Positions 1-64,000 of a stretch of DNA of 64,000 nucleotides are shown in pieces. Origin of the DNA: Nostoc sp. T09. Its GTDB lineage: Bacteria > Cyanobacteriota > Cyanobacteriia > Cyanobacteriales > Nostocaceae. The notes under the pieces were generated by a model that worked only from the letters and a program-made list of their open reading frames with translations, was not told the DNA's origin and did not search any database. Numbering within the stretch: the stretch's first letter is position 1; the number at the start of each line of letters is the position of its first letter. Location of the stretch: the NCBI RefSeq assembly GCF_002154695.1, contig NZ_MTAV01000014.1, positions 75,880 through 139,879 of the forward strand, read 5' to 3'. Both the position numbers and the translations under genes were made by a program.

Positions 1-1
1 G

Positions 2-94
2 AGGAATCGAAATGTCATCTTCATTTGGCATAATACTGATGATTCTGATAAAGATTGGATAAAGGTGAAAGAAAAGCTCTCCAAATGGGTGTGA
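2..94 (+). CDS. C-terminal fragment of an unidentified protein (cut by window edge)
   Basis: An open frame enters from the left edge and ends at a TGA. The 30 visible residues contain the hydrophobic stretch NVIFIWHN followed by a charged helix ending in KLSKWV. The family cannot be identified from so short a tail. A beta strand followed by an amphipathic helix would fit the end of an alpha/beta domain, but that is only a guess. Confidence 0.5.
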   Translation, partial: RNRNVIFIWHNTDDSDKDWIKVKEKLSKWV

Positions 95-402
95 GGAGAA
101 ATGTATTTATTTAAAAGCAAACAATAATAAATCAGCGTTTACAAGTGGCGATCGCTTTTTTATGTAGCTGCTGTACTTAATGGTTTTATTCTCATGTTTC
201 AAAGATGGCGGCTCGATCCAATTCTCCAGGTTAGTCAACTTCTGCTTGTAGAAATTACTGGTTTCTATAAAGTTGAAAGCATCTATTTACGCTATTAAAA
301 GGCCATAAAAATTCGAGCCGAAGATTTAGTAGAGAATTTGATTGCAGCACAAGTCAAAATTTTGGCTTGTGCAGTGATGTTACTAATCATGCTTATTAAA
401 CT
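95..402. other. non-coding stretch, possible gene debris
   Basis: Only very short frames are present, for example a 35-codon one starting at 194. One HIP1 site lies near 150. No RNA gene or clear terminator was seen. The adjacent short frames may be remnants of a decayed gene, but no family is recognisable. Confidence 0.3.
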
Positions 403-753
403 TCATAGTTCTAATTGTGTTGATATCCATAACAGTTCTAACCATAATTGAGGATGATTCTGCTTGAGGTTAGATAGAGGATCGCGCACCAAGTGTGTGG
501 CATTTAAGCAAATAACCTCAACCAATCCCACAAATCTTGCTACTTCTCTGAGGAGATTTTTTTCAGCCGCTACAGCCGTGATTAATCTATCAGGGCAATA
601 AATTCCAATGAATGGCACATGGGGAACTCGTGCTCGTGTTTTATAAGGATTAATCACTTTTACATAGCAATGGCGTAGCAACTTCCATACTTGTGGGTGA
701 GCTTGCTCAACAATTGCCGTAAACTGCTGGGCTAAGTTTTCTTCAATAATCAT
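403..753 (-). CDS. hypothetical protein (116 aa)
   Basis: Small soluble protein of unrecognised family. It begins MIIEENLAQQFTAIVEQ and has mixed alpha/beta character, with a proline-rich patch (RVPHVPFIGIYCPD) in the middle. The ATG at 753 is preferred over an in-frame TTG four codons upstream. It stands alone between two repeat-rich non-coding stretches, so nothing in the context suggests a role. The only support for coding is an uninterrupted frame of ordinary composition. Confidence 0.45.
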   Translation of the reverse strand: MIIEENLAQQFTAIVEQAHPQVWKLLRHCYVKVINPYKTRARVPHVPFIGIYCPDRLITAVAAEKNLLREVARFVGLVEVICLNATHLVRDPLSNLKQNHPQLWLELLWISTQLEL

Positions 754-1497
754 ACTTTTTCCCAATTTTTATGCAAAAACTGTAACTTTCTCTCATTTTT
801 GTACAGTTTTGTAAATACCTTATGCTTAGAATCTCGCCGCGTTCCCACATCAGCCTCAACGACAAGCCTTTAAGCGGGGTATGATTTGCGATCGCCTGAT
901 TGCTCTTAATGTCTGCATTAGAATATAGCGATCGCATCTGTAATATCATGTTTGGCAAATTACTTGTGATATTGTCCGCAGCGAGTGCAACGAAGTGGAG
1001 CGTAGACGCGCAGAGGCTTCCCGCAAGATAGCAATCACAAGTTTTCTGCAATTACTGTTTTACTGCTTACCCTACTCTACCTTCTCGTAAGAGAAACACT
1101 ACGCTTATCTGTAGGTTCTTTGTTGAAAACTAGTATAGGGCTAGTTTCTTTGTATCCCTCATATTTTCTAAATATTTCAATGTTAGAGTAGATAATTTTG
1201 AAGTATGCAGAGTTAATTAATATTTAACATGCTCGCGAGATAGCCTCTTAAATTACTAGAGAAATATGTGAACTGTAGATATTTTTAAATTGTTAATTGC
1301 GTACAATTTTTGGGAACAATATTTTTAATGTAAGGTGCGGCTGAAGTATGTGGTAATGCCTTCAAGGGTAGCGCTATTGCAGATTTGGTGCGTGGAACTA
1401 CTTCTGAGCAAGCGCCCCTCATTTAGTTATTACTGAATTCAGCTTTATGATTGCTGAGTTTTACTAGTTAAGTAGCATACCTAATTGAAGAAGTGTG
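754..1497. other. repeat-containing intergenic region upstream of the hybrid kinase
   Basis: No convincing gene is present. It contains a MITE-like palindromic element (962-1041) and HIP1-like sites near 890 and 930. AT-rich DNA leads up to the hybrid kinase start. An 80-residue-scale reverse frame across the repeat is rejected because it runs through repeat DNA. Confidence 0.5.
962..1041. repeat. dispersed palindromic element with terminal inverted repeats
   Basis: The ends ACTTGTGATATTG and GCAATCACAAGT are nearly complementary. They enclose a GC-rich core containing GTAGACGCG and GAGGCTTCCCGCA motifs typical of short dispersed repeats in Nostoc-type genomes. A related core recurs near 43050-43090, and similar motifs sit inside two tRNA genes near 13810 and 14090. 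Confidence 0.6.
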
Positions 1498-3873
1498 ATG
1501 CAAAAAATTTCTATTCACAAAAGATTTAAATTCATTTTTGAGCGCACTGTATTACTAGCATGTATTATTCTTCCTGTTATTCACTTTTGTCTTGGTAAGT
1601 TATCAGCAACAATCGCTTTTCAAGATGGAACAGCGCCAATTTGGCCATCAACAGGTGTCTATTTAGGTACTATTCTAGTGCTGGGATACCGTATTTGGCC
1701 CGCTATTCTTTTGAGTGAATTAATTGCTAATTTTTTAATTTTTTATCAAAATAGCTTGCTAAGCAGTATCATCATCTCCTTGATCGATATGAGCGATCCG
1801 TTAATGATGGCTTTGTTAATCAATCGCTTTATCGGTCCTCGCAATTTGCTGGACAGGGCACAGGATGTTTTCAAATTTGTGGTGCTGATTGTACCTTATC
1901 CTGTGATTAGCTCTACTGTTGCCATTGGTGTACTCTGTCTAACTGGCAGTACTCCTTGGGCAGAATATGGAAATGTCTGGCGGGCTTGGTTGACAGCGGT
2001 TCTTGCCGGTACACTGATCGTTACACCAGTAGTCCTAGCATGGTTACTAGAGCCACAACAGCAGCAAAGGCTCCAAAAACAACAGATTATAGAGTTTGCA
2101 CTGTTACTGTTATCGTTGATTGCGATCAGTCGGATAGCCTTTTGGGGTGGATTTCCTGTGGAATATATGATGATTCCACTGTTACTCTGGTCAGCTTTTA
2201 GATTTAGACAACGGGAATCAACTCTGCTTGTGATTGTCATCTCAGCGATCGCAGTTTTTGGAACAGCTCGCGGTTTTGGATCTTTTGCAAAAGAATCAGT
2301 ATATCAATCTCTTTTGCTACTGCAATCTTTTATATGTGTTGTTGCCTTAACTACCTTTGTACTCTCGGCTGTACTCAACGAAAATAGGAAAGCACAAGCA
2401 AAACTCAAACAAGCAAAAGATGAATTAGAACAACGGGTAGAAGAGCGTACTGCTGAACTCAAAGCAGCTAAAATTTTGGCTGATGGTGCAAGCCAAGCCA
2501 AAAGCGAATTCTTGGCAAACATGAGTCATGAACTACGTACCCCCCTCAACGGTATCCTCGGCTACGCTCAAATCTTCCAACGCTCCCAAACCTTAACAGA
2601 GAAGGAACACAAAGGTATTGATATCATTCATCAGTGTGCTTCTCATCTACTGACACTAATTAACGATATCCTTGACCTCTCGAAAATCGAAGCCAGAAAA
2701 ATGGAACTCCATCCTCAAGATTTTCCATTTCTCAACTTCCTGCAAGGTGTAGTGGAAATTTGCCGCATCCGGGCTGAACAGAAGGGAATTTACTTCATTT
2801 ATCAGCCAAGTAAACAACTTCCTCGAAACATCTGTGCTGATGAAAAACGTCTGCGACAGGTTTTGATTAACCTCTTGGGTAATGCGATTAAGTTCACCGA
2901 TCGCGGTGGCGTTACTTTTAAAGTTGAGGTCGTAGGCGATCGCCAACAAAATCTGCAAAAAATTCGCTTTCAAATTGCAGACACCGGCGTAGGTATGACT
3001 CCCCAACAACTAGAGAAAATCTTCCGGCCCTTTGAGCAAGCTGGTAGCGTTGAACAGCAAGCAGAAGGTACAGGGTTAGGGTTAGCTATTAGCCAAAAGG
3101 TTGTGGCTCTCATGGGCAGTACAATTAATGTGCAAAGTCAATACAAAGAAGGTAGCGTTTTCTGGTTTGAGGTAGAGCTAGCTGAAACTGAAGAATGGAC
3201 ACAAGCATCTATCATTGCTCCTAAAAGTACTATTGTCGGTTTTCAAGGCGAAACCAGGAAAATCTTGATTGTGGATGATCGTTGGGAAAATCGTTCGGTT
3301 GTAGTGAATTTACTCGAACCCATCGGTTTTGAAATTTTTGAAGCTAGCAACGGTCAAGAAGGTTTAGAACAAGCTGCCAAACTTCTGCCAGACTTAATAA
3401 TTACCGACTTGGCAATGCCTGTCATGGATGGGTTGACGATGACTCAACACCTACGCCAGTCAAAGGCTCTGCAAAATGCGATCGTCATAAGTTCTTCAGC
3501 AAGTGTATTTGACATCGATCGCCAAAAAGCTCTAGACGCTGGCTGCAATGATTTTCTGCCTAAACCCATACAAGCTCAAGAGTTGCTGGATAAATTACAA
3601 AACCATTTGCAGTTGGCATGGATTTATGAATATGAAAATCAAAATGCTTCAGCTTCGGTTACAGAAATGGTTATACCTCCCGCATCCGAACTCATGGCGC
3701 TTTATCAAGCTGTTCAACGTTGTGATGTTGCCAATATCCAATTAGAGACTAACCACATCAAGCAAATAGATACGAAGTATACAGCTTTTGCTGATAAGTT
3801 ATTGGCGCTTGCTGAGGAGTTTGAAATAGAAGCGATCGCTTCCTTAGTCGAAGTATATATATCAAATAAATAA
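1498..3873 (+). CDS. MASE1-domain hybrid sensor histidine kinase/response regulator
   Basis: Membrane sensor kinase of about 791 residues. Residues ~10-300 form a multi-helix MASE1-type integral membrane sensor. A coiled coil (QRVEERTAELKAAK) leads to the HisKA box SHELRTP with phospho-acceptor His344. An HATPase domain (NLLGNAIKFTD and GTGLGLAI boxes) follows, then a C-terminal receiver domain with Asp637 in ITDLAMPVMDG. A GTG lies directly before the ATG, and the ATG is preferred. The REC-kinase gene starts 3 nt after the stop, so the two are almost certainly co-transcribed and probably act in one phosphorelay. The signal sensed is unknown. Confidence 0.9.
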   Translation: MQKISIHKRFKFIFERTVLLACIILPVIHFCLGKLSATIAFQDGTAPIWPSTGVYLGTILVLGYRIWPAILLSELIANFLIFYQNSLLSSIIISLIDMSDPLMMALLINRFIGPRNLLDRAQDVFKFVVLIVPYPVISSTVAIGVLCLTGSTPWAEYGNVWRAWLTAVLAGTLIVTPVVLAWLLEPQQQQRLQKQQIIEFALLLLSLIAISRIAFWGGFPVEYMMIPLLLWSAFRFRQRESTLLVIVISAIAVFGTARGFGSFAKESVYQSLLLLQSFICVVALTTFVLSAVLNENRKAQAKLKQAKDELEQRVEERTAELKAAKILADGASQAKSEFLANMSHELRTPLNGILGYAQIFQRSQTLTEKEHKGIDIIHQCASHLLTLINDILDLSKIEARKMELHPQDFPFLNFLQGVVEICRIRAEQKGIYFIYQPSKQLPRNICADEKRLRQVLINLLGNAIKFTDRGGVTFKVEVVGDRQQNLQKIRFQIADTGVGMTPQQLEKIFRPFEQAGSVEQQAEGTGLGLAISQKVVALMGSTINVQSQYKEGSVFWFEVELAETEEWTQASIIAPKSTIVGFQGETRKILIVDDRWENRSVVVNLLEPIGFEIFEASNGQEGLEQAAKLLPDLIITDLAMPVMDGLTMTQHLRQSKALQNAIVISSSASVFDIDRQKALDAGCNDFLPKPIQAQELLDKLQNHLQLAWIYEYENQNASASVTEMVIPPASELMALYQAVQRCDVANIQLETNHIKQIDTKYTAFADKLLALAEEFEIEAIASLVEVYISNK

Positions 3874-3876
3874 ATT

Positions 3877-5196
3877 ATGGAAACTGTTGAAAAAAACTCT
3901 ATTTTAATTGTTGACGATACTCCAATGAATATCCGGTTGCTATTTGATATTTTACACGCAGATGGCTTCGATATTTCAGTCGTTAAGAGTGGTGAAATGG
4001 CATTAGAAAAAGTACCAGTAATCCAGCCAGATCTGATTTTACTAGATGTGATGATGCCTGGTATTGATGGATTTGAAACCTGCCGACGTTTGAAAGCAGA
4101 TGCAAGCCTAAAAGATATTCCTATAATGTTTATGACTGCTTTATCTGATGTAGAGCATAAAGTAAAAGGGCTACAAATGGGAGCAGTAGATTACATTACT
4201 AAACCAATTCAAGTTGAAGAAGTTCTAGCCCGTGTTAATGTTCACTTAGCACTTAGGAATGCTCAAGAAAAATTGCTCCAAGAAGTAACAGAACGCAGAC
4301 AAGCAGAAATTGAACTCCAGAAAATACTCCAAGAATTACAACAAGCACAAACCCAGCTTATCCAGAGTGAGAAGATGTCTAGCCTGGGTGAATTGGTAGC
4401 AGGTGTGGCCCATGAAATTAACAACCCAGTTAATTTTATCTATGGCAACCTCACCTATGCTCAAGAATATATTCATAACTTACTTAGAATAGTACAAGTT
4501 TATCAACAGTATTACCCCAATCCTGTTTCTGAGGTTCAGGCAGAAATAGAAGCAAACGATTTGAATTTCCTCATTGAGGACTTACCCAAATTACTCGACT
4601 CAATGAAAATTGGAGCGAAACGGATTCGAGATATTGTCCTTTCTTTGCGAATTTTTTCTCGCTTAGACGAATCGGAAATTAAAGATGTTGATATTCATGA
4701 GGGTATTGATAGTACACTGATGATCCTGGGGCATAGGCTGAAGGGTAAGCCTGGTAAATCTGGAATTCAGGTCATTAAAGAATACGGCAGCCTGCCCCTA
4801 GTAGAGTGTTTTGCTGGGCAAATAAATCAGGTATTCATGAATATTATTAGTAATGCTATTGATGCTTTGGAAGAATCATTACTTAGTTGCCCATTATTAA
4901 CTATCAGTCAGAAAAATAATGAACCTCCCACAATTCACATTCATACTGAAGCAACAGACAAACAAGTTCTAATTCGCATTGCTGATAATGGACCAGGAAT
5001 ACCAAAAGAGCTTCAAAAAAAGATATTTGATCCCTTTTTTACAACTAAACCAATTGGCGTAGGAACTGGAATGGGATTGGCAATCAGTTATCAGATTGTT
5101 AAAGAAAAACATGGTGGTTCATTACAATGCGTCTCGCGTCCAGAAGGTGGCACTGAATTTATAATTTCGATTCCCCAAAATTTAGATTTTTCATAA
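3877..5196 (+). CDS. REC-histidine kinase (response regulator-sensor fusion)
   Basis: Cytosolic 439-residue protein. The N-terminal receiver domain has phospho-acceptor Asp57 in LLDVMMPG and Lys in the TKPI motif. A coiled-coil linker (~125-165) follows, then a HisKA domain with GVAHEINNPVNF (His179) and an HATPase domain (NIISNAIDAL, ADNGPGIP, GTGMGLAISYQIV). It lies 3 nt downstream of the MASE1 hybrid kinase. The REC domain may receive phosphate from the upstream kinase and gate this one. No DNA-binding output is encoded alongside. Confidence 0.9.
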   Translation: METVEKNSILIVDDTPMNIRLLFDILHADGFDISVVKSGEMALEKVPVIQPDLILLDVMMPGIDGFETCRRLKADASLKDIPIMFMTALSDVEHKVKGLQMGAVDYITKPIQVEEVLARVNVHLALRNAQEKLLQEVTERRQAEIELQKILQELQQAQTQLIQSEKMSSLGELVAGVAHEINNPVNFIYGNLTYAQEYIHNLLRIVQVYQQYYPNPVSEVQAEIEANDLNFLIEDLPKLLDSMKIGAKRIRDIVLSLRIFSRLDESEIKDVDIHEGIDSTLMILGHRLKGKPGKSGIQVIKEYGSLPLVECFAGQINQVFMNIISNAIDALEESLLSCPLLTISQKNNEPPTIHIHTEATDKQVLIRIADNGPGIPKELQKKIFDPFFTTKPIGVGTGMGLAISYQIVKEKHGGSLQCVSRPEGGTEFIISIPQNLDFS

Positions 5197-5217
5197 AATT
5201 CCAGTTCTGATTTTAGT

Positions 5218-7026
5218 TTATTCCATCAAAATCAAGCGTAGGGAATCTAAACGCACATACCAAGGAAAAGGCTGGTCTTTCATAGTTGCCCATTTTTCTT
5301 TGAAAACTTCTGCTTGTAAATGATAATCATGAGGGCTAGTAGCAGGAGAATGCAGTTTTAAAAACAAAGTCATCCGATGAGGTGTTTCACTAGTTCTCAC
5401 TAACCAGCAAGGAAATGTATTTTCTTGGTTGGAGTCTTTGGTAAAGGTGATTTGATGGGCACGAATACCGACGTGAGATAATTCCTCAGGAATGGGTTCC
5501 AGAACTTGGAGGCTACAGCCCCAATCAATCGCTTCTATTTGTGATGCTTGCAAAAGCACTGCACGGGAAAAGTTTTTGCAACCGGTGATTTGAGCAACAC
5601 TTACAGTTACAGGATGCTCGAAAATATCGTATTTGGAATCATGTTGAACTGCCCGACCATGTTCTAATACCAATAAATTAGGACAAATGCGGTAAGCTTC
5701 TTCCATATTATGAGTAACAAACAAAGTTACACCTTGGTAATTAGCCAGAGTTTCCGTCATTTGCTGTTCTAGTTGACTCCGCAGGTGGGTATCGAGTGCA
5801 GAGAAAGGTTCATCTAAAAGCAATGCTTCCGGCTGACTCGCTAACGCCCTTGCTAAAGCTACTCTTTGCTGCTGTCCTCCAGAAAGCTGGTGTGGATAAC
5901 GTTCACTCAATCCCTGTAACTGCATAGCTAATAATTGATCTTCTACCTGTACGCGGATACTGCCGTTAGATAGCCCCTTGGGTACACCAAAAGCGATATT
6001 TTCAGCCACAGTCATGTGTGGGAACAGAGCATAATTCTGCACTAAAAAACCGATGCGGCGATCGCGGCTAGGCAGATTAATTCCTTGTTCTGAGTCAAAC
6101 AGTACTCTACCATTTAAAACTATGCGTCCTCTGGTTGGTGTTTCTATCCCAGCAATACAACGCAGAATCATGCTTTTACCTGCACCAGATCCCCCCAACA
6201 ATCCCAAGGGTTGCCGATCAGTATTAAAGGCAACTTTGAGATGAAAACTCGGCAGTCGTTTTTCGATATCTACAAATAGCCCTACTGAAGAGGATGGTGT
6301 ATATAACAAAGATAATTCACTCCCCTGTCCCCCTTGTCCTCTTGTCCCTTTGTCCTTTAGCCTCCCAATCCCCCTAACTTCCTGCCAGAAATTGGCTGCA
6401 ATAATTCCCGATAGAGAAATTACCATAATTGCGATCGCCCAAAACCAAGCCTCATCCATTGCACCTGCTTCTACGGCAAAGTAAATCGCCATTGGGATTG
6501 TCTGGGTTTGTCCGGGAATGTTACCAGCCAACATCAAGGTTGCACCAAATTCTCCCAAAGCCCTTGCAAAAGCCAGAGTTGTGGCGGCGATAATTCCTGG
6601 CAGTGCTAAGGGTAAACTGATACGCCAAAATATAATATTCTCTGTAGCACCCAAAGTTTTCGCTACTCGCAGTAGATTTCTATCAATCTGTTCAAAGGCT
6701 CCTAATGCAGTTTTATACATTAAGGGAAAAGATACAACTGTAGCTGCGATCGCTGCACCATACCAAGTAAAGACGATGGTGAAGTCAAACTGCTGCATAA
6801 GTTTTCCTACAGGGCCATTTTTGCCAAAAAACAGCAGTAACAAAAAGCCGACAACTGTAGGAGGCAAAATTAAAGGCGCAATAAATATACCCTCAATTAA
6901 TGATTTACCTTTGCCGCGATATTCCAACATCCAATAGGCAGCAGCAATACCTAAAAAGAAAGTAATGAATGTTGCTAACAAAGAAGTTTTCAGTGATATC
7001 CAGAGAGGAGATAAATCCTGGGGCAT
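5218..7026 (-). CDS. modBC: fused molybdate ABC transporter permease-ATPase ModBC
   Basis: One polypeptide of 602 residues performs two jobs of the molybdate importer. Residues ~1-215 are a ModB permease of five or so membrane helices, with the EAA-type loop (GATENIIFWRISLPLALPGI). Residues ~255-602 are a ModC ATPase: Walker A GGSGAGKS near 277, signature LSGGQQQRVALARAL, Walker B LLLDEPFSALD, H-loop THNMEEA, and a C-terminal TOBE-like part. Fused modBC genes are known in cyanobacteria. The linker contains KGTRGQGGQGSE, encoded by a GGACAAG-rich tandem repeat, so it looks repeat-derived. It lies downstream of modA on the same strand and probably in one operon. Confidence 0.93.
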   Translation of the reverse strand: MPQDLSPLWISLKTSLLATFITFFLGIAAAYWMLEYRGKGKSLIEGIFIAPLILPPTVVGFLLLLFFGKNGPVGKLMQQFDFTIVFTWYGAAIAATVVSFPLMYKTALGAFEQIDRNLLRVAKTLGATENIIFWRISLPLALPGIIAATTLAFARALGEFGATLMLAGNIPGQTQTIPMAIYFAVEAGAMDEAWFWAIAIMVISLSGIIAANFWQEVRGIGRLKDKGTRGQGGQGSELSLLYTPSSSVGLFVDIEKRLPSFHLKVAFNTDRQPLGLLGGSGAGKSMILRCIAGIETPTRGRIVLNGRVLFDSEQGINLPSRDRRIGFLVQNYALFPHMTVAENIAFGVPKGLSNGSIRVQVEDQLLAMQLQGLSERYPHQLSGGQQQRVALARALASQPEALLLDEPFSALDTHLRSQLEQQMTETLANYQGVTLFVTHNMEEAYRICPNLLVLEHGRAVQHDSKYDIFEHPVTVSVAQITGCKNFSRAVLLQASQIEAIDWGCSLQVLEPIPEELSHVGIRAHQITFTKDSNQENTFPCWLVRTSETPHRMTLFLKLHSPATSPHDYHLQAEVFKEKWATMKDQPFPWYVRLDSLRLILME

Positions 7027-7160
7027 AGCTGTTTATGGAGAATTTCAGTAGAAGGTAGAGTTGTCAAGTGGGCAATACTCACCATAATTCTTCGTCTAAC
7101 TTTTAAGGCTTAAAAAAGTACTAAAGTAATTAATACATAGCCGTCAAAAATTCTCGTTTT

Positions 7161-7976
7161 TCAACTTCCAGCTAGGCTAAAACCCTGTTTTTCAAATACA
7201 TTATTGGCTGTATTTCCAGATAAAAATTGCACAAAATTTTTCGCAGCATCAAGATGCTTACTGCTTTTGAGTACAGCAATGGGATAAACAATGGGGGAAT
7301 GGCTATTTTCAGGTGCAGTTGCTACAACTTTTGCTTTTTGAGTGCTTTTCGTGTCTGAAAGGTAGACTATCCCAGCATCAGCATTACCAGACTCTACATA
7401 ATTAAGGGCTTGACGAACGTCTTTGGCATAAACTGATTTGCTTTTGATTTGGTCGGCAATTTTTAAGGAAGTGAGAACTTGTTGAGCATATTGTCCCGCC
7501 GGTACACTCTTGGGTTCACCTAAAGCAATTTTCTTAATGCGTGAGGAAGTTAAATCTTTGAAATCAGTTACATCATTAGAACTTTGAGACACAATTAACA
7601 CTAATTTATTTTTTAATAAGTCTTTGCGGGTGCCATCAACTAATAAACCTTTTTGATTTAAGGCATCTATTTGCTTATTTGCTGCTGAAATGAAAATGTC
7701 AACTCCTGCACCTTGTTCAATCTGTTGTTGCAAAGCACCTGATGAACCAAAGTTATAGGTGAGTTTTACCGTTGGCTGCTCTTTGCTGTAAAGAGGCTTG
7801 ATTTCGTCCATTGCATCTTTTAAGCTAGCGGCGGCTGATACCGTCAAACTTACCGCTTGGGCTTTTGGATTAGCAATTGAGGTAGGGTTAGGTGTACTCG
7901 TCTGATTGCAGGCAATGAATAGTACCAACGAGGCCACCACCCAACTTACAAAAGCCAAGATACGTTTACTATGCAT
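7161..7976 (-). CDS. modA: molybdate-binding periplasmic lipoprotein ModA
   Basis: Substrate-binding protein of the molybdate transporter, 271 residues. The N-terminus has a lipoprotein signal (hydrophobic stretch ending FIAC, Cys23), so it is predicted to be membrane-anchored outside the cytoplasmic membrane. Family motifs include VSAAASLKDAMDEI, TYNFGSSGALQQQIEQGAGVDIFISA, and late QALNYVESGNADAGIVYLSD, which match ModA/WtpA proteins. It is followed 134 nt later by modBC. Molybdenum uptake serves nitrate reductase and, in heterocystous strains, nitrogenase. Confidence 0.93.
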   Translation of the reverse strand: MHSKRILAFVSWVVASLVLFIACNQTSTPNPTSIANPKAQAVSLTVSAAASLKDAMDEIKPLYSKEQPTVKLTYNFGSSGALQQQIEQGAGVDIFISAANKQIDALNQKGLLVDGTRKDLLKNKLVLIVSQSSNDVTDFKDLTSSRIKKIALGEPKSVPAGQYAQQVLTSLKIADQIKSKSVYAKDVRQALNYVESGNADAGIVYLSDTKSTQKAKVVATAPENSHSPIVYPIAVLKSSKHLDAAKNFVQFLSGNTANNVFEKQGFSLAGS

Positions 7977-8156
7977 TTACAGTATCTCAAGGTTTTTTAA
8001 TTTATTAGTTCATAATTTACCAACTAAAAGTTCCAAAAAGTTGGTAAAGCCCAATAAATTACTGAATAATCAAGAAATCCTCACAGCAGGATATTAAACC
8101 CAAACACTTACAAAATAAGCTTCTGGGCAATATTTATAATTCACCTTACCTAATTT

Positions 8157-8201
8157 AAAGTGCGATCGCTTCTGGATTTTTGGGAAAAGCGATCGCTCTT
8201 T
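8157..8201. terminator. HIP1-built hairpin, probable terminator
   Basis: Two HIP1 octamers 19 nt apart form an inverted repeat (AAAG-x-GCGATCGCTT ... AAGCGATCGC-x-CTTT). It lies just downstream of the PRISE reductase gene and upstream of modA, both on the minus strand. The hairpin is strong, but the following U-tract is poor, so a role in mRNA-end stability is equally possible. Confidence 0.45.
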
Positions 8202-8245
8202 GTACACCTGGAGCGTGCAAGTTAATCTTAATCAAACTAGCTGTT

Positions 8246-9307
8246 CTAAACCGGGATGATCTTTTGTTCCTTCAGATAGCTCATTAACTTTACAATCTCC
8301 TCGCCGCTGTCGAAGTGCATCTCGTGAAAACCAAAGCGCCGCGCCTTATTCACGTCGAAGAAAGCGTCATTCTCAACGTTGAAGATGAAGTCGCCAAACG
8401 GCCAGTTGGCAAGGTCTTTCAGTGAATTTGGTGCCAGTCCATATTTTTGCACCATCTCAAACCAGATTGGTTCCTTATCCTGCATCACCTCAGTCAGCGA
8501 GAACGTCTGCGGCTCGGCGCATTTGATGCCAAAGGATTCGGCAATCTGTGGGAAGACTTGGCTCCAGCGAAACACGTCGCCATTGGTGATGTTGAAAATC
8601 TCGCCATAGCACGCTTCGTTCAACGCCGCCCATTCCATCGCTTTCGCTAGCAAGGTTGCGTCAGTGCCATTGGCGAGAATCTGGTAGGCTTTAGGGCTAG
8701 CGGGATAGCGCAACGGCACGCCTAGCTCCTTGCACAGGCTCGCATAGACGGCAATCAAGTTGCCGAGATTCATCGGGTTGCCAACTGCAAACCCAAAGAT
8801 GATGTCAGGTCGCAGCGCCGTCCATCCCCAACGCTTGCCCTTGGCTGCATCGCGCAGGTAATCTTCTTGGTCGTAGTAGAAGTTAGGCGGGAAATGGCGT
8901 GGGTCGGTTTCCTTCGCTGGCGTTTTGTACAGTCCGAAATGCGCGCCATAAGCCTTGCCACCCTGGATAAATGTGATATGGCGGAAGCCGTCTGCTGCCT
9001 TTTCCACCGCTTCGACAATATTACGCAGCATACCAACGTTATATTTCGATAGATCGGCAGCAGTCTTGTATTCTTGATAGGCAGCATAAAAAATATGTGT
9101 AATGTCCTTGAGCCAGTCGTGTTTCTTGGCGATCGCATCTGGATCGAGTAAATCGATAGATTGAAAATCTGCCCGCGTTGCAAAACCAGGAGCGCGGCGG
9201 GAGATTGCCTTGATTTGCCATGATTCCTTCTCTTCAAGGTAATGGATCAAATTGCGCCCAATAATGCCTTGTCCACCCAGTACCAGCGCCGTATTCTTCG
9301 CTGTCAT
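8246..9307 (-). CDS. PRISE-type NAD(P)H-dependent enone reductase (SDR family)
   Basis: Atypical short-chain dehydrogenase of 353 residues. It has a Rossmann motif LVLGGQGIIGRNL near the N-terminus and the NFYYDQED motif. The run TALRPDIIFGF and PMNLGNLIAVYASLCK follow. This set resembles progesterone-5beta-reductase/iridoid-synthase-like (PRISE) enzymes, which reduce the C=C bond of enones. The ATG at 9307 is chosen because AAAGGAGCAGATAC precedes it; the longer upstream frame has no such site. It diverges from a FabG-like reductase at 9437. Base composition is richer in G+C than neighbouring genes, which hints at transfer. Substrate unknown. Confidence 0.8.
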   Translation of the reverse strand: MTAKNTALVLGGQGIIGRNLIHYLEEKESWQIKAISRRAPGFATRADFQSIDLLDPDAIAKKHDWLKDITHIFYAAYQEYKTAADLSKYNVGMLRNIVEAVEKAADGFRHITFIQGGKAYGAHFGLYKTPAKETDPRHFPPNFYYDQEDYLRDAAKGKRWGWTALRPDIIFGFAVGNPMNLGNLIAVYASLCKELGVPLRYPASPKAYQILANGTDATLLAKAMEWAALNEACYGEIFNITNGDVFRWSQVFPQIAESFGIKCAEPQTFSLTEVMQDKEPIWFEMVQKYGLAPNSLKDLANWPFGDFIFNVENDAFFDVNKARRFGFHEMHFDSGEEIVKLMSYLKEQKIIPV

Positions 9308-9436
9308 GTATCTGCTCCTTTTGTGGATTGCTTCGGCAAATGTAAAGCTTGGTATTCGCCAATCCAAGTCTGGTTAAAACTTTTACCAGCTTATACTATT
9401 TTTAATTTTAGATTTTGGTACGTGCTGATTTGACAT

Positions 9437-10168
9437 ATGGATTCTATTTCAGGCAAAGTAGCACTTGTCACTGGGGCAAATCGAGGAATTGGGCGAGCAA
9501 TTGCTCACGCTTTGGCTCAAGTTGGAGCTAACGTCGCGGTTAACTATCGCAATGGTGAGCACGAAGCAAATAGCCTCTGCGAGCAAATCGAACAATTCGG
9601 CGGTCGCTCAATTGCCGTGCAAGCGGATGTCTCAAACCCGGCTGATGTCGATCGCCTTGTGGAAACAATTGAGCAAAGTTTGGGAACAGTGGCGATTCTC
9701 GTCAACAACGCAGGTATTGCACGTCCTCAACCATTAGAGGCGATCGGCGTTGCCGATTGGGATGAATTAATTAACGTGAACCTTAAATCTGCTTTTTTGG
9801 TCACTCAGGCAGTTTTACCGCCTATGCGACAGCAGCAATGGGGCCGAATTATCAATTTGTCTTCGGTTGCGGCTCAAGTAGGTGGGGTGATTGGTCCGCA
9901 CTATGCTGCTTCCAAAGCTGGTCTTCTGGGACTAACGCACGCTTATGCCTCTATTTTGGCGAAAGAAGGAATTACAGTTAATGCGATCGCTCCTGCACTG
10001 ATTGCTACAGACATGATCTCCGATAATCCTCGCATCCGTCCTGACCTAATTCCAGTCGGTCGATTTGGCGAGGTTGAAGAAGTGGCAGACGTGGCAGTGA
10101 TGCTTGCCCGAAATGCTTACATCACCGGGCAAACAATAAACGTCAATGGTGGTTGGTACATGAGTTGA
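9437..10168 (+). CDS. SDR-family 3-oxoacyl-ACP-reductase-like oxidoreductase
   Basis: Classical SDR of 243 residues. The NAD(P) motif TGANRGIG is at ~14-21, NNAG is near 90, the catalytic Ser lies in INLSSVAAQ, and YAASK supplies Tyr and Lys. The C-terminus ITGQTINVNGGWYMS is typical of FabG-like enzymes. It is transcribed divergently from the PRISE reductase with about 130 nt between the starts. The fatty-acid-synthesis fabG is normally in another context, so this may be a specialised ketoreductase. Confidence 0.85.
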   Translation: MDSISGKVALVTGANRGIGRAIAHALAQVGANVAVNYRNGEHEANSLCEQIEQFGGRSIAVQADVSNPADVDRLVETIEQSLGTVAILVNNAGIARPQPLEAIGVADWDELINVNLKSAFLVTQAVLPPMRQQQWGRIINLSSVAAQVGGVIGPHYAASKAGLLGLTHAYASILAKEGITVNAIAPALIATDMISDNPRIRPDLIPVGRFGEVEEVADVAVMLARNAYITGQTINVNGGWYMS

Positions 10169-10234
10169 GGCATCATTGGCTTTCAAATCAGCATCATCCG
10201 CATGACGTTATTAATATCGCGGCAATCATTACTA

Positions 10235-10321
10235 ATACCAATTTGAAAAATGATTGCGACAGATGGATTTGCAGAAGCTATACACAGAAAGCATTTCACA
10301 ATCCAAAATCTAAAATGGTAT
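10235..10321. mobile_element. MITE-like element, copy 1
   Basis: An 87-bp element bounded by ATACCAATTT and AAAATGGTAT. Its interior (TGATTGCGACAGATGGATT ... CAATCCAAAATCTAAAAT) recurs at 19545-19638, and in diverged form near 26765-26860. It has no coding capacity, so a non-autonomous element moved in trans is inferred. Confidence 0.65.
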
Positions 10322-10441
10322 AACATCACGGCTAGCGGCTGATGTCTCATTGGTGATTCTTCTACTATTCTTTTAGGCGTAGTTCATCTCAAATGTGTCC
10401 AGAACCACTGGTGTTGAGACTAACACAAGGAGAAAAAACTT

Positions 10442-10966
10442 ATGGGACTTTTTGATCAAATTCTCGGTGCCGTTGCTAATCCCAATCAACAAGGCAGTTT
10501 AGGGCAATTGGGAAGTATTATTAGCACTGTAGATCAGTTGAGTAATCGTACTGGTGTAGACCCTTCTACTATCCAATCGGTGTTGTCAGTTGTGGGTAGT
10601 CAAGTGCGATCGTCTTTACAACAAAAACAAGCCACACAGGGAAATGAAGAAGTGCAATTTATAGTAAATCAATTCGCAGGTACTTCTCCTAACTCTCAAG
10701 CTGTTGATTCAGTATTTGGTGGTGGTATTCAACAACAGGTGGCTGAGGTTGTTGCCCAGCGTACTGGCTTGGATACTGGTATGATTCAACAATTACTACC
10801 TTATGTAGTACCTGTTGTGCTGAATTTCTTACAGTCTGGTGCGAACGCACAAAATCCTCAATCGGGCGGAAATCCAGTGCTTAACTCATTCCTGGATGCA
10901 GACAATGATGGCGATGTTGATATCTCTGACGCCATCCAACTGGCTAGTCGTCATATGGGACGGTAG
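10442..10966 (+). CDS. DUF937-like protein with C-terminal EF-hand-like loop
   Basis: Glycine/glutamine-rich helical protein of 174 residues, starting MGLFDQILGAVANPNQQG after a good ribosome site (AAGGAGAAAAAACTT). The body (LGSIISTVDQLSNRTGVDP, YVVPVVLNFLQSG) fits the DUF937 group. The tail DADNDGDVDISDAIQLA is a calcium-binding loop of EF-hand/dockerin type. No signal peptide is seen. Function unknown; calcium-responsive assembly is a guess from the loop. Confidence 0.75.
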   Translation: MGLFDQILGAVANPNQQGSLGQLGSIISTVDQLSNRTGVDPSTIQSVLSVVGSQVRSSLQQKQATQGNEEVQFIVNQFAGTSPNSQAVDSVFGGGIQQQVAEVVAQRTGLDTGMIQQLLPYVVPVVLNFLQSGANAQNPQSGGNPVLNSFLDADNDGDVDISDAIQLASRHMGR

Positions 10967-11189
10967 TTGAATCAATTTGTTACTTCGTTGGTGAAATCGG
11001 GTTTTCTGTCAGGATCGGAAAAAGAAGAAACAGGAGAGAGGAAGACGAGGAGGACAAGGGGAATTTATTGAAGAAGTTCCTCTGTGGTTTTCCTTGTGTT
11101 CCCTCTGTCTGTTGATCGTGAGACAACAAGAATGGCAGACATGACCGGAAATCCGCAGTCGAGAATGGAGGGCAAGAAAGCCGAATTAC

Positions 11190-11220
11190 CAATGACAAAC
11201 AACAAATGACAAATGCCCAA
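11190..11220. repeat. short heptameric repeat tract (AATGACA-type)
   Basis: Imperfect repeats of AATGACAAA lie next to the end of the pentapeptide gene. The same type of tract recurs at 12400-12448 and 62478-62537. Such short tandem heptamers are characteristic of heterocystous cyanobacterial genomes. Confidence 0.6.
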
Positions 11221-11221
11221 T

Positions 11222-11752
11222 TTAAGCATTCTCATCCAGAATTGTGCCTTCCAAATTAGCTTTCTCTAAATTTGCACCGCTTAAATTGGCTTGATTCAAG
11301 TCTGCTTGAGCAAGATTCGCCTGAGTTAGATCGGCTACAGTTAAGTCTGCACCACTTAAATCGGCTCCATCTAAATTTGCCGCTACCAAAGTTGCTTCAT
11401 GTAACTCCGCCTCGCTTAGGTTAGCATCAATCAGCTTGGCAACAGTTAAATCAGCCTGACTCAAATTTGCTCCATCCAAAACTGCACCATCTAAAATGGC
11501 TCCATCTAAGATGGCTCCAGTTAGATTACTGCCAGTCAGATCGGCATTGCTTAAATCGGCTCCATTCAGATCTGCCTCAATCAAGCTAGTTTTGCTTAAA
11601 TTAGCATGGCTGAGCTTAGCACCATCTAAAATTGCTCTATTTAAAATTGCTCCACTCAGATTGGCTTCTCTCAAATTTGCTTCGCTAAGGTTAACACCAG
11701 TAAAGTCTCTTGTGCCTGCGGCATAGTTTTTTAGAAGTTCATTTGGCTTCAT
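11222..11752 (-). CDS. pentapeptide-repeat protein
   Basis: A 176-residue protein made almost wholly of A(D/N)LXX pentapeptides (NLSEANLREANLSGA and so on) from residue ~18 to the end. This is predicted to fold as a right-handed quadrilateral beta helix. No signal peptide or membrane segment is present, so it is probably cytosolic. Pentapeptide proteins are numerous in cyanobacteria and mostly of unknown role. The gene is monocistronic on the minus strand. Confidence 0.92.
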   Translation of the reverse strand: MKPNELLKNYAAGTRDFTGVNLSEANLREANLSGAILNRAILDGAKLSHANLSKTSLIEADLNGADLSNADLTGSNLTGAILDGAILDGAVLDGANLSQADLTVAKLIDANLSEAELHEATLVAANLDGADLSGADLTVADLTQANLAQADLNQANLSGANLEKANLEGTILDENA

Positions 11753-12034
11753 AGATTATGCTCCGCTAGTTTTTATTGCTTTTCGAGTCACGGCAATCTA
11801 TTACCCAGCATTGGCAACAGAGGATTTCAAAGTATAGTTAAGCTATGTTAGCTATTTTGAATTTTTTCTGTAACTAGCTAAAGTTGCTAGTTAATTTCAT
11901 CCCTAAGATAGTGGACGTTGCTATAACAAGAAATGAAATTTCGGCATTAAAATCTCAAAACCCTCATCTTCTCTGTGTCTAAAGCGTTATACCAATTCTG
12001 TATGAAGATACGCCAAATTACGCCAAACTTATAG

Positions 12035-12244
12035 ATGAGTGCATTGAGTAATTTTGTGCTGAGTCGTCTATTCCAAATTGAGATTTCAGAAAGCCGAGAA
12101 GAATTGGAGAAAGTCCTTAGACATGCGACAACGGCAAGCAGCGGTTCAGACTTAGAACGATTAAAAAAGCGGTTGCAGGAACCATCTGGGATTCAAAGCT
12201 ATGGTCAAATTCAAAAATGGCTCAAGAGTGAATTAGGGCTTTGA
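12035..12244 (+). CDS. hypothetical small protein (69 aa)
   Basis: Charged, helical 69-residue protein (SRLFQIEISESREELEKVLRHATT ...). It has no recognisable domain and a weak ribosome site. It stands alone between the pentapeptide gene and the 2H-like gene. Composition looks like real coding sequence. Confidence 0.45.
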   Translation: MSALSNFVLSRLFQIEISESREELEKVLRHATTASSGSDLERLKKRLQEPSGIQSYGQIQKWLKSELGL

Positions 12245-12399
12245 GTTGTGTACAAAACAGTCATTGATATGACATTTCTGTTGTTGCTTGAGTACCATCT
12301 ATGAACCTAAAATTTGTCTTAAATAAACCTTATTGAAATATAAAATCTATATTTTGGCGATAATCTCTGCTCAATCAATAGTCAAAAGTCCAGAATCTC

Positions 12400-12448
12400 A
12401 TGACTAATGACTATTGACAATTGACTAATGACTATTAACTAATGACTA
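12400..12448. repeat. heptameric tandem repeats (TGACTAA/TGACTAT)
   Basis: About six imperfect copies of a TGACTAN heptamer at the 3' end of the 2H-like gene; the last copies run into its coding end. Confidence 0.7.
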
Positions 12449-13226
12449 AACTCGGCCAGTCTGGTTGGCGGTAATAGCGTGTCATGTCGTCAAATTTTCT
12501 CAGTTCAACACGATCTACCAAAAATCCTGGTGAGTTTAATAGCCATTGTTGATTTAAATCAGAGAGCATGGTGCTAAAGCTTGTACGATCTAGTTCGGGT
12601 GAAATCTCTCCAAAATAGCCTAATGTAATATGGGCAGTGAAGTGATAATGTTGTTCAATACCCAAAGCCATTAGTTGGGGATTTTGATAAACAGTGCGGC
12701 GAAATTTAATCACCTGTTCGTAGGAACTTTCATCCTGCGGTACTAAACAAACTCCTATAGCTCTTGGCATGACTATCAATCCCAGCACTTGCCAATATAT
12801 AGGTTGATTATCGGTTGCGATCGCTTTTTGATAGTCCTGAAATATTTCCGCCAAGCAAGAACGTAATTGCAGTTCAAATTCGGGGTTTTTCTCGCAGGCG
12901 TCACGGTAAGCACTATCCCAAATCAAGTCTGCTAACGTCAAATGAAAGCTAGTATCTGGTACAGGCACAATCAAATCACTGTTGGCAGACAACTGCAACA
13001 ATTGTTGTTGATAACTTTGTAACTGGGCGTAGAAACCAGAGTTTTCTGTTGCTTCTACCGCAGGTGGAGTAATTAGCGAGTAGCCGGGAAATGGTACTGC
13101 TTGCCTCAACCCAGAATCTGGCTGAAATTTAGAAGACTCCTGAATATGCTGGACTTGGGATCTGTAAGCTTCTGGTAGCATCATTCGTGCTACCCGATTC
13201 AAGTAAGTTTGATAATTGTCGTCCAA
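12435..13226 (-). CDS. 2H phosphoesterase-like (DUF1868-type) protein
   Basis: Cytosolic protein of 263 residues with two H-x-T motifs in the expected order: SFHLTLAD near the middle and FTAHITLGYF in the last third. Paired His-x-Thr motifs define the 2H phosphoesterase superfamily (2'-5' RNA ligase and cyclic phosphodiesterase relatives), and the context resembles DUF1868. A substrate carrying a 2',3'-cyclic or 2'-5' phosphate is plausible but not shown. The gene lies just downstream of the tRNA array on the same strand, but with its own start about 160 nt after the last tRNA. Confidence 0.7.
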   Translation of the reverse strand: MDDNYQTYLNRVARMMLPEAYRSQVQHIQESSKFQPDSGLRQAVPFPGYSLITPPAVEATENSGFYAQLQSYQQQLLQLSANSDLIVPVPDTSFHLTLADLIWDSAYRDACEKNPEFELQLRSCLAEIFQDYQKAIATDNQPIYWQVLGLIVMPRAIGVCLVPQDESSYEQVIKFRRTVYQNPQLMALGIEQHYHFTAHITLGYFGEISPELDRTSFSTMLSDLNQQWLLNSPGFLVDRVELRKFDDMTRYYRQPDWPSLVIS

Positions 13227-13386
13227 TCTCGTTGGCCTCGCGCTCTCACTGGATAGATTTTAGCTGAATAGGCGGTAAACCCTGCACTCTAGCTGCAAGG
13301 CTAAGCTTCTAAATCAGAGTCTGTGAAATTTATCCGGTTAAACAGACTTTACCAAAAACTTTGTGAAAGCGATCGCAGTTGAGTAA

Positions 13387-13458
13387 TCCACCAGGGAGGT
13401 ACTGCCCCTCCTGTATCTGTGTTATCAGCACAGCGCCTCACTTTTCGGCTTCTGGTGG
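13387..13458 (-). tRNA. tRNA-Ile(GAT)-like, non-canonical D and T loops
   Basis: The 72-nt segment folds as a cloverleaf. Acceptor CCACCAG/CTGGTGG is perfect, the anticodon stem CTGTG/CACAG carries loop CTGATAA (T33, anticodon GAT), and the T stem GGAGG/CCTCC is perfect. The T loop is GGCAGTA instead of TTCRANY, and the D loop lacks GG. It is spaced 4 nt from tRNA-Ser and is the last member of the array. Function is doubtful, but all stems are intact. Confidence 0.6.
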
Positions 13459-13462
13459 AAGG

Positions 13463-13545
13463 CGGAAGATGGAGGAATCGAACCCCTAGGTATTACCCTA
13501 CCCCGGTTTTCAAGACCGGTTGCCGACCATTCAGCGGCATCTTCC
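13463..13545 (-). tRNA. tRNA-Ser(TGA)
   Basis: Acceptor GGAAGAT/ATCTTCC, anticodon loop CTTGAAA (TGA, reads UCA), long variable arm as expected for Ser, T loop TTCGATT. CCA is not encoded. Confidence 0.88.
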
Positions 13546-13552
13546 ATTCAGG

Positions 13553-13628
13553 GGTGTCTGAGGAGGCTTGAACTCCCTAATGACTGGTTCCACAAACCAG
13601 CGCCGCGACCACTTTGGCTTCAGACACC
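13553..13628 (-). tRNA. tRNA-His(GTG)
   Basis: Anticodon loop TTGTGGA gives GTG. The encoded extra G at -1 opposite C73 is the histidine identity pair. Acceptor GTGTCTG/CAGACAC; T loop TTCAAGC. Confidence 0.88.
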
Positions 13629-13633
13629 ACAGT

Positions 13634-13706
13634 GGAGCCAAGGGGATTTGAACCCCTAACCTTCCGCTTGCAAGGCGGATGCTCTAGCCAGTTGAGCTAT
13701 GGTCCC
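13634..13706 (-). tRNA. tRNA-Ala(TGC)
   Basis: Anticodon loop CTTGCAA gives TGC (reads GCA). Acceptor GGGACCA/TGGCTCC has one A-C mismatch. D and T arms are standard (GGGG/CCCC T stem, loop TTCAAAT). Confidence 0.85.
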
Positions 13707-13712
13707 ATTTGG

Positions 13713-13784
13713 CAGGAGTGGTAGGACTTGAACCTACATCGGTAGATTTAGAAGATCGATGCCCATCCATTAGGCGACACTCCC
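13713..13784 (-). tRNA. tRNA-Arg(TCT)
   Basis: Anticodon loop CTTCTAA gives TCT (reads AGA). The anticodon stem has one mismatch. Acceptor GGGAGTG/CACTCCT; G73 followed by an encoded CCA. Confidence 0.83.
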
Positions 13785-13793
13785 ATAAATTGG

Positions 13794-13892
13794 TAGCCCT
13801 GACAGGAATTGTAGACGCGGAGCGGCTTCCCGAAGGGTACCTGCGACTTCCTCTTTGTAAGAGAGGCACTCTCCCCACTGAGTTACAGGGCT
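13794..13892 (-). tRNA. tRNA-Val(TAC) with 26-nt insertion in the T loop
   Basis: Acceptor AGCCCTG/CAGGGCT is perfect, D stem ACTC/GAGT, anticodon loop CTTACAA (TAC), T stem GCAGG/CCTGT. Between the T-stem strands lie 33 nt instead of 7, carrying a palindromic repeat (ACCCTTCGGGAAGCCGCT ... GCGTCTACAA). A73 and CCA are encoded. The rest of the tRNA is intact. Nearly the same insertion occurs in tRNA-Thr at 14068. Confidence 0.8.
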
Positions 13893-13897
13893 ACGAG

Positions 13898-13969
13898 AGC
13901 GAGTGATGGGACTCGAACCCATGCGCTGAGTGTGGCGCACTCAGATGCTAGCCACTACATCACACCCGC
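13898..13969 (-). tRNA. tRNA-Gly(GCC), C33 variant
   Basis: Acceptor GCGGGTG/CACTCGC, D stem ATGT/GCAT, T arm ATGGG/CCCAT with TTCGAGT. The anticodon loop GCGCCAC places GCC at 34-36 but has C rather than the near-universal T at position 33. Confidence 0.75.
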
Positions 13970-13992
13970 ATTGAAGAACCTATACGGTTCAG

Positions 13993-14063
13993 AGCGATCG
14001 ACGAGACTCGAACTCGTACCGTGAGTTTGGAAGACTCTGATGCTGCCTTTACACCACGATCGC
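13993..14063 (-). tRNA. tRNA-Gly(TCC)
   Basis: Anticodon loop CTTCCAA gives TCC. The acceptor stem GCGATCG/CGATCGC is built from HIP1-like sequence on both strands. T loop TTCGAGT. One mismatch at the base of the anticodon stem. Confidence 0.83.
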
Positions 14064-14067
14064 ATTA

Positions 14068-14167
14068 AGCTGGTAACAGGAATTGTAGACGCGAAGCGGC
14101 TTCCCGAAGGGTACCTGCAACCTACTAATTACAAGTCAGTTGCTCTGCCAGATTGAGCTACACCAGC
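14068..14167 (-). tRNA. tRNA-Thr(TGT) with 26-nt insertion in the T loop
   Basis: Acceptor GCTGGTG/TACCAGC, anticodon loop CTTGTAA (TGT, reads ACA), T stem GCAGG/CCTGT. The T loop is 33 nt and carries the same palindromic repeat as tRNA-Val at 13794, differing by one base. No CCA encoded. Confidence 0.8.
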
Positions 14168-14170
14168 ATT

Positions 14171-14232
14171 TGTGGATCTGAGAGTAGAAATTGTAGTCGC
14201 TCTTTTGGGCGACTACCCGCTCCATCTCAGCC
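14171..14232. repeat. nested palindrome between tRNA genes
   Basis: An inner 8-bp stem GTAGTCGC/GCGACTAC sits inside an outer stem CTGAGA/TCTCAG. The inner hairpin begins after AATT, exactly as the insertions in tRNA-Val and tRNA-Thr do. It may be an insertion into a decayed tRNA gene. Confidence 0.6.
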
Positions 14233-14233
14233 A

Positions 14234-14308
14234 TACCCCTGACTGGATTTGAACCAGCATCCTCTTTATTTTAAATAAAGCGCCTCGTACCAATTGGGCT
14301 ACAGGGGC
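14234..14308 (-). tRNA. tRNA-Leu(TAA)-like with short variable loop
   Basis: Acceptor GCCCCTG/CAGGGGT, anticodon stem CTTTA/TAAAG, loop TTTAAAA (T33, anticodon TAA, reads UUA), T arm GCTGG/CCAGT. The variable region is only 5 nt, whereas bacterial tRNA-Leu normally has a long arm. Identity as Leu rests on the anticodon only. Confidence 0.7.
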
Positions 14309-14333
14309 AAAAATCAAAAAATATCAATCACAT

Positions 14334-15215
14334 CTAAAGCTTGGAATGTTGTTTTTTCGCCCAATAACCTCTAGGCGGTTTTTCAATACCGTAAGCTTTA
14401 CACCATTTTTCCACCGCCTTATCGCTCACACCAAAATCTTTTGCTATTTGAGAAGTTGGTTTAGTCCAAATCATTTTTTTTAGTTCTTCTTTAGAAGGTC
14501 TTACAGTTCGTCTACATGCTAATTTAGAGCATTGCTGAGAACAGTAAGTATCTTGATCTGGGTTAGTTAGTAGCTTGCCACAGTACAAGCAAGTTCCGTG
14601 TGCAAATTGACAACTATAAATACCATTTCCATTGTTAATAAGTTGTCTTAGTACTAGTGGTATTTTGTGCCAACGATCGCGACTTTCTGCACTATCAAAC
14701 ACCAAAACGCTGATGACACGCTCGTTAGCCTCAGTCTCATTTATTGATTCTGACGATTTTAACTTTCGCTCTAAATCTTTGTGAGCCTTGCCTGCATGGT
14801 TATCCGTCAAAGCGTGACAGTTAGGACATAATAGCAGGAGATTTTCTAATCTATTGTCATGTCGATCGCCATTGATATGATGGAGTTCTAAAGGAATAGT
14901 GCCATCAAGCCAAGCGTTGGCGTAACAAGACTCGCACTTTGGAACTTTGAGACCATCCCTAATCAGCTTGAGTTTCAAACTATGGGTCTGAATGGTTGAC
15001 CCTTTGTAACAGTAATCACTTGCTGGCTTTAGCCTATTTGATTTGCGTCCTTTTCCACCTTGATTTCCTTTATAGACAATGTTCAATTTAGCTAGATAAA
15101 AGTCTAAAGTAAGAGGTTTGCAATTTAATTGACGACAAATAAAAGCTTTAGAACGATGCTCGTCAATCCATTGCCTAATTTGTGCTTCTTTTTTTAGGAT
15201 GTCATTTCTTCTCAT
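14334..15215 (-). CDS. HNH endonuclease inside the tRNA array
   Basis: A 293-residue protein. The central HNH fold includes CESCY, the catalytic run LELHHINGDRHDNRLENL and CPNCHALT, so zinc-ribbon cysteines and the HHIN core are present (~residues 95-150). A second CxxC-type zinc pair (CLYCGKL, CSQQC) follows, then a C-terminal helix-turn-helix (SQIAKDFGVSDKAVEKWCKAYGI). This architecture fits phage/homing-type HNH nucleases that recognise DNA through the HTH. It lies on the same strand between tRNA-Lys and tRNA-Leu(TAA) with its own ATG. HNH genes inside long tRNA arrays of Nostocales are known; a homing origin is inferred. Confidence 0.85.
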   Translation of the reverse strand: MRRNDILKKEAQIRQWIDEHRSKAFICRQLNCKPLTLDFYLAKLNIVYKGNQGGKGRKSNRLKPASDYCYKGSTIQTHSLKLKLIRDGLKVPKCESCYANAWLDGTIPLELHHINGDRHDNRLENLLLLCPNCHALTDNHAGKAHKDLERKLKSSESINETEANERVISVLVFDSAESRDRWHKIPLVLRQLINNGNGIYSCQFAHGTCLYCGKLLTNPDQDTYCSQQCSKLACRRTVRPSKEELKKMIWTKPTSQIAKDFGVSDKAVEKWCKAYGIEKPPRGYWAKKQHSKL

Positions 15216-15312
15216 ACCTCCGTATCATATCATACGTTACTTTATTTATTCTTAATACGTCTACCTTGAAATTTATGGCAGCTACATAATTTTCCTCATT
15301 TTAGTAAATTTA

Positions 15313-15385
15313 TGGGGTATACAGGAGTCGAACCTGTCTGAGTCGGATTAAAAATCCGATGCACTTGCCGCTATGCCAATACCCC
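15313..15385 (-). tRNA. tRNA-Lys(TTT)
   Basis: Acceptor GGGGTAT/ATACCCC, D stem GCAT/GTGC, anticodon loop TTTTTAA (TTT), T loop TTCGACT. First tRNA on the promoter side of the HNH gene. Confidence 0.87.
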
Positions 15386-15431
15386 ATACACAAGGCCGTT
15401 ATTTACCCGCTCTGGCAACGACCCAATTTGG

Positions 15432-15506
15432 TACTCCCGACAGGAATCGAACCTGCAAAAATTCCGTCCCTCAAACGGAAGCGTTTACCAATTTCGCCAC
15501 GGGAGT
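15432..15506 (-). tRNA. tRNA-Leu(GAG) lacking a long variable arm
   Basis: Acceptor ACTCCCG/CGGGAGT, a D arm resembling Leu tRNAs (GGCGAAATTGGTAAACGC), anticodon loop TTGAGGG (GAG), T loop TTCGATT, A73 and encoded CCA. The variable region is ATTTTT, about 6 nt. Confidence 0.78.
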
Positions 15507-15511
15507 ATCAG

Positions 15512-15585
15512 TACCCCTGACAGGAGTCGAACCTGCAAAACACTCGGTCTAAACGAGCGACGGTTTCCAATTACGTCACAGGGGC
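15512..15585 (-). tRNA. tRNA-Leu(TAG) lacking a long variable arm
   Basis: Acceptor GCCCCTG/CAGGGGT after a 5-bp T stem GCAGG/CCTGT. Anticodon stem GCTCG/CGAGT, loop TTTAGAC (TAG, reads CUA). The variable region is GTTTT only. Confidence 0.75.
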
Positions 15586-15591
15586 AAATGG

Positions 15592-15665
15592 TCGGGATGG
15601 TAGGATTTGAACCTACGACTCCTTGTCCCCAAAACAAGGCTTCTAGACCACTGAATTACATCCCG
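15592..15665 (-). tRNA. tRNA-Pro(TGG)
   Basis: Acceptor CGGGATG/CATCCCG, anticodon loop TTTGGGG (TGG, reads CCA), T stem GTAGG/CCTAC with TTCAAAT; A73 and CCA encoded. Confidence 0.88.
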
Positions 15666-15673
15666 ATATCTGG

Positions 15674-15747
15674 TACTCCTGACAGGATTTGAAAGAGCAA
15701 CACATCGCTTCTGGCGCGATCGCCTCTTCCAATTGGGCTACAGGAGC
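15674..15747 (-). pseudogene. tRNA-Leu(CAG)-like, probably non-functional
   Basis: Acceptor GCTCCTG/CAGGAGT and anticodon stem ATCGC/GCGAT are intact; the loop GCCAGAA gives CAG with C33. The T stem is broken (GCTCT against CCTGT), although the loop TTCAAAT remains. The variable region is short and A73-CCA is encoded. Likely a decaying tRNA. Confidence 0.65.
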
Positions 15748-15756
15748 ATAATTTGG

Positions 15757-15829
15757 CTGCCCTGCCAGGGTTTGAACCTGGAGTCTCCTCGTTCAAAGCG
15801 AGGGATGTTGCCAGTTACACTACAGGGCA
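15757..15829 (-). tRNA. tRNA-Gln(TTG)
   Basis: Acceptor TGCCCTG/CAGGGCA, anticodon loop CTTTGAA (TTG), T stem CCAGG/CCTGG, G73 and CCA encoded. Confidence 0.88.
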
Positions 15830-15837
15830 ATAATTGG

Positions 15838-15911
15838 CTGCCGAGGTTGGGGTCGAACCAACATCTCCGTGATTCAGAGTCACAGCGACTTTCCAAGTCG
15901 TCCACTCGGCA
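15838..15911 (-). tRNA. tRNA-Gln(CTG)
   Basis: Acceptor TGCCGAG/CTCGGCA, anticodon loop CTCTGAA (CTG, reads CAG), T loop TTCGACC, G73 and CCA encoded. A dedicated Gln(CTG) tRNA is unusual for a cyanobacterium, where TTG usually suffices. Confidence 0.82.
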
Positions 15912-15916
15912 ATGAA

Positions 15917-15991
<75 letters not shown>

Positions 15992-16000
15992 ATGTGCCAG

Positions 16001-16074
16001 TCCCCCAGATCCGGATTGAACGGATGACCTCCTGTTCTTCAGACAGGCGCTACTACCAACTGAGCTACCAGGGG
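16001..16074 (-). tRNA. tRNA-Phe(GAA)
   Basis: Acceptor CCCCTGG/CTGGGGG with two G-U pairs, anticodon loop CTGAAGA (GAA), T stem ATCCG/CGGAT, A73; CCA not encoded. Confidence 0.84.
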
Positions 16075-16080
16075 ATAAGG

Positions 16081-16154
16081 CGAGAACGGAGGGACTTGAA
16101 CCCCCACTCTTCAGGTTCGTAATCTGAGATGTTATCCAGTTACACCACGTTCTC
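16081..16154 (-). tRNA. tRNA-Arg(ACG)
   Basis: Acceptor GAGAACG/CGTTCTC, anticodon loop TTACGAA (ACG), T loop TTCAAGT, G73. One mismatch closes the anticodon stem. Confidence 0.83.
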
Positions 16155-16160
16155 ATAAGG

Positions 16161-16245
16161 CGGAGAGAGAGGGAGTTGAACCCACAGTGGACTTGCATCC
16201 ACGACTGTTTAGCAAACAGCTTGCCCTGCCAATAACAATCTCTCC
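16161..16245 (-). tRNA. tRNA-Ser(GCT)
   Basis: Acceptor GGAGAGA/TCTCTCC, anticodon loop TTGCTAA (GCT, reads AGC), long variable arm GTGGATGCAAGTCCAC; class II as expected. Confidence 0.86.
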
Positions 16246-16249
16246 ATGA

Positions 16250-16330
16250 TGGGTCGGGCTGGAATTGAACCAGCAACGCAAACGCGGCGGTTTTACAGAC
16301 CGTTGCCCACACCAGTAGGCGAGCCGACCC
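16250..16330 (-). tRNA. tRNA-Tyr(GTA)
   Basis: Acceptor GGGTCGG/CCGACCC, anticodon loop CTGTAAA (GTA), long variable arm CGCGTTTGCG, T stem GCTGG/CCAGC; class II as expected for bacterial Tyr. Confidence 0.86.
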
Positions 16331-16423
16331 ATATATATTTGAGTAATTACTTGAGATTTCTGGGTGAAATAAAGGAATGGAGAGACCAGTCTTCCTGCTC
16401 TCTGCCATCCCAACTCAAGTCAG

Positions 16424-16497
16424 CAGTGCCGACGGGGATTGAACCCGCAATCTCCTGCTTGAAAGACAGGTGGCTTTACCAATTTGCCTACGGCACC
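16424..16497 (-). tRNA. tRNA-Glu(TTC)
   Basis: Acceptor GGTGCCG/CGGCACT, anticodon loop CTTTCAA (TTC), T stem GCGGG/CCCGT, G73. It is followed on the tRNA-Tyr side by a ~93-nt spacer without obvious features. Confidence 0.84.
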
Positions 16498-16557
16498 AAG
16501 CTGAAATTTCTACCACATACAAGTTTGAGAAGCTGTTTTTTCAGCCCCCTGGTTTGG

Positions 16558-16627
16558 TGGAGGCTGTAGGAGTCGAACCTACTCTGATTGGGAAAATCAG
16601 ATGACCAGTTTGTAAGCTTCTTATGTT
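16558..16627 (-). pseudogene. tRNA-Gly(TCC)-like pseudogene lacking its 5' acceptor strand
   Basis: The 3' half is normal: anticodon stem CTGAT/ATCAG with loop TTTCCCA (TCC), T arm GTAGG/CCTAC with TTCGACT, then AGCCTCC-A-CCA. No complementary GGAGGCT occurs on the 5' side, and the D arm is unrecognisable apart from an AACTGGTCA loop. The 5' end is approximate. Confidence 0.65.
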
Positions 16628-16643
16628 GGGGCACGCGATAGAA

Positions 16644-16714
16644 CGCACAGACAAGGATTTGAACCCTGACCAAAGGTTTTGGAGACCCTGGTGCTGCCGT
16701 TACACCATCTGTGC
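16644..16714 (-). tRNA. tRNA-Trp(CCA)
   Basis: Acceptor GCACAGA/TCTGTGC, anticodon loop CTCCAAA (CCA), T loop TTCAAAT, G73. Confidence 0.85.
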
Positions 16715-16719
16715 ATTGG

Positions 16720-16791
16720 TCGCAGCGGTGGGAGTTGAACCCACATATCCTCGGTTATGAGCCGAGTACCCTACCGTTAGGTTACACTGCA
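16720..16791 (-). tRNA. tRNA-Met(CAT)
   Basis: Acceptor TGCAGTG/CGCTGCG, anticodon stem CTCGG/CCGAG, loop CTCATAA (CAT), T stem GTGGG/CCCAC, A73 and CCA encoded. A lysidine-modified Ile(CAT) role cannot be excluded from sequence alone. Confidence 0.82.
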
Positions 16792-16799
16792 ACGTTTGG

Positions 16800-16871
16800 A
16801 GTCCGAGGTGGGAATTGAACCCACGATGATTGATTTTGCAGACCAACGCCTTTCCACTTGGCTACTCGGAC
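16800..16871 (-). tRNA. tRNA-Cys(GCA)
   Basis: Acceptor GTCCGAG/CTCGGAC, anticodon loop CTGCAAA (GCA), T stem GTGGG/CCCAC, T73 and encoded CCA. Confidence 0.86.
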
Positions 16872-16879
16872 ATTTTTGG

Positions 16880-16953
16880 AAGCCTCGACGGGAGTTGCAC
16901 CCGCTTCTCTCTGACTGAGAATCAGAGCGACTTTTCTATTCGTCCACAAGGCT
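16880..16953 (-). tRNA. tRNA-Glu(CTC)
   Basis: Acceptor AGCCTTG/CGAGGCT, anticodon stem TCTGA/TCAGA, loop TTCTCAG (CTC), T loop TGCAACT (T55 to G change), T73 and encoded CCA. A separate Glu(CTC) gene is unusual. Confidence 0.78.
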
Positions 16954-16956
16954 ACA

Positions 16957-17032
16957 CGGGGATGATGGGATTTGAACCCACGTTCTTTCGCTCGACAGGC
17001 GACTGCTTTAAACCAGACTAAGCTACACCCCC
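16957..17032 (-). tRNA. tRNA-Asp(GTC), first gene of the array
   Basis: Acceptor GGGGGTG/CATCCCC, D stem GCTT/AAGC, anticodon loop CTGTCGA (GTC), T stem GTGGG/CCCAT, G73. It is the promoter-proximal tRNA of the array. Confidence 0.85.
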
Positions 17033-17107
17033 ACGTTGGGTGGCAATTATTCAGTTTTCATGGTTCAGAGGTGTTAGCGCTGTGCCTTTTGCAGAGGCTC
17101 TTTTGCT

Positions 17108-17159
17108 TCACTACATATATACTACATAAATACTACAAAAGTGTCAAGGGCATACTACA
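17108..17159 (-). promoter_or_regulatory. promoter of the tRNA array with phased operator-like repeats
   Basis: On the minus strand TTGACA (17147-17142) and TAGTAT (17124-17119) are separated by exactly 17 nt, a near-consensus promoter about 85 nt before tRNA-Asp. The plus-strand octamer ATACTACA occurs at 17119, 17130 and 17152, with a TCACTACA variant at 17108, so spacings are 11, 11 and 22 bp. The repeats overlap the -10 and the spacer, which suggests binding of a repressor on one face of the helix. Confidence 0.7.
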
Positions 17160-17236
17160 AATTTTTTTTAGAAATGAGAGGGCGGTGTTATTGAATCGCG
17201 CTCATTGCCCTCTCTGGCTGGGTTTAAGGGAGTGAA

Positions 17237-17773
17237 TTACTCATTCTCAGTTAGGCGTTGTGCGTTCCAGAACTGTTCGGCAAATGCAACCGCTGGGTGG
17301 ATTGGCGCTTTGGGTTTGGTTTTGAGTACCATTCCTGCTTCATGTGGAAGGCGATCGCTCTTGGTTGAGTTGCACTTTTCACAAGCGGTTACAACGTTGT
17401 CCCAGGTATGCTGTCCACCTTTGGAACGAGGAATTACGTGATCGAGGGTGAGACGTTTGGTGCTACCGCAGTATTGGCAGGTATGGTTATCACGCTTGAG
17501 TACTTCACGTCGGTTTACAGGTGGTACTTTCCAATGACGTTCGGGATTGCCAACAGTTAGACGAATGTGTTCGGGAACTTGTAGTACGATGCTGGGTGAA
17601 CGAACTTCCCAAAGCCTTGTGCTGCTGAACTCCAACGACTCTGCTTGACCTGTAACTAATAGAACAACAGCGCGTTTAATGTTGACGCGTGCTAGTGGTA
17701 GGTAGTTCTTAGAGAAGACTACCACCGAATTTTGTAATATCTGTGGTTCCTGAGCTTGTGGTTGAGCTTGCAT
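17237..17773 (-). CDS. HNH endonuclease-fold protein, conserved cyanobacterial type
   Basis: A 178-residue protein. A ~75-residue N-terminal part (SKNYLPLARVNIKRAVVLLVTGQAE) typical of this HNH subfamily is followed by the HNH core: RREVLKRDNHTCQYCG, LTLDHVIPRSKGG, TWDNVVTACEKCNSTK. CxxC pairs, the DH catalytic pair and the late Asn/His are present. It starts at an ATG just downstream of a terminator and lies directly upstream of the tRNA-array promoter on the same strand. A general DNA-metabolism role is likely; the exact role is unknown. Confidence 0.88.
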   Translation of the reverse strand: MQAQPQAQEPQILQNSVVVFSKNYLPLARVNIKRAVVLLVTGQAESLEFSSTRLWEVRSPSIVLQVPEHIRLTVGNPERHWKVPPVNRREVLKRDNHTCQYCGSTKRLTLDHVIPRSKGGQHTWDNVVTACEKCNSTKSDRLPHEAGMVLKTKPKAPIHPAVAFAEQFWNAQRLTENE

Positions 17774-17796
17774 ACCTTAATTAACTCCTCAAAAAA

Positions 17797-17832
17797 ACAA
17801 CCCCCGCCTCTGATTACCAGGAGCGGGGGTTA
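17797..17832 (-). terminator. Rho-independent terminator
   Basis: The stem ACCCCCGC/GCGGGGGT with a 15-nt loop is followed on the minus strand by TTGTTTTTTT. It ends the transcript that starts near 18100 and insulates the HNH gene at 17773. Confidence 0.8.
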
Positions 17833-17852
17833 AGTAGTTGATACTTCTTGCC

Positions 17853-18071
17853 TTATATGGGTGCTAGAGAACACTTGCACCTCCCGCTGTGGATAATTTG
17901 ATCTGGATTCAGCCATCCAGCGATCGCTCCAAAAATGCCAACAATTGCAGATTTCCCGCCGCGAAACTGATATGTTTCTTCAAATGCTAACAGCGCCATC
18001 GCACTGCTCGAACCTTTGCTGGGTCGGCAATGTATCGCACTATGTAAAGCTGAGGAAAATCTGTGTCTCAT
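17853..18071 (-). CDS. small ORF or non-coding transcript (72 codons)
   Basis: The frame encodes 72 residues (FEETYQFRGGKSAIVGIFGAIAGWLNPDQ in part) of no recognised family. There is no Shine-Dalgarno before the ATG. However, a promoter lies immediately upstream and a strong terminator follows, so this is a real ~300-nt transcription unit. It could equally be a small RNA. Its promoter shares the TGTAGTAT octamer with the tRNA array. Confidence 0.4.
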   Translation of the reverse strand: MRHRFSSALHSAIHCRPSKGSSSAMALLAFEETYQFRGGKSAIVGIFGAIAGWLNPDQIIHSGRCKCSLAPI

Positions 18072-18079
18072 CGAATTTC

Positions 18080-18134
18080 TGTAGTATTTGTAATCGGATA
18101 AATTAATAATACAGTTGTAGTATATATTTGTCTA
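18080..18134 (-). promoter_or_regulatory. promoter with TGTAGTAT octamers
   Basis: On the minus strand TAGACA (18134-18129) and TATTAT (18111-18106) are 17 nt apart. TGTAGTAT octamers (plus strand) are at 18080-18087 and 18116-18123, the second within the promoter spacer. The octamer is the complement of the ATACTACA repeats over the tRNA-array promoter. Confidence 0.6.
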
Positions 18135-18258
18135 CTTTTCAATGGTGCTTTAGATAAAGCCTCCCATAGCATTTGGGCGATCGCTCATTGCCAACGTCTT
18201 TCCATAGAAGACGAAGAAATTGTTGTCATTGAGGCGATCGCATCTCCCAACATCCAAA

Positions 18259-19491
18259 TCAAACAAGCTTGATATGACTACCAATAAGCTCTTTCTCAAG
18301 CTGTACAAGTGCAATTTCTTCTTGACCAGGAACACCGAAACGGCGAAGATTAACACTGCTGTTAGCTGCCTCACGTTCGCCAACAACGGCGATAAAGGGA
18401 ACTTTGCGTGCTGAGAGTTCGCGAATTTTGTTAGAGATCGTGCGATCGCTTTTGTGCAGTTCCACTCTCATACCGATAGCTCTCAATCTTTGTACTACAA
18501 CCTCTGCCCAATCTACAGATTTTTCCGAAATCGAGGCTACCGCAACCTGTACAGGCGCAAGCCACAAAGGTAAAGCTCCTCCTTGGTTCTCAAGCAGAAT
18601 ACCAATCCAGCGCTCAATAGAACCTAAAACTGCCTGATGTAGAATCACTGGCTGCTCAAAATCACCACTGCTGCTAGCAAAGGAAAGGTCAAAAATCTCT
18701 GGGAGATTAAAATCTATTTGGATCGTGCCACATTGCCAAGCTCGCCCAAGTCGGTCTTCTAGGCTCACCTCAATCTTAGGGCCATAAAATGCCCCTTCAC
18801 CTGGTGACAGTTCGTAGGCATAGCCTAAGGCATTGCAGGATTCTATAAGTAGAGCTTCTGCTTTATCCCATTGCGCATCGCTACCTAAACGCTTTTCTGG
18901 ACGGAGAGCAATTTTTAAATGAAAATTCTCATAACCAAATGCTTGATAAACCTCACTTACCATCCTCAAAAAGTTGCGAATCTCATTATGAATGTCAGCT
19001 TCCTGGCAAAATATATGAGCATCATCTTGCACAAACTGACGTAAACGCATACAACCAGATAGCGTTCCTGAAGGTTCATAACGATGTACCATACCAAACT
19101 CCATCATGCGGATTGGCAGATCGCGGTAACTCCGTAAATGTGATTTGTATATGGCAATGTGAGCCGGACAAGACATAGGCTTTAGAGCATAATCGGCGCT
19201 GACTTGATTTAAATCGGCATCCTCTGTTGCTACATCTTTATCTAAGCTACCGACAACAAAGATATTTTCACGGAACTTTTCCCAATGGCCTGACTTCTCC
19301 CAAAGAACGCGACTCAACATTAGGGGCGAACGTACTTCTTCAAATCCGTAAACTTCGTAAACTTGTCGCATGAAGTCTTCAATTACCCGAAACATCCGCA
19401 AACCCAGAGGATGCCAAAAAACCATACCTGGGCTGTGTTCTTCAAAATGGAACAAGTCCATTACTTTTGCAAGTTCTCGATGGTCGTACAT
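18259..19491 (-). CDS. thrS: threonyl-tRNA synthetase without N-terminal editing domain
   Basis: Charges tRNA-Thr. At 410 residues it is far shorter than the ~600-640 of standard ThrRS, because the TGS and N2 editing domains are absent. The class II catalytic core is intact: MSCPAH (zinc ligand Cys108), motif 2 MEFGMVHRYEPSG, QDDAHIF (His159), LHQAVLGSIERWIGILLE. The C-terminal anticodon-binding domain follows (LAPVQVAVASISEKS ... VNLRRFG). The ATG at 19491 follows AGGAGAATAATT; a longer upstream frame runs through repeat DNA. Anabaena is known to carry an extra editing-less ThrRS (T2) beside the full-length one, and this looks like it. The leader has two threonine attenuators. Confidence 0.92.
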   Translation of the reverse strand: MYDHRELAKVMDLFHFEEHSPGMVFWHPLGLRMFRVIEDFMRQVYEVYGFEEVRSPLMLSRVLWEKSGHWEKFRENIFVVGSLDKDVATEDADLNQVSADYALKPMSCPAHIAIYKSHLRSYRDLPIRMMEFGMVHRYEPSGTLSGCMRLRQFVQDDAHIFCQEADIHNEIRNFLRMVSEVYQAFGYENFHLKIALRPEKRLGSDAQWDKAEALLIESCNALGYAYELSPGEGAFYGPKIEVSLEDRLGRAWQCGTIQIDFNLPEIFDLSFASSSGDFEQPVILHQAVLGSIERWIGILLENQGGALPLWLAPVQVAVASISEKSVDWAEVVVQRLRAIGMRVELHKSDRTISNKIRELSARKVPFIAVVGEREAANSSVNLRRFGVPGQEEIALVQLEKELIGSHIKLV

Positions 19492-19544
19492 AATTATTCT
19501 CCTGTTGATTAATTTGCTTGTAATTGCATAAATGCCAATTCCTG

Positions 19545-19638
19545 ATACCACTTTGAAAAGTGATTGCAACAGATGGATTCACACAGCCTGGACATAAAAG
19601 GCGATTCCCAATCCAAAATCTAAAATTCAAAGTTGTAT
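19545..19638. mobile_element. MITE-like element, copy 2, in the thrS leader
   Basis: Ends ATACCACTTTGAA and TTCAAAGTTGTAT form a 13-bp inverted repeat with one mismatch. The interior matches the element at 10235-10321. It sits between the second attenuator and the thrS start, so it is part of the mRNA 5' region. Confidence 0.65.
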
Positions 19639-19658
19639 GAGGTGAGCAGCCAACAATG

Positions 19659-19692
19659 AAAAACCCCTCTAAGAGTTACCTAGAGGGGTTTT
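19659..19692 (-). terminator. attenuator 2: terminator with competing antiterminator
   Basis: The minus-strand stem AAAACCCCTCTA/TAGAGGGGTTTT, with loop GGTAACTCT, ends in TTTTTC, a classic intrinsic terminator about 170 nt before the thrS start. Its 5' arm CCCTCTAGG (19687-19679) can instead pair with CCTGGAGGG (19736-19728), the Pro-Gly-Gly codons at the end of leader peptide 2. All nine positions pair, with one G-U. Confidence 0.85.
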
Positions 19693-19721
19693 GTCTCCGT
19701 ATCTGTACACGACAAATTACG

Positions 19722-19790
19722 TCACCTCCCTCCAGGCGTGATAGTAGTGGTTGTAGTGGTAGTTATGACCAAGCTGCTGATATAGCTCAT
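19722..19790 (-). CDS. threonine-rich leader peptide 2 of thrS
   Basis: A 22-codon ORF with an AGGAAA ribosome site 10 nt upstream. After MSYISSLVI come seven consecutive Thr codons, then ITPGGR and a TGA. A run of threonine codons ahead of a terminator and a threonyl-tRNA synthetase gene matches the logic of the E. coli thr leader. A ribosome stalled on the Thr run would leave CCTGGAGGG free for antitermination. A ribosome reaching the stop would mask it. Confidence 0.85.
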   Translation of the reverse strand: MSYISSLVITTTTTTTITPGGR

Positions 19791-19845
19791 GTACTTAATA
19801 TTTCCTAGTTGATAATTTCCAAATCATGTCTATATACACTAAAAT

Positions 19846-19870
19846 CCCCTCAAGGTATGACCTTGAGGGG
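19846..19870 (-). terminator. attenuator 1: terminator with competing antiterminator
   Basis: A perfect 11-bp minus-strand stem CCCCTCAAGGT/ACCTTGAGGGG with a 3-nt loop is followed by ATTTTAG, a weaker U-tract than attenuator 2. The segment ACCCCTCAAGGT can alternatively pair with ACCAAGGGGGGT (19920-19909) in leader peptide 1, giving ten pairs around a 2-nt internal loop. Confidence 0.75.
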
Positions 19871-19903
19871 TGAGTTGATTGCTTCACTGTTTACGCCAGC
19901 AGT

Positions 19904-19951
19904 TTACGACCCCCCTTGGTTTGTAGTTCGGGTAGTGCTAGTAGTGGTCAT
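19904..19951 (-). CDS. threonine-rich leader peptide 1 of thrS
   Basis: A 15-residue ORF, MTTTSTTRTTNQGGS, of which seven are Thr, ending in TAA. It is the first translated element after the inferred promoter. The Asn-Gln-Gly-Gly codons supply the antiterminator strand. No strong Shine-Dalgarno is visible, so translation of this ORF is less certain than that of leader 2. Confidence 0.75.
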   Translation of the reverse strand: MTTTSTTRTTNQGGS

Positions 19952-20021
19952 AAAACTAAACTGGCTGGCAATTGCTAGTGACACGTTTTTAATTAAGGAA
20001 AAGCTTTGTATTTATCAACCA

Positions 20022-20049
20022 ATTTTAGCAAAGATGAATTGCTTGTCAA
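20022..20049 (-). promoter_or_regulatory. promoter of the thrS attenuator leader
   Basis: On the minus strand TTGACA (20049-20044) and TAAAAT (20027-20022) are 16 nt apart. Transcription would begin near 20014, about 63 nt before leader peptide 1. I searched the region for a Zur-type TGATAATNATTATCA box and saw none. Confidence 0.6.
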
Positions 20050-20246
20050 CCTAAGTTCTAAAAGCTGATTTCAAATACATTTAACCCTTTGCGCCCTCTG
20101 CTTTCTACTTAATACGCCTCTAGAATGATGAATGCTCAAAAATACTAGGCTGAACTAGTAGTCAAACATAAGGGAATTAGTTGCATTCAATTTGCAGCTA
20201 TTCCCACAGAAATGTTAGATGTGTTCACTAAATAAAGAAGTGTGTG

Positions 20247-21095
20247 ATGGACGAAGCTAGAAAACTTGTCCTGCCTACAGACAGCAGCACGCCAGATTTT
20301 GCAAGTGGTGAAATCTTATTTATTGGTACTGCAACTGTGCTTTTGCGCTATGCGGGATTCACAATTCTCACCGACCCGAACTTTCTGCATAAAGGAGAGC
20401 ATGTACATCTACATTATGGTATCCGCTCGGCTCGTAGAACGAATCCAGCAATAGAATTAACAGAGTTGCCACAGCTTGATTTAATTGTGCTGTCGCATAT
20501 GCATGAGGATCATTTTGACCGTGTAGTAGAGCAAAAACTTGATAAAAACTTGCCGATTGTCACGACTCCTCATGCAGCAACTAAGCTACAACAAAAAGGA
20601 TTTCAGGCAACGCAGGCGCTTGATACTTGGGAAACATTGACTGTTACCAAGGGCGATAATTTACTTAAGATTAGCGCTATGCCAGGAAGGCACGGCCCAG
20701 GTGTTATTAATGCCTTACTTCCGCCTGTTATGGGAAGTATGCTGGAATTCCAGAATTCTCAGGCAGAGACTAAGTATCGGCTTTATATTACTGGCGATAC
20801 ACTTTTGTACGAACAGTTGCAAGAAATTCCCCAAAGGTATCCTGATATTGATCTAGCTTTACTACACTTAGGAGGAACAAGGATATTTGGTGTACTCCTA
20901 ACTATGGATGCTATGCAAGGGGTAGAGGCAATCAAAATTATTGCTCCCGATATGGCGATCCCGATTCATTACAACGATTACACGGTTTTTAAGTCGCCGC
21001 TTGAGGATTTTATGAAAGCAGTGACAGCAGCAGGTTTAGAAAGTCAAGTTAGATACTTGAGTCATGGTGAAACTTATAAGTTCACTGTGAAATAA
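20247..21095 (+). CDS. metallo-beta-lactamase-fold hydrolase (UlaG/NAPE-PLD-like)
   Basis: A 282-residue cytosolic hydrolase with the metal-binding motif SHMHEDHFD near residue 87, a further His in GRHGPG, Asp in ITGDTLLY and a final His in IPIHYNDY. This set is complete for a dinuclear site. The family acts on phosphodiester, lactone or similar bonds; the substrate is unknown. A GTG precedes the ATG; the ATG is chosen. It is divergent from the thrS leader. Confidence 0.85.
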   Translation: MDEARKLVLPTDSSTPDFASGEILFIGTATVLLRYAGFTILTDPNFLHKGEHVHLHYGIRSARRTNPAIELTELPQLDLIVLSHMHEDHFDRVVEQKLDKNLPIVTTPHAATKLQQKGFQATQALDTWETLTVTKGDNLLKISAMPGRHGPGVINALLPPVMGSMLEFQNSQAETKYRLYITGDTLLYEQLQEIPQRYPDIDLALLHLGGTRIFGVLLTMDAMQGVEAIKIIAPDMAIPIHYNDYTVFKSPLEDFMKAVTAAGLESQVRYLSHGETYKFTVK

Positions 21096-21152
21096 GTTCT
21101 GCTGATAATACATTACACGCCTAGACTAGGGCATTAATCACTATTGACTCTT

Positions 21153-22427
21153 TCAAGAGGCTTCAAGTAAGCTACCTGCAAATGCGATCGCCTCTTGTGG
21201 CGTTGAGATTTTACCTTCAGCTTGTGCTATGGCAATTTCTGTAAGAAGTTTGCCAATTAATGGTGAAGGCGGGACTTTTAATGCTATAATGATTTCCTTC
21301 CCACTCACGATTGGAGCGGGATGAGCGACCAGATCATCAGGGTTCAGGTAGCGGCCGATCAAAGGTGCGTAAACGTTAAGTAGTTTATCGCCAGGCATCG
21401 CCCCTACCAGATTATCGCAAGCTAAGGCCAACGCTACAGCAGTACTAAATCCAGTGCCTGCTTCCTGAAAGAGAAAATATTGTTCTCTCAAAGACATATT
21501 TGCTACTTTTAGCCGGGGGATCAGTCTCAAGGCTGTGGTAACAGATTGAATTTCAGCACGGCTGTAGGTTAGTTGCATTAGCTCAATTTCCGCAGCTTCG
21601 GGATCGGGGTGGACGAGACAAGCAAGTTTGGCGATACCTAAGCGAGTGATTTTGACGGTATCGCGGATATAATCTTGCAGCTCCACCCCTAAAGGCTGCC
21701 AATTTTTTGCTATAGAGGCGGTGGCTGTATCAACTGCGGCTAGTTTTTGAAAGCTTTCAGGCGTGGCGTTTTTCCAGAAAGGTGCAAGTACACCATCTTC
21801 CCAAGCAGTTGCGATCGCAGAAGTACCTTCAGGAATCGCCAACAAATAGCTGATTTCTACTCTGACTCGTTCTGCGGCTACTTTTGTAATGTGTGGTGCT
21901 AAAGAACGAATCATTTCTTGGGTAGCTGGCTCAATCGTAAAACCAAGTTGGGCTGCTTGGCGATAGGCTCGCATTAACCGTAAAGGATCGTCTTCTAAGT
22001 TGGCAGGTGAGATCATGCGTAAAACACGCTGTTGTAAGTCAGCCAAGCCTTGCAGGGGATCGATGATTTCTTGGGTATGGGGATTATAAGCGATCGCATT
22101 GACTGTAAAATCTCGTCTGTGCAAATCGGTTTCTAAACTAGCTCCTTCTTGTTGGGCAATATCAACTGTGGCGTTGGGAAAGACTACACGGGCAATTTGC
22201 CGTTGAGGATCGAGTAAGACAAAACCCGCTTGATAATGTTGAGCGATCGCTCTGGCTACCTTCACTGCATCCGTTGGAATCACAAAATCTAAATCTAGGT
22301 ATTCACGACTTCTACCCAAAAAGGCATCTCGTACTGCACCACCTACCATATATGCAGGTTGTGGCAATAATGCCAGACTAAAGGGCCAAGTTTCAGGAGC
22401 TAAGGTAGAAGAAACTGAAGGATGCAT
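21153..22427 (-). CDS. cca: CCA tRNA nucleotidyltransferase / poly(A) polymerase family
   Basis: Adds or repairs the 3' CCA of tRNAs. The 424-residue protein has the class II nucleotidyltransferase head: YMVGGAVRDAFLGR, catalytic DLDFVIP, RRDFTVNAIAY, then RVLRMISPANLEDDPLRLMRAYRQAAQLGF. An all-helical tail follows. Closely related poly(A) polymerases cannot be excluded on sequence alone. The ATG at 22427 is preferred over a TTG five codons upstream. It is relevant here because about half of the tRNA genes in the nearby array do not encode CCA. Confidence 0.9.
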   Translation of the reverse strand: MHPSVSSTLAPETWPFSLALLPQPAYMVGGAVRDAFLGRSREYLDLDFVIPTDAVKVARAIAQHYQAGFVLLDPQRQIARVVFPNATVDIAQQEGASLETDLHRRDFTVNAIAYNPHTQEIIDPLQGLADLQQRVLRMISPANLEDDPLRLMRAYRQAAQLGFTIEPATQEMIRSLAPHITKVAAERVRVEISYLLAIPEGTSAIATAWEDGVLAPFWKNATPESFQKLAAVDTATASIAKNWQPLGVELQDYIRDTVKITRLGIAKLACLVHPDPEAAEIELMQLTYSRAEIQSVTTALRLIPRLKVANMSLREQYFLFQEAGTGFSTAVALALACDNLVGAMPGDKLLNVYAPLIGRYLNPDDLVAHPAPIVSGKEIIIALKVPPSPLIGKLLTEIAIAQAEGKISTPQEAIAFAGSLLEAS

Positions 22428-22513
22428 TGTAATAAAAATCAACCCAGCAACTAATGAATATTAGTTTGCCTTAAGCTAGATTAACAATAAAGGTTCCTGG
22501 AGTTGGTTCTATT

Positions 22514-22762
22514 ATGTGTATTTGCGTGAACTGCCACTATGTAGACCGCTGTTTAACCTATAATGCCGTAGAAACGCAGCATCAACAGCCCCATTTGACT
22601 GAAACACCCAATTTTGACCCTAATGAACCTTCGATCAATGTCAACATCCGCACCAAAGGAGAAATCATTGAGATGGAATGGGATGTAGTTGGTTGTCTCA
22701 GCTTTAAGCAAGAAACTGGTAAGTGGGCGAAGTTACGTCCAGGTGAATTAGTGCCAACGTGA
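22514..22762 (+). CDS. ycf34: Ycf34 family protein
   Basis: An 82-residue protein beginning MCICVNCHYVDRCLTY, with the four conserved cysteines of Ycf34 and a later INVNIRTKGEIIEMEWDVVGC. The family occurs in cyanobacteria and red-lineage plastids and binds an iron-sulfur cluster linked to photosynthetic electron flow. It is divergent from cca with 86 nt between. Confidence 0.9.
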   Translation: MCICVNCHYVDRCLTYNAVETQHQQPHLTETPNFDPNEPSINVNIRTKGEIIEMEWDVVGCLSFKQETGKWAKLRPGELVPT

Positions 22763-23188
22763 CGTTATAAATTATAAGTGTTGCGGGGCGGGGGATTGGA
22801 AACAAATATACCCGACTTTTTTGAAGATGCATCTACTGAATAGTAGGCCTGACCTGTCAATGCTGATACAAATAGTTTTGTGGTTACCCGACATACCGCC
22901 CGCAGGCTGGAAGCTTGGGGCTATCTTTACAAAGCCTGCCTACGCAGCCTGAATGTCTTTAGCCCACGTAGGTAGGCTTTGTATGATTAGCCGCACCATT
23001 CTCTGGTGAAGGCGAGATTTCGGGATAGTGAAGAGTTTTAGCGTTGATTTGCTAAGTGCATCCTTTGACGGGAGTATCTAAGTTTTGCAATTTTCACAAA
23101 TCAGATAGTATTCCTATAGTTATGAGTTATTGACTTTTAAATACTCTTTTTTCTAAAGTTAGAAAGCTCATAGATATTTGAATTAATT
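22763..23188. other. intergenic region with large palindromic repeat
   Basis: No gene is seen. It holds the hairpin repeat at 22929-22982 and AT-rich DNA before tsaB. A G-rich stretch (GCGGGGCGGGGG) lies near 22783. Confidence 0.5.
22929..22982. repeat. dispersed hairpin repeat
   Basis: ACAAAGCCTGCCTACG and CGTAGGTAGGCTTTGT form a 16-bp stem with one G-U pair, around a 22-nt loop. This looks like a common intergenic repeat of Nostoc-type genomes; it is not followed by a U-tract. Confidence 0.65.
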
Positions 23189-23845
23189 TTGACTACTGAA
23201 CTACAAAAACTTGCAGTTACACAATACGGTTTGACACTGCACACCACAACGCCTGAATTAGGTTTGGCAATTAATAATTTTGCAGGTGACACTCGCACTC
23301 AAGTATGGGATTTAGGGCGCGATTTGTCCAGTCTTGTACATCAATACTTAATCGAATTTATCCAGCCACAAACTTGGTCAGATCTAGCATTCCTGGCGGT
23401 AGCAAAAGGACCTGGTGGCTTTACAGGAACGCGGATTGGGGTTGTTCTGGCTCGGACTTTGGGGCAACAATTAGAGATTCCTGTATTTGCGGTTTCCACC
23501 TTAGCCGCTGTCGCTTGGTCAGAAATAGGCAAAGGCCAAAAAAAAGATGCGATCGCTATTCAAATGCCAGCCCAACGTGGTCAAGTTTTTGGTGCAATTT
23601 ATCAACCTAGCCCTGATGGTTTAGGACTCACAGCTTTATTAGCAGATACTGTGTTTACACCAGAAGCATGGCAGGAAACTCTAGCGAATTGGCAGACAAC
23701 TTACCAACTAATTGAAGCAAAATCTGCGTTAGCGATGACGGTAACAAGTATTTTGGAACTAGCTTATCTAGACTGGCAACAAGGCAAGCGTCCTCATTGG
23801 TCTGAAGCTTTACCTTACTATGGGCAGCATCCTGTAGAAGTTTGA
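23189..23845 (+). CDS. tsaB: tRNA threonylcarbamoyladenosine biosynthesis protein TsaB
   Basis: Partner of TsaD in making t6A37 on ANN-decoding tRNAs, including tRNA-Thr. The 218-residue ASKHA-fold protein carries LHTTTPELGLAI near the N-terminus and the diagnostic GPGGFTGTRIGVVLARTLGQ. The start is a TTG; no in-frame ATG lies near. It is convergent with a small minus-strand membrane protein. Confidence 0.9.
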   Translation: MTTELQKLAVTQYGLTLHTTTPELGLAINNFAGDTRTQVWDLGRDLSSLVHQYLIEFIQPQTWSDLAFLAVAKGPGGFTGTRIGVVLARTLGQQLEIPVFAVSTLAAVAWSEIGKGQKKDAIAIQMPAQRGQVFGAIYQPSPDGLGLTALLADTVFTPEAWQETLANWQTTYQLIEAKSALAMTVTSILELAYLDWQQGKRPHWSEALPYYGQHPVEV

Positions 23846-23931
23846 TCCACTATGCATCAACATTTGAATATGGATACGCTACGGAAACACCAAGGACGAA
23901 CGCAATAAAAACTGTTCAACCAGACATGATA

Positions 23932-24102
23932 TTACCTCACACCTGATGAGTCTGAATAACCACTTGGGTGTTTTTGTTCGTGTGGTGATTGATATCCAGC
24001 CAATTTAGCCATAGTCAAGCCTAATGTCATAATCAAAACACAAGTTATAAAAAACTCCATATTAAAAAATTGGTGCAAAAGCCACTTCATGTAAGCCACC
24101 AT
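23932..24102 (-). CDS. small membrane protein (56 aa)
   Basis: The protein begins MVAYMKWLLHQFF, after GGAGG 8 nt upstream, which decides the start. A single hydrophobic segment (MEFFITCVLIMTLGLTMAKL) is followed by a polar tail. Family unknown; one-helix inner-membrane protein predicted. Confidence 0.5.
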   Translation of the reverse strand: MVAYMKWLLHQFFNMEFFITCVLIMTLGLTMAKLAGYQSPHEQKHPSGYSDSSGVR

Positions 24103-24475
24103 TGTTTTTGCCTCCAGCATTGCACTGGCAAAATAAGCAAAATAATTTTTACAGAATATGTATTAATACAATTCAGTTAATAAAATTTTGTATTTTAATA
24201 TCTGCCAAAAACCATTGATATTCAAAGGTTAAGAGGGCTTAACTGAATTATATTTATCTGTGGTATGCACCCAAAATTTATTTTAAAAATCGGTAATCTA
24301 TTCAGTTTAAATAATAATTATTTAATTTTTTAATAACATCTATCATTAGATATACAATATTTCATAATTCATAAACAAAATATTGATTTTCCAAGCCATA
24401 AATCAGTAAATACTTATTGTATTTATTGTAATTAAAAGCAGAATTGACAAATTCTATTTCCAGTAAATTAGATAA
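24103..24475. other. AT-rich intergenic region
   Basis: No open frame, hairpin with U-tract, or recognised repeat was seen in this very AT-rich stretch between the small membrane protein and the CHASE2 kinase gene end. Confidence 0.5.
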
Positions 24476-26359
24476 TTAAGACATCCAAAACTTTGGCACA
24501 GGCCACGATAACTCACAAAGAGTACCTCTAGGATAAAGGGCAACTCGCCGAAATTTCCCTTTAAGTTGTCGAGCCAAATTTCTAAATTGTTGTGTTCCTC
24601 TACCTTCTCTATATGAGTTGAAAGCTAATGCATCATCTACAATACTGAGAGTCTGCCAGCCTTCAAATAAAGAACAGGTAACTTCCAAGCGTGTGACCCC
24701 AGTTGCGTGTTTGCCAACATTACATAAAGCTTCTTCTATAAATCGGCAAAGTCCTCGCTTATGTTCAATACTTAAATATCGCTCATCTATTGGTTCAAAT
24801 GTGCGGATTTTTACTCTGAGAGTTTTAAAGCAGGGAAAGTCTCGCTCTAAGGTATAGCTGTAAACTTGATAAAGAATTTCATGAACAGGGTCTTGTAAAT
24901 TAATTACTAGGCCTTTTCCTAGATATAAACTACTATCTTGATTTACAGGTTCACGTTGCAAAAATTCATAAATTCCCCGGAGATCCTGATTCAATTTTTC
25001 CAGTTCTTTTTGAACTTCTGGCAGTAATTTGTCTGTAGGTAAGTTATGATCGCGAACCAACTTCAAAACTTTAGCAAGAGTTTGCAGCGGTCCATTATGA
25101 ATTGTTTCAAATGTCAATTCCATCATGGAATGTCGAGCATTTATTCCAGAGCGCAAAGCTTGTTCATATTGATAGAAAGCTGTGAGACCTAGGGCATTTA
25201 AAGTATAAATAATTATTGCTGGTGTGACTGGTATCCACCAACCCCAAGTTAAGAATAAACAACTAACGAACATTAGGATAAAGCTAACAAGACTAATAGC
25301 TAAAATATTGATTAAAGGAAATTTAGTTAGTCTAGCGTGAGCAATTCCTAAAAAACCCCAAGCGAAAATCCAGATATATTCCCATTCATCTGGCCAAGTA
25401 TTTAAGAGTGGTCGAGAATTCAATACTGCACTGATAATTTGGCTAACAGCATGGGCATGAATTTCTACGCCATAAACTTGGCCTGGTGGTGCAAATTTGG
25501 CAGATGGAATTGCGGAAGTCGTGGTAAAGTCTTTAGCACTAGGAGCAGTCATCCCAACAATCACAATGCGATCGCGTATCCAATCTGGTGGGACTTTCCC
25601 TGCTTTGATATCCTCAAGCGTAATTGTTCTAAATCGTTCTCCACCACTGCGAAAATTGAATAGTACCTGGAACCCGCCTGCATCGGTTCGCACATATCCC
25701 CCAGAGTTATTGAAGATGCGAGGTAGTTCAGTATTACCGACTTTGATAAATTCGCGATCGCCAGTCCCATTTTCTAAATTAATACCTTGAGGAGCTAAAT
25801 AAGCCTCTGCCAAAAGTAGGGACAAGGCGAATTTGTATCCTTGATGTGTTGTGATTCTTAATAAACTGCGTCTTAACTTACCATCAACATCCGGAATTTG
25901 ATCTACAAAACCTACTTGTTCAGTGGGTAAATCTGGTGGTGGCTTAACTGTCTCAGGTAATACTTTTTCAATACCAATTAAATTTTTACTATTCTTAAAT
26001 ATGTTTTCCAATTCTGAGTGTCCAGGTTCAACTGGTATATCCCTAACAACATCAAGGCCAATAACTCTAGGCGCGTAAGCTTGTAACTTTCTTAGTAGTT
26101 CCGCCATCTCCTTATCTGGTACAGGATAGCCTACACGATGGATATCATCTTCGTTAATCCCTACAATCAGAATTCGTTCATCTATATTCTCTGCAAGACG
26201 CAGACGGAGAAAAGTATCAAAAACTAGCCATTCTAAAGATTGCATTGAACCAGTAAGCCGAGCAATAATCACCAGACAAAGAACTACAATGCCTGGTAAT
26301 ACACCTACACGCCAGATGGCCAGTTCTGATGTGATTCTTTTCCAAAGTCCAGGCTGCAT
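24476..26359 (-). CDS. CHASE2-domain sensor histidine kinase
   Basis: A 627-residue membrane sensor. An N-terminal helix (~18-36) is followed by an extracytoplasmic CHASE2 domain (FDTFLRLRLAENIDERILIVGINEDDI to ~320) and three membrane helices (~330-400). The dimerisation helix has IHNGPLQTL, where a NarL-type His box is expected. The ATPase domain has EALCNVGKHATG and IVDD but a weakly conserved G box. It lies downstream of a NarL-type regulator on the same strand, its likely partner. Confidence 0.83.
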   Translation of the reverse strand: MQPGLWKRITSELAIWRVGVLPGIVVLCLVIIARLTGSMQSLEWLVFDTFLRLRLAENIDERILIVGINEDDIHRVGYPVPDKEMAELLRKLQAYAPRVIGLDVVRDIPVEPGHSELENIFKNSKNLIGIEKVLPETVKPPPDLPTEQVGFVDQIPDVDGKLRRSLLRITTHQGYKFALSLLLAEAYLAPQGINLENGTGDREFIKVGNTELPRIFNNSGGYVRTDAGGFQVLFNFRSGGERFRTITLEDIKAGKVPPDWIRDRIVIVGMTAPSAKDFTTTSAIPSAKFAPPGQVYGVEIHAHAVSQIISAVLNSRPLLNTWPDEWEYIWIFAWGFLGIAHARLTKFPLINILAISLVSFILMFVSCLFLTWGWWIPVTPAIIIYTLNALGLTAFYQYEQALRSGINARHSMMELTFETIHNGPLQTLAKVLKLVRDHNLPTDKLLPEVQKELEKLNQDLRGIYEFLQREPVNQDSSLYLGKGLVINLQDPVHEILYQVYSYTLERDFPCFKTLRVKIRTFEPIDERYLSIEHKRGLCRFIEEALCNVGKHATGVTRLEVTCSLFEGWQTLSIVDDALAFNSYREGRGTQQFRNLARQLKGKFRRVALYPRGTLCELSWPVPKFWMS

Positions 26360-27142
26360 AAGCTGATTTCCTAGTCTTTAGGGTTGTGTTGCACAAACTG
26401 CTTGGAAGCAAATTCCCTGTATAAACTGGAGTGCCCTATACATCTATCTGTACTCAAAATGCTCTAAATCCTTGCGCTACCGACATTAAAGCAATTGTAA
26501 GTTTATACACCTAACCATATCTAATGTAGGCATCTCCATTGCACAATTTAGAACACGCTCTGAGCCTTAATATCTCAGGCGAGCACAAACTGGCAGAATA
26601 ACCAAATATAGATACAGGGTTTTCTTAACAATCTGTCAAAGTCAGATATTAAATGGTTTTTAGAGTTATGTAGTACAGTTGTCCGAGAACGTCAGTATCA
26701 ATCAAAACTAGCTATATCATCCCAAGATTTCAGCAACAAAGTTAAGCTTCAGGTTTCTCTACCTAATGCCAAATTGCAAAATGTTGGCGACAGAGCGATT
26801 CATAAAACCCAGACACAGAGAGCGATTTTCAATCCAAAACCTATCTTGAATAGTTTACTCTAGTCGAGGAACCCGTCAAACGTACTGGCTCAACTTTTCG
26901 CAAAATCCAAAATAGTGTGAGATGTTTCTATAACTAAAAAATAGGTTATAACCTTAAGGAACTTGTGAGGATATATAGTAATATTACTTAATTTTATTTT
27001 TTACTATGTGGTGTTTTTTGAGCAAGCAATATCCACTTTCCTCTTCTTTCACATCAAGCCTCTAAGCGAAGTCATTAGTTCATAGATTGCCCACAACCCA
27101 AGGAGTGAAGGACACTTGCTACACGCAGTTTCTCATGACTAC
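26360..27142. other. intergenic region with a diverged MITE copy
   Basis: No gene is seen over 780 nt. A decayed relative of the 10235/19545 element lies near 26765-26860. The remainder is AT-rich with no recognised signals. Confidence 0.5.
26765..26860. mobile_element. MITE-like element, diverged copy 3
   Basis: GGCGACAGAGCGATTCATAA and TTTTCAATCCAAAACC align with the interior of the elements at 10235 and 19545, but the terminal inverted repeats are poorly kept. Confidence 0.4.
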
Positions 27143-27820
27143 TTAATCAATCAATCCCTCGGCTCTAGCTTGCATTTCCGTTTGAATACGGATATTTTTA
27201 CCTTCTTCAGGATAAACATCTAAAGCGTCTTGGAGTTTACTCCAATAATGACGCACCATGCGTTCAGATATACACATTCTTTCAGCAATTGCTTTATCTT
27301 GTAATCCTTCTTCAAATGCTAGAGTCAACACTCTGAGCCATTCTGGTTTGACTTCTAATCCAGAATGGATACTTTTAATGTCTTTCGTATGAGTCAATCC
27401 TTGCAATGCCCAATCAACTCTAGTCAACATTTCCTGAGTGGAAAGACTTTTATCTGCAACTGTAAAGCCGCCTTTATGGCTATCGATATCAGGTCTAATG
27501 CGTACAAGTGTTCTTACATGAGCGCTTTGAACAACAATATTTAGATGAGGATAATGTTTCATCAAATTTTTGAGAAGTTGAAGACCTGTATCAGGACGTG
27601 CTATCAATCCAAGATTTTCTGGAATTGAAAGATCCATAACCACGAGATCCGGCTGCGAGTTCATTACTTGATCTATAGCCTGCTTAGCATTTATGGCAGT
27701 GATAAATTCAGCCCCAGGATATTTTTTTCGCAACACATCAACTGTGCCACCTAAAACTGATTCATGGTCATCAATCACCAGAATTGTTAGCAACTGCTTT
27801 TCAACTAAAGCTTGTTTCAT
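27143..27820 (-). CDS. NarL/LuxR-type response regulator
   Basis: A 225-residue transcription factor. The receiver domain (ILVIDDHESVLGG, phospho-acceptor Asp in VVMDLSIPE, Lys in VADKS) is joined to a LuxR-type helix-turn-helix (AFEEGLQDKAIAERMCISERMVRHYWSKLQDAL). It lies between the exporter genes and the CHASE2 kinase, all on the minus strand. It may control the upstream peptide/exporter genes in response to that kinase. Confidence 0.88.
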   Translation of the reverse strand: MKQALVEKQLLTILVIDDHESVLGGTVDVLRKKYPGAEFITAINAKQAIDQVMNSQPDLVVMDLSIPENLGLIARPDTGLQLLKNLMKHYPHLNIVVQSAHVRTLVRIRPDIDSHKGGFTVADKSLSTQEMLTRVDWALQGLTHTKDIKSIHSGLEVKPEWLRVLTLAFEEGLQDKAIAERMCISERMVRHYWSKLQDALDVYPEEGKNIRIQTEMQARAEGLID

Positions 27821-27989
27821 AATTCCTACCTTAATTAGAGAAGTCTATTATTAGAATATGAAGTTTTTTAGGCTAAAAATCCAACTATCTATAAAACTTT
27901 ATACTAATGAACTATCTTATTTATTATTAGAATAGTTAATTTTTACTTATAGAGAATTAGAATCAACTATAATTGCTTATCAGCTATTT

Positions 27990-28697
27990 TTACCAACGGA
28001 AATACCAAGCCACCCTGAGGTTTTTAGTACGACGAAAGCATTTACCTGATGTTAAAAAGCAAAAACTGTCGCAAAGATATTGTAATTCTGGGAGAGTAGA
28101 GTAATTAATCAATGTAGACAAATCAGGGTAAGTAATTTCTATGTTTAAATTACTAAGATTCTTCTGCTGTTTTAAATATATATGAATTGATATCGGCATT
28201 ACAACCTCTGGTACGATCATTGTTAATAACTCTTCTACAGTTATTAAAACTATGAGACTATGTTTGGCTGTTTCATTGTGCCAGTCAGGTGGCATATCGA
28301 TATGGAAATATAGGTGAGGATTAGATGTATCCCAGGGTTCTAATAAGCATCCAATGGCTAAAGGCAAACTATATTGAAGATGAAATGGAAATAAGCGATC
28401 GCTTAAACTCACCAAAGATTGATGAAAATGATCAATCTTTTGGAGGAACTCTTGCGTTTTATTGAGTGATAAATCAACATTATCTGTTGACAAAATGTCT
28501 AGATTGCGACGAATAGTAAACGAATCCTGCAACAAATCGTCCCGAATTTTCTCTGCTTCTAAGAAGAGTTTGACTGACTGCCTATAAGACCACCACTGCA
28601 ATGCTTGTTGAATTCTATGATAAAGAAACAAAAACCAGACAAGAGTCATGGTGTAGACAATTAACAGCGTAATTTGTGTACACAATTTCCGGCTCAC
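27990..28697 (-). CDS. membrane-anchored degenerate sensor-kinase-like protein
   Basis: A 235-residue protein with one N-terminal membrane helix (~8-28). A helical segment (EAEKIRDDLLQDSFTIRRNLDIL) resembles the dimerisation helix of cyanobacterial NarL-family kinases. The phospho-acceptor His and clear N and G boxes of an ATPase domain are not seen. A non-catalytic accessory sensor is possible. It lies between the HlyD gene and the response regulator, on the same strand. Confidence 0.6.
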   Translation of the reverse strand: MSRKLCTQITLLIVYTMTLVWFLFLYHRIQQALQWWSYRQSVKLFLEAEKIRDDLLQDSFTIRRNLDILSTDNVDLSLNKTQEFLQKIDHFHQSLVSLSDRLFPFHLQYSLPLAIGCLLEPWDTSNPHLYFHIDMPPDWHNETAKHSLIVLITVEELLTMIVPEVVMPISIHIYLKQQKNLSNLNIEITYPDLSTLINYSTLPELQYLCDSFCFLTSGKCFRRTKNLRVAWYFRW

Positions 28698-28942
28698 AAG
28701 ATAACTCTATGGTCGTTAGACTACTAGCATAAGAGCAAAACACCAAGAATAACATCTTATATTTGTGCCAAATAAAATGTCTAAATAATACAAGAGAATT
28801 GTTAAATTGTGCCATTCTTATTACCCAAAGATACATGATTTTGATAACTAATGTTGTTTTGCTTCATATTAAGATGCTCTCTAGTAAGCCTAAAAAGTTA
28901 GATTGAACAGAAAGTTACTGAACTTTAAATAACTAATTAGGT

Positions 28943-30349
28943 TTACAAATCAGTTATTAATCTTGCTTTTCTCAGCATAAATTGCAGTGCTGTCTCTTCT
29001 TTAGAAATAATGTCAGCTTTAGCATCCATACCTGATTGGATGTGGCATTGGTGATTGTTATTTCCAAATGCTATACTTTCCGGTTGGATGTTTACTTCAA
29101 AATAACTAGCAGAGGGAGTAGTAGTTGCTATTGCTGCACCTGTATTGTTACTTTGAGGTGTTATAACATCTGGAGAAATAGCATTAACAACACCTTTAAG
29201 AGTACCATAATCAGGATAGGCGCAGGCATCAACACGCAATTGTACTTTTTGTCCAACTGCAACATTTTTAATTTCAGCAGTAGGAATTACAGCTTTAATT
29301 ACTAGAGGTGCATCTTGAGGAACAATCTCAGCAATAGGTTCGCTAATACGTACCACTTGCCCCGGATTTCGCAAATTGAGCTTGAGGATAATACCGTCAC
29401 TAGTGGCACGAATAATACTACTTTTTAATTGATTTTCAATTTGTTGAATTTCTTTTACAGATTGACTGAATTGATTTTGCATATCAATTCGGTGTTGCAT
29501 TAAAGCTTGCTTTTCTTTTTCTAATGTAGCAATAGTTGCTTCGCCCCTAGCAGTTTCTTGGGCAATACGTTCTTGAGCAATAACCACTGTTGCTTTAGTT
29601 GGATTGACCGCAGCTTTGGCTGATTGAACTTTGGCTTTAGCAATATCAATACTTCTTTTTTCACCTTCTATTGTTGATTTTATCTGCTCAACAATTAGTT
29701 TTTTTTCTTCATATTCACGCCGACCAATAGCTCCACTACTTGCAAGTTGCTCATAGCGATCGCGATCTAATTTAGCAAAGTCTAAATCGGCATAAGCTTT
29801 TTGCAGATCGGCATAAGCTTTTTGTAGATTGGCTGCTGCTGCTTGGAATTCGCTTTGCGAGTTAATTTGGCGTTCTTCGTAGTCTCTCTGGTTGCGTGCT
29901 AAATCTGATTGAGCAGAAGAAACGGTTTTCTCTATTACTCTTTTCTCGGCGATAATTTGAGTATCTAAAGAGTTGATTTGCGCATCAATTTGAATTAATT
30001 GCAATCTACCTTGTTGGAGATTTCCTAGTAGTTGACTCTTTTTGATGCGCAATTGTTCAACATCAAGGTAAGCGATTACATCTCCCTGCTTAACAATCTG
30101 ATTTTCTTTAACTAGGATGTTTTTAACAGTTCCTTCCATTTTTGGCTGGACTAATCGAATATCACCAATAGGACGGACAGTTGCAGCAGCTTTAACTGTA
30201 ACGTTGTATTTCACCCATGAAGAGAGGCCAATAGCAGAACCGACAGTCCCCACAAGAAACATTCCTGCTAAGGATGTCCAAGCACTTACAGGAGGAATAA
30301 AATCTTCTTGAACTTCCGGTAGGATTTTCTGATTATGGGTATAGAGCAT
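28943..30349 (-). CDS. HlyD-family membrane-fusion protein
   Basis: Periplasmic adaptor of 468 residues. It has a membrane anchor at ~25-48, a first biotinyl-lipoyl half (VRPIGDIRLVQPKMEGTVKNILVKENQIVKQGD), a long coiled coil (~95-310) with a QKAYAD repeat, and a second lipoyl half (SDGIILKLNLRNPGQVVRISEPIAEIVP). It starts 27 nt after the C39-type ABC exporter and forms the exporter complex with it. Confidence 0.9.
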   Translation of the reverse strand: MLYTHNQKILPEVQEDFIPPVSAWTSLAGMFLVGTVGSAIGLSSWVKYNVTVKAAATVRPIGDIRLVQPKMEGTVKNILVKENQIVKQGDVIAYLDVEQLRIKKSQLLGNLQQGRLQLIQIDAQINSLDTQIIAEKRVIEKTVSSAQSDLARNQRDYEERQINSQSEFQAAAANLQKAYADLQKAYADLDFAKLDRDRYEQLASSGAIGRREYEEKKLIVEQIKSTIEGEKRSIDIAKAKVQSAKAAVNPTKATVVIAQERIAQETARGEATIATLEKEKQALMQHRIDMQNQFSQSVKEIQQIENQLKSSIIRATSDGIILKLNLRNPGQVVRISEPIAEIVPQDAPLVIKAVIPTAEIKNVAVGQKVQLRVDACAYPDYGTLKGVVNAISPDVITPQSNNTGAAIATTTPSASYFEVNIQPESIAFGNNNHQCHIQSGMDAKADIISKEETALQFMLRKARLITDL

Positions 30350-30375
30350 ATCCCCTCCCCTCTGAAAAATTAATA

Positions 30376-32526
30376 TTAAGGAATTAAAAAATCTAAATGG
30401 TCTCCTGGCTTAGTTCGCAAATCCTCCAATGATCCTTGAAGTTTCAATTTGCCGTTTTCCAATAATACGACCCAATCAGCTCGATTAATTACTTTGGGAC
30501 GGTGAGTAATTAAAATTGTGGTTTTACCTTGGCGATGCTTAAACAATTTTTCCAGAACTTGTGCTTCACTGACTGGATCAAGTCCACCAGTGGATTCATC
30601 CAAAATTAAAACTGGCGGTTCTGTAACAATCGCGCGGGCGATCGCCAATCTTTGACGTTGTCCTCCAGATATATTTGCGCCAAATTCTCCTAAAATAGTC
30701 TGATATTTGTCAGGTAGTTTACTAATAAACTCATCAGCACCAGCAATTTGGCAGGCTCTGACAATCTGCTCAAAGCTAATATGTGGTGTTCCTAAACGAA
30801 AGTTTTCTACAATAGAACGATTCCAAAAGTGAGCATCTTGGGGAATTAGCACTACCTGTTGACGCAAACAATCTAGAGCAAGATCTTGTATGTGATATAT
30901 TCCAATTTGGATATTACCAGATTGTAGTGGATATAATCCAGCAATTAGTTTAGCAAGTGTACTTTTACCACAACCAGATTTGCCAATCAGAGCAACAACT
31001 TGACCGCCAGGAATTGTTAACGAAAAATTGTCTAATAGGTCAAGACGACCAGCATAATGGAAGCCAACATTGCTACAAATAATATCAGCATCACCTGGAA
31101 TATAAACTAAAGGCTTTTTCCCATCGCCTTCATTCTCTGGTGTAGCATCGATAACTTCTGTTAAGCGTTGTGTGGCGGTTTTAGCACGTGTAAATTCTTC
31201 AACAAAACTAATAACAGTACCAATTAAACCAAGATAATTGGCATTCATTGAGTTAAATGCCATTAGTTGCCCAATACTTAAGTGTTCAACGGGGTTAATT
31301 ACCAAGTTACCGCCAAACCAGAGCAAAATAACAGCACCAATAGCAGAAATAAATCCCGAAAAAGTATTATTAATAATCCCAATCTGCATAGTGCGAAATG
31401 TGAGATTACCAAGACGACCAAATCGACTTTTTAATTCATCCCAAAATTGCGGAGCGGAGGCAGTGGTTTTTAAAGTAAGTGCGCCTTTAAATGTTTCTAC
31501 TAAAAGACCTTGCGTTTCTGCTTCTGTGACTAATAGTTCTCGAGTTTTTCGCTGTAAAGTCGGCTGGAATATAATCGTAGATAGAGTCATCACTACGGAA
31601 ATAAATAACGCTACTACGGTCAGTTTCCAGCTGTAAAAAATCATGAAGCCCAAAGAAACCAGCGCAATAAAAAATCGGCTAGGTAAACCAACAACTACTT
31701 GAGCAACCAATTGATTAATTTGTTCAATATCTTGTAGGCGGCTAACTATTTCTCCACTGCGACGAGATTCATAATAACTTAAAGGTAATCGGAGAATTTG
31801 CCGCCCAAATTCCATAACTAGCCCTAATTGTAGGCGTTGAGCAAAATTAGCAATTAAATTAGATTGTACAAATGCTAGGCTACTAGAAATAAAATTCATC
31901 ACTACGACAGAAATAGCCACAGTAGTGAGTAAATTTGTATCACCTCGAACTAGTACATCGTCTGTGAGTATTTGTAGTAAAAATGGGGAAGCTAAAGACA
32001 GCAAGCCCAAGATTAAATTAATAGGTAAAGCTTGTGCTAGGATTGCACGATAATTCCAGACACGTTTAAAGAAGCGCCAAAAGCCACCAATTTGATCGTC
32101 CTTTTGGGCAAAAAACCTCACCGGATCGGGTTCCAGTAAAAGCATCAACCAATCTGTCCAACCCTCTGCTAAATCTTTTTTAGACAGATGACGCATACCT
32201 ACAGCCGGATCGGCAATTAAACATTTTTTGCCTTTCTTACCGTATAAAACAACCCAATGATTTCCTTTCCAGTGAATAATTGCCGGTAAGGGCGCTTCAT
32301 GCATTCGATCGAGGAGTTCGGGTGAAGTTTTCACTGGACGAGTATTAAAGCCCAGTGTTTCTGCTCCTCGCCTCAACCCTAATAAAGTAGTGCCAAATTG
32401 TCCAGTACCTACAGCTTCCCGGATGTGGCTTAGAGTAAAATTATGTCCATAATATTTAGCGATCGCTGCAAGGCAAGCAGCCCCGCAATCTTCTTCACTA
32501 TGCTGTTTAACAAATTGATATTTCAT
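30376..32526 (-). CDS. peptidase C39-containing ABC exporter (bacteriocin/peptide type)
   Basis: Cleaves and exports double-glycine peptides. The ~716-residue protein starts with a C39 peptidase: catalytic Cys in SEEDCGAACL, His in GNHWVVLYG, Asp in IADPAVG. Six membrane helices (~165-440) follow, then the ATPase: GKSGCGKST, ISGGQRQRLAIARAI, VLILDESTGGLD, ITHRP. The ATG at 32526 is preferred to a TTG two codons upstream. Two double-glycine precursor genes lie directly upstream and the HlyD adaptor directly downstream. Confidence 0.93.
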   Translation of the reverse strand: MKYQFVKQHSEEDCGAACLAAIAKYYGHNFTLSHIREAVGTGQFGTTLLGLRRGAETLGFNTRPVKTSPELLDRMHEAPLPAIIHWKGNHWVVLYGKKGKKCLIADPAVGMRHLSKKDLAEGWTDWLMLLLEPDPVRFFAQKDDQIGGFWRFFKRVWNYRAILAQALPINLILGLLSLASPFLLQILTDDVLVRGDTNLLTTVAISVVVMNFISSSLAFVQSNLIANFAQRLQLGLVMEFGRQILRLPLSYYESRRSGEIVSRLQDIEQINQLVAQVVVGLPSRFFIALVSLGFMIFYSWKLTVVALFISVVMTLSTIIFQPTLQRKTRELLVTEAETQGLLVETFKGALTLKTTASAPQFWDELKSRFGRLGNLTFRTMQIGIINNTFSGFISAIGAVILLWFGGNLVINPVEHLSIGQLMAFNSMNANYLGLIGTVISFVEEFTRAKTATQRLTEVIDATPENEGDGKKPLVYIPGDADIICSNVGFHYAGRLDLLDNFSLTIPGGQVVALIGKSGCGKSTLAKLIAGLYPLQSGNIQIGIYHIQDLALDCLRQQVVLIPQDAHFWNRSIVENFRLGTPHISFEQIVRACQIAGADEFISKLPDKYQTILGEFGANISGGQRQRLAIARAIVTEPPVLILDESTGGLDPVSEAQVLEKLFKHRQGKTTILITHRPKVINRADWVVLLENGKLKLQGSLEDLRTKPGDHLDFLIP

Positions 32527-32734
32527 GAACAAAAAACTCTAGAGAATGGCCGCTACAAACCTAGAAGTATTGTTAAATTCTTGGCAGATTATTCAAATTA
32601 GTTAAATTAGCTATATGAGGCTTATTTAATTTTTGTGAGGCTAGGTACACCTTTATTACTTCTTCTCTGCCCCCTGTCTCTACAAGTGCTTCAGGAATTA
32701 AATTAGATTGCTATAAATTCCAGCTATGAAATTA

Positions 32735-33055
32735 CTAGGAATTCATAAACACGAATAAAAAACGTAATAAGCTATTCAAACTGCTATTTCTACCCCTATT
32801 CCTACTATTGCCGAAGAAAGACGGGTTCAGTCCGATGGTAAGTTGTGAGAGTGTATAGCTACTATCTGAACTGACAGAAATGTTATTACCGCCATCTGAA
32901 TAATTCATTTTATTATTGGCTAAAGAAACTATTTTTGTCATCTGCAAATAAAAAGCAAAGTTGGAAGACGACAATCCACCAGATACAGCCTCTTGCTCTG
33001 GTGCAGATATTTCTGTAAATAATTCTGGGCTTTGAAGTTTTATGTCGTTAGACAC
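32735..33055 (-). CDS. double-glycine-leader peptide precursor 2
   Basis: A 106-residue precursor. The GTG at 33055 is chosen because AGGAAAGACC precedes it and the start (SNDIKLQSPELF) then aligns with precursor 1. The leader ends EISAPEQEAVSGG, a C39 cleavage site. The ~75-residue core is Ser/Asn-rich with an Arg-rich segment near the end (GNSRNRGRNSS) and no cysteine. Activity (bacteriocin or signal) is unknown. Confidence 0.75.
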   Translation of the reverse strand: MSNDIKLQSPELFTEISAPEQEAVSGGLSSSNFAFYLQMTKIVSLANNKMNYSDGGNNISVSSDSSYTLSQLTIGLNPSFFGNSRNRGRNSSLNSLLRFLFVFMNS

Positions 33056-33233
33056 GGTCTTTCCTGTCTGATTAATCTCTGCGTTGGAAATGGTAAAGCA
33101 CCCTATGGCTAAGTAGTTAGGGACGATCAAATAACTCGTAAAAACACATTCTGTAAGTTAACTCTGGGCTACCAAATGTAAACCCTCAAAGTCACGCTTG
33201 AGTTGTGATAGTGATGCCAGATTTTATCTCACA

Positions 33234-33266
33234 CATCTTTAGCCCTCATAAAGAGGACTAAAGATG
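33234..33266. other. hairpin between the two precursor genes
   Basis: CATCTTTAG/CTAAAGATG encloses CCTC/GAGG. No U-tract follows, so it more likely stabilises or processes the mRNA of the upstream precursor than terminates it. Confidence 0.5.
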
Positions 33267-33302
33267 AGCTTTTGTCTAAGCTTGAATTCTGCTTATTTCA
33301 AA

Positions 33303-33533
33303 TTAAACAGTAATTCCAGCCAACAAACTAGATAAAGACTCTAAGGTTATAGTTCTAGAAGCACCACCAAAGGTGAAAGTTGAACCAGCCGGAGTATTAG
33401 TGGATGCTACTGGTCCGAGGACTGCGATATCTGATGTCTTCAAAGTAGCGAGCTGTGCTAACGCACCAACAATTCCGCCACTAACTAGTTCTTGTTCTTC
33501 AACGCTTACTTCAACAAACAATTGGTTAGACAT
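33303..33533 (-). CDS. double-glycine-leader peptide precursor 1
   Basis: A 76-residue precursor. The ATG at 33533 follows CCAGGAGATTCCAATC and fits the leader MSNQLFVEVSVEEQELVSGG, cut after Gly-Gly. The hydrophobic, Thr/Ala/Gly-rich core (IVGALAQLATLKTSDIAVLG ...) lacks cysteine. It resembles cyanobacterial double-glycine bacteriocin precursors. It is first in the co-directional exporter block. Confidence 0.8.
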   Translation of the reverse strand: MSNQLFVEVSVEEQELVSGGIVGALAQLATLKTSDIAVLGPVASTNTPAGSTFTFGGASRTITLESLSSLLAGITV

Positions 33534-34084
33534 GATTGGAATCTCCTGGATTTTAAGAGTTTCGCGAGTTGCTTGCCACTTGTTGGCTGCTTCTCTCCTC
33601 GCTTGATTAATACGATATAAGGAAGTACCCAGGTGAGTCATTCTCATTTTCTGCAAACTTAATTACCAAAGTTAGAAAATCCTATTGCCGAAATACGTAA
33701 GTGTAACTACCGAAAAGTACATATAATAATTACACTATATTTCACTGAATCTTATCAAAAAACTGGAGAAATTTTTTACTAGCTTTAAAAAAATATTTTA
33801 TATATGTGGCACTAAAAACTTGATATATAGGAGTTTATCAAAAAAATATAGAAAATTATTACTGCCTTTAAGAAAAATATTTTGAAATCGGATAATCAAC
33901 GACTAGTGTTAAATTTAACAGTAGCCGTTTGTATGGAATAGACGTTTTCTACAGAAATGGGCGGTTAGAAACCGCGTCTACACAGACAAAACCCGCGCAG
34001 GCGGGTTTCAAATTCTTTAATTGACCAAAGTCCGCGGAGGCGGACTTTGTTTGTATAGCCGCGAATTCTATTCGCCAGGACTTC
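33534..34084. other. upstream region of the peptide cluster and argD 3' flank
   Basis: AT-rich DNA (33700-33900) precedes precursor 1 and should hold its promoter. A block of small palindromes follows at 33961-34048. No gene is seen. Confidence 0.5.
33961..34048. repeat. cluster of three small palindromes downstream of argD
   Basis: GCGGTTAGAAACCGC, AAACCCGCGCAGGCGGGTTT and AAAGTCCGCGGAGGCGGACTTT occur in series. They share a GCGNAGGCG centre typical of Nostoc intergenic repeats and could act as a terminator region for argD. Confidence 0.65.
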
Positions 34085-35368
34085 TTATACCGTGACAGTA
34101 GCTAAGGCTTTGTCAACAGCTTGCAAGGCTGTATTGACTTCTGCCTCTGTGACAATTAGTGGTGGTACAAACCGAACGACTTTTGGCCCAGCTGGTACAA
34201 GCAGTACGCCTTCTGCGATCGCAACTTTGACAATATCAGCTGCGGTTAGCTGGATATCGGCTGGCAATTCTAATCCGTTGATTAAACCCCATCCCCGAAC
34301 ATCGGCAATGTAATTAGGATATTTGGCCGCGATCGCTCTTAATCCATCTCGCAGTTGTTCACCTCGCTGCTGTACATTCTGCAAAATATTTTCTTTCTCT
34401 AATGTTTGGCAAACCGCCAGCGCTACTCCACAAGCAAAAGGATTGCCACCAAAGGTACTGGCGTGTTCCCCAGGCTGGAACACATCGCAGAATTTCTTAC
34501 TCATCATGGCACCGATGGGGATACCACCACCCAGCCCTTTGGCACTGGTGAAGATATCCGGCTCAACGCCGAGAGTTTCATAACCCCATAACTTACCACT
34601 GCGTCCCATGCCAACTTGCACTTCATCGAATATTAGCAAAACGCCAGTTTCATCACAGATTTGCCGCAGCTTTTGGAAGTAAGCAACATCACCTGGACAG
34701 ACACCGCCTTCTCCTTGCAAAGGCTCTAATAAAATTGCGGCGACACGGTAATCACCTTCATCTAGTTCGCTAATCGCTGCTTCCACTGCGCCAATATCGT
34801 TGTAAGGTACATAGTGAAAACCAGGAACCAAGGGATCAAAGTATTTTTGATACTTTGGTTGTCCGGTAGCAGTAATCGTTGCTAAAGTCCGCCCGTGGAA
34901 ACTAGCATTGGCAGTTAAGATAATTGGTCGTTCAATTTCTAGTACAGTATGGGCGTATTTCCGTGCTAATTTTATTGCCGCTTCGTTAGCCTCAGCACCA
35001 GAGTTGCAGAAAAAGACGCGATCGGCACAGGAATGTTGAATGATCCATTTTGCCAATTCACCTTGTTCGGGAATGTAGTACAAATTAGAGACGTGATGCA
35101 GCTTCTGGATTTGGCGTGTGACTGCTTCTACCATTGCTGGGTGGGCATGTCCTAAAGTACAAGTGGCAATTCCGGCCACAAAGTCCAGATATTCCCGCCC
35201 CTGAGTATCCCAAACCCGGCATCCTGCTCCCCGTTCTAGGGCTAGAGGAAACCGGGCATAGGTCGACATAACAGCTTCATCGAAGCTGTTTGGCTCAAAG
35301 GGGCTAGATGGTAAAGTATCTGACTGTGGGGGGATGGTGGCTTCTTCAACTAAAGTTTGTCTGCTCAC
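34085..35368 (-). CDS. argD: acetylornithine aminotransferase
   Basis: PLP enzyme of arginine synthesis (N-acetylglutamate semialdehyde to N-acetylornithine), 427 residues. It has ARFPLALERGAGCRVWD, GLGHAHP-like TLGHAHP, FFCNSGAEANEAAIKLAR, the cofactor Asp in IFDEVQVGMGRSG and the PLP-lysine in TSAKGLGGGIPIGAM. The first ~30 residues are a loosely conserved extension. Related omega-aminotransferases exist, but the motif set fits ArgD best. Confidence 0.92.
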   Translation of the reverse strand: MSRQTLVEEATIPPQSDTLPSSPFEPNSFDEAVMSTYARFPLALERGAGCRVWDTQGREYLDFVAGIATCTLGHAHPAMVEAVTRQIQKLHHVSNLYYIPEQGELAKWIIQHSCADRVFFCNSGAEANEAAIKLARKYAHTVLEIERPIILTANASFHGRTLATITATGQPKYQKYFDPLVPGFHYVPYNDIGAVEAAISELDEGDYRVAAILLEPLQGEGGVCPGDVAYFQKLRQICDETGVLLIFDEVQVGMGRSGKLWGYETLGVEPDIFTSAKGLGGGIPIGAMMSKKFCDVFQPGEHASTFGGNPFACGVALAVCQTLEKENILQNVQQRGEQLRDGLRAIAAKYPNYIADVRGWGLINGLELPADIQLTAADIVKVAIAEGVLLVPAGPKVVRFVPPLIVTEAEVNTALQAVDKALATVTV

Positions 35369-35516
35369 TACCTCTCCTTCGGAAAATCTTTTGATCGTAT
35401 AGTTATCTACTAGTGTCCTAGAAATTTATTAAAAATTTCGACTATTTTCTGCAACTATCATTTTTTTTAAGGCTAAGCCTCAGATATTCTCAAACGAGTG
35501 GCAGTGGTGAAAAATT

Positions 35517-36581
35517 TTGTATTTAAGGCCTGAGCAAACATATCAACGTATTCAAAAAGAGCTAATGGCTGGGGCGATCGCTCTTGGCTGTGTGTTCTTA
35601 ATTGGGACTTTGTGGTACTGCTTGGTAGAAGGCTGGTCATGGGAAGATGCAGCTTACATGACGGTAATTACCTTGGCTACAGTCGGATATGGGGAAACAC
35701 ACCCCTTAGGTAACCGCGGAAGATTGTTTACCATTGCCTTAATTTTGATGGGTGTGATCAATATCGGTTACATTGTCAATAGATTTACAGAAGCTGTAAT
35801 TCAAGGCTACTTTCAAGAAGGAATTCGACTACGGCAACAGAGGCGGTTAATGGAATCCCTATCAGGACATTACATTATTTGTGGATTTAGTCGCACAGGT
35901 CGCCAAATTGCCAAAGAGTTTCGGGCAGAAGGTGTATCTTTTGTTGTGATTGATTCTGAGCCGGAATCTGTGCAAAGAGCGCAAGTAGAAGGTTATATAG
36001 TATACCTTGGTGATGCAACGTTAGATGAATCACTATTAAGAGTGGGTATAGAGCGAGCGATTTGTCTGGTAGCGGCACTGCCTTCAGACGCAGAAAATTT
36101 ATATACAGTCTTATCAGCAAAAACACTAAATCCAGGAATTCGGGCGATCGCTAGAGCAAGTACAGAAGAAGCTTTACAAAAATTACAACGTGGTGGTGCA
36201 GATGCGGTGATTTCTCCTTATATTACTGGTGGGAAAAGAATGGCAGCAGCAGCCCTCAGACCCCAGGTTTTGGATTTTGTCGATGGTATTCTTTCAGGTT
36301 CAGACCGCCAATTGTACATGGAAGAATTTTTGCTCGACCCAGCTTTTTGTCCTTTTGTTGGACAAACCCTACAAAAAGCCAAATTGCGATCGCAAACTGG
36401 GGCGTTAGTTTTAGCTATTCGCCGCACTGATGGGAATTTGATTGGTGGTCCGACTGGTGAAACTGTTTTAATGCCAGGAGATACCTTAATCTGCATGGGT
36501 ACAGCTGAACAATTGCGTAGCCTCAACCAAGTTCTGGGTCCAATTATGTCCCAAAAATTGCGTAAACCTAAAAATAGCTGA
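35517..36581 (+). CDS. two-helix K+ channel with RCK (TrkA-N/TrkA-C) domains
   Basis: Potassium channel subunit of 354 residues. Two membrane helices (~18-38 and ~75-95) flank a pore loop with the selectivity filter TVGYGE. RCK_N follows (YIICGFSRTGRQIAKEF, a Rossmann GxGxxG-like site), then a TrkA_C domain (FVGQTLQKAKLRSQTGALVLAI). Start is a TTG; no better in-frame start is visible. A hairpin at 36578-36599 follows the stop. Confidence 0.88.
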   Translation: MYLRPEQTYQRIQKELMAGAIALGCVFLIGTLWYCLVEGWSWEDAAYMTVITLATVGYGETHPLGNRGRLFTIALILMGVINIGYIVNRFTEAVIQGYFQEGIRLRQQRRLMESLSGHYIICGFSRTGRQIAKEFRAEGVSFVVIDSEPESVQRAQVEGYIVYLGDATLDESLLRVGIERAICLVAALPSDAENLYTVLSAKTLNPGIRAIARASTEEALQKLQRGGADAVISPYITGGKRMAAAALRPQVLDFVDGILSGSDRQLYMEEFLLDPAFCPFVGQTLQKAKLRSQTGALVLAIRRTDGNLIGGPTGETVLMPGDTLICMGTAEQLRSLNQVLGPIMSQKLRKPKNS

Positions 36582-36741
36582 TCGGGATATCGATCAGCCA
36601 ATGTGTTGCACTCTGCACGTTATAGATACCCCTAGATACAGAGCGGTTAAAGGCAGGATAGCAAATAGCGTGGGACTACCAACCCTACAGCCAAAAACTG
36701 TCATTCCTCTTTTACAAAATTATTTTTAATGTACAAATAAG

Positions 36742-36769
36742 AAAAAAGGTTTGGCTGGTTACCAGACCT
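36742..36769 (-). terminator. minus-strand intrinsic terminator in a gene-free region
   Basis: AGGTCTGG/CCAAACCT with a 7-nt loop is followed by TTTTTTC on the minus strand. No minus-strand protein gene precedes it within 2 kb, so an untranslated transcript must end here if it is used. Confidence 0.6.
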
Positions 36770-36994
36770 CTATATAAATCCAGTGCATAACAACATCCCG
36801 GATCAATTTACTCTTTATTTTTTAGTACAGCATCTTCCTATAGGATGTGTTCAAATCATTTGAAAGCTGATAGTACGTAAATCTATAGCAACGTCTATTT
36901 GAATTTGTAAATTTCCTAACAGAGGCAGGTAACATAATATCAAACGTTAGCAATTAAATATTTAGATAAAAGTAATCCAAAACAGCCTGAAAGC

Positions 36995-37065
36995 AAAATA
37001 AAAGACGGGTATTATCCCGCCGAGATAGCTTGAAAGTGGTAATACACCTTGGACTCTGGAAAAAT
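36995..37065 (-). ncRNA. candidate small RNA, unit 2 of a duplicated pair
   Basis: The minus strand reads CCAAGGTGTATTACCACTT ... then a GGCGGG/CCCGTC hairpin and TTTTATTTT. Upstream, TTGACA (18-nt spacer) and TGTAAT could form a promoter. It aligns with unit 1 at 37231. Predicted length is ~70 nt. Confidence 0.5.
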
Positions 37066-37230
37066 TACACAAATAAATTAAATAGGTTGTCAAGATTATC
37101 AAGGATACGAACTAAAAAACGGTTATTTGTGCCGTATTTGATGTTGTAATCCGGTTAATCTTTTCAATTTTTATGAACATAACATAGCTAAATTTTGACA
37201 AGTTGCCAAAATGCCGAATAGTCAAACAGC

Positions 37231-37290
37231 AAAAAAGACGGAGTTTAACCCGCCTTTAAGAGAGTAAGTGAAAACATCTTGGTAATATCT
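37231..37290 (-). ncRNA. candidate small RNA, unit 1 of a duplicated pair
   Basis: The minus strand reads CCAAGATGTTTTCACTTACT ... then a GGCGG/CCGTC hairpin followed by TTTTTT. A TATATT box lies about 15 nt before the first conserved base, and TTTGACAATTCGGCA lies further upstream. The layout is like tandem-arrayed sRNAs known in Nostocales; identity with any of them is not shown. Confidence 0.5.
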
Positions 37291-37904
37291 GCAATATATC
37301 AAGTGAATTTGCCTGCTAGTTGCCAAAGTGCCGAATTGTCAAAAATAAAACAATTACGTTAATTAATTTACGATTACATGAAGTTATGTATGTCATAAAA
37401 ATTTAACTTTTGCAAAATGCGGAATGTAGCAATGGCATTGTGTAATCAATCATGATTAGCTACTTAATCAAATCTACTTGCCATTGCTAAAGGATAAACG
37501 GAGGGATAAATTTTCTAGTGCAGTATTGCATTAATAACTATAGAGTTAAAAACAAATCAAGGTTAATGTTCTTAGCAGGCTTGCTTTCGCTTAGTCCATC
37601 AGAATGTTATCTAAACCAATAAAGTTGGACAGCATAGATTATGTTCTTGCACTAGCGATCGCCTGTAAAAACTCACAGGCTGGTATCAGTGTGAAAAATC
37701 TGCCAATTAGAGGTTGGCTTCTCTAGGCTAATTTAGATTTTAGCCATCAAAACCAGTCTCTAGAAGGATTTCGTGGCATCCTAACTTTTGCAACGCAACC
37801 GTCATTGGAGACATGCTTGCTATATCCTAAGTATAAACATAGACAATGGCTTGTTTGACAAGCATGAGTCAGTTAACAGGTAACTAAATACGTAACTCTT
37901 GTTT

Positions 37905-38831
37905 ATGAATAGTGCGCGTCTTGAACAAACTAGCATCTACTTATCTATCGGTGGTGCTTTATTTCTAGCGATTTTGGGCATTTGCTTCGGATTAGCCGTC
38001 CAATCGGGAGCAGTATTGCTTGATGCTTTCTTTAATGTGATTACTTTTGTAATGGCATTAACCACATTGTGGATTTCTCGGCTATTGAAACGCCCAGAGG
38101 GACGAAAGTTTCAATTTGGTTATAAGGGCTTTAGTCCCTTGCTTAACTTATGCAAGTCACTACTGATTGCTGGATTGTCCATGTTTGCCTTTGCTTCTTC
38201 AGCGGCTGCGTTGTTACATGGTGGCAGACATATTGATGCAGGAGTAGTAGTAATTTATGCCGTGATTGCTGCATTTACCTGTCTCATCATTTCAATTACA
38301 CATACCGTTATCGCTAAAAAGACGGGATCTCCAATAGTACGTGTAGATGCAAAAAATTGGATGATTAACGGGATAATTGGTCTTTCTGTTGGGATTGTAT
38401 TTAGTATTGTCACACTAATTAAACAAACCTCTTTTGCTTGGTTTGTGCCCTATGCAGACCCCACAATTGTGATCATATTAGTGCTACTGACTGTGCCTAT
38501 ACCTGCTAAAGTTATACTTGAAAGTTTGAATCAACTTTTGTTGGGTGCTCCCCAAGCAGCTTTGCAAAAACGTATCAATGATTTACTTGATGTTGCAACA
38601 ACAAAATTTCCTTGTGCCAAGCGTTATTTGAGAATGACAGAAGTAGGAGAGGCTTTATATCTCCATCTTTACTGGCTAGTACCTAATGATGAGAAATTAA
38701 CTAGTATCGAAGCAATCGATGCCATGCGACACCAAATCACCGATATTGTGAAACAAGAATTTCCTAATGTCACCCTCGATATTCTTTTTACCCAAGATGA
38801 GCAATGGTTTCGTACCATGAATCCCGGATAA
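37905..38831 (+). CDS. cation diffusion facilitator family transporter
   Basis: A 308-residue membrane protein with six predicted helices (~10-200) and a cytosolic C-terminal domain. SGAVLLDAFFNVITFVMAL in helix 2 carries the metal-site Asp region of CDF proteins, and FQFGYKGFSPLLNL matches the loop after helix 2. In helix 5 the expected HxxxD pair is weak (VDAKNWMINGIIGL). Efflux of Zn2+, Fe2+ or Mn2+ is typical; the metal is not predictable. The ATG at 37905 is preferred to a TTG two codons upstream. Confidence 0.8.
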   Translation: MNSARLEQTSIYLSIGGALFLAILGICFGLAVQSGAVLLDAFFNVITFVMALTTLWISRLLKRPEGRKFQFGYKGFSPLLNLCKSLLIAGLSMFAFASSAAALLHGGRHIDAGVVVIYAVIAAFTCLIISITHTVIAKKTGSPIVRVDAKNWMINGIIGLSVGIVFSIVTLIKQTSFAWFVPYADPTIVIILVLLTVPIPAKVILESLNQLLLGAPQAALQKRINDLLDVATTKFPCAKRYLRMTEVGEALYLHLYWLVPNDEKLTSIEAIDAMRHQITDIVKQEFPNVTLDILFTQDEQWFRTMNPG

Positions 38832-39006
38832 ATTTTGCAGCATTTTCGATCAGAATAGGGTGACTGCAAAAATTAGCACTAGTGAATTTTATTCTTGAAA
38901 AAGCCACATCTTCGACAGCCAAGTACACAGGTTCATCAGAGAGAAAATATTTACCCCAGAGCAATTAATAAGGTAATTTTACGGTTACCATTTTTTAATT
39001 AAAAGC

Positions 39007-39039
39007 AAAAAGCGGTTTGGATTTTCCAGCCGCTTTTTT
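39007..39039. terminator. bidirectional terminator between convergent genes
   Basis: AAAAAGCGG/CCGCTTTTTT with a 14-nt loop has T-tracts in both directions. It separates the CDF gene (+) from the GH31 gene (-). Confidence 0.8.
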
Positions 39040-39050
39040 ATGTTGGTGAC

Positions 39051-41111
39051 TTACTCTGCTTGCAAGCGAATCTTTAAGAAGCGATCGCACTTTAATTGTT
39101 GCCCCTGACAAGTAACTTCTGCATCATCTACCCAAGCTTGCTGAAGTTTCAACCCATGCAAATGGATCTGTACGCTTGTGTAAGGGAAAGGGTAATCTCC
39201 TTGTTCTTCCCAAGTAAATTCTAAACCGTTTGCCAATCTTAGCAGATGGAATTTATCCAGTCGGGATGCTCCATAACCATCACCCGCATCGCTGTATAGC
39301 TGAGTAAAACTTTTACCTTGTGTAGGTGGGTAAAGGTGAAGAGTAAGTTGCTTATTTTCTTCCATAGGTAAGATACTCCCGGCTTTAACCAACACAGGAA
39401 TGCTTTCTAGCGGTGCTGAAAGACTTACCTGTTGTCCACCCTCAAATACTGTGTCATCCCAAAAACTATACCAACGTCCTGGGGGTAAAATAACTTGCCG
39501 TGATTTCCCTCCCTCTTCAACAATGGGACAAACCAGTAAAGCATCACCTAACAAGAAAGCATCTTCTACATCCCACAGTGTTGTATCATCGCTACCAGCC
39601 CAAAACAGCGGGCGCACAGGCGGATAACCCTTCTGTGCCGCTTCCCAGGATAGAGTATAAAAGTAAGGTAGCAGGCGGTAGCGCAATTCCATGAAGGAGC
39701 GAATGATACTTAGGTAAGGTTCGCCGTAAGTCCAGGGCGTGCGGTGTTCTACATTATTAGAAGAGTGAGTCCGATAAAATGTGAAGAAGCTTGCCATCTG
39801 GAACCAACGTAAGTATAGTTCCGCACTCGGATTACCCTGGAAACCACCAATATCCGGCCCACTGTAGGGAATCCCAGAAAGCCCTAAGCCAACAATTGTT
39901 GATATTGTTTGGCGTAACGCACTCCAACTAGATTCAATATCCCCAGTCCAAGTCCAAGCATAGCGCTGAAGTCCTGCCCAACCTGCACGGGAAACTATAA
40001 AAGGTCGTTTCTCTGGGCGGTATTGACGCAAACTTTCGTAGCCGGCTTCTGCTTGCAACAAACCGTAAATATTATGAGCTTCGCGGTGATCGCCACCTCT
40101 ACCTTCCATAAAATGTTGAGTGACTTTTGGCAAAGAGCGATCGCCGGAAGTAATAAAAGCAGCAGGTTCGTTCATATCATGCCAAAAACCTGCCACACCC
40201 ACATCCAGCAAATATGCATACTGCCGACTCCACCAACTGCGAACCTTGGGATTGGTAAAATCTGGAAATACGCACCAACCAGGCCATACAGGCGCAACTA
40301 CAAGTTTGCCATTTGGGAGTTTACAAAACCCATCTAATATTTGACCTTCTAAAAATAGGTTGCTGTGGCGACTGTACTTAATTCCTGGGTTGAGAATTGC
40401 GATAAATTGCACTCCCAGTACGGCTAATTCTTGTGTAAAACTCGCCAATTTCGGAAACCGTTCTGGGTCGATTGTGAAAGCCCGGTATCCAACTTGACAG
40501 TCAATATCCAGATGAATAGCACTTAAGGGTAATTTTTGATGTTGAAAAGCTCTAGCTTCTTCTCTCACCGCAGATTCTGTACGATACCCCCATTTAGACT
40601 GATGATAGCCTAATGCCCATCGCGGAGGTAGGGGCGCACGTCCAGTTAATTCGGTATAACGCTCTAGTAATTGTCTCGGTGAACCAGAGGTAAAATAATA
40701 ACGCAGCGATCCTCCTGTAAAGTCAGCTGTGGCAGTTTCCGCAAATGTAAAATTGGCATCAAAAGAATTCTCATAAAAAATTAGATAACTGCCAACCGAG
40801 TGGAGACCTAAATATACAGGAATGCACAGATACATCGGATCTGAGCCTGGAGGATACATCCCCGCAGCATCGTAGTTCCATATGCGATAGATTTTACTTT
40901 GTTGCTGCTCATCTTTGGCGGCCCGGAGATTTAGCGATGAAGCCCGTTCTCCTAGCCCGTAAATGCGTTCTTCTGGGCGCAGTTGTGCTTGATGAATCCA
41001 TCCTTGGTTTTTGCTCTGGGGTGGTAGTTCTTCGCGGATAATTTGCCCTGAGCGATCGCAGAATTTGAGACTACCATCTACTTCAATATATCCATCATTA
41101 ATTTGCTCCAA
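39051..41111 (-). CDS. GH31 alpha-glucosidase-family glycoside hydrolase
   Basis: Retaining alpha-glycosidase of about 686 residues. The nucleophile Asp is in GFWHDMNEPAAF and the acid/base Asp in WTWTGDIESSW. Substrate-pocket motifs LDIDCQVGYRAFT and SGPDIGGFQGNPSAELYLRW are present. The start is a TTG just after an in-frame stop. The protein lacks part of the N-terminal beta-sandwich usual in ~780-residue homologues, so 5' loss or a missed start is possible. Cytosolic; glycogen or maltodextrin breakdown is likely. Confidence 0.85.
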   Translation of the reverse strand: MEQINDGYIEVDGSLKFCDRSGQIIREELPPQSKNQGWIHQAQLRPEERIYGLGERASSLNLRAAKDEQQQSKIYRIWNYDAAGMYPPGSDPMYLCIPVYLGLHSVGSYLIFYENSFDANFTFAETATADFTGGSLRYYFTSGSPRQLLERYTELTGRAPLPPRWALGYHQSKWGYRTESAVREEARAFQHQKLPLSAIHLDIDCQVGYRAFTIDPERFPKLASFTQELAVLGVQFIAILNPGIKYSRHSNLFLEGQILDGFCKLPNGKLVVAPVWPGWCVFPDFTNPKVRSWWSRQYAYLLDVGVAGFWHDMNEPAAFITSGDRSLPKVTQHFMEGRGGDHREAHNIYGLLQAEAGYESLRQYRPEKRPFIVSRAGWAGLQRYAWTWTGDIESSWSALRQTISTIVGLGLSGIPYSGPDIGGFQGNPSAELYLRWFQMASFFTFYRTHSSNNVEHRTPWTYGEPYLSIIRSFMELRYRLLPYFYTLSWEAAQKGYPPVRPLFWAGSDDTTLWDVEDAFLLGDALLVCPIVEEGGKSRQVILPPGRWYSFWDDTVFEGGQQVSLSAPLESIPVLVKAGSILPMEENKQLTLHLYPPTQGKSFTQLYSDAGDGYGASRLDKFHLLRLANGLEFTWEEQGDYPFPYTSVQIHLHGLKLQQAWVDDAEVTCQGQQLKCDRFLKIRLQAE

Positions 41112-42004
41112 TAATCAGGCAAATTCAATCCTTTTGAGCAAGCTTGTCTTAGGCAGATTGAAGGTCAAGCCTGAGAGTTATGATTCTGCTGCGTTATCCC
41201 TAGCCAGTTATAGATCGCATATTACAGCAACCAATCAGCCCTGATTTAAGACTCTTCTACACACGTCATCATTTCAGAAAAGCCAACTCTTCAATAATTT
41301 GCTAAGTTTAGACAAAAAGTTAATTCACCCTAGGTATGATTTATTGTTTTTAATTGCTCAATGAGTCTTAAGTCTCTAGATTTATTGCTAAAAGCTGCTA
41401 ATTTGTATTAAATTTGTAGTAAATATAACAAGATAATTTAATGAAAAAAATATATGTTGCAACAACAGACACAAAATGGGAAAAAGTTGCATTAAATATA
41501 ACTTTTCTTACTGGCTATGAAAATAGAGTCAGTAAGTCGCTTTAATTTCTCGGGTCTATTTCCATCTCAGTGGACATCATTAAAGTCAGATGCCAAACTT
41601 TGTAAATTCTTTATGAAGACGATTTCCGCTTCTGCTTTCTACCATCTACTTACTTATAGCTTGGCATTGTTTGTAAACTTTGCTACTTTTAAACTAATAG
41701 TAAATAAGCGGCGCAGCTGTTATCAATCTGCGAGTTAAGGTTTTAGAGCCAAAAAAGCTGAAAATTCATCGTTAACTAAGTATAAATCCGTAGCTGTTAT
41801 AAAAAATTTACTATATACAATTTAGAATGTGAAATCCTGCTAACGGTTTGAACAAGATAATATGAATCTTATTTAAAAAATGAACAACTTTACCAAATTA
41901 ATACGTGACACTCCCCCAGGAAAATGCTACTTATTACTGTAAATAATTTTGGCTGCACTTAATACAGTCATGTTTAAGGTAGTAAATATAGTGCAATACT
42001 CAAG
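41112..42004. other. AT-rich intergenic region
   Basis: Nearly 900 nt without a convincing gene. A 73-codon frame at 41517-41738 has no ribosome site and atypical composition. No repeats or hairpins with U-tracts were recognised. Confidence 0.4.
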
Positions 42005-42943
42005 ATGTTAGGAGAAAAGGAAAAAAATATTACGCATCTCCTCCAGAGGAGACTTACTTATTACCTGGAGAGGTTGTCAATCAGCCGACAAAGCCAAAAT
42101 CATCAAGAAGAGCTAACTTGCTTAAGTCAGCTAGCAGCTATATATGAAAGACTATTTAAGTTTTCCCAAGCGTTGGAATACCATAAGCTACTTCTTGCCT
42201 TATCTCAGCGGATGGGTGCTGAAAATTGGCAGGAGGTTGCACTATACAACATAGGTAATTGTTATCGTCAACTAAGTCAATGTCATGAGTCTATTAAATA
42301 TTTTACACAACTGCTAAAAATTACTTATAAGACAGGAAATAGGAGTTTACATATTGCAGGGTTATGGCGGCTAGGAAATAATTATCACAATCTTGGTCAG
42401 TATCAAAAAGCAATTGAGTGTTTCCAAAATCAGTTAGCTATTAGTTGCGAAATAAATGAGCGTATTTGCCAAAAAAGTGCTTTAGGATCGCTAGCAAATG
42501 TTTACCAGTGTTTAGGAGATTATCAACAGGCACTTAAGTATGAACAAAAGGCTCTTCTAATTGCTCATGAAATGGAAGATATTAAAGCCATAGGAGACTC
42601 GCTAGCAAATATTGGTGGGATTTATCTTCAGTTACAGCAGTGGCAAAAAACAATTACTTTTTGTAATCAATCACTTTTGCTCGCCAGAGAAATTGAAAAC
42701 CAAAGCCTTGTGATGATTAGCCTTCACAATCTCGGTCAGGCATATAAAGGAATTGATCAGTATGAAAAAGCAATGGATTTTTTGACAACAGCCTTAGATA
42801 TTTCTGATGAGATCGGCGACAAAAGAGTCAGAAGTGCTATTTTAAAAAGCTTAAGTAATTTGTGCAGCCAAATAAATTTGCTTGAGCAAGCAATTGAATA
42901 CAATATCGAATCTTTAAGTATTAATCGCCAAACGGGTAATTAA
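42005..42943 (+). CDS. tetratricopeptide-repeat protein
   Basis: A 312-residue helical protein with about six TPR units of ~40 residues (ALYNIGNCYRQLSQCHESIKYFTQLL, GSLANVYQCLGDYQQALKYEQKALL, SLHNLGQAYKGIDQYEKAMDFLTTAL). The spacing fits the long TPR_12-type repeats of cyanobacterial signalling proteins. No catalytic domain or signal peptide is seen; a protein-protein adaptor is likely. Confidence 0.9.
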   Translation: MLGEKEKNITHLLQRRLTYYLERLSISRQSQNHQEELTCLSQLAAIYERLFKFSQALEYHKLLLALSQRMGAENWQEVALYNIGNCYRQLSQCHESIKYFTQLLKITYKTGNRSLHIAGLWRLGNNYHNLGQYQKAIECFQNQLAISCEINERICQKSALGSLANVYQCLGDYQQALKYEQKALLIAHEMEDIKAIGDSLANIGGIYLQLQQWQKTITFCNQSLLLAREIENQSLVMISLHNLGQAYKGIDQYEKAMDFLTTALDISDEIGDKRVRSAILKSLSNLCSQINLLEQAIEYNIESLSINRQTGN

Positions 42944-43040
42944 TTTAGATGAAGCATCTTTCCTAGTAAGGATTGGAACTACATAGCAACACTTGGGTAG
43001 TAATGCTCAAGCTTTAGCATACTATAAATAGTTTTATTGT

Positions 43041-43095
43041 CGTTGCTCGCGCATAGACACGCAAGGGCTTCCCGCAGGTTAAGCGTGTTCCTCGC
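43041..43095. repeat. short dispersed repeat
   Basis: TAGACACGCAAGGGCTTCCC with flanking GCG/CGC palindromes matches the core of the element at 962-1041. It lies between the TPR gene and the broken phosphotransferase gene. Confidence 0.5.
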
Positions 43096-43168
43096 GCTCA
43101 CAAAACCATCGCAAACGACCTTCAAACCGCTGCAAACTGTTAGGGTGTTGCTGCCCAATAATATAGTT

Positions 43169-43831
43169 CTAGAGTAGCGTTTGAAAAGTGCGTGCTTCAA
43201 TAAATAAATCCAATACCCGATCATCAATTTTCATACGGTAGCCGTTGAGTGCTGCATTGGCTCGCTCTACATCCTTGCCAAAGACGCGAGATGAGGCAAC
43301 AAAACAGGCAATGTCCCAAACGATGGGTGCAATAAATGTGTCCTCCCAGTCAGCCCATAACACTCCACGTATGGTATTTAATACATTCGACGGGTTTGAG
43401 TCGCCGTGAACGGGTTGCATGGGTAACTCTAGTTGTGGGAACTTAGTTTTTAATCTTTCGTTCACTTGTAGGAGCATGTCTGCGTCCGCAGGGCTGAATA
43501 CCCCCTGGCTGCGGAGTTGCGAGAAAATCGGCTCAGACTCAGACAACGCATCAAGGACGGGAAGCTCACCGTCGAAGTCTACCAGTGCTTCGTGACACTC
43601 ACGCAAAGCTTTTCCGGCAGTGGTTGGATTTACTGGCTCGTCTAATTCTTGCACAAATTCCCAAAAGCTTAATACCAAACCCTTGTGGTGGTATGGACCA
43701 GGTGAAACTACTGTACTTGGAGGTATAACAGGTGCGCCTACTGCTGCCTGATGACTCGCGATCGCAACTGATATCCCAGCTAACTTTACTACTACCAAAT
43801 CCCCATCAGTAGGGTAAAGGGTATGCAGCAT
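43169..43831 (-). pseudogene. 5'-truncated aminoglycoside-phosphotransferase-family gene
   Basis: The frame encodes the C-terminal two-thirds of an APH-fold kinase: LSFWEFVQELDEP, then the catalytic loop PVHGDSNPSNVL and metal site GVLWADWEDTFIAPIVWDIA. The N-terminal lobe with the ATP loop is missing; only VVVKLAG of its Lys strand remains. The 5' end runs into the GH18 gene at 43806. A rearrangement that joined the two genes is the simplest reading. Confidence 0.65.
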
Positions 43832-44963
43832 TTTTGACAGCCTGAAGCAGAGGATCGCGAATCTCGGCTTCAGGTAGCCAACCAGCGCCAAGATCCCAAA
43901 TAATCACGCCACCTAAGCCATTATTTGCCACATAATCAATCTTCGCCTGAACAGATATTTCGTCGTCATAGGAGATAAAACCGTCCGTAGCTGAACCCAG
44001 TGTATTAATTCTTAAATAGGCTGCCTGAGCAGTTTTATCCCAGTGGTAGACTTGTTTTTTGTAATAGCGATTGATAATTTCAAAGTATGGAATTGCTCCA
44101 AATGTGGGTATCTGGGTTTTATCCCATTTCTGTAGTGGCTCAAAAACACCACCCCACTTTTTCCCTTCAAAATCAATGCCAATCGCTAACTTGTTTGCTG
44201 GTACGCCTGCATCGATAAAGGCTTTAACAAGACCATCAGCAGAAGGAAGCAACTTACCAGTCGTAGGAAACTTGTTACCACCGTCATAAATTGGTGCATT
44301 GTGCCAAGTAACCCAACCAGGCCAATTTCCCGCTAAGTTATAGGAAATAATATTGATTTGCTCAAATTGGTGTTGCAACTTTGCAAATAGCTCGGGTCGG
44401 TCTTTGACAGCAGCAGTTAATATCGGCCTAGGAGTAATCAAGCTTAATTTCTGACTCAAAAGATTAATGAGCGCAGCATACTGCTGTTCATCCTCTTCTT
44501 TTACAGGTTGCCAATCAATATCAATACCATCATATTGTTCGCCACCATAGCCTGTATTATCATTGGTTAAAAATTTGACAAGATTATTAGTGAAAGCTTC
44601 AAGATTTTCTGAGCTGGTAGCGGCTCTAAATCTATTGCGTGTCGCTCCGTAAACTTCTCCTTGACCGTCTCTTCCTCCGAGAGCAAATAGAACTTTGGTT
44701 CCTGCGGCATGAGCTGCTTTCAACAGCGCCGCTGAGTTATCTGGGGTAATTTGATTAGTTTCAAAGTCCAAGCCTGCTGGGTCAGATAACAGACCATGCT
44801 GTTTATTCCCAGGTTTTACAGCAAAATGGATGATAGCAGTTACAGCGCTGTAATCAATATTCTGAGGATGTAAATATTCTTGTCTCCAACCGGGGTAATA
44901 GGCGCTAGTCCATCCAAGAATGCGTTTGCCAATAACTGGAATACTGTCGTCAGTTGTGTTCAT
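43806..44963 (-). CDS. GH18-fold protein with the catalytic Glu replaced by Gln
   Basis: A 385-residue TIM-barrel protein of the chitinase family. Strands are recognisable in GKRILGWTSAYYPGWRQEY, AIIHFAVKP, VLFALGGRDG, INIISYNLAGNWPGW and GGVIIWDLGAGW. The signature DxxDxDxE reads DGIDIDWQ (Asp145, 148, 150; Gln152), so the proton-donor Glu is absent. It is therefore probably not a hydrolase and may be a chitin- or glycan-binding protein. No signal peptide is evident. The ATG at 44963 is chosen after an AGAGG site. Confidence 0.82.
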   Translation of the reverse strand: MNTTDDSIPVIGKRILGWTSAYYPGWRQEYLHPQNIDYSAVTAIIHFAVKPGNKQHGLLSDPAGLDFETNQITPDNSAALLKAAHAAGTKVLFALGGRDGQGEVYGATRNRFRAATSSENLEAFTNNLVKFLTNDNTGYGGEQYDGIDIDWQPVKEEDEQQYAALINLLSQKLSLITPRPILTAAVKDRPELFAKLQHQFEQINIISYNLAGNWPGWVTWHNAPIYDGGNKFPTTGKLLPSADGLVKAFIDAGVPANKLAIGIDFEGKKWGGVFEPLQKWDKTQIPTFGAIPYFEIINRYYKKQVYHWDKTAQAAYLRINTLGSATDGFISYDDEISVQAKIDYVANNGLGGVIIWDLGAGWLPEAEIRDPLLQAVKNAAYPLPY

Positions 44964-45101
44964 ACTGCCTCTTGAACCTACAAATTCTGCGATCGCTATC
45001 AAGTATCAGAACAAACTAAGCTACAAACGACATTGGTATTATTCCAGAACTAGCCTAATCAGATTTTTAGACAAAAATTGGGTGAACAAAGAAAGCCTAC
45101 C

Positions 45102-45139
45102 AGTAGTAACCTGATTTTTTTGCAATTCAGGTTACTACT
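45102..45139. terminator. strong hairpin between fructokinase and GH18 genes
   Basis: AGTAGTAACCTGA/TCAGGTTACTACT is a perfect 13-bp stem with a 12-nt loop. CTTTTC follows on the plus strand. Both flanking genes are on the minus strand, so it may end or protect the fructokinase transcript. Confidence 0.5.
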
Positions 45140-45173
45140 CTTTTCACATGGAATAAAACATCCAAGCTACCCT

Positions 45174-46151
45174 TTAAAGTTGATGGGAAGCCAGAAAAGC
45201 TTCGACTTCAGCCGCAGTTGGTTGGGAGGCGATCGCGCCTGGTTTAATAGTAGTCAAAGCACCCACAGCACTCGCATAGGTGACAATGCGTTTTACTGTT
45301 TCTGCATTGCTCAAGCTTTGGATACCATGCTGAAGTACTTGGTGAATAAACCCTGCCAAAAAGCTATCCCCCGCACCTGTTGTATCTACAACAGGCATAG
45401 AAAATGAGGGTAATTTGCCTTCATTCTCACCCAAGCAATAGGCACAACCGTTTTCGCCATCTGTCACCAGCACTCCTTCCAGTGAATCCCTACGATAAGT
45501 AATTGCGCCAGGGTCTTTTGTATCGAATAACCATTCCGCTTCTTCTTTGGAGAGTTTGACAAAATCGACTTGCTTAAATATTTCTTCAATTTTTTGCCGA
45601 GCAATTTTGGCATCTTCCCAAAAAACAGGACGCCAATTCACATCCAGCAAAATTTTTAGATCGTAATATTCTGCTAATTCTAGAGCGCGGCGAATTGCCT
45701 TTTCACTTTCTGGATAAGCTAATTCCAAAGTACCTAAAACTAGAAAATCAGCCTCTTGAAACAGGGAGTGGGGCAATTTTTCTGCTTGCAGGCGCGTATC
45801 AGCAAATTCAGTGGTATTATACTTGCCGAATCCAGCAAAAGTGCGATCGCCTGCCAAATCTCTGGTTACATAAACTTGTCGCGTTGGTGCTGTGGGATGA
45901 CGTTGCACTCCTGCTGTGTCTACGCCTAGTTCTTGTAACAGCTTTACCAATTCATTCCCTGGTTGATCTTCACCAACAGATCCAATAAAACCCGCTGGCG
46001 TCCCCAGCTTTACTAAAGCACAGGCTACGTTAGCTGGTGCTCCTCCTGGGTAAGGAGTCCAGGACTTAACTTCTTCTAGCTTTAGCCCCAATTGATCGGC
46101 TAAACAATCAAATAAAATTTCACCGAGACATAAAACACGGGGATTGCTCAT
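45174..46151 (-). CDS. fructokinase (PfkB family)
   Basis: Phosphorylates a ketohexose, most likely fructose from sucrose cleavage, using ATP. The 325-residue ribokinase-fold protein has VLCLGEILFDC at the N-terminus, PGGAPANVACALVKLG, and the C-terminal signature VDTTGAGDSFLAGF with the catalytic Asp. Length and motifs fit bacterial and plant fructokinases. Confidence 0.9.
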   Translation of the reverse strand: MSNPRVLCLGEILFDCLADQLGLKLEEVKSWTPYPGGAPANVACALVKLGTPAGFIGSVGEDQPGNELVKLLQELGVDTAGVQRHPTAPTRQVYVTRDLAGDRTFAGFGKYNTTEFADTRLQAEKLPHSLFQEADFLVLGTLELAYPESEKAIRRALELAEYYDLKILLDVNWRPVFWEDAKIARQKIEEIFKQVDFVKLSKEEAEWLFDTKDPGAITYRRDSLEGVLVTDGENGCAYCLGENEGKLPSFSMPVVDTTGAGDSFLAGFIHQVLQHGIQSLSNAETVKRIVTYASAVGALTTIKPGAIASQPTAAEVEAFLASHQL

Positions 46152-46505
46152 TTCATTTTAGGTTTTCGATTTGGGTGGAAGATTTTCCAGTATAAAATCT
46201 ACAATAATCTGTGCTATCTGTCGCCCGTCCTTCATAGAATGAAATAGCAATTTTTGCTACTAATATTAAGATGTATATGCTTTTGCCCCCACGTTTCCTG
46301 GCATCTGTAAAAAGGCTGATTTTAACTAACAAATGGTAGTATTTAGTACAAGCATTTTGTCAATTTCATTACTATGAAGCAAAAATAAAAGGAAAATAAT
46401 GGCAATTGTTATGCTAATAGCACTGAAAACACCTGCCTATAAAAGAATCTTCTAGAATTAGAGAGAGCGATTAAGTACATATACCAAGGGAGGATAGAAT
46501 AAGTC
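46152..46505. other. regulatory gap upstream of the pedR-like gene
   Basis: AT-rich DNA between divergent fructokinase and pedR-like genes. It ends with AGGGAGGA, a possible ribosome site about 12 nt before the ATG. No other element was recognised. Confidence 0.4.
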
Positions 46506-46769
46506 ATGGCTGCTGGCGAGTCTCAGACCCCTGTTAGTCTGTCAGACAGAGAACTGCAAATTATCGACTTAGTGGCCGCTGGCTTAACTAACCAAGAGAT
46601 TGCAGGAAAACTGGAAATTAGCAAACGCACAGTTGATAACCATATCAGCAATATTCTCACTAAAACCCAGACGGAAAACCGAGTAGCTCTTGTGCGCTGG
46701 GCCTTACAGTGGGGCAAAGTCTGTTTGAATGATGTCAATTGCTGTCCTCTGCCTAACCATAACGATTAG
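46506..46769 (+). CDS. pedR: small LuxR-type transcription factor, PedR-like
   Basis: An 87-residue regulator that is almost only a LuxR helix-turn-helix (LSDRELQIIDLVAAGLTNQEIAGKLEISKRTVDNHISNILTKT). A cysteine-bearing tail (CLNDVNCCPLP) follows. Size and the Cys tail resemble PedR of Synechocystis, a regulator that responds to photosynthetic electron transport through thiol redox state. Assignment is by similarity of size and motifs, not by alignment. Confidence 0.75.
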   Translation: MAAGESQTPVSLSDRELQIIDLVAAGLTNQEIAGKLEISKRTVDNHISNILTKTQTENRVALVRWALQWGKVCLNDVNCCPLPNHND

Positions 46770-47225
46770 ACAAGTTGCTAGTAAGGACGCGATCGATGGC
46801 GTCTAATCCGGACATCATTGATTGCGTTATCACGTTCAAGTTCTTTTGGTTTACAGCCAAGGCAATGTGACGCTTAACAAAGAGTTCTGCTCTTCACGCC
46901 TTTGTTTCAGTGTGAACCTCTACCACAAACTGTTATTAGCGTCGCAATCAACCAGATTAGGACTGACGCAGGCTAGATGTAAGGGTGTAAGGGTTTTGAA
47001 TACCTAAGCCCCTATCCCCTTATATCCCTGCACCCCTTGCTTAAATCCTTAATTTTTTCTTACTCATGCGTAAGTACTACAATAATTAATAGAGATGGGC
47101 TTTTATTGCCCAACTGTAAACTGCTATGTCTACTCATCAATAAAAATTAGCAATAATATTTTGCCGCAAGCGCTACATTTGAAAGAAATCTATGTTGCTC
47201 CATCGGCTTAGGGAGCAGTGTTCCT
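46770..47225. other. intergenic region with GTAAGGG/CCCCTTA repeat
   Basis: No gene is seen. At 46979-47041 GTAAGGGTGTAAGGG is followed by several CCCCTT/CCCCTA runs, able to pair as an imperfect hairpin; this resembles dispersed repeats near Nostoc genes. Confidence 0.5.
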
Positions 47226-48023
47226 ATGAATACTTCTACTTTTTTTTCAAGTGGCTTGTCTCCCTTTGACTTTTTCAGCTTTGATTTAACAGCACCTCTG
47301 ACTGGAAACTTTCCAAAAGTTGCAGATCAAGCTACCCTGACACCAAGACGTACTCCACCCTTCGGGAACGCCTACCCCTTAAAAAGGGTTACGCCCAACC
47401 TCGAACGAGAAGCCTCACCTCGTGCGTCTACAGATTTTCCACAATCTACGCAAGACGCCGATCTACTCAAGCAGCTATCATTTATCCCTGGATTGAAAGA
47501 AATTTTGATGCTGCGACAAGTTCATGCCTTAGAACACGCTACTGTTTGGGTTTTGAGTGAATCAAATAGTGCCTATACTCCCAGCAGAGAATCTACCAAT
47601 GTTCAAGTTGATAACGAACTATTAGGTGGTTTGTCTACAGAGCATGGATTCTACCTCTATGGTGAAGTGAATATCAGTGATTTAAGACGTGCAGTCACCC
47701 TGGCGTTACATCGCCTTACTAGTGGTGAATGGGATTTAGCTGTACATCCCCGTTGCGGCACCAATTTATCAGTAGCTATGCTGTTAACAGCTGGACTAGC
47801 TGTAAGTGTGCATTTTTTGCTACCATTCCGGCCAATTGAGCAACTAATAGGTTTGGGATTAGCCGCCACGACAGCAGCTGAACTCGCACCAGATTTAGGT
47901 TCTATGGCACAGCGCTACCTTACAACTGCTATTCCCTTTAATCTCAAAATTGAAAATATTATCCGTAAACGCGACGTTTGGGGACGCGAGGCACATTTTG
48001 TCCAGGTTAATTGGCAAGAGTAA
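47226..48023 (+). CDS. conserved cyanobacterial protein (DUF6391-like) with repeat-derived insert
   Basis: A 265-residue protein. The conserved part starts near residue 75 (LLKQLSFIPGLKEILMLRQVHALEHATVWVL) and includes STEHGFYLYGEVN, HPRCGTNLSV and two hydrophobic segments (~185-220), suggesting membrane association. Residues ~40-68 are encoded by repeat DNA containing CCCTTCGGGAACGCC, so this variable N-terminal part looks like an in-frame repeat insertion. Function unknown. Confidence 0.75.
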   Translation: MNTSTFFSSGLSPFDFFSFDLTAPLTGNFPKVADQATLTPRRTPPFGNAYPLKRVTPNLEREASPRASTDFPQSTQDADLLKQLSFIPGLKEILMLRQVHALEHATVWVLSESNSAYTPSRESTNVQVDNELLGGLSTEHGFYLYGEVNISDLRRAVTLALHRLTSGEWDLAVHPRCGTNLSVAMLLTAGLAVSVHFLLPFRPIEQLIGLGLAATTAAELAPDLGSMAQRYLTTAIPFNLKIENIIRKRDVWGREAHFVQVNWQE

Positions 48024-48140
48024 GTAGTTAGTGGTGAATATCTGAATATTATTTATTCCGCTCTTGAAAGCGACATTTCTATTAAGATAGGGACTTACCG
48101 CTACGCGATTGTGCGCCCACGCATTTTCAGAGAGTAAGTA

Positions 48141-49139
48141 ATGAGAAAGCTTTATTTCTTAGTTCCGGGGACAGATGGTAAATTTGCCTGTGGTGGTCTT
48201 TGGGCAGAGTTAAAAACAGTTAATTTGGCTCAGCAGATTTGTAGTGCCGATGTTGTAACTTACCGCCAACGGGAAACAGACAAAATTTTTTTAGACGATC
48301 TGCTCAAGGCAAAAAATTTAGATGATGTAATTTTTGTGATTAGTTGGGGATTTGATATTGCTCAACTTGCAGCTAAGCTTCAGAAATATAACGTTGTCTA
48401 CCATGCCCACAGTGCGGGTTATAGATTCCGCTTGCCAGCCAGTATTCCGATTATTACTGTAAGCCGAAATACAATGGGATATTGGGGACAAAAGGCTCCT
48501 AACTCTTTGATTTATTATTTACCTAATCAAATTTCGGATGAATTTCAAAATTTACATCTAGAGCGAGATATTGATGTTTTAGTTCAAGCAAGAAAATCTT
48601 CAGAATATTTAATGCAAGCATTAATTCCTGAATTGCAGAAAAAATGTCGGGTATTTGTTGTTAATTCCTATGTTGAGGATTTGCCTGGACTCTTCAATCG
48701 CGCTAAGATTTATCTTTACGATTCTGCTGAATATTGGGCACAACAAGGTGTGAGTGAAGGATTTGGGCTGCAACCAATGGAAGCCCTTGCCTGTGGCTGT
48801 CAGGTATTCTCTAGTGTCAATGGAGGGTTATCTGATTACTTAGATCCTGGATTTAATTGCCATAAAATTGCTGGATATTCCAAAGAGTTTGATACGCAAC
48901 GCATTTTAAAATTGCTTGAATCTCCAGTAAAGGGGACTTTGCCTGAACAGTTTTTTGCAGAGTATCGATACGAGAATATTATTAAGCGTTTCCAAGTTAT
49001 TCTGGCTGAATTAAATGAATTTTTTGATCATAAAATTCAACAACAGTCAAATATCCCAGAGTTGACAAAAATACGTGTTGCTAAATTATTCACTCAGAGT
49101 ATATACAGTAAGGTACGCAAGAAATATTTTCGGGGATAG
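48141..49139 (+). CDS. GT4-like glycosyltransferase
   Basis: A 332-residue GT-B-fold enzyme. The N-terminal half has a nucleotide-sugar fold start (LYFLVPGTDGKFACGGLWAE). The C-terminal half holds the donor-site motif EGFGLQPMEALACGCQVFSSVNGGLSDYL. No membrane helix is seen. Acceptor and sugar are unknown; it stands alone, with no polysaccharide genes nearby in the window. Confidence 0.82.
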   Translation: MRKLYFLVPGTDGKFACGGLWAELKTVNLAQQICSADVVTYRQRETDKIFLDDLLKAKNLDDVIFVISWGFDIAQLAAKLQKYNVVYHAHSAGYRFRLPASIPIITVSRNTMGYWGQKAPNSLIYYLPNQISDEFQNLHLERDIDVLVQARKSSEYLMQALIPELQKKCRVFVVNSYVEDLPGLFNRAKIYLYDSAEYWAQQGVSEGFGLQPMEALACGCQVFSSVNGGLSDYLDPGFNCHKIAGYSKEFDTQRILKLLESPVKGTLPEQFFAEYRYENIIKRFQVILAELNEFFDHKIQQQSNIPELTKIRVAKLFTQSIYSKVRKKYFRG

Positions 49140-49212
49140 TTAAACTAAAGCATCTTCTACAAGTGTGCTGATTTACTGTAACAGGGAATAGTGAATATTA
49201 AGTAGAATACTT

Positions 49213-49380
49213 AAGAGACCATTTATAAAGTAAATATTAAGTAGGGTGTGTTACGGCTATGCAAGGATTTGGGAGTTTGAGAGAGTGATTATTAGCCGTA
49301 ACGCACCGAGAAAGATGGTGCGTTAAGCGTTGCTATAACGCACCCTACGATTTAAGCTTTACTTTATAAATAACCTCTAA
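49213..49380. mobile_element. MITE-like element with ~45-bp terminal inverted repeats
   Basis: The left end (AGAGACCATTTATAAAGTAA then GTAGGGTGTGTTA) matches the complement of the right end (AGAGGTTATTTATAAAGTAA then GTAGGGTGCGTTA). The interior has another GGTGCGTTA copy. No coding capacity; about 168 bp. Confidence 0.7.
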
Positions 49381-49921
49381 ACGAAACTTGCTGTCCAGCT
49401 CCTCGGCTTCTTGAAGAAGCTGGGATCTGCCAGAAGCGATCGCACGCCACCTAAAATAGTTATCACGACGAATTATTTAGCAAAAATATTAGTGAGTAGT
49501 ATTGTAGTGTGATCGCTTCTGATAGATTTAAAAGTCAGTCTTTAGTAGTGCTAAAACTAATCGCTAACATATTTTAGGAAGTTATTTAAAATACATATTA
49601 TTTTGTCTATTTTTATACTTAAATAATAGAATAATATTCTGATTGCTATGTAGCTTTAAAGGCTGAAATTTGAAATATACTGAGACTAACAGCCTCAGAT
49701 AGTAAACTTTGTATCTGAAAAAAATTCAGCAATAAAACTGGATATATATTTAAAATAAGTAATATTTTTTACATATAAATATCATTTTTTGTAGTTATAT
49801 ACGATATTTTTTATACTTTACTACGTAGAATAATTTAAGATTAGAACATCTTCAGCAAAAGCTTTTAAGAATTACGGCTCTTAACTCCAGTCTTGTCAAG
49901 GTACGAGTCAAAGGAAGCAAA

Positions 49922-49970
49922 AAAATACAAAATGAAGTGATTTTTTGGTAAAATCACTTCATGTATTTTA
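49922..49970. other. long hairpin upstream of the Ser/Thr kinase
   Basis: TGAAGTGATTTT/AAAATCACTTCA is a perfect 12-bp stem extended by AAAATAC/GTATTTT, with a 6-nt loop. It could be a terminator for an unseen transcript, or a regulatory palindrome. Confidence 0.55.
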
Positions 49971-50172
49971 TGGCATTAAGAAGTATACAAAAATGGCATA
50001 AATTCACTAAGTTAGCAATGGTAAAACTATCCCTAAACCAATACCAAGCTTAGAAAAATCGCTTGGAATTTATATAAATATCAAGCAACTAAACAGACGG
50101 TAATTCGGAAGTTTAAGCAAACTCTACAAATAAATTTCACTGGTCAGCAATTTAGTAGGTAGGATACGCCAC

Positions 50173-51348
50173 ATGCGTCAGTACCCTCGCATTAGAAAAA
50201 CACTCCAGCATCGCTACAATACTGTGACACAGTTAAAGAGTAGAGTATCTGGTGGTATTACTTACTTGCTATCAGGCGGCACACTGAATAAGCAACAGCA
50301 TCCTTTAATCAAAAAAATACTAAAAAATCGCTTTCAGATTGTCAAACTCCTGGCTAGAGGAGGATCTGGGGATACTTACTTAGCGATTGATCTGGATTTA
50401 CCAGGTCAACCCTATTGTGTTGTCAAACATTTTTATCCTAAACATCCTCATCCTGCTGTTGCGCCGATTGCCAAAAACCTATTTGACCGTGAAGCAGAAG
50501 GTTTATATCAGCTAGGTAACAACCATAACCAAATTCCTACCTTGTTTGCTCACTTTCATGAAGATGGGGATTTTTATTTAGTTCAAGAATTTGTTGACGG
50601 TTATGACTTGACGCAAGAGATAGTACCAGGTAAACCTCTAAGCGAAGAAGCAGTCTTTAATTTATTGAAAGACATCCTAGAAGTGTTGGTCTTCGTCCAC
50701 CAACACAAAATTATCCACCGGGATATTAAGCCGCAAAATCTCATGCGGCGGCACTCCGATCAAAAGATTGTACTGATTGACTTTGGAAGTATTAAGAAAG
50801 TAGGTATTCGGGGAGCTACCGTCACAATTGCTGTTGGCACTCCTGGCTATATGCCAAGCGAACAAGCCAAGGGAAAACCAAAAATTAGCAGCGATATTTA
50901 TGCAGTAGGCATGGTTGGGATTCAAGCTTTGACAGGTCTAATGCCTGAGCAACTAGAAGAAGATCTTGAGACTGGAGAAGTAATCTGGCGTGACAAGGTA
51001 CAGGTAAGCGATCGGCTAGCAGATATTTTAGACAAAATGGTTCACGAACGCCATAACCAGCGTTACCAATCCGCAGCAGAAGCTTTGCAAGCCCTGATTC
51101 CTGATATGGCGTTGCCACAGTACTCTGAATCTGTTGGTAAAGATGAAAACGCTGACGATCAGGATTTACTACTTTATAGAAAGTTTATTCTATTACTGGG
51201 GATAGGCTTCGGCATTGTTACTAGTGTGTTAATACTAATTTTAATATATACATTTTTACGTATGAGTATAGCACCGCAAAACCAACCAACTCCAATACAT
51301 ACATTTATAGAAAAGTTTGTTGACTCACCATCTGCTTATGTGGATTAG
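50173..51348 (+). CDS. membrane-anchored Hanks-type Ser/Thr protein kinase
   Basis: A 391-residue kinase. The glycine loop LLARGGSGDTYLA begins near residue 58, VVKHFYP carries the ATP-binding Lys, HRDIKPQNL the catalytic Asp, and LIDFGSIKK the DFG. GTPGYMPSEQ is the activation segment. One membrane helix lies near residues 338-360, leaving a short outer tail. The PstS-like gene follows 170 nt later on the same strand. Confidence 0.92.
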   Translation: MRQYPRIRKTLQHRYNTVTQLKSRVSGGITYLLSGGTLNKQQHPLIKKILKNRFQIVKLLARGGSGDTYLAIDLDLPGQPYCVVKHFYPKHPHPAVAPIAKNLFDREAEGLYQLGNNHNQIPTLFAHFHEDGDFYLVQEFVDGYDLTQEIVPGKPLSEEAVFNLLKDILEVLVFVHQHKIIHRDIKPQNLMRRHSDQKIVLIDFGSIKKVGIRGATVTIAVGTPGYMPSEQAKGKPKISSDIYAVGMVGIQALTGLMPEQLEEDLETGEVIWRDKVQVSDRLADILDKMVHERHNQRYQSAAEALQALIPDMALPQYSESVGKDENADDQDLLLYRKFILLLGIGFGIVTSVLILILIYTFLRMSIAPQNQPTPIHTFIEKFVDSPSAYVD

Positions 51349-51520
51349 CCAATAGTTCAGAGACGGTTAAATAAAAATTAGTAATTAGATGATTGTTCTG
51401 GCTACAAAAGAGCAAATTTAATCTAATTACACGAGTGACTAACTAATAATTACAGGGTGCTTTATCGATTTAATATCTAGGATTTTTATAGGCTCAATGT
51501 AAATCAACAACATTAATAAT

Positions 51521-52594
51521 ATGGACAATACAAACCAAGGAAAATCTTTGATTAAGGGAGACGTTGCCATCTTCCTGAGAGGTTTAATTATTGGCAAAGT
51601 GCTAACACTTATGGTGATTGGCGGACTGCTCTGGTGGTTGCTCAAGCCTGGCTTGTTGTCTCGTAACAACAGCGATTCTTCTAGTCAAAGTCTCAAGACC
51701 ACCTCTAGTAATGCATCCACTTTTGGGTCACTTGCTGATGTGCCAACCGACTCATTCAACTACGGTGGTAGCACAGCTTGGGCACCTATTCGGCAAGTAG
51801 TAGATTCTCAAATTCTAAGTGCCCGACCTGAACTAAAGTTGCGCTACCTAGACCCTGTTAACGGTAGTCCTGGTTCTACCTCAGGTATCCGGATGTTACT
51901 GAATGGACAATTAGACTTTGCTCAGTCTTCCCGTCCCCTTACAGATGAAGAACAAACCATTGCAAAAAAGCGAGGTATCACGCTAGAGCAACGTCAGGTT
52001 GGCATTGATGGGATAGCGGTGGTAGTTAATCCTTCGCTGAAAGTGCCAGGTTTAACTGTTGACCAATTGCAGCAGATATATTTGGGGCAGGTTACTAACT
52101 GGAATCAAGTAGGGGGTCCAAATCTACCGATCACACCTTTTTCGCAACGACCAGAGAATGCAGACACAATCATCTTTTCTAGCAATAGTGGCTTGAAACA
52201 ACGAGCACTTGGCTCTAATGTCAAGTATGTCTATTCAACTACAGAGGCAGTCCGCCAACTCAGCAAAACTCCTGGTGGTATATATTACGCTTCTGCCCGT
52301 GCAGTTGTACCTCAATGTAGAGTGAAACCTTTGCCACTGGGTCGCACTGCTGCCGATTTAGTTTCCCCATACCGCGAACCCCTAGTATCACCTGAGCAGT
52401 GTCCACGCCAACGCAACCAGGTAAATACTGAAGCCATCAAAAATGGCAGCTATCCAATAACCTCCAACTTGTTTGTGATTATTAAACAGAACAAAGGCCA
52501 AGAACACAAGGTTGGAGATGCCTATGCCAAACTTTTACTTACCGACCAGGGACAAAAGGCAATTGAGCAAGCTGGTTTTGTAAGCGTTCGCTAG
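51521..52594 (+). CDS. membrane-anchored PstS-like substrate-binding protein
   Basis: A 357-residue protein with an N-terminal membrane helix (~25-42) and a Ser-rich linker. A phosphate-binding-type periplasmic domain follows: GGSTAWAPIRQVVD, GSTSGIRMLLNGQLDFAQSSRPLTDEE, GIAVVVNPSL, LQQIYLGQVTNWNQVGG. The ligand could be phosphate or another anion. No pst permease genes are nearby, so a sensory role with the upstream kinase is possible. Confidence 0.83.
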   Translation: MDNTNQGKSLIKGDVAIFLRGLIIGKVLTLMVIGGLLWWLLKPGLLSRNNSDSSSQSLKTTSSNASTFGSLADVPTDSFNYGGSTAWAPIRQVVDSQILSARPELKLRYLDPVNGSPGSTSGIRMLLNGQLDFAQSSRPLTDEEQTIAKKRGITLEQRQVGIDGIAVVVNPSLKVPGLTVDQLQQIYLGQVTNWNQVGGPNLPITPFSQRPENADTIIFSSNSGLKQRALGSNVKYVYSTTEAVRQLSKTPGGIYYASARAVVPQCRVKPLPLGRTAADLVSPYREPLVSPEQCPRQRNQVNTEAIKNGSYPITSNLFVIIKQNKGQEHKVGDAYAKLLLTDQGQKAIEQAGFVSVR

Positions 52595-52740
52595 TAAATA
52601 TTTAATAGACTTCTTGCGAAAATAGTAAGTGAAATGTTGTTTCGCCAATGCAAAAAAAACTTTGGGAAAATGATGCAGATTACTCAAAGTAATGCATTTT
52701 CTATTGCACAATGATTTGTGGCGATCGCACTTATTAATTC

Positions 52741-52773
52741 AGATACCCAACTTCTTGAAAAAGTCGGGTATCT
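52741..52773. terminator. hairpin between convergent genes
   Basis: AGATACCC-ACTT/AAGT-GGGTATCT forms an imperfect 12-bp stem between the PstS-like gene (+) and the WD40 gene (-). The sequence type is a common dispersed intergenic hairpin in Nostoc-type genomes. Confidence 0.55.
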
Positions 52774-52839
52774 ATTCTTAGTTAATCGTCCAGTAGCAGT
52801 CTTTTGAAATTCACAGATCATTGAAGATTTCCATAACAG

Positions 52840-53907
52840 CTAATTGCGTTTTGGTGGAATTCCCCAAACCTTAATTTGTTTATCAAAACCACCACTGGCT
52901 AACATTTGCCCATTCGGACTAAAGGTGATCGCACTTACCCAATCAGTATGGCTGTTGAGTGTATTGATTAATTCACCTGTGGTTAAATCCCACAACTTAA
53001 TACCATCTTTACCAGCACTGGCTAGGGTTTTGCCATCAGGGTTGATAGAAATAGCATTTACCCAGTTGTTATGTCCTGTAAGGGTACGGATTAGTTCGCC
53101 AGTCTGAAGATTCCATATTTTAATAGTGCGATCGCGGCTAGCAGTGACAATGGTTGCCCCATCTGGGGTAAAAGCTACACTACTAACTAAATTGGAATGT
53201 CCTACATATGCGCGAATTAGTTTTCCTGTACTCAAGTTCCACAGTTTAACCACACCTTTATTGTCTCCACTAGCTAGGGTTTGACCATCAGGGCTAACTG
53301 CTAGGGTATAAATAAAGTTATCAAAGCTGGCTAGAGTAGCAAGAGGACGCTGCTGCGGCAAATCCCACAAACGAATTCCATCTATAGCACCACTGATCAG
53401 AACTTTACTATCAGGAGATACAGCTAAAGACAGCACATTAGTACTGTGCCCAACAAAAGAGCGTTTAAATTTCTGATTTTTTAAGTTCCAAAGATTAATT
53501 GTGTAATCGCTACTACAGCTGGCGAGGGTTTGTCCATCTGGCGAAATCACCAAAGATTCTACGGCTGTTTTGTGTGCTTTGCGAATAGTCCCCACTCGTT
53601 CGCCTTTTGTTAGATTCCACAAGCGAATTACGCCCTCATTTTCAGCACCGCCACTGGCAAGAATTTTGCTATCTGGACTGAAAGCTAGAGATTTAACAGT
53701 TCCCCCATGACCCTGAAGGGTGTAAATTAATTGAGGATTAGTAAAGCTGGTTCTAACTTGTAAGTTTGGTACTTCAAGAGCCGCATGAGCAGTTTTAATG
53801 GAAAACCCCTCCCAGATTGTGACTGGAAGGGTAATAGAAGCCATAAATGCCAAGACAATATACGGGCGAAGCACAGAATAATCCCTATCTTTTCCCTCGC
53901 TCCTCAC
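52840..53907 (-). CDS. exported seven-bladed WD40-repeat protein
   Basis: A 355-residue protein. A hydrophobic N-terminal segment (~14-32, then AHAALE) looks like a signal peptide or anchor. Seven WD40 units follow (HGGTVKSLAFSPDSKILASGG ... HTDWVSAITFSPNGQMLASGG), enough for one complete propeller. No enzymatic domain is present; a binding or scaffold role is likely. Confidence 0.9.
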   Translation of the reverse strand: MRSEGKDRDYSVLRPYIVLAFMASITLPVTIWEGFSIKTAHAALEVPNLQVRTSFTNPQLIYTLQGHGGTVKSLAFSPDSKILASGGAENEGVIRLWNLTKGERVGTIRKAHKTAVESLVISPDGQTLASCSSDYTINLWNLKNQKFKRSFVGHSTNVLSLAVSPDSKVLISGAIDGIRLWDLPQQRPLATLASFDNFIYTLAVSPDGQTLASGDNKGVVKLWNLSTGKLIRAYVGHSNLVSSVAFTPDGATIVTASRDRTIKIWNLQTGELIRTLTGHNNWVNAISINPDGKTLASAGKDGIKLWDLTTGELINTLNSHTDWVSAITFSPNGQMLASGGFDKQIKVWGIPPKRN

Positions 53908-54127
53908 TGTTTTTTCTCATTTTGTAACGCCTGTTGCTACCGTACTCTACTCTCCAACAAGCTGCCCTCCGGGCGTATACTGGTTCTCTTGTGGAGTATG
54001 GCAAGCTTTGACTGAGTTGTAGCAGCCCACACCAAAAACTTCACTTGGTAAAAGTTCAAGTGAAGCACATCCAAAACCTCGCTACCTTACCAAGGCGCTG
54101 GCTCTAACTTATGTAGCATTCAGTACT

Positions 54128-54433
54128 CTATTTCTGGTGGGGTGGTTTTTTCTTCGTCACAGTTAGCATGGGTAAAGTTGGACTAGAGGAGCGCGATGGT
54201 AAGTAATGTTGCACCACAGGTTCCTCTTCTGGTAAAGGGCGGCGTTGCTGGATGCGCCACAGTTTGACACCGAGGCTGATTCCTGCTGTCACTAAACCAA
54301 AAGTAAATAATGACCAGCTATCATCTAATCCACCAATCAGCGCGTCTACTACGCCCATAGTAATTAATAAACTAATTAGTGGCTCTTTCCGGTAGGATGA
54401 CTTTAAAAAACGAGGAAATATAACATTCATCAC
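54128..54433 (-). CDS. small membrane protein (101 aa)
   Basis: A hydrophobic region (~18-60, PLISLLITMGVVDALIGG and LFTFGLVTAGISLGVKLW) gives one or two helices. A polar, proline-rich tail ending TVTKKKPPHQK follows. Family unknown. A GTG precedes the ATG. Confidence 0.55.
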   Translation of the reverse strand: MMNVIFPRFLKSSYRKEPLISLLITMGVVDALIGGLDDSWSLFTFGLVTAGISLGVKLWRIQQRRPLPEEEPVVQHYLPSRSSSPTLPMLTVTKKKPPHQK

Positions 54434-54768
54434 AGTTTGCTTTGATCCCGATTGGCTTTTATGTCAATTTACCGAGAATACCTCACCCGCAATTAGACCG
54501 TTTTTGGCCTTTCTGATGTCAAGGCATTTTCACGTATTATAATTATCTTAAGTAGGAGAGGAAGTGTAGTAATTAATCCTCTTGCACCTATAAATGCAAG
54601 TTCCGGATAAAACTGTCACTTTTTGTTTGCCTCTTAGCCATAGACGGTAAGTCGTGGGAGGTAGTTTCGCTATCTGTTGCTTAAGTTAAAACCAGCTAGA
54701 ATACCCAGCTGGTCAAAACTCTTCTAATTACTAGCTTACAACTTTAACGCCTGTGCTTTGTGGCAGCA
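54434..54768. other. intergenic region downstream of the HLIP gene
   Basis: No gene, repeat or clear terminator was recognised in these 335 nt. Confidence 0.4.
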
Positions 54769-54942
54769 CTACTTGAGACCGAGCCATGATAGCACGCCTT
54801 GATTGGTTAGGTATTCAATTACCACCATCAAGATGAAGCCAATCATTGCAGCTCGACCATTTAATCGTTCGGCATATTCATTAAAGCCAAATTTAGGCTC
54901 CTCTAGTTTGGGTGTAATAGTTGGCTTTGGTTGTGTCATCAT
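54769..54942 (-). CDS. hli: high-light-inducible one-helix protein (HLIP/SCP)
   Basis: A 57-residue thylakoid protein with the chlorophyll-binding signature YAERLNGRAAMIGFILMVVIEYLT in its single helix. The start MMTQPKP at 54942 follows AGAGGAATTGTTA; a longer upstream frame is unlikely. HLIPs bind chlorophyll and carotenoid and protect photosystem assembly under high light. Confidence 0.88.
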   Translation of the reverse strand: MMTQPKPTITPKLEEPKFGFNEYAERLNGRAAMIGFILMVVIEYLTNQGVLSWLGLK

Positions 54943-55350
54943 TAACAATTCCTCTCTTCTTGTCGGCAAACGAAATTGATTGTAAGAAGTCTGTAAACGC
55001 TGCGGCTTTTCGCAGAATCGCTTCCGACCTAGTGCCATAGCCACTGGTCTTCAGACATCAGAACTTCCGTAGGTGTTGAAGTGAGTTGCCATCTCTGGAA
55101 CTCAAGCAACATAGCTTCAGAAATCCAGCAGCAGCTTTTTGGGACGAACCCATGTAAACAACTGTTTACAATTTTTTATTATTCTTTATATATTTTAGAA
55201 AGACTAGGGCAATAGTCAAGGGTAAGAGTTGGTAGCACCTCAAAGGAAGTAGAGAAACTTAAGGCCATTTAGTTAGCTATCCCTAATACGGAAGTAGCCA
55301 GTCTGAGACTGGCAGGCTAAAGTGAAACCAAAATTTATCAGAGGCTATAA
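54943..55350. other. divergent promoter region of HLIP and ald genes
   Basis: A 408-nt divergent gap that should hold both promoters. Near 55295 CAGTCTGAGACTG is a small palindrome. No specific operator was identified. Confidence 0.4.
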
Positions 55351-56442
55351 ATGGAAATCGGCGTTCCCAAGGAAACCAAGGATCAAGAGTTTCGGGTAGG
55401 TTTGAGTCCTTCGAGTGTGCGGGTGTTGAGTGAAAATGGTCATGCTGTTTTCGTTCAGACACAAGCAGGTATTGGTGGCGGATTCACTGATGAGGACTAC
55501 ATCAGTGCTGGGGCGAAGATTGTGCCCACACCAGAAGCAGCTTGGAATCGAGAACTCGTTGTGAAAGTTAAAGAACCTCAAGCAACTGAGTATAAATTTT
55601 TGCAGAAAGGACAGATATTATTTACTTATCTGCATCTAGCAGCCGATCGCAAATTGACTGAACATTTAATTGATTGTGGCACTTGTGCGATCGCTTATGA
55701 AACTGTAGAACAACCTGGTTTAAACAAACTCCCTTTGCTCACACCGATGAGCATTATTGCTGGACGGCTATCCGTACAATTTGGTGCAACCTATTTAGAA
55801 CGACACCAAGGTGGTAGAGGTGTTCTTTTAGGAGGTGTTCCGGGAGTCAAACCAGGCAAAGTGGTAATTTTAGGCGGCGGAGTCGTTGGTACAGAAGCAG
55901 CTAGAATTGCCGTAGGTATGGGCGCGATCGTGCAAATATTGGATGTAAATGTTGATCGCTTATCCTACTTAGAAACTCTGTTTGGCTCTAGAGTTGAATT
56001 GCTTTATAGCAACTCTGCCCATATTGAAGCCGCCGTTAAAGAAGCTGACTTGCTTGTTGGTGCGGTTTTGCTGCCTGGACGTAGAGCACCAATATTAGTA
56101 TCCCGCGAATTGGTACAACAAATGCATTCTGGTTCTGTAATTGTGGATGTTGCCGTTGACCAAGGCGGTTGTGTAGAAACTTTACGCACTACCACTCACA
56201 CCAATCCAGTTTATGTGGAAGAAGGTGTAGTGCATTATGGCGTTCCCAATATGCCAGGTGCAGTACCTTGGACAGCTACCCAAGCACTCAACAACAGTAC
56301 CTTACCGTATGTTGTCCAGTTAGCAAACTTGGGTATTAAAGCGTTGGAAGTTAACCCTGCACTTGCTAAAGGTGTAAATGTCCATAATCATCGCTTAGTG
56401 CATCCTGGCGTACAGCAGGTATTCCCCGATTTAGTCAGCTAA
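55351..56442 (+). CDS. ald: alanine dehydrogenase
   Basis: NAD-dependent L-alanine to pyruvate plus ammonia. The 363-residue protein starts [20 protein letters not shown] and carries the catalytic Lys region VVKVKEPQ and His in YLHLAAD. The NAD motif is [23 protein letters not shown]. The C-terminus ([23 protein letters not shown]) is highly typical. Monocistronic; a hairpin terminator lies downstream. Confidence 0.95.
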
Positions 56443-56569
56443 GTCCACAACAAACTTAATATTTATAGGAAGTTTGCATTTAGAAGGCTTTTCCAGAATT
56501 CAGCCTGACAGGTGTGGCATTTATACCTAATTAACCAGAATACCTTCTAGGCTAGTAGCGATTAGATAC

Positions 56570-56605
56570 TTTACCAGATACGAAATTTCGTGTCTGGTAA
56601 ATTTT
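56570..56605. terminator. terminator between convergent genes
   Basis: TTTACCAGATACGAAA/TTTCGTGTCTGGTAAA gives a 16-bp stem with almost no loop, followed by TTTTC on the plus strand. It ends ald and faces the small minus-strand gene. Confidence 0.75.
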
Positions 56606-56632
56606 CACATGTCAACGCGATCGCTTAATATC

Positions 56633-56869
56633 TTATCTATGAGCTGGAGGTATGAGTTTGCGATCGCTCTTTTTCTCCTCATCCTCCAGACGACTGACTT
56701 GTTGCAGTACTGGAATGCATTGGTTAATCAGCCAAATCAGAGTTTCTGTTACCGACTCTTCTTTTTGAATGCGGTCTACGGCTTGCATACCAGCTAATAG
56801 AATTTTCAGACTTAGCAACACAGCGATTAATTTTTGGCTTAGACGGGAATTAGATTTCTTAGCTGACAT
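56633..56869 (-). CDS. hypothetical small protein (78 aa)
   Basis: The start MSAKKSNSRLSQ at 56869 lies 6 nt after AAAAAGGTG; an ATG three codons earlier is too close to that site. A hydrophobic helix (KLIAVLLSLKILLAGMQAV) is followed by a charged tail. Family unknown. Confidence 0.5.
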   Translation of the reverse strand: MSAKKSNSRLSQKLIAVLLSLKILLAGMQAVDRIQKEESVTETLIWLINQCIPVLQQVSRLEDEEKKSDRKLIPPAHR

Positions 56870-57028
56870 TTCATTCACCTTTTTGGTTTACAAGGTGAAT
56901 TATTTTTTTAGGTATTTCCTCAGACACCTTCCCCATGCGCTCACTATAATGCTTGTATCATCCAGGTTTACGGCTTGGGGAACCTTGCCTGTTTGGGTAG
57001 TGCTAATTTCTTAAGATTGTCTTTATAA

Positions 57029-60000
57029 ATGCCAAGGAATATTCGTTGGGATGAATCGGTTTTAGATAACGCGCTAACTTTGATAGAAGCTTTACTGCAA
57101 TTATCCGAACAGCAATCAGAAAACTTACAACCAAAACCCCAGCTTTATGTTGATTGGGAAGCTGATAAACTGCGAGTTACAGGATACACAACCAAACTGA
57201 CATCGGGAAGAATAGCCAGAACAGTTGAGGTAGGTACAAAAAAAGAACATCTACTCAACTGTGTTAAAGCCGTAAACAAAAGCTTAAAACTACCTCAGCG
57301 TAAAAGAGAATCTGGTAGTAATCACTCAGAAAGAGAGTTACAGGAAATCCAGTATGTCTTCGACAGTCTTAGAGAGTTGGGACTGTTGGCGGAAGATAGC
57401 AACAAGACTAGAAAGAATCAAGGCTATTGGAAATTTACGCTGACACTAAAACATCAAACTGCATCAAAGCAAGAGAATCTGGGAGTAGTAAAGCAGAAGT
57501 GGAACGAACATCCCAAGACAAATTCTTCAGCGACTTCTAAGATTACCCAAACAACAGATAAAAGCATCGACTGGCGTGAGATTTGCTACAAGATGCTGGA
57601 AGCGCAGCAAGAATCTGCAAAACTTAGACGCAAAGCCACAGAAAAAGGATTTGAAATTAATGTTCATATTCTATTAGGTTTGGTGGAACGCAAACACCAA
57701 CAACGCCGAGGTGAACATGAAAATAGAGAACTAGAAACTGTTTATGAGTTAGAGAAAGAAGTCATTGTCAAAAATTATGAACATGACACATTTCTGCAAG
57801 AAGTAATTGGACAAAAACCAGCTGGGAACCACAAGCATATTGCCATCATCGGAGAACCAGGTGCAGGGAAGACAACTTTATTAAGTAATATCGCCTCTTT
57901 TATTAAATCCAAAACTGAAGATTTAACCATCTTTATTTCTCTTGCTAACTTACAAGAAAAGACGATTGAAGACTATTTACTGAAAATATGGCTACCTCAA
58001 GCTATCAGATTAGGTAAACCTAATGTTGTCGTCACTCCAGAAATTGAAAATCAGTTAATCGAACGCTTTAGCAAAGGAGGCGTTTGGCTGCTGTTAGATG
58101 GTGTGGATGAAATGGGTGAAAGTTCTGCTATCCAATCATTAACCAAAATTAATCAAGAACTTACAGAATGGTTGAGACAAGCAAGAGTTGTGCTGACTTG
58201 TTGCTTAAATGTATGGGATATCAATGTTAACAATAAACTGACAGGTTTTGACACTTATAAAACCCAGGAGTTTCAATCAGACCAAATTGACGACTTTATT
58301 CAGCAATGGTTTACCTGCGCTGAACAGCAACAGCGCGGTGAAGAGTTAAAAGTAAAATTAAAAGAAACTAAACATAAAAAAATCCGCAGCTTGGTAAAAA
58401 ATCCTCTGCGGTTGGCACTATTATGCCAAACTTTTGATATCGATCAAGGAGAACTACCAGAAACTAAAGCCGCGCTTTATCAGAGATATCTCCGCTATTT
58501 CTATGAGTGGAAATCTGAACATATTCGCGAATTAATTAACTCTGATGAATTAAAGAATGAGTTACATCAAGCTTTAAGCAAATTAGCTTTTGCAGGTATT
58601 AACAGTGCAGCTAGATTTCGCCTGAAGCGGAGTTTAGCACAGCAGGAAATGGGTGAACAGTTATTTAACTTAGCCTGTGATGTTGGTTGGTTAAATTTAG
58701 TAGATAGATTAGCAGGGAGTGATGAAGAAGTTTATGCTTTCTTTCATCCTAATTTTCAAGAGTATTTTGCGGCTTTAGCAATTCCTGATTGGCATTTCTT
58801 TTTACGCCACAATAACAAAATAGAATTGCCAGATTATAAGTCTTTTGGAACTCTTTTTAATCCTAGTAACTATGACTATTTTGCAGGGCAAGAAATAGGA
58901 ACTTGGACGAATCTACCAAACTGCAACAAAAAACTGTATAACTATTGTTTAGAAAATAACCAAAAAGATTGTGTATATCGTATTTTTGAACCGCAATGGC
59001 AAGAGGTAATTTTATTGTGGCTAGGGCGAGAAATAAATAAAGATTTTATCAAGAGCAAGGAAGAATTTATCAAATTACTGGTGGAATTTAATGATAATTG
59101 TTTAGGCTTTTATTCTTTCAGAGCTTATTTTTTGGCAGCAATGGGTATTGTAGAATTTAAGAATTGCACTTGCACTAACAGTAATGATATTGTGGCACAG
59201 CTTTTTGAATGGAGCCTTGGTCATTCTGATGATAATCCCATTTGCAAGGCAGCTATGGCAATATTACCACAATTTGATTATGTACGGTTATCTAAATACC
59301 TAGATGATATAGAAAAATCTTTTGAGGATAATCTAGATGATGAGCTTTCTTTGATGAAAAGAGAAGCTATGAATAGTATCTACTTCACTCTGTTTTGTGA
59401 TAATTGCGATGAGCATGGGCAAGATAACTCTAACTTGAATTCAAGTGATTATTCAATTGAGCATGAAAATATTTATCCAAATGTAATTACAAATTTTGGC
59501 GAAATTAATGATGAAATAGATACTTTAATAAGTCTATTGTACTCTAGCCAGAATCGGACAATTATTTTGAGGTCTGCTTTGGACTTAATAGATGTTCTTA
59601 CAGACGGTTTGCTTATGAGAAAAGTGGTCATAGCTTTAAGGGATTGTTTAAGCATAGATCAGTTTGTTGCAATTCCATCTCATGGAGAGCCTTTTGCGTC
59701 TTATGAAAATCAATTTTATTGTTTTAAATGTTGCTACTTAGTCCTCTGGCATTGCGCTCAAAATATGTCCTATCCAGATTTCTACAATGCTTGGTATCAA
59801 GGAAGTTATGAAGATGACAATATAGAAGGTAAAGAAACTCTTAACCAAATTAACTTTATTCAAAGCTTGCAAGCTACCATTAAACAAGACACTCAAATCA
59901 GCCAAACTATCCAGCTAATTGGTATCGACACCAGTAATTTTATTGATTTAGATAATCCCGCTGTTGAAATTTATGCGGAAATGGTTGCACAAGGATGTCC

Positions 60001-60268
60001 AGAACGCACTACTGGAGAACCAGCAACTATGCAAGCGCTGAAAGTTTATTGCAAATTGCTCAAAAGTGACAAGCGCGTGGTTTTAGTGTTTTATCAAGGT
60101 ATGGGTTTACAATTACAACAATTGAGCGATCGCTTTCTTAATGACCTCAGTAAATTTGATGGGTCTATTTGTGTCATTAGCAATCAAATCATAGAAAACT
60201 TTCCCTTAAAATTTTTTACACCCAGCCAATCAATCGATAATGTCATACTGTGGCTGCGGACTCTATAA
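57029..60268 (+). CDS. NACHT-domain STAND NTPase
   Basis: A 1079-residue protein. Residues ~1-170 are a helical/winged N-terminal module. The NACHT NTPase has Walker A GEPGAGKTT (275-283) and Walker B LLLDGVDEMG, then a helical arm with FFHPNFQEYFAAL. The C-terminal ~400 residues are repeat-like, ending in a small alpha/beta domain (RVVLVFYQGMG ... SICVISNQ). NACHT STAND proteins act as ligand-triggered switches, often in antiphage immunity; no catalytic effector is obvious here. It stands next to an Rpn-type nuclease gene. Confidence 0.85.
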   Translation: MPRNIRWDESVLDNALTLIEALLQLSEQQSENLQPKPQLYVDWEADKLRVTGYTTKLTSGRIARTVEVGTKKEHLLNCVKAVNKSLKLPQRKRESGSNHSERELQEIQYVFDSLRELGLLAEDSNKTRKNQGYWKFTLTLKHQTASKQENLGVVKQKWNEHPKTNSSATSKITQTTDKSIDWREICYKMLEAQQESAKLRRKATEKGFEINVHILLGLVERKHQQRRGEHENRELETVYELEKEVIVKNYEHDTFLQEVIGQKPAGNHKHIAIIGEPGAGKTTLLSNIASFIKSKTEDLTIFISLANLQEKTIEDYLLKIWLPQAIRLGKPNVVVTPEIENQLIERFSKGGVWLLLDGVDEMGESSAIQSLTKINQELTEWLRQARVVLTCCLNVWDINVNNKLTGFDTYKTQEFQSDQIDDFIQQWFTCAEQQQRGEELKVKLKETKHKKIRSLVKNPLRLALLCQTFDIDQGELPETKAALYQRYLRYFYEWKSEHIRELINSDELKNELHQALSKLAFAGINSAARFRLKRSLAQQEMGEQLFNLACDVGWLNLVDRLAGSDEEVYAFFHPNFQEYFAALAIPDWHFFLRHNNKIELPDYKSFGTLFNPSNYDYFAGQEIGTWTNLPNCNKKLYNYCLENNQKDCVYRIFEPQWQEVILLWLGREINKDFIKSKEEFIKLLVEFNDNCLGFYSFRAYFLAAMGIVEFKNCTCTNSNDIVAQLFEWSLGHSDDNPICKAAMAILPQFDYVRLSKYLDDIEKSFEDNLDDELSLMKREAMNSIYFTLFCDNCDEHGQDNSNLNSSDYSIEHENIYPNVITNFGEINDEIDTLISLLYSSQNRTIILRSALDLIDVLTDGLLMRKVVIALRDCLSIDQFVAIPSHGEPFASYENQFYCFKCCYLVLWHCAQNMSYPDFYNAWYQGSYEDDNIEGKETLNQINFIQSLQATIKQDTQISQTIQLIGIDTSNFIDLDNPAVEIYAEMVAQGCPERTTGEPATMQALKVYCKLLKSDKRVVLVFYQGMGLQLQQLSDRFLNDLSKFDGSICVISNQIIENFPLKFFTPSQSIDNVILWLRTL

Positions 60269-60398
60269 AGATGGAATGAGTAAAGTTTAGAAATTTGTAA
60301 CCAAAGCTTATATATTTAAGTAGCGATCGCTCTTCATTCAAATAGTTAAATATACTATCTTACTAATTAATATATGAATAAATAAAGTTAGTAAGCGA

Positions 60399-61301
60399 TT
60401 GCCCTTGAGTTACGATAACACCTGCAAATACCTCGCAGAAACCTACCCAGCCGATTTTGCTAAATGGTTACTTGCATCTGAAACTTCAGATATCCAAGTA
60501 CTCAAAACCGAACTGAACCTGGAACCGATTCGCGCTGATTCAGTGACTTTTTTGCAAATCTCTAACCAAATCCTGCATTTAGAGTTTCAAACTTCACCAG
60601 CATCCACACCCCCACTTGACTTTCGGATGCTTGATTACTACACCAGATTAAAACGCCAATACTGGTGCGATATTGAGCAAGTATTGATTTTTCTCCAACC
60701 CACCTCCTCAGAAATTGTTTTTAATACTCAATATGTAGACAGAAAAACCAGACACGAATATCGAGTAATTCGCTTATGGGAGGAAGATCCAACACCGTTA
60801 CTAGCTAACCCCGCACTCCTACCCCTAGCGACATTAGCTAGAACCGACTCACCCGAAGACTTATTAGAACAAGTCGCTGCTGCTGTGGATATGATTGAGG
60901 TAACAGACGAAAAACAGAATATATCAGCTTGCGTACAGGTTCTAGCTGGTTTGCGATTTGAAAAGAATTTGATTAGACAGCTGTTTAGAGAGGAAATTAT
61001 GCAAGAGTCTGTGATTTACCAAGATATTTTGCAAAAAGGATTGCAACAAGGCTTACAACAGGGATTACAACAGGGATTGCAACAGGGAGAAGAACTAGGA
61101 AAGAAACAGGAGGCACTAGAACTAATTCTTCGTCAGTTAATGCGTCGCTTTGGTGCAATTGAGTCGGAGACACAACAGCAGATTCGCGCTTTATCCATCA
61201 CTCAGCTAGAGGAGTTAGCTGAGGCGCTGTTAGATTTCTCTAGCCAAAGCGATGTGGTGAATTATCTGGCGAATATTTCCCCAACTCAAACCAACCAATA
61301 A
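60399..61301 (+). CDS. Rpn-family PD-(D/E)XK nuclease/putative transposase (DUF4351-type)
   Basis: A 300-residue protein with the nuclease core Asp47 ... Glu62-x-Gln64 (RADSVTF ... LHLEFQT) of the Rpn/PDDEXK group. A Gln-rich linker made of four GLQQ units (~residues 210-226) follows, then a DUF4351-like helical tail (LRQLMRRFGAIESETQQQIRALSITQLEELAEALLDF). The start is a TTG. Such genes are abundant in Nostocales; RecA-independent recombination is known for E. coli Rpn proteins. Confidence 0.82.
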   Translation: MPLSYDNTCKYLAETYPADFAKWLLASETSDIQVLKTELNLEPIRADSVTFLQISNQILHLEFQTSPASTPPLDFRMLDYYTRLKRQYWCDIEQVLIFLQPTSSEIVFNTQYVDRKTRHEYRVIRLWEEDPTPLLANPALLPLATLARTDSPEDLLEQVAAAVDMIEVTDEKQNISACVQVLAGLRFEKNLIRQLFREEIMQESVIYQDILQKGLQQGLQQGLQQGLQQGEELGKKQEALELILRQLMRRFGAIESETQQQIRALSITQLEELAEALLDFSSQSDVVNYLANISPTQTNQ

Positions 61302-61400
61302 GATAAAGCAGCTGTATCGAAGCGATCGCCTCACCTAACACTACTCAACTACAATATAGATAGACTATGTTGAGATTTGTATCGTTGGGGATTAGCTGTC

Positions 61401-62420
61401 ATGGCTCCCGCCGTTTTAATTCAAAATCTGCAAAAGCGCTATGGCACGGTTGAAGCCGTCAAAGATGTCTCCTTTGCGGTAGAACCGGGAGAAATCTTTG
61501 GCTTACTCGGCCCCAATGGCGCTGGCAAAACTACTACTCTGCGTGCTTTGTGTACACTCACCACACCGGATGCTGGCAAAATCGAAGTATCTGGAATCTC
61601 GGTGTTAGATAACCCCAGAGTGGCAAGACAAAAGCTTGGTTATGTCGCTCAAGAAGTCGCTTTAGATAAGGTGCTGACTGGTAGAGAACTGCTACAACTG
61701 CAAGCGGCGCTTTATCACCTCCCCAGCGCGGTAGGGAAACAGCGAATTGAGACGGTGTTAAATTTACTTAGTTTGCAAGAATACGCTGATAAAAAAAGCG
61801 GAACTTATTCTGGCGGTTTACGCAAACGCCTTGATTTAGCGGCTGGATTGCTTCATGCACCGGATGTTTTGGTGTTGGATGAGCCAACTGTAGGACTTGA
61901 TATAGAAAGCCGCTTTGTAGTCTGGGAATTCTTGCGGAAGTTACGCGCCTCTGGAACCACGGTAGTAATTACTAGCCATTATTTAGAAGAGATTGACGCG
62001 CTAGCCGATCGCGTGGCGATTATCGATCGCGGCGTTGTCATTGCTGCTGGGACACCTTCGCAATTGAAGGATCAAGTAGGAGGCGATCGCATTACTCTCC
62101 GAATCCGCGAGTTTTCCCCTATTGAAGAAGCTGAAAAAGCCAAACACCTGTTGCAAGCTTTGCCATTAGTGCAGGAAGTAATTATCAACAGCGCTCAAGG
62201 TAATTCCCTTAACTTGGTAGTGACACCGCAGAATGATGCGCTGATCGCCATCCAACAAACCTTGAATACTGCTGGCTTGCCGATTTTTGGTATTGCCCAA
62301 TCTCGCCCCAGCTTAGATGATGTTTACCTCGCCGCTACAGGACGCACTTTGATGGATGCGGAACTAGCAGCAGTAGCCAATCGCGATCCGAAGGCTGAGA
62401 AAAAGCAGAATATGAGATAG
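61401..62420 (+). CDS. ABC-2 exporter ATP-binding protein (DrrA-like)
   Basis: A 339-residue ATPase with Walker A GPNGAGKTTTLRAL, the unusual signature YSGGLRKRLDLAAGLLH, Walker B VLVLDEPTVGLD and H-loop SHYLEEID. The ~100-residue C-terminal extension fits the daunorubicin-resistance (DrrA) subtype. The ATG at 61401 is preferred to a TTG eight codons upstream. Partner permease starts 132 nt downstream; a repeat tract lies between. Confidence 0.9.
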   Translation: MAPAVLIQNLQKRYGTVEAVKDVSFAVEPGEIFGLLGPNGAGKTTTLRALCTLTTPDAGKIEVSGISVLDNPRVARQKLGYVAQEVALDKVLTGRELLQLQAALYHLPSAVGKQRIETVLNLLSLQEYADKKSGTYSGGLRKRLDLAAGLLHAPDVLVLDEPTVGLDIESRFVVWEFLRKLRASGTTVVITSHYLEEIDALADRVAIIDRGVVIAAGTPSQLKDQVGGDRITLRIREFSPIEEAEKAKHLLQALPLVQEVIINSAQGNSLNLVVTPQNDALIAIQQTLNTAGLPIFGIAQSRPSLDDVYLAATGRTLMDAELAAVANRDPKAEKKQNMR

Positions 62421-62477
62421 AGACTGGGGAAGGGAGATCAGGAGGACAAGGGGATAAAGGGGAAGCAGAGAAATTAC

Positions 62478-62537
62478 AAATGACCAATGACTAATGCCCC
62501 ATGCCCAATGACAAATGACCAATGACAAATGACAAAT
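62478..62537. repeat. heptameric tandem repeats (AATGACA-type)
   Basis: About eight imperfect AATGACA/AATGACC/AATGCCC heptamers lie between the ABC ATPase and permease genes, only 15 nt before the permease start. Confidence 0.75.
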
Positions 62538-62552
62538 TAATCCCAAATTGTT

Positions 62553-63440
62553 ATGAGCGTTACTCCTAAATCTGATATAAATTGGCAGCCAGCAACATCA
62601 CCGCAAGGCTACGCTGATGCTACGCCTAATTTTTTTGGTGAATTAGTACAAGAGACTTTAGCTTTAACTCGTCGCTTGTTTATTCAACTGCAACGCCGTC
62701 CTTCAACTTTATTGGCGGGAATTGTTCAGCCTGTAATGTGGCTGGTACTATTTGGTGCATTGTTCCAAAATGCTCCTAAAGGCATTTTTGGCAGCACAAC
62801 AAATTACGGACAATTCTTAGCTGCTGGTGTGATTGTTTTTACCGCATTTGCTGGGGCACTGAATGCGGGTTTACCAGTGATGTTTGACCGTGAGTTTGGC
62901 TTTTTAAATCGCTTGCTGGTAGCGCCTTTAGCATCACGATTTTCAATTGTCTTTGCTTCGGCAATCTTTATCATCAGTCAAAGTTTACTGCAAGCAGCGG
63001 TAATTGTTGCAGCAGCAGCATTTTTAGGCGCAGGTTTGCCAGATGTAGCTGGGTTGGGTGCGATCGCTTTAATTGTCTTTTTACTAGCTTTGGGGGTAAC
63101 AGCTATTTCCCTTGGCTTGGCTTTTGCCCTTCCCGGACACATTGAACTGATTGCGGTAATTTTTGTTACTAACCTACCGCTATTGTTTGCCAGTACTGCT
63201 TTGGCACCTTTATCTTTTATGCCGAAGTGGTTGCAGGTTGTTGCTACTCTCAATCCTCTCAGTTACGCCATTGAACCAATTCGCTATCTCTATCTCCACG
63301 GTAATTGGAGCTTAGGTAGTGTAGTAATGCAAGCTCCTTGGGGTGCTGTTACTTTTGGCGAAGCATTACTGGTGTTACTTGGCTTTGCTTTGGTCGCCTT
63401 ATTGAGCATTCAACCCCAACTTCGGCGAACTCTTGCTTAA
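62553..63440 (+). CDS. ABC-2 type transporter permease
   Basis: A 295-residue inner-membrane protein with six predicted helices (~45-290) and the ABC-2 pattern FDREFGFLNRLLVAPLASRFSIVFASAIF and PLSYAIEPIRYLYLHG. It pairs with the upstream ATPase. Substrate unknown (lipid, polysaccharide or drug are usual). The heptamer tract upstream leaves little room for a separate promoter. Confidence 0.88.
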   Translation: MSVTPKSDINWQPATSPQGYADATPNFFGELVQETLALTRRLFIQLQRRPSTLLAGIVQPVMWLVLFGALFQNAPKGIFGSTTNYGQFLAAGVIVFTAFAGALNAGLPVMFDREFGFLNRLLVAPLASRFSIVFASAIFIISQSLLQAAVIVAAAAFLGAGLPDVAGLGAIALIVFLLALGVTAISLGLAFALPGHIELIAVIFVTNLPLLFASTALAPLSFMPKWLQVVATLNPLSYAIEPIRYLYLHGNWSLGSVVMQAPWGAVTFGEALLVLLGFALVALLSIQPQLRRTLA

Positions 63441-63484
63441 GATATAAGCATGATTTCCTTGTAAAAAATTTAGGGAAAAATCCC

Positions 63485-63886
63485 ATGAAAAAACCGTTAT
63501 TACCCCTTGGCAAACTTGTACTTGCTACTGTGGCTGGAATTGGCTGCGCTTCCTTACTGATGGCTCAACCTAGTTTGGCTCAACTCAGTACTGTAGATTC
63601 CTTTCCTGGCGCAGATTCCAACCAGAATAATACCGATCCATTCTCCCGTGGCGGTAGTTCAGATTTCAATATGTTTGATCTGATTCATCGAGCTAATTTT
63701 GGGACTCTCAACTGGAACCCTGCGCAACAGAACCAACAATTAGACGAAGCAACCCTTGAATTTAAAAAAAGGCAACAACAGGCAATTCAAAATGGTGGCA
63801 AGGTAGGAACTACACCTCAAGCTTTGCCAATCATCAGGCTCCCAGAAAATACCCCTGCACAGCAGACAATACCAGCAAAAAACTAA
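63485..63886 (+). CDS. exported small protein of unknown function
   Basis: A 133-residue protein with a clear signal peptide (MKKPLLPLGKLVLATVAGIG ... cut near QPSLAQ). A Gln/Asn-rich mature part follows (DSNQNNTDP, MFDLIHRANFGTLNWNPAQQNQQLDEATLEFKKRQQQ). It starts 44 nt after the ABC permease and may be co-transcribed. Family not recognised. Confidence 0.75.
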   Translation: MKKPLLPLGKLVLATVAGIGCASLLMAQPSLAQLSTVDSFPGADSNQNNTDPFSRGGSSDFNMFDLIHRANFGTLNWNPAQQNQQLDEATLEFKKRQQQAIQNGGKVGTTPQALPIIRLPENTPAQQTIPAKN

Positions 63887-63912
63887 AGGTATTGCAAACT
63901 TCTCTAAATACA

Positions 63913-63945
63913 CCTTGCTTCCACCATTTTTAGTGGAAGCAAAGG
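63913..63945. terminator. hairpin after the exported-protein gene
   Basis: CCTTGCTTCCAC/GTGGAAGCAAAGG, with an 8-nt loop and one bulge, lies 27 nt after the stop. It lacks a clean U-tract on the plus strand, so termination is only likely. Confidence 0.5.
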
Positions 63946-64000
63946 TAAAAAAGTAATTATTAGCGATCGCGTGAAATCAACTATCGACCCAAAGCAGTTA

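Follow-up and report, generated by a model that had tools for sequence, protein, structure and literature searches.

What controls a threonyl-tRNA synthetase (ThrRS) gene that lies behind two short, threonine-rich open reading frames, each followed by a terminator hairpin, and what is such a gene for? The question is raised by a locus in Nostoc sp. T09, within a 64,000-nt stretch of DNA from contig NZ_MTAV01000014.1 that was analyzed as a whole and is called the window here. Judged from the DNA sequence, the leader of this gene very probably contains two ribosome-mediated transcription attenuators in series, placed before an auxiliary ThrRS without an editing domain and opening when Thr-tRNA falls. 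We use our own label T3 for this short kind of ThrRS (410 aa in the window), and each leader reading frame with its terminator is referred to as a gate.

The window order on the minus strand is promoter, ORF 1, terminator 1, ORF 2, terminator 2 and thrS (Table 1). A preliminary description of this DNA had claimed a promoter with a 16-nt spacer, a first leader peptide with 7 Thr in 15 codons, a second ORF with a Thr run, and two terminators; all of these parts were located. It had also claimed that the Gly-Gly codons of each ORF are complementary to the 5′ arm of the following terminator, and this pairing was recovered: in gate 2, CCTGGAGGG and CCCTCTAGG form 9 of 9 pairs, one of them G-U, while in gate 1, ACCAAGGGGGGT and ACCCCTCAAGGT form 10 of 12. 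The Shine-Dalgarno matches 5′ of both window ORFs are weak, which counts against the attenuator reading. No T-box is present among the 23 matches of Rfam covariance models above the gathering threshold in the window. The interval 19535-19642, in the spacer between terminator 2 and the gene, recurs at many places in each of the 8 genomes of the genus and seems to be a dispersed short repeat inserted at this point; most relatives have a shorter spacer here, and the entry of the repeat would account for the difference.

Table 1. Features of the T3 leader and unit in the window (positions counted from the first letter of the window).
Feature	Position	Strand	Remarks
Promoter TTGACA-16 nt-TAAAAT	20022..20049	-	11/12 matches
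Leader peptide 1, MTTTSTTRTTNQGGS (putative gate 1 sensor)	19904..19951	-	15 codons, 7 Thr
ORF 1 end, ACCAAGGGGGGT (predicted antiterminator 5′ strand, gate 1)	19909..19920	-	
Terminator 1 hairpin, CCCCTCAAGGTCATACCTTGAGGGG, then ATTTT	19846..19870	-	hairpin covariation in relatives
Leader peptide 2, MSYISSLVITTTTTTTITPGGR (putative gate 2 sensor)	19722..19790	-	22 codons, 8 Thr
ORF 2 end, CCTGGAGGG (predicted antiterminator 5′ strand, gate 2)	19728..19736	-	
Terminator 2 hairpin, followed by T5	19660..19692	-	hairpin covariation in relatives
thrS (T3)	18259..19491	-	410 aa; catalytic and anticodon-binding domains only
Complete unit	18143..20109	.	1967 nt; absent en bloc in sister genome G307

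The T3 protein of the window has just two domains, a class II catalytic core and one for anticodon binding (Pfam PF00587 and PF03129), and its score of 466.6 bits against the TIGR00418 cut-off of 383.65 places it among bacterial ThrRS. The N-terminal TGS and editing domains, which are a membership criterion of TIGR00418, are absent. The protein aligns to residues 243-609 of E. coli ThrRS, and the editing positions H73, H77, C182 and H186 have no counterpart in it, in agreement with the earlier claim of an editing-less enzyme. The zinc ligands C334, H385 and H511 are present in all 35 T3 proteins compared. The assignment of the gene as thrS also stood, with the addition that it is an auxiliary second thrS and not the housekeeping one: the window genome encodes another ThrRS, in a frame of 611 aa, and all 35 T3 genomes also encode a longer ThrRS, whose frame is at least 604 aa in 34 of them and 562 aa in G242. 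In nine T3 genomes a longer ThrRS was found at E ≤ 1e-100, and these nine we take, by E-value alone, to be of the T2 kind, the auxiliary ThrRS of Anabaena. Replacement of T2 by T3 was considered and discarded, because both kinds seem to be present together in some genomes.

T3 is scattered among the cyanobacteria sampled. It was found in 8 of the 291 genomes of the order sample (65-100% identity, E ≤ 1e-183; next match after this set at 7e-109), and 19 of the 217 genomes of the family sample have a match at E ≤ 1e-120, one of them broken. The class sample gave matches in 19 of 388 genomes, of which 11 are T3 once 8 proteins of 643-652 aa with 47-49% identity are set aside; the phylum sample gave 2 of 292 at E ≤ 1e-150, both already contained in other samples. 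These samples overlap, and pooled they yield 35 T3 genomes. Two further copies come from Acaryochloris marina MBIC10699, where they reside on pREC1 and pREC2, each a plasmid typed as conjugative; among the 692 records matched in the plasmid search, an identity of at least 60% was reached only in the two Acaryochloris records. All 25 phage records that matched T3 fell below 60% identity, and no T3 occurs among the 80 loci listed from a contig scan, nearly all named as proteobacteria, which were used as outgroup and control.

Residue and tree counts refer to 35 T3 proteins, from 33 genomes and the two plasmids, with the broken copies L130 (G346) and L138 (G641) omitted; that this number equals the number of T3 genomes is a coincidence. 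In a tree of 93 proteins T3 forms one clade (100/100), which is separate from the sampled longer cyanobacterial ThrRS and adjoins mostly alphaproteobacterial ThrRS. The exact position of T3 is uncertain, because the outgroup consists of the best hits listed and both the branch of the housekeeping protein from the window genome and the T3 stem are long. The intact T3 proteins of the compared leaders are 62-80% identical to that of the window. In the same tree, the longer ThrRS of small-genome cyanobacteria (L140-L147) cluster with proteobacterial ThrRS and not with the other sampled cyanobacterial ones, perhaps reflecting an old gene replacement.

The comparison of leaders covers 40 sequences: those of the 35 genomes (the leader of G448 sits on a separate contig, L185), the 2 plasmids, and the T3 fragments in G461, G444 and G343, which were found by pattern. 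A fixed test was applied in which a gate is called when the last 16 codons include at least 5 Thr and a terminator lies 8-60 nt past the stop. By this test, two gates are present in 31 of the 40 T3 leaders and a single gate in the other 9 (L115, L118, L119, L120, L133, L136, L137, L138 and L184), so that at least one gate is present in all 40. Several of the single-gate leaders have a near-miss second gate, judged by eye, with 4 Thr (L133, L136, L138) or a larger loop (L184); gate 2 is missing in L120 and degenerate in L137, which counts against the reading. L128 passes the scan, yet an insertion parts its gate-2 ORF from its real terminator, and the gate-1 ORF of L122 ends one codon ahead of the Gly codons. 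With looser criteria, two gates are found in 34 of 39 leaders (L185 left out). By plain count, 35 of 39 leaders have TTGACA 60-190 nt 5′ of the stop of gate 1, and a strict promoter regular expression matches only 11 of 39 because it demands a T at the last −10 position.

Outside T3 leaders, the fixed test returned 12 rows at 11 distinct places in 2.54 Mb of strand length, which represents every gathered locus on both strands, some overlapping. None was returned at the 31 loci of longer cyanobacterial thrS, nor on the gene strand at 20 loci of housekeeping thrS drawn from as many of the 35 T3 genomes. Lack of conservation in orthologous leaders had been set beforehand as grounds for refuting the preliminary description; Thr runs, terminators and pairing are all kept. 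A pattern blind to the amino acid (GGAGGG, a stop-like element, CCCTCY and GGRGG) was run on 211 family genomes and matched in 26. It found the leader in 14 of 19 T3 genomes, missing G000 (that of the window itself), G338, G344, G440 and G441, and it also found the T3 fragments in G343, G444 and G461. None of the 11 non-T3 places inspected has an amino-acid run, the commonest residue occurring at most 5 times (Pro, L176), and three of them have no stop codon there; additional matches in G341 look, by eye, like copies of one repeat. In the family, and within the sensitivity of the pattern, the gate thus goes with T3.

Conservation at the ends of the ORFs is of two kinds. Over the ten codons preceding Gly-Gly, the difference rates at codon positions 1, 2 and 3 are 0.28, 0.40 and 0.51 in gate 1 (n = 38 leaders) and 0.17, 0.14 and 0.47 in gate 2 (n = 35), and the Thr runs of T3 leaders use all of ACC, ACT, ACA and ACG. 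These rates indicate that the Thr runs are selected as codons read by a ribosome, most clearly at gate 2. At each gate Gly-Gly occurs in 31 of the 34 leaders, the remaining ones reading otherwise, and in these 62 cases GGA is used in 61 and GGG in 61. All 31 gate-2 ORFs with Gly-Gly read GGA GGG, and one exception is gate 1 of the window, which reads GGG GGG. In the terminator that follows, the CCCTCC arm is the complement of GGAGGG, and since Gly codons could vary freely yet hardly do, the comparison indicates that GGA GGG is selected as RNA. The free third base in Thr and the near-fixed GGA GGG therefore point to constraint as codons in the former and as RNA in the latter. The last Thr and GG are 2-3 codons apart in 34 of 38 leaders at gate 1 and 1, 3 or 4 codons apart at gate 2, a distance near the 12 nt that a ribosome is described as covering downstream (PMC4833913).

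Structure was compared in alignments of the 34 two-gate leaders. The terminators covary, with two-sided changes in 5 of 10 pairs at each gate (kinship ignored), and their proportion of paired cells, 80.0% at gate 1 and 93.1% at gate 2, lies above all 500 shuffles when kinship is likewise ignored; for the gate-1 terminator, the count of pairs with two-sided changes was reached by 40 of 500 shuffles and is thus unexceptional. No antiterminator covariation was found at either gate in these alignments, with 78% of cells paired at each. The antiterminator core consists of six near-invariant pairs, and because it hardly varies, its support comes from conserved complementarity and not from covariation. 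When ORF ends and terminator arms were swapped between leaders, the native pairs of gate 1 were beaten in 0 of 5000 permutations, and those of gate 2 were no better than swapped ones (1153 of 5000), kinship being ignored in both cases. The alignment of leaders that had been proposed as a check thus bore out the conserved Thr runs and the covarying terminators, and failed to bear out covariation of the antiterminators.

Equilibrium folding was rejected as proof of a switch, as the terminator wins: in the window it beats the antiterminator at every ribosome position, and among the 34 leaders the antiterminator wins in only 10 and 7 at the two gates, respectively. With the terminator favored at equilibrium, the switch must act during transcription, as computed for E. 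coli thrL too. The E. coli-type attenuator logic claimed earlier is supported by the comparison, with two corrections: the antiterminator is backed by conserved complementarity and not by covariation, and the switch has to be a co-transcriptional one. In the intermediate that precedes synthesis of the 3′ arm, upstream pairing of the 5′ arm reaches P ≥ 0.5 in all 34 leaders at both gates when the ribosome is on the first Thr; with the ribosome on the stop, it does so in 1 of 34 at gate 1 and 0 of 34 at gate 2. In the case of the window, this probability is 1.00 on the first Thr versus 0.13 on the stop at gate 1, and 0.86 versus 0.32 at gate 2; for E. coli thrL, where the terminator also wins at equilibrium, it is 0.999 versus 0.004. 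A baseline of 28 ordinary gene-end terminators has a median P of 0.36, with 13 reaching 0.5 and 4 reaching 0.9. Since 13 of 28 ordinary terminators pair upstream as well, the intermediate computation is by itself weak evidence.

From these features we infer ribosome stalling, termination and read-through as follows. With ample Thr-tRNA, the ribosome would reach the stop codon and cover GGAGGG, leaving the CCCTCC arm to pair downstream and form the terminator, at each gate. With scarce Thr-tRNA, the ribosome would stall within the Thr run and GGAGGG would be left free to capture the CCCTCC arm once it is transcribed, allowing RNA polymerase to pass. As thrS needs both gates open, leak should be low. 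The trigger would be the loss of charged tRNA-Thr for whatever reason, be it a lack of threonine or a housekeeping ThrRS that is poisoned or fails.

The closest known design is that of E. coli thrL, where a leader peptide rich in Thr likewise ends in codons that repeat the terminator 3′ arm and pair with the 5′ arm; the folding behavior computed for thrL is also like that of T3 leaders. E. coli thrL differs in having one gate, a biosynthetic operon and Ile codons too, whereas T3 leaders place two serial gates before a spare synthetase in cyanobacteria. The E. coli synthetase operon pheST, with its annotated leader peptide PheM, resembles the T3 leader design; it is controlled by attenuation through a single attenuator and encodes a housekeeping enzyme. 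An auxiliary, antibiotic-resistant TrpRS of Streptomyces is said to have been described by Vecchione and Sello in 2010 as controlled by ribosome-mediated attenuation with one attenuator; like T3 it would be an auxiliary synthetase under this type of control, and it differs in its amino acid, Trp, and in belonging to actinobacteria. T-box RNA binds tRNA directly. The B. subtilis thrZ gene is likewise a second ThrRS gene behind serial antitermination units, with a mechanism different from that of T3: in bacilli, 2 or 3 adjacent T-boxes are reported upstream of thrZ, and T-boxes are reported in 0 of 13 cyanobacteria (PMC2494555). Anabaena T2 (thrS2) is, as described, another auxiliary cyanobacterial ThrRS with poor editing, which keeps a degenerate editing domain and is Zur-controlled (PMC4787780), whereas T3 has no editing domain at all.

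The unit is also movable. In G307, a genome of the same genus, 18 nt stand in place of the 1967 nt of the window, and the flanks of this empty site are 94% and 90% identical to those of the window; with the whole block missing, promoter, both gates and thrS must have been gained or lost together. Presence or absence of the block is a direct observation, as are the parts themselves, their conservation, the codon constraint on the Thr runs and the RNA constraint on GGAGGG. Seven of the eight genus members are without T3, and besides thrS no neighboring gene is common to more than 4 of 20 loci (two of the 20 being one place). Broken T3 copies occur in G346, G444, G461 and G641, consistent with an intermittent benefit. 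At L130, L138, L182 and L183, T3 is broken by stops, deletion or truncation, and at least one leader gate is intact in each.

In the window, T3 lies just upstream of 24 consecutive tRNA genes on the minus strand (13461-17033, ARAGORN), none of them for Thr; further tRNA matches from Rfam lie at 13794-13892 and 14068-14167. The array is accompanied by HNH genes at 17237-17773 and 14334-15215 and resembles the trn operon of an Anabaena plasmid, induced by translation antibiotics; similar tRNA arrays, several with HNH genes, occur on Nostoc plasmids. A strong terminator-like hairpin with a T run, identified by eye, lies at 17798-17831, directly 5′ of the HNH gene start and the tRNA array, and could be an attenuator of the array. 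Further along, Rfam matches to cyano_het_sRNA and NsiR8, RNAs related to heterocysts and nitrogen stress, lie at 36744-36799 and 37004-37174.

Seeing T3 as a spare, movable gene alters the probable purpose of the switch. In E. coli ThrRS, position 463 is reported to decide sensitivity to obafluorin and borrelidin, with Ser or Ala conferring resistance, and Ser stands at this position in the self-resistance enzyme ObaO (PMC11252418; PMC9880928). ObaO is a second ThrRS of the obafluorin producer Pseudomonas fluorescens and shares Ser463 with 13 of the 35 T3 proteins, the other 22 having Gly. It differs from T3 in that it is not known to lie behind an attenuator, and the studied construct, residues 241-637, implies that ObaO is longer at the N-terminus. 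The window protein has Gly463 and so lacks the Ser or Ala that marks an ObaO-like, inhibitor-resistant ThrRS. The T3 proteins with Ser463 (L084-L087, L113-L116, L121 and L125-L128) belong to three separate clades, and well-supported branches of the T3 tree force 3 changes: three gains, or one gain and two losses. Ser463 occurs in none of the 31 longer ThrRS of cyanobacteria, most of which are other than the housekeeping kind, in 0 of 80 other ThrRS among the matches listed (one has Ala), and in 0 of 20 housekeeping ThrRS from T3 genomes. Changes at position 489 are reported to give borrelidin resistance in E. coli (PMC4389257), and T3 has Phe there in 7 and Met in 1 of 35 proteins. As a sign of resistance this position was dropped, since Met489 is common in normal ThrRS (23 of 80 among the matches listed) and L489M is described as leaving obafluorin binding unweakened (PMC11252418).

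These residues suggest that T3 is a spare enzyme sometimes selected by ThrRS inhibitors, of which the window copy is a representative without the resistance residue. Tentatively, and short of calling it probable, we propose that T3 is a mobile, self-contained resistance cassette, released by two thrL-like gates when Thr-tRNA drops. A ThrRS inhibitor, or failure of the housekeeping ThrRS, would lower Thr-tRNA, ribosomes would stall and T3 would be released; the released spare ThrRS would carry, in several lineages, the residue associated with obafluorin and borrelidin resistance. Titles and abstract openings in open-access PubMed Central, covered in part, contain no amino-acid leader attenuator in cyanobacteria. 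As part of the cassette proposal, and with the same reserve, the T3 leader would be without precedent in the open-access literature covered, both as a leader-peptide attenuator of cyanobacteria and as a tandem pair.

Three other explanations were weighed. That the gates sense a general slowing or failure of translation, as the neighboring trn tRNA array may do, and not Thr-tRNA specifically, has some appeal: with no ribosome on the ORFs GGAGGG would be free, so blocked initiation should open the gates too, T3 adjoins the tRNA array in the window, and the Anabaena trn operon is reported to respond to ribosome antibiotics (PMC10272220). We consider it unlikely, because general sensing needs no particular residue, whereas Thr is kept as the run residue with free third positions at both gates, and because the neighbors of T3 differ at other loci. 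Drift, in which low-complexity ACC/ACT repeats happen to lie beside ordinary terminators without any regulation, can appeal to the upstream complementarity common among such terminators (13 of 28); it is contradicted by the conservation in 40 leaders, the Thr codon constraint, the near-invariant GGA GGG and the absence of gates at longer thrS loci, and deserves almost no credence.

The remaining alternative, marginally less likely than general translation sensing, is that T3 serves as a zinc-limitation backup, a low-zinc, Zur-controlled ThrRS like Anabaena T2 for which the leader would be secondary. On pREC1 (L148), T3 lies near cysS, folE, a DUF1636 gene and cobW, kinds of genes linked to zinc limitation, and on pREC2 (L149) near a Fur-family regulator gene; the neighbors on both plasmids hint at zinc limitation there. 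Moreover, thrS2 of Anabaena is described as Zur-controlled and as covering for T1 at low zinc (PMC4787780). However, Zur-like boxes in 39 T3 promoters are about as good as those in 39 shuffled ones, except for 2 at 3 mismatches versus none, and the window promoter has none at up to 4 mismatches. The three zinc ligands are retained in 35 of 35 T3 proteins, no neighbor other than thrS recurs at more than 4 of 20 T3 loci, and nine T3 genomes have a longer ThrRS taken, by E-value alone, as the T2 kind.

If two Thr-tRNA-responsive attenuators in series do control T3, leader-peptide attenuation would be added to the regulatory repertoire of cyanobacteria, and the two serial gates would offer a natural test of how doubling a switch alters its leak and sharpness. 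An editing-less ThrRS made on demand also raises the question of whether mistranslation with Ser is a price of survival. A spare synthetase that can move and that carries a resistance residue in some lineages predicts a ThrRS-hitting compound in these habitats, and if T3 is indeed a resistance cassette, it would be a sign that cyanobacteria meet natural ThrRS inhibitors.
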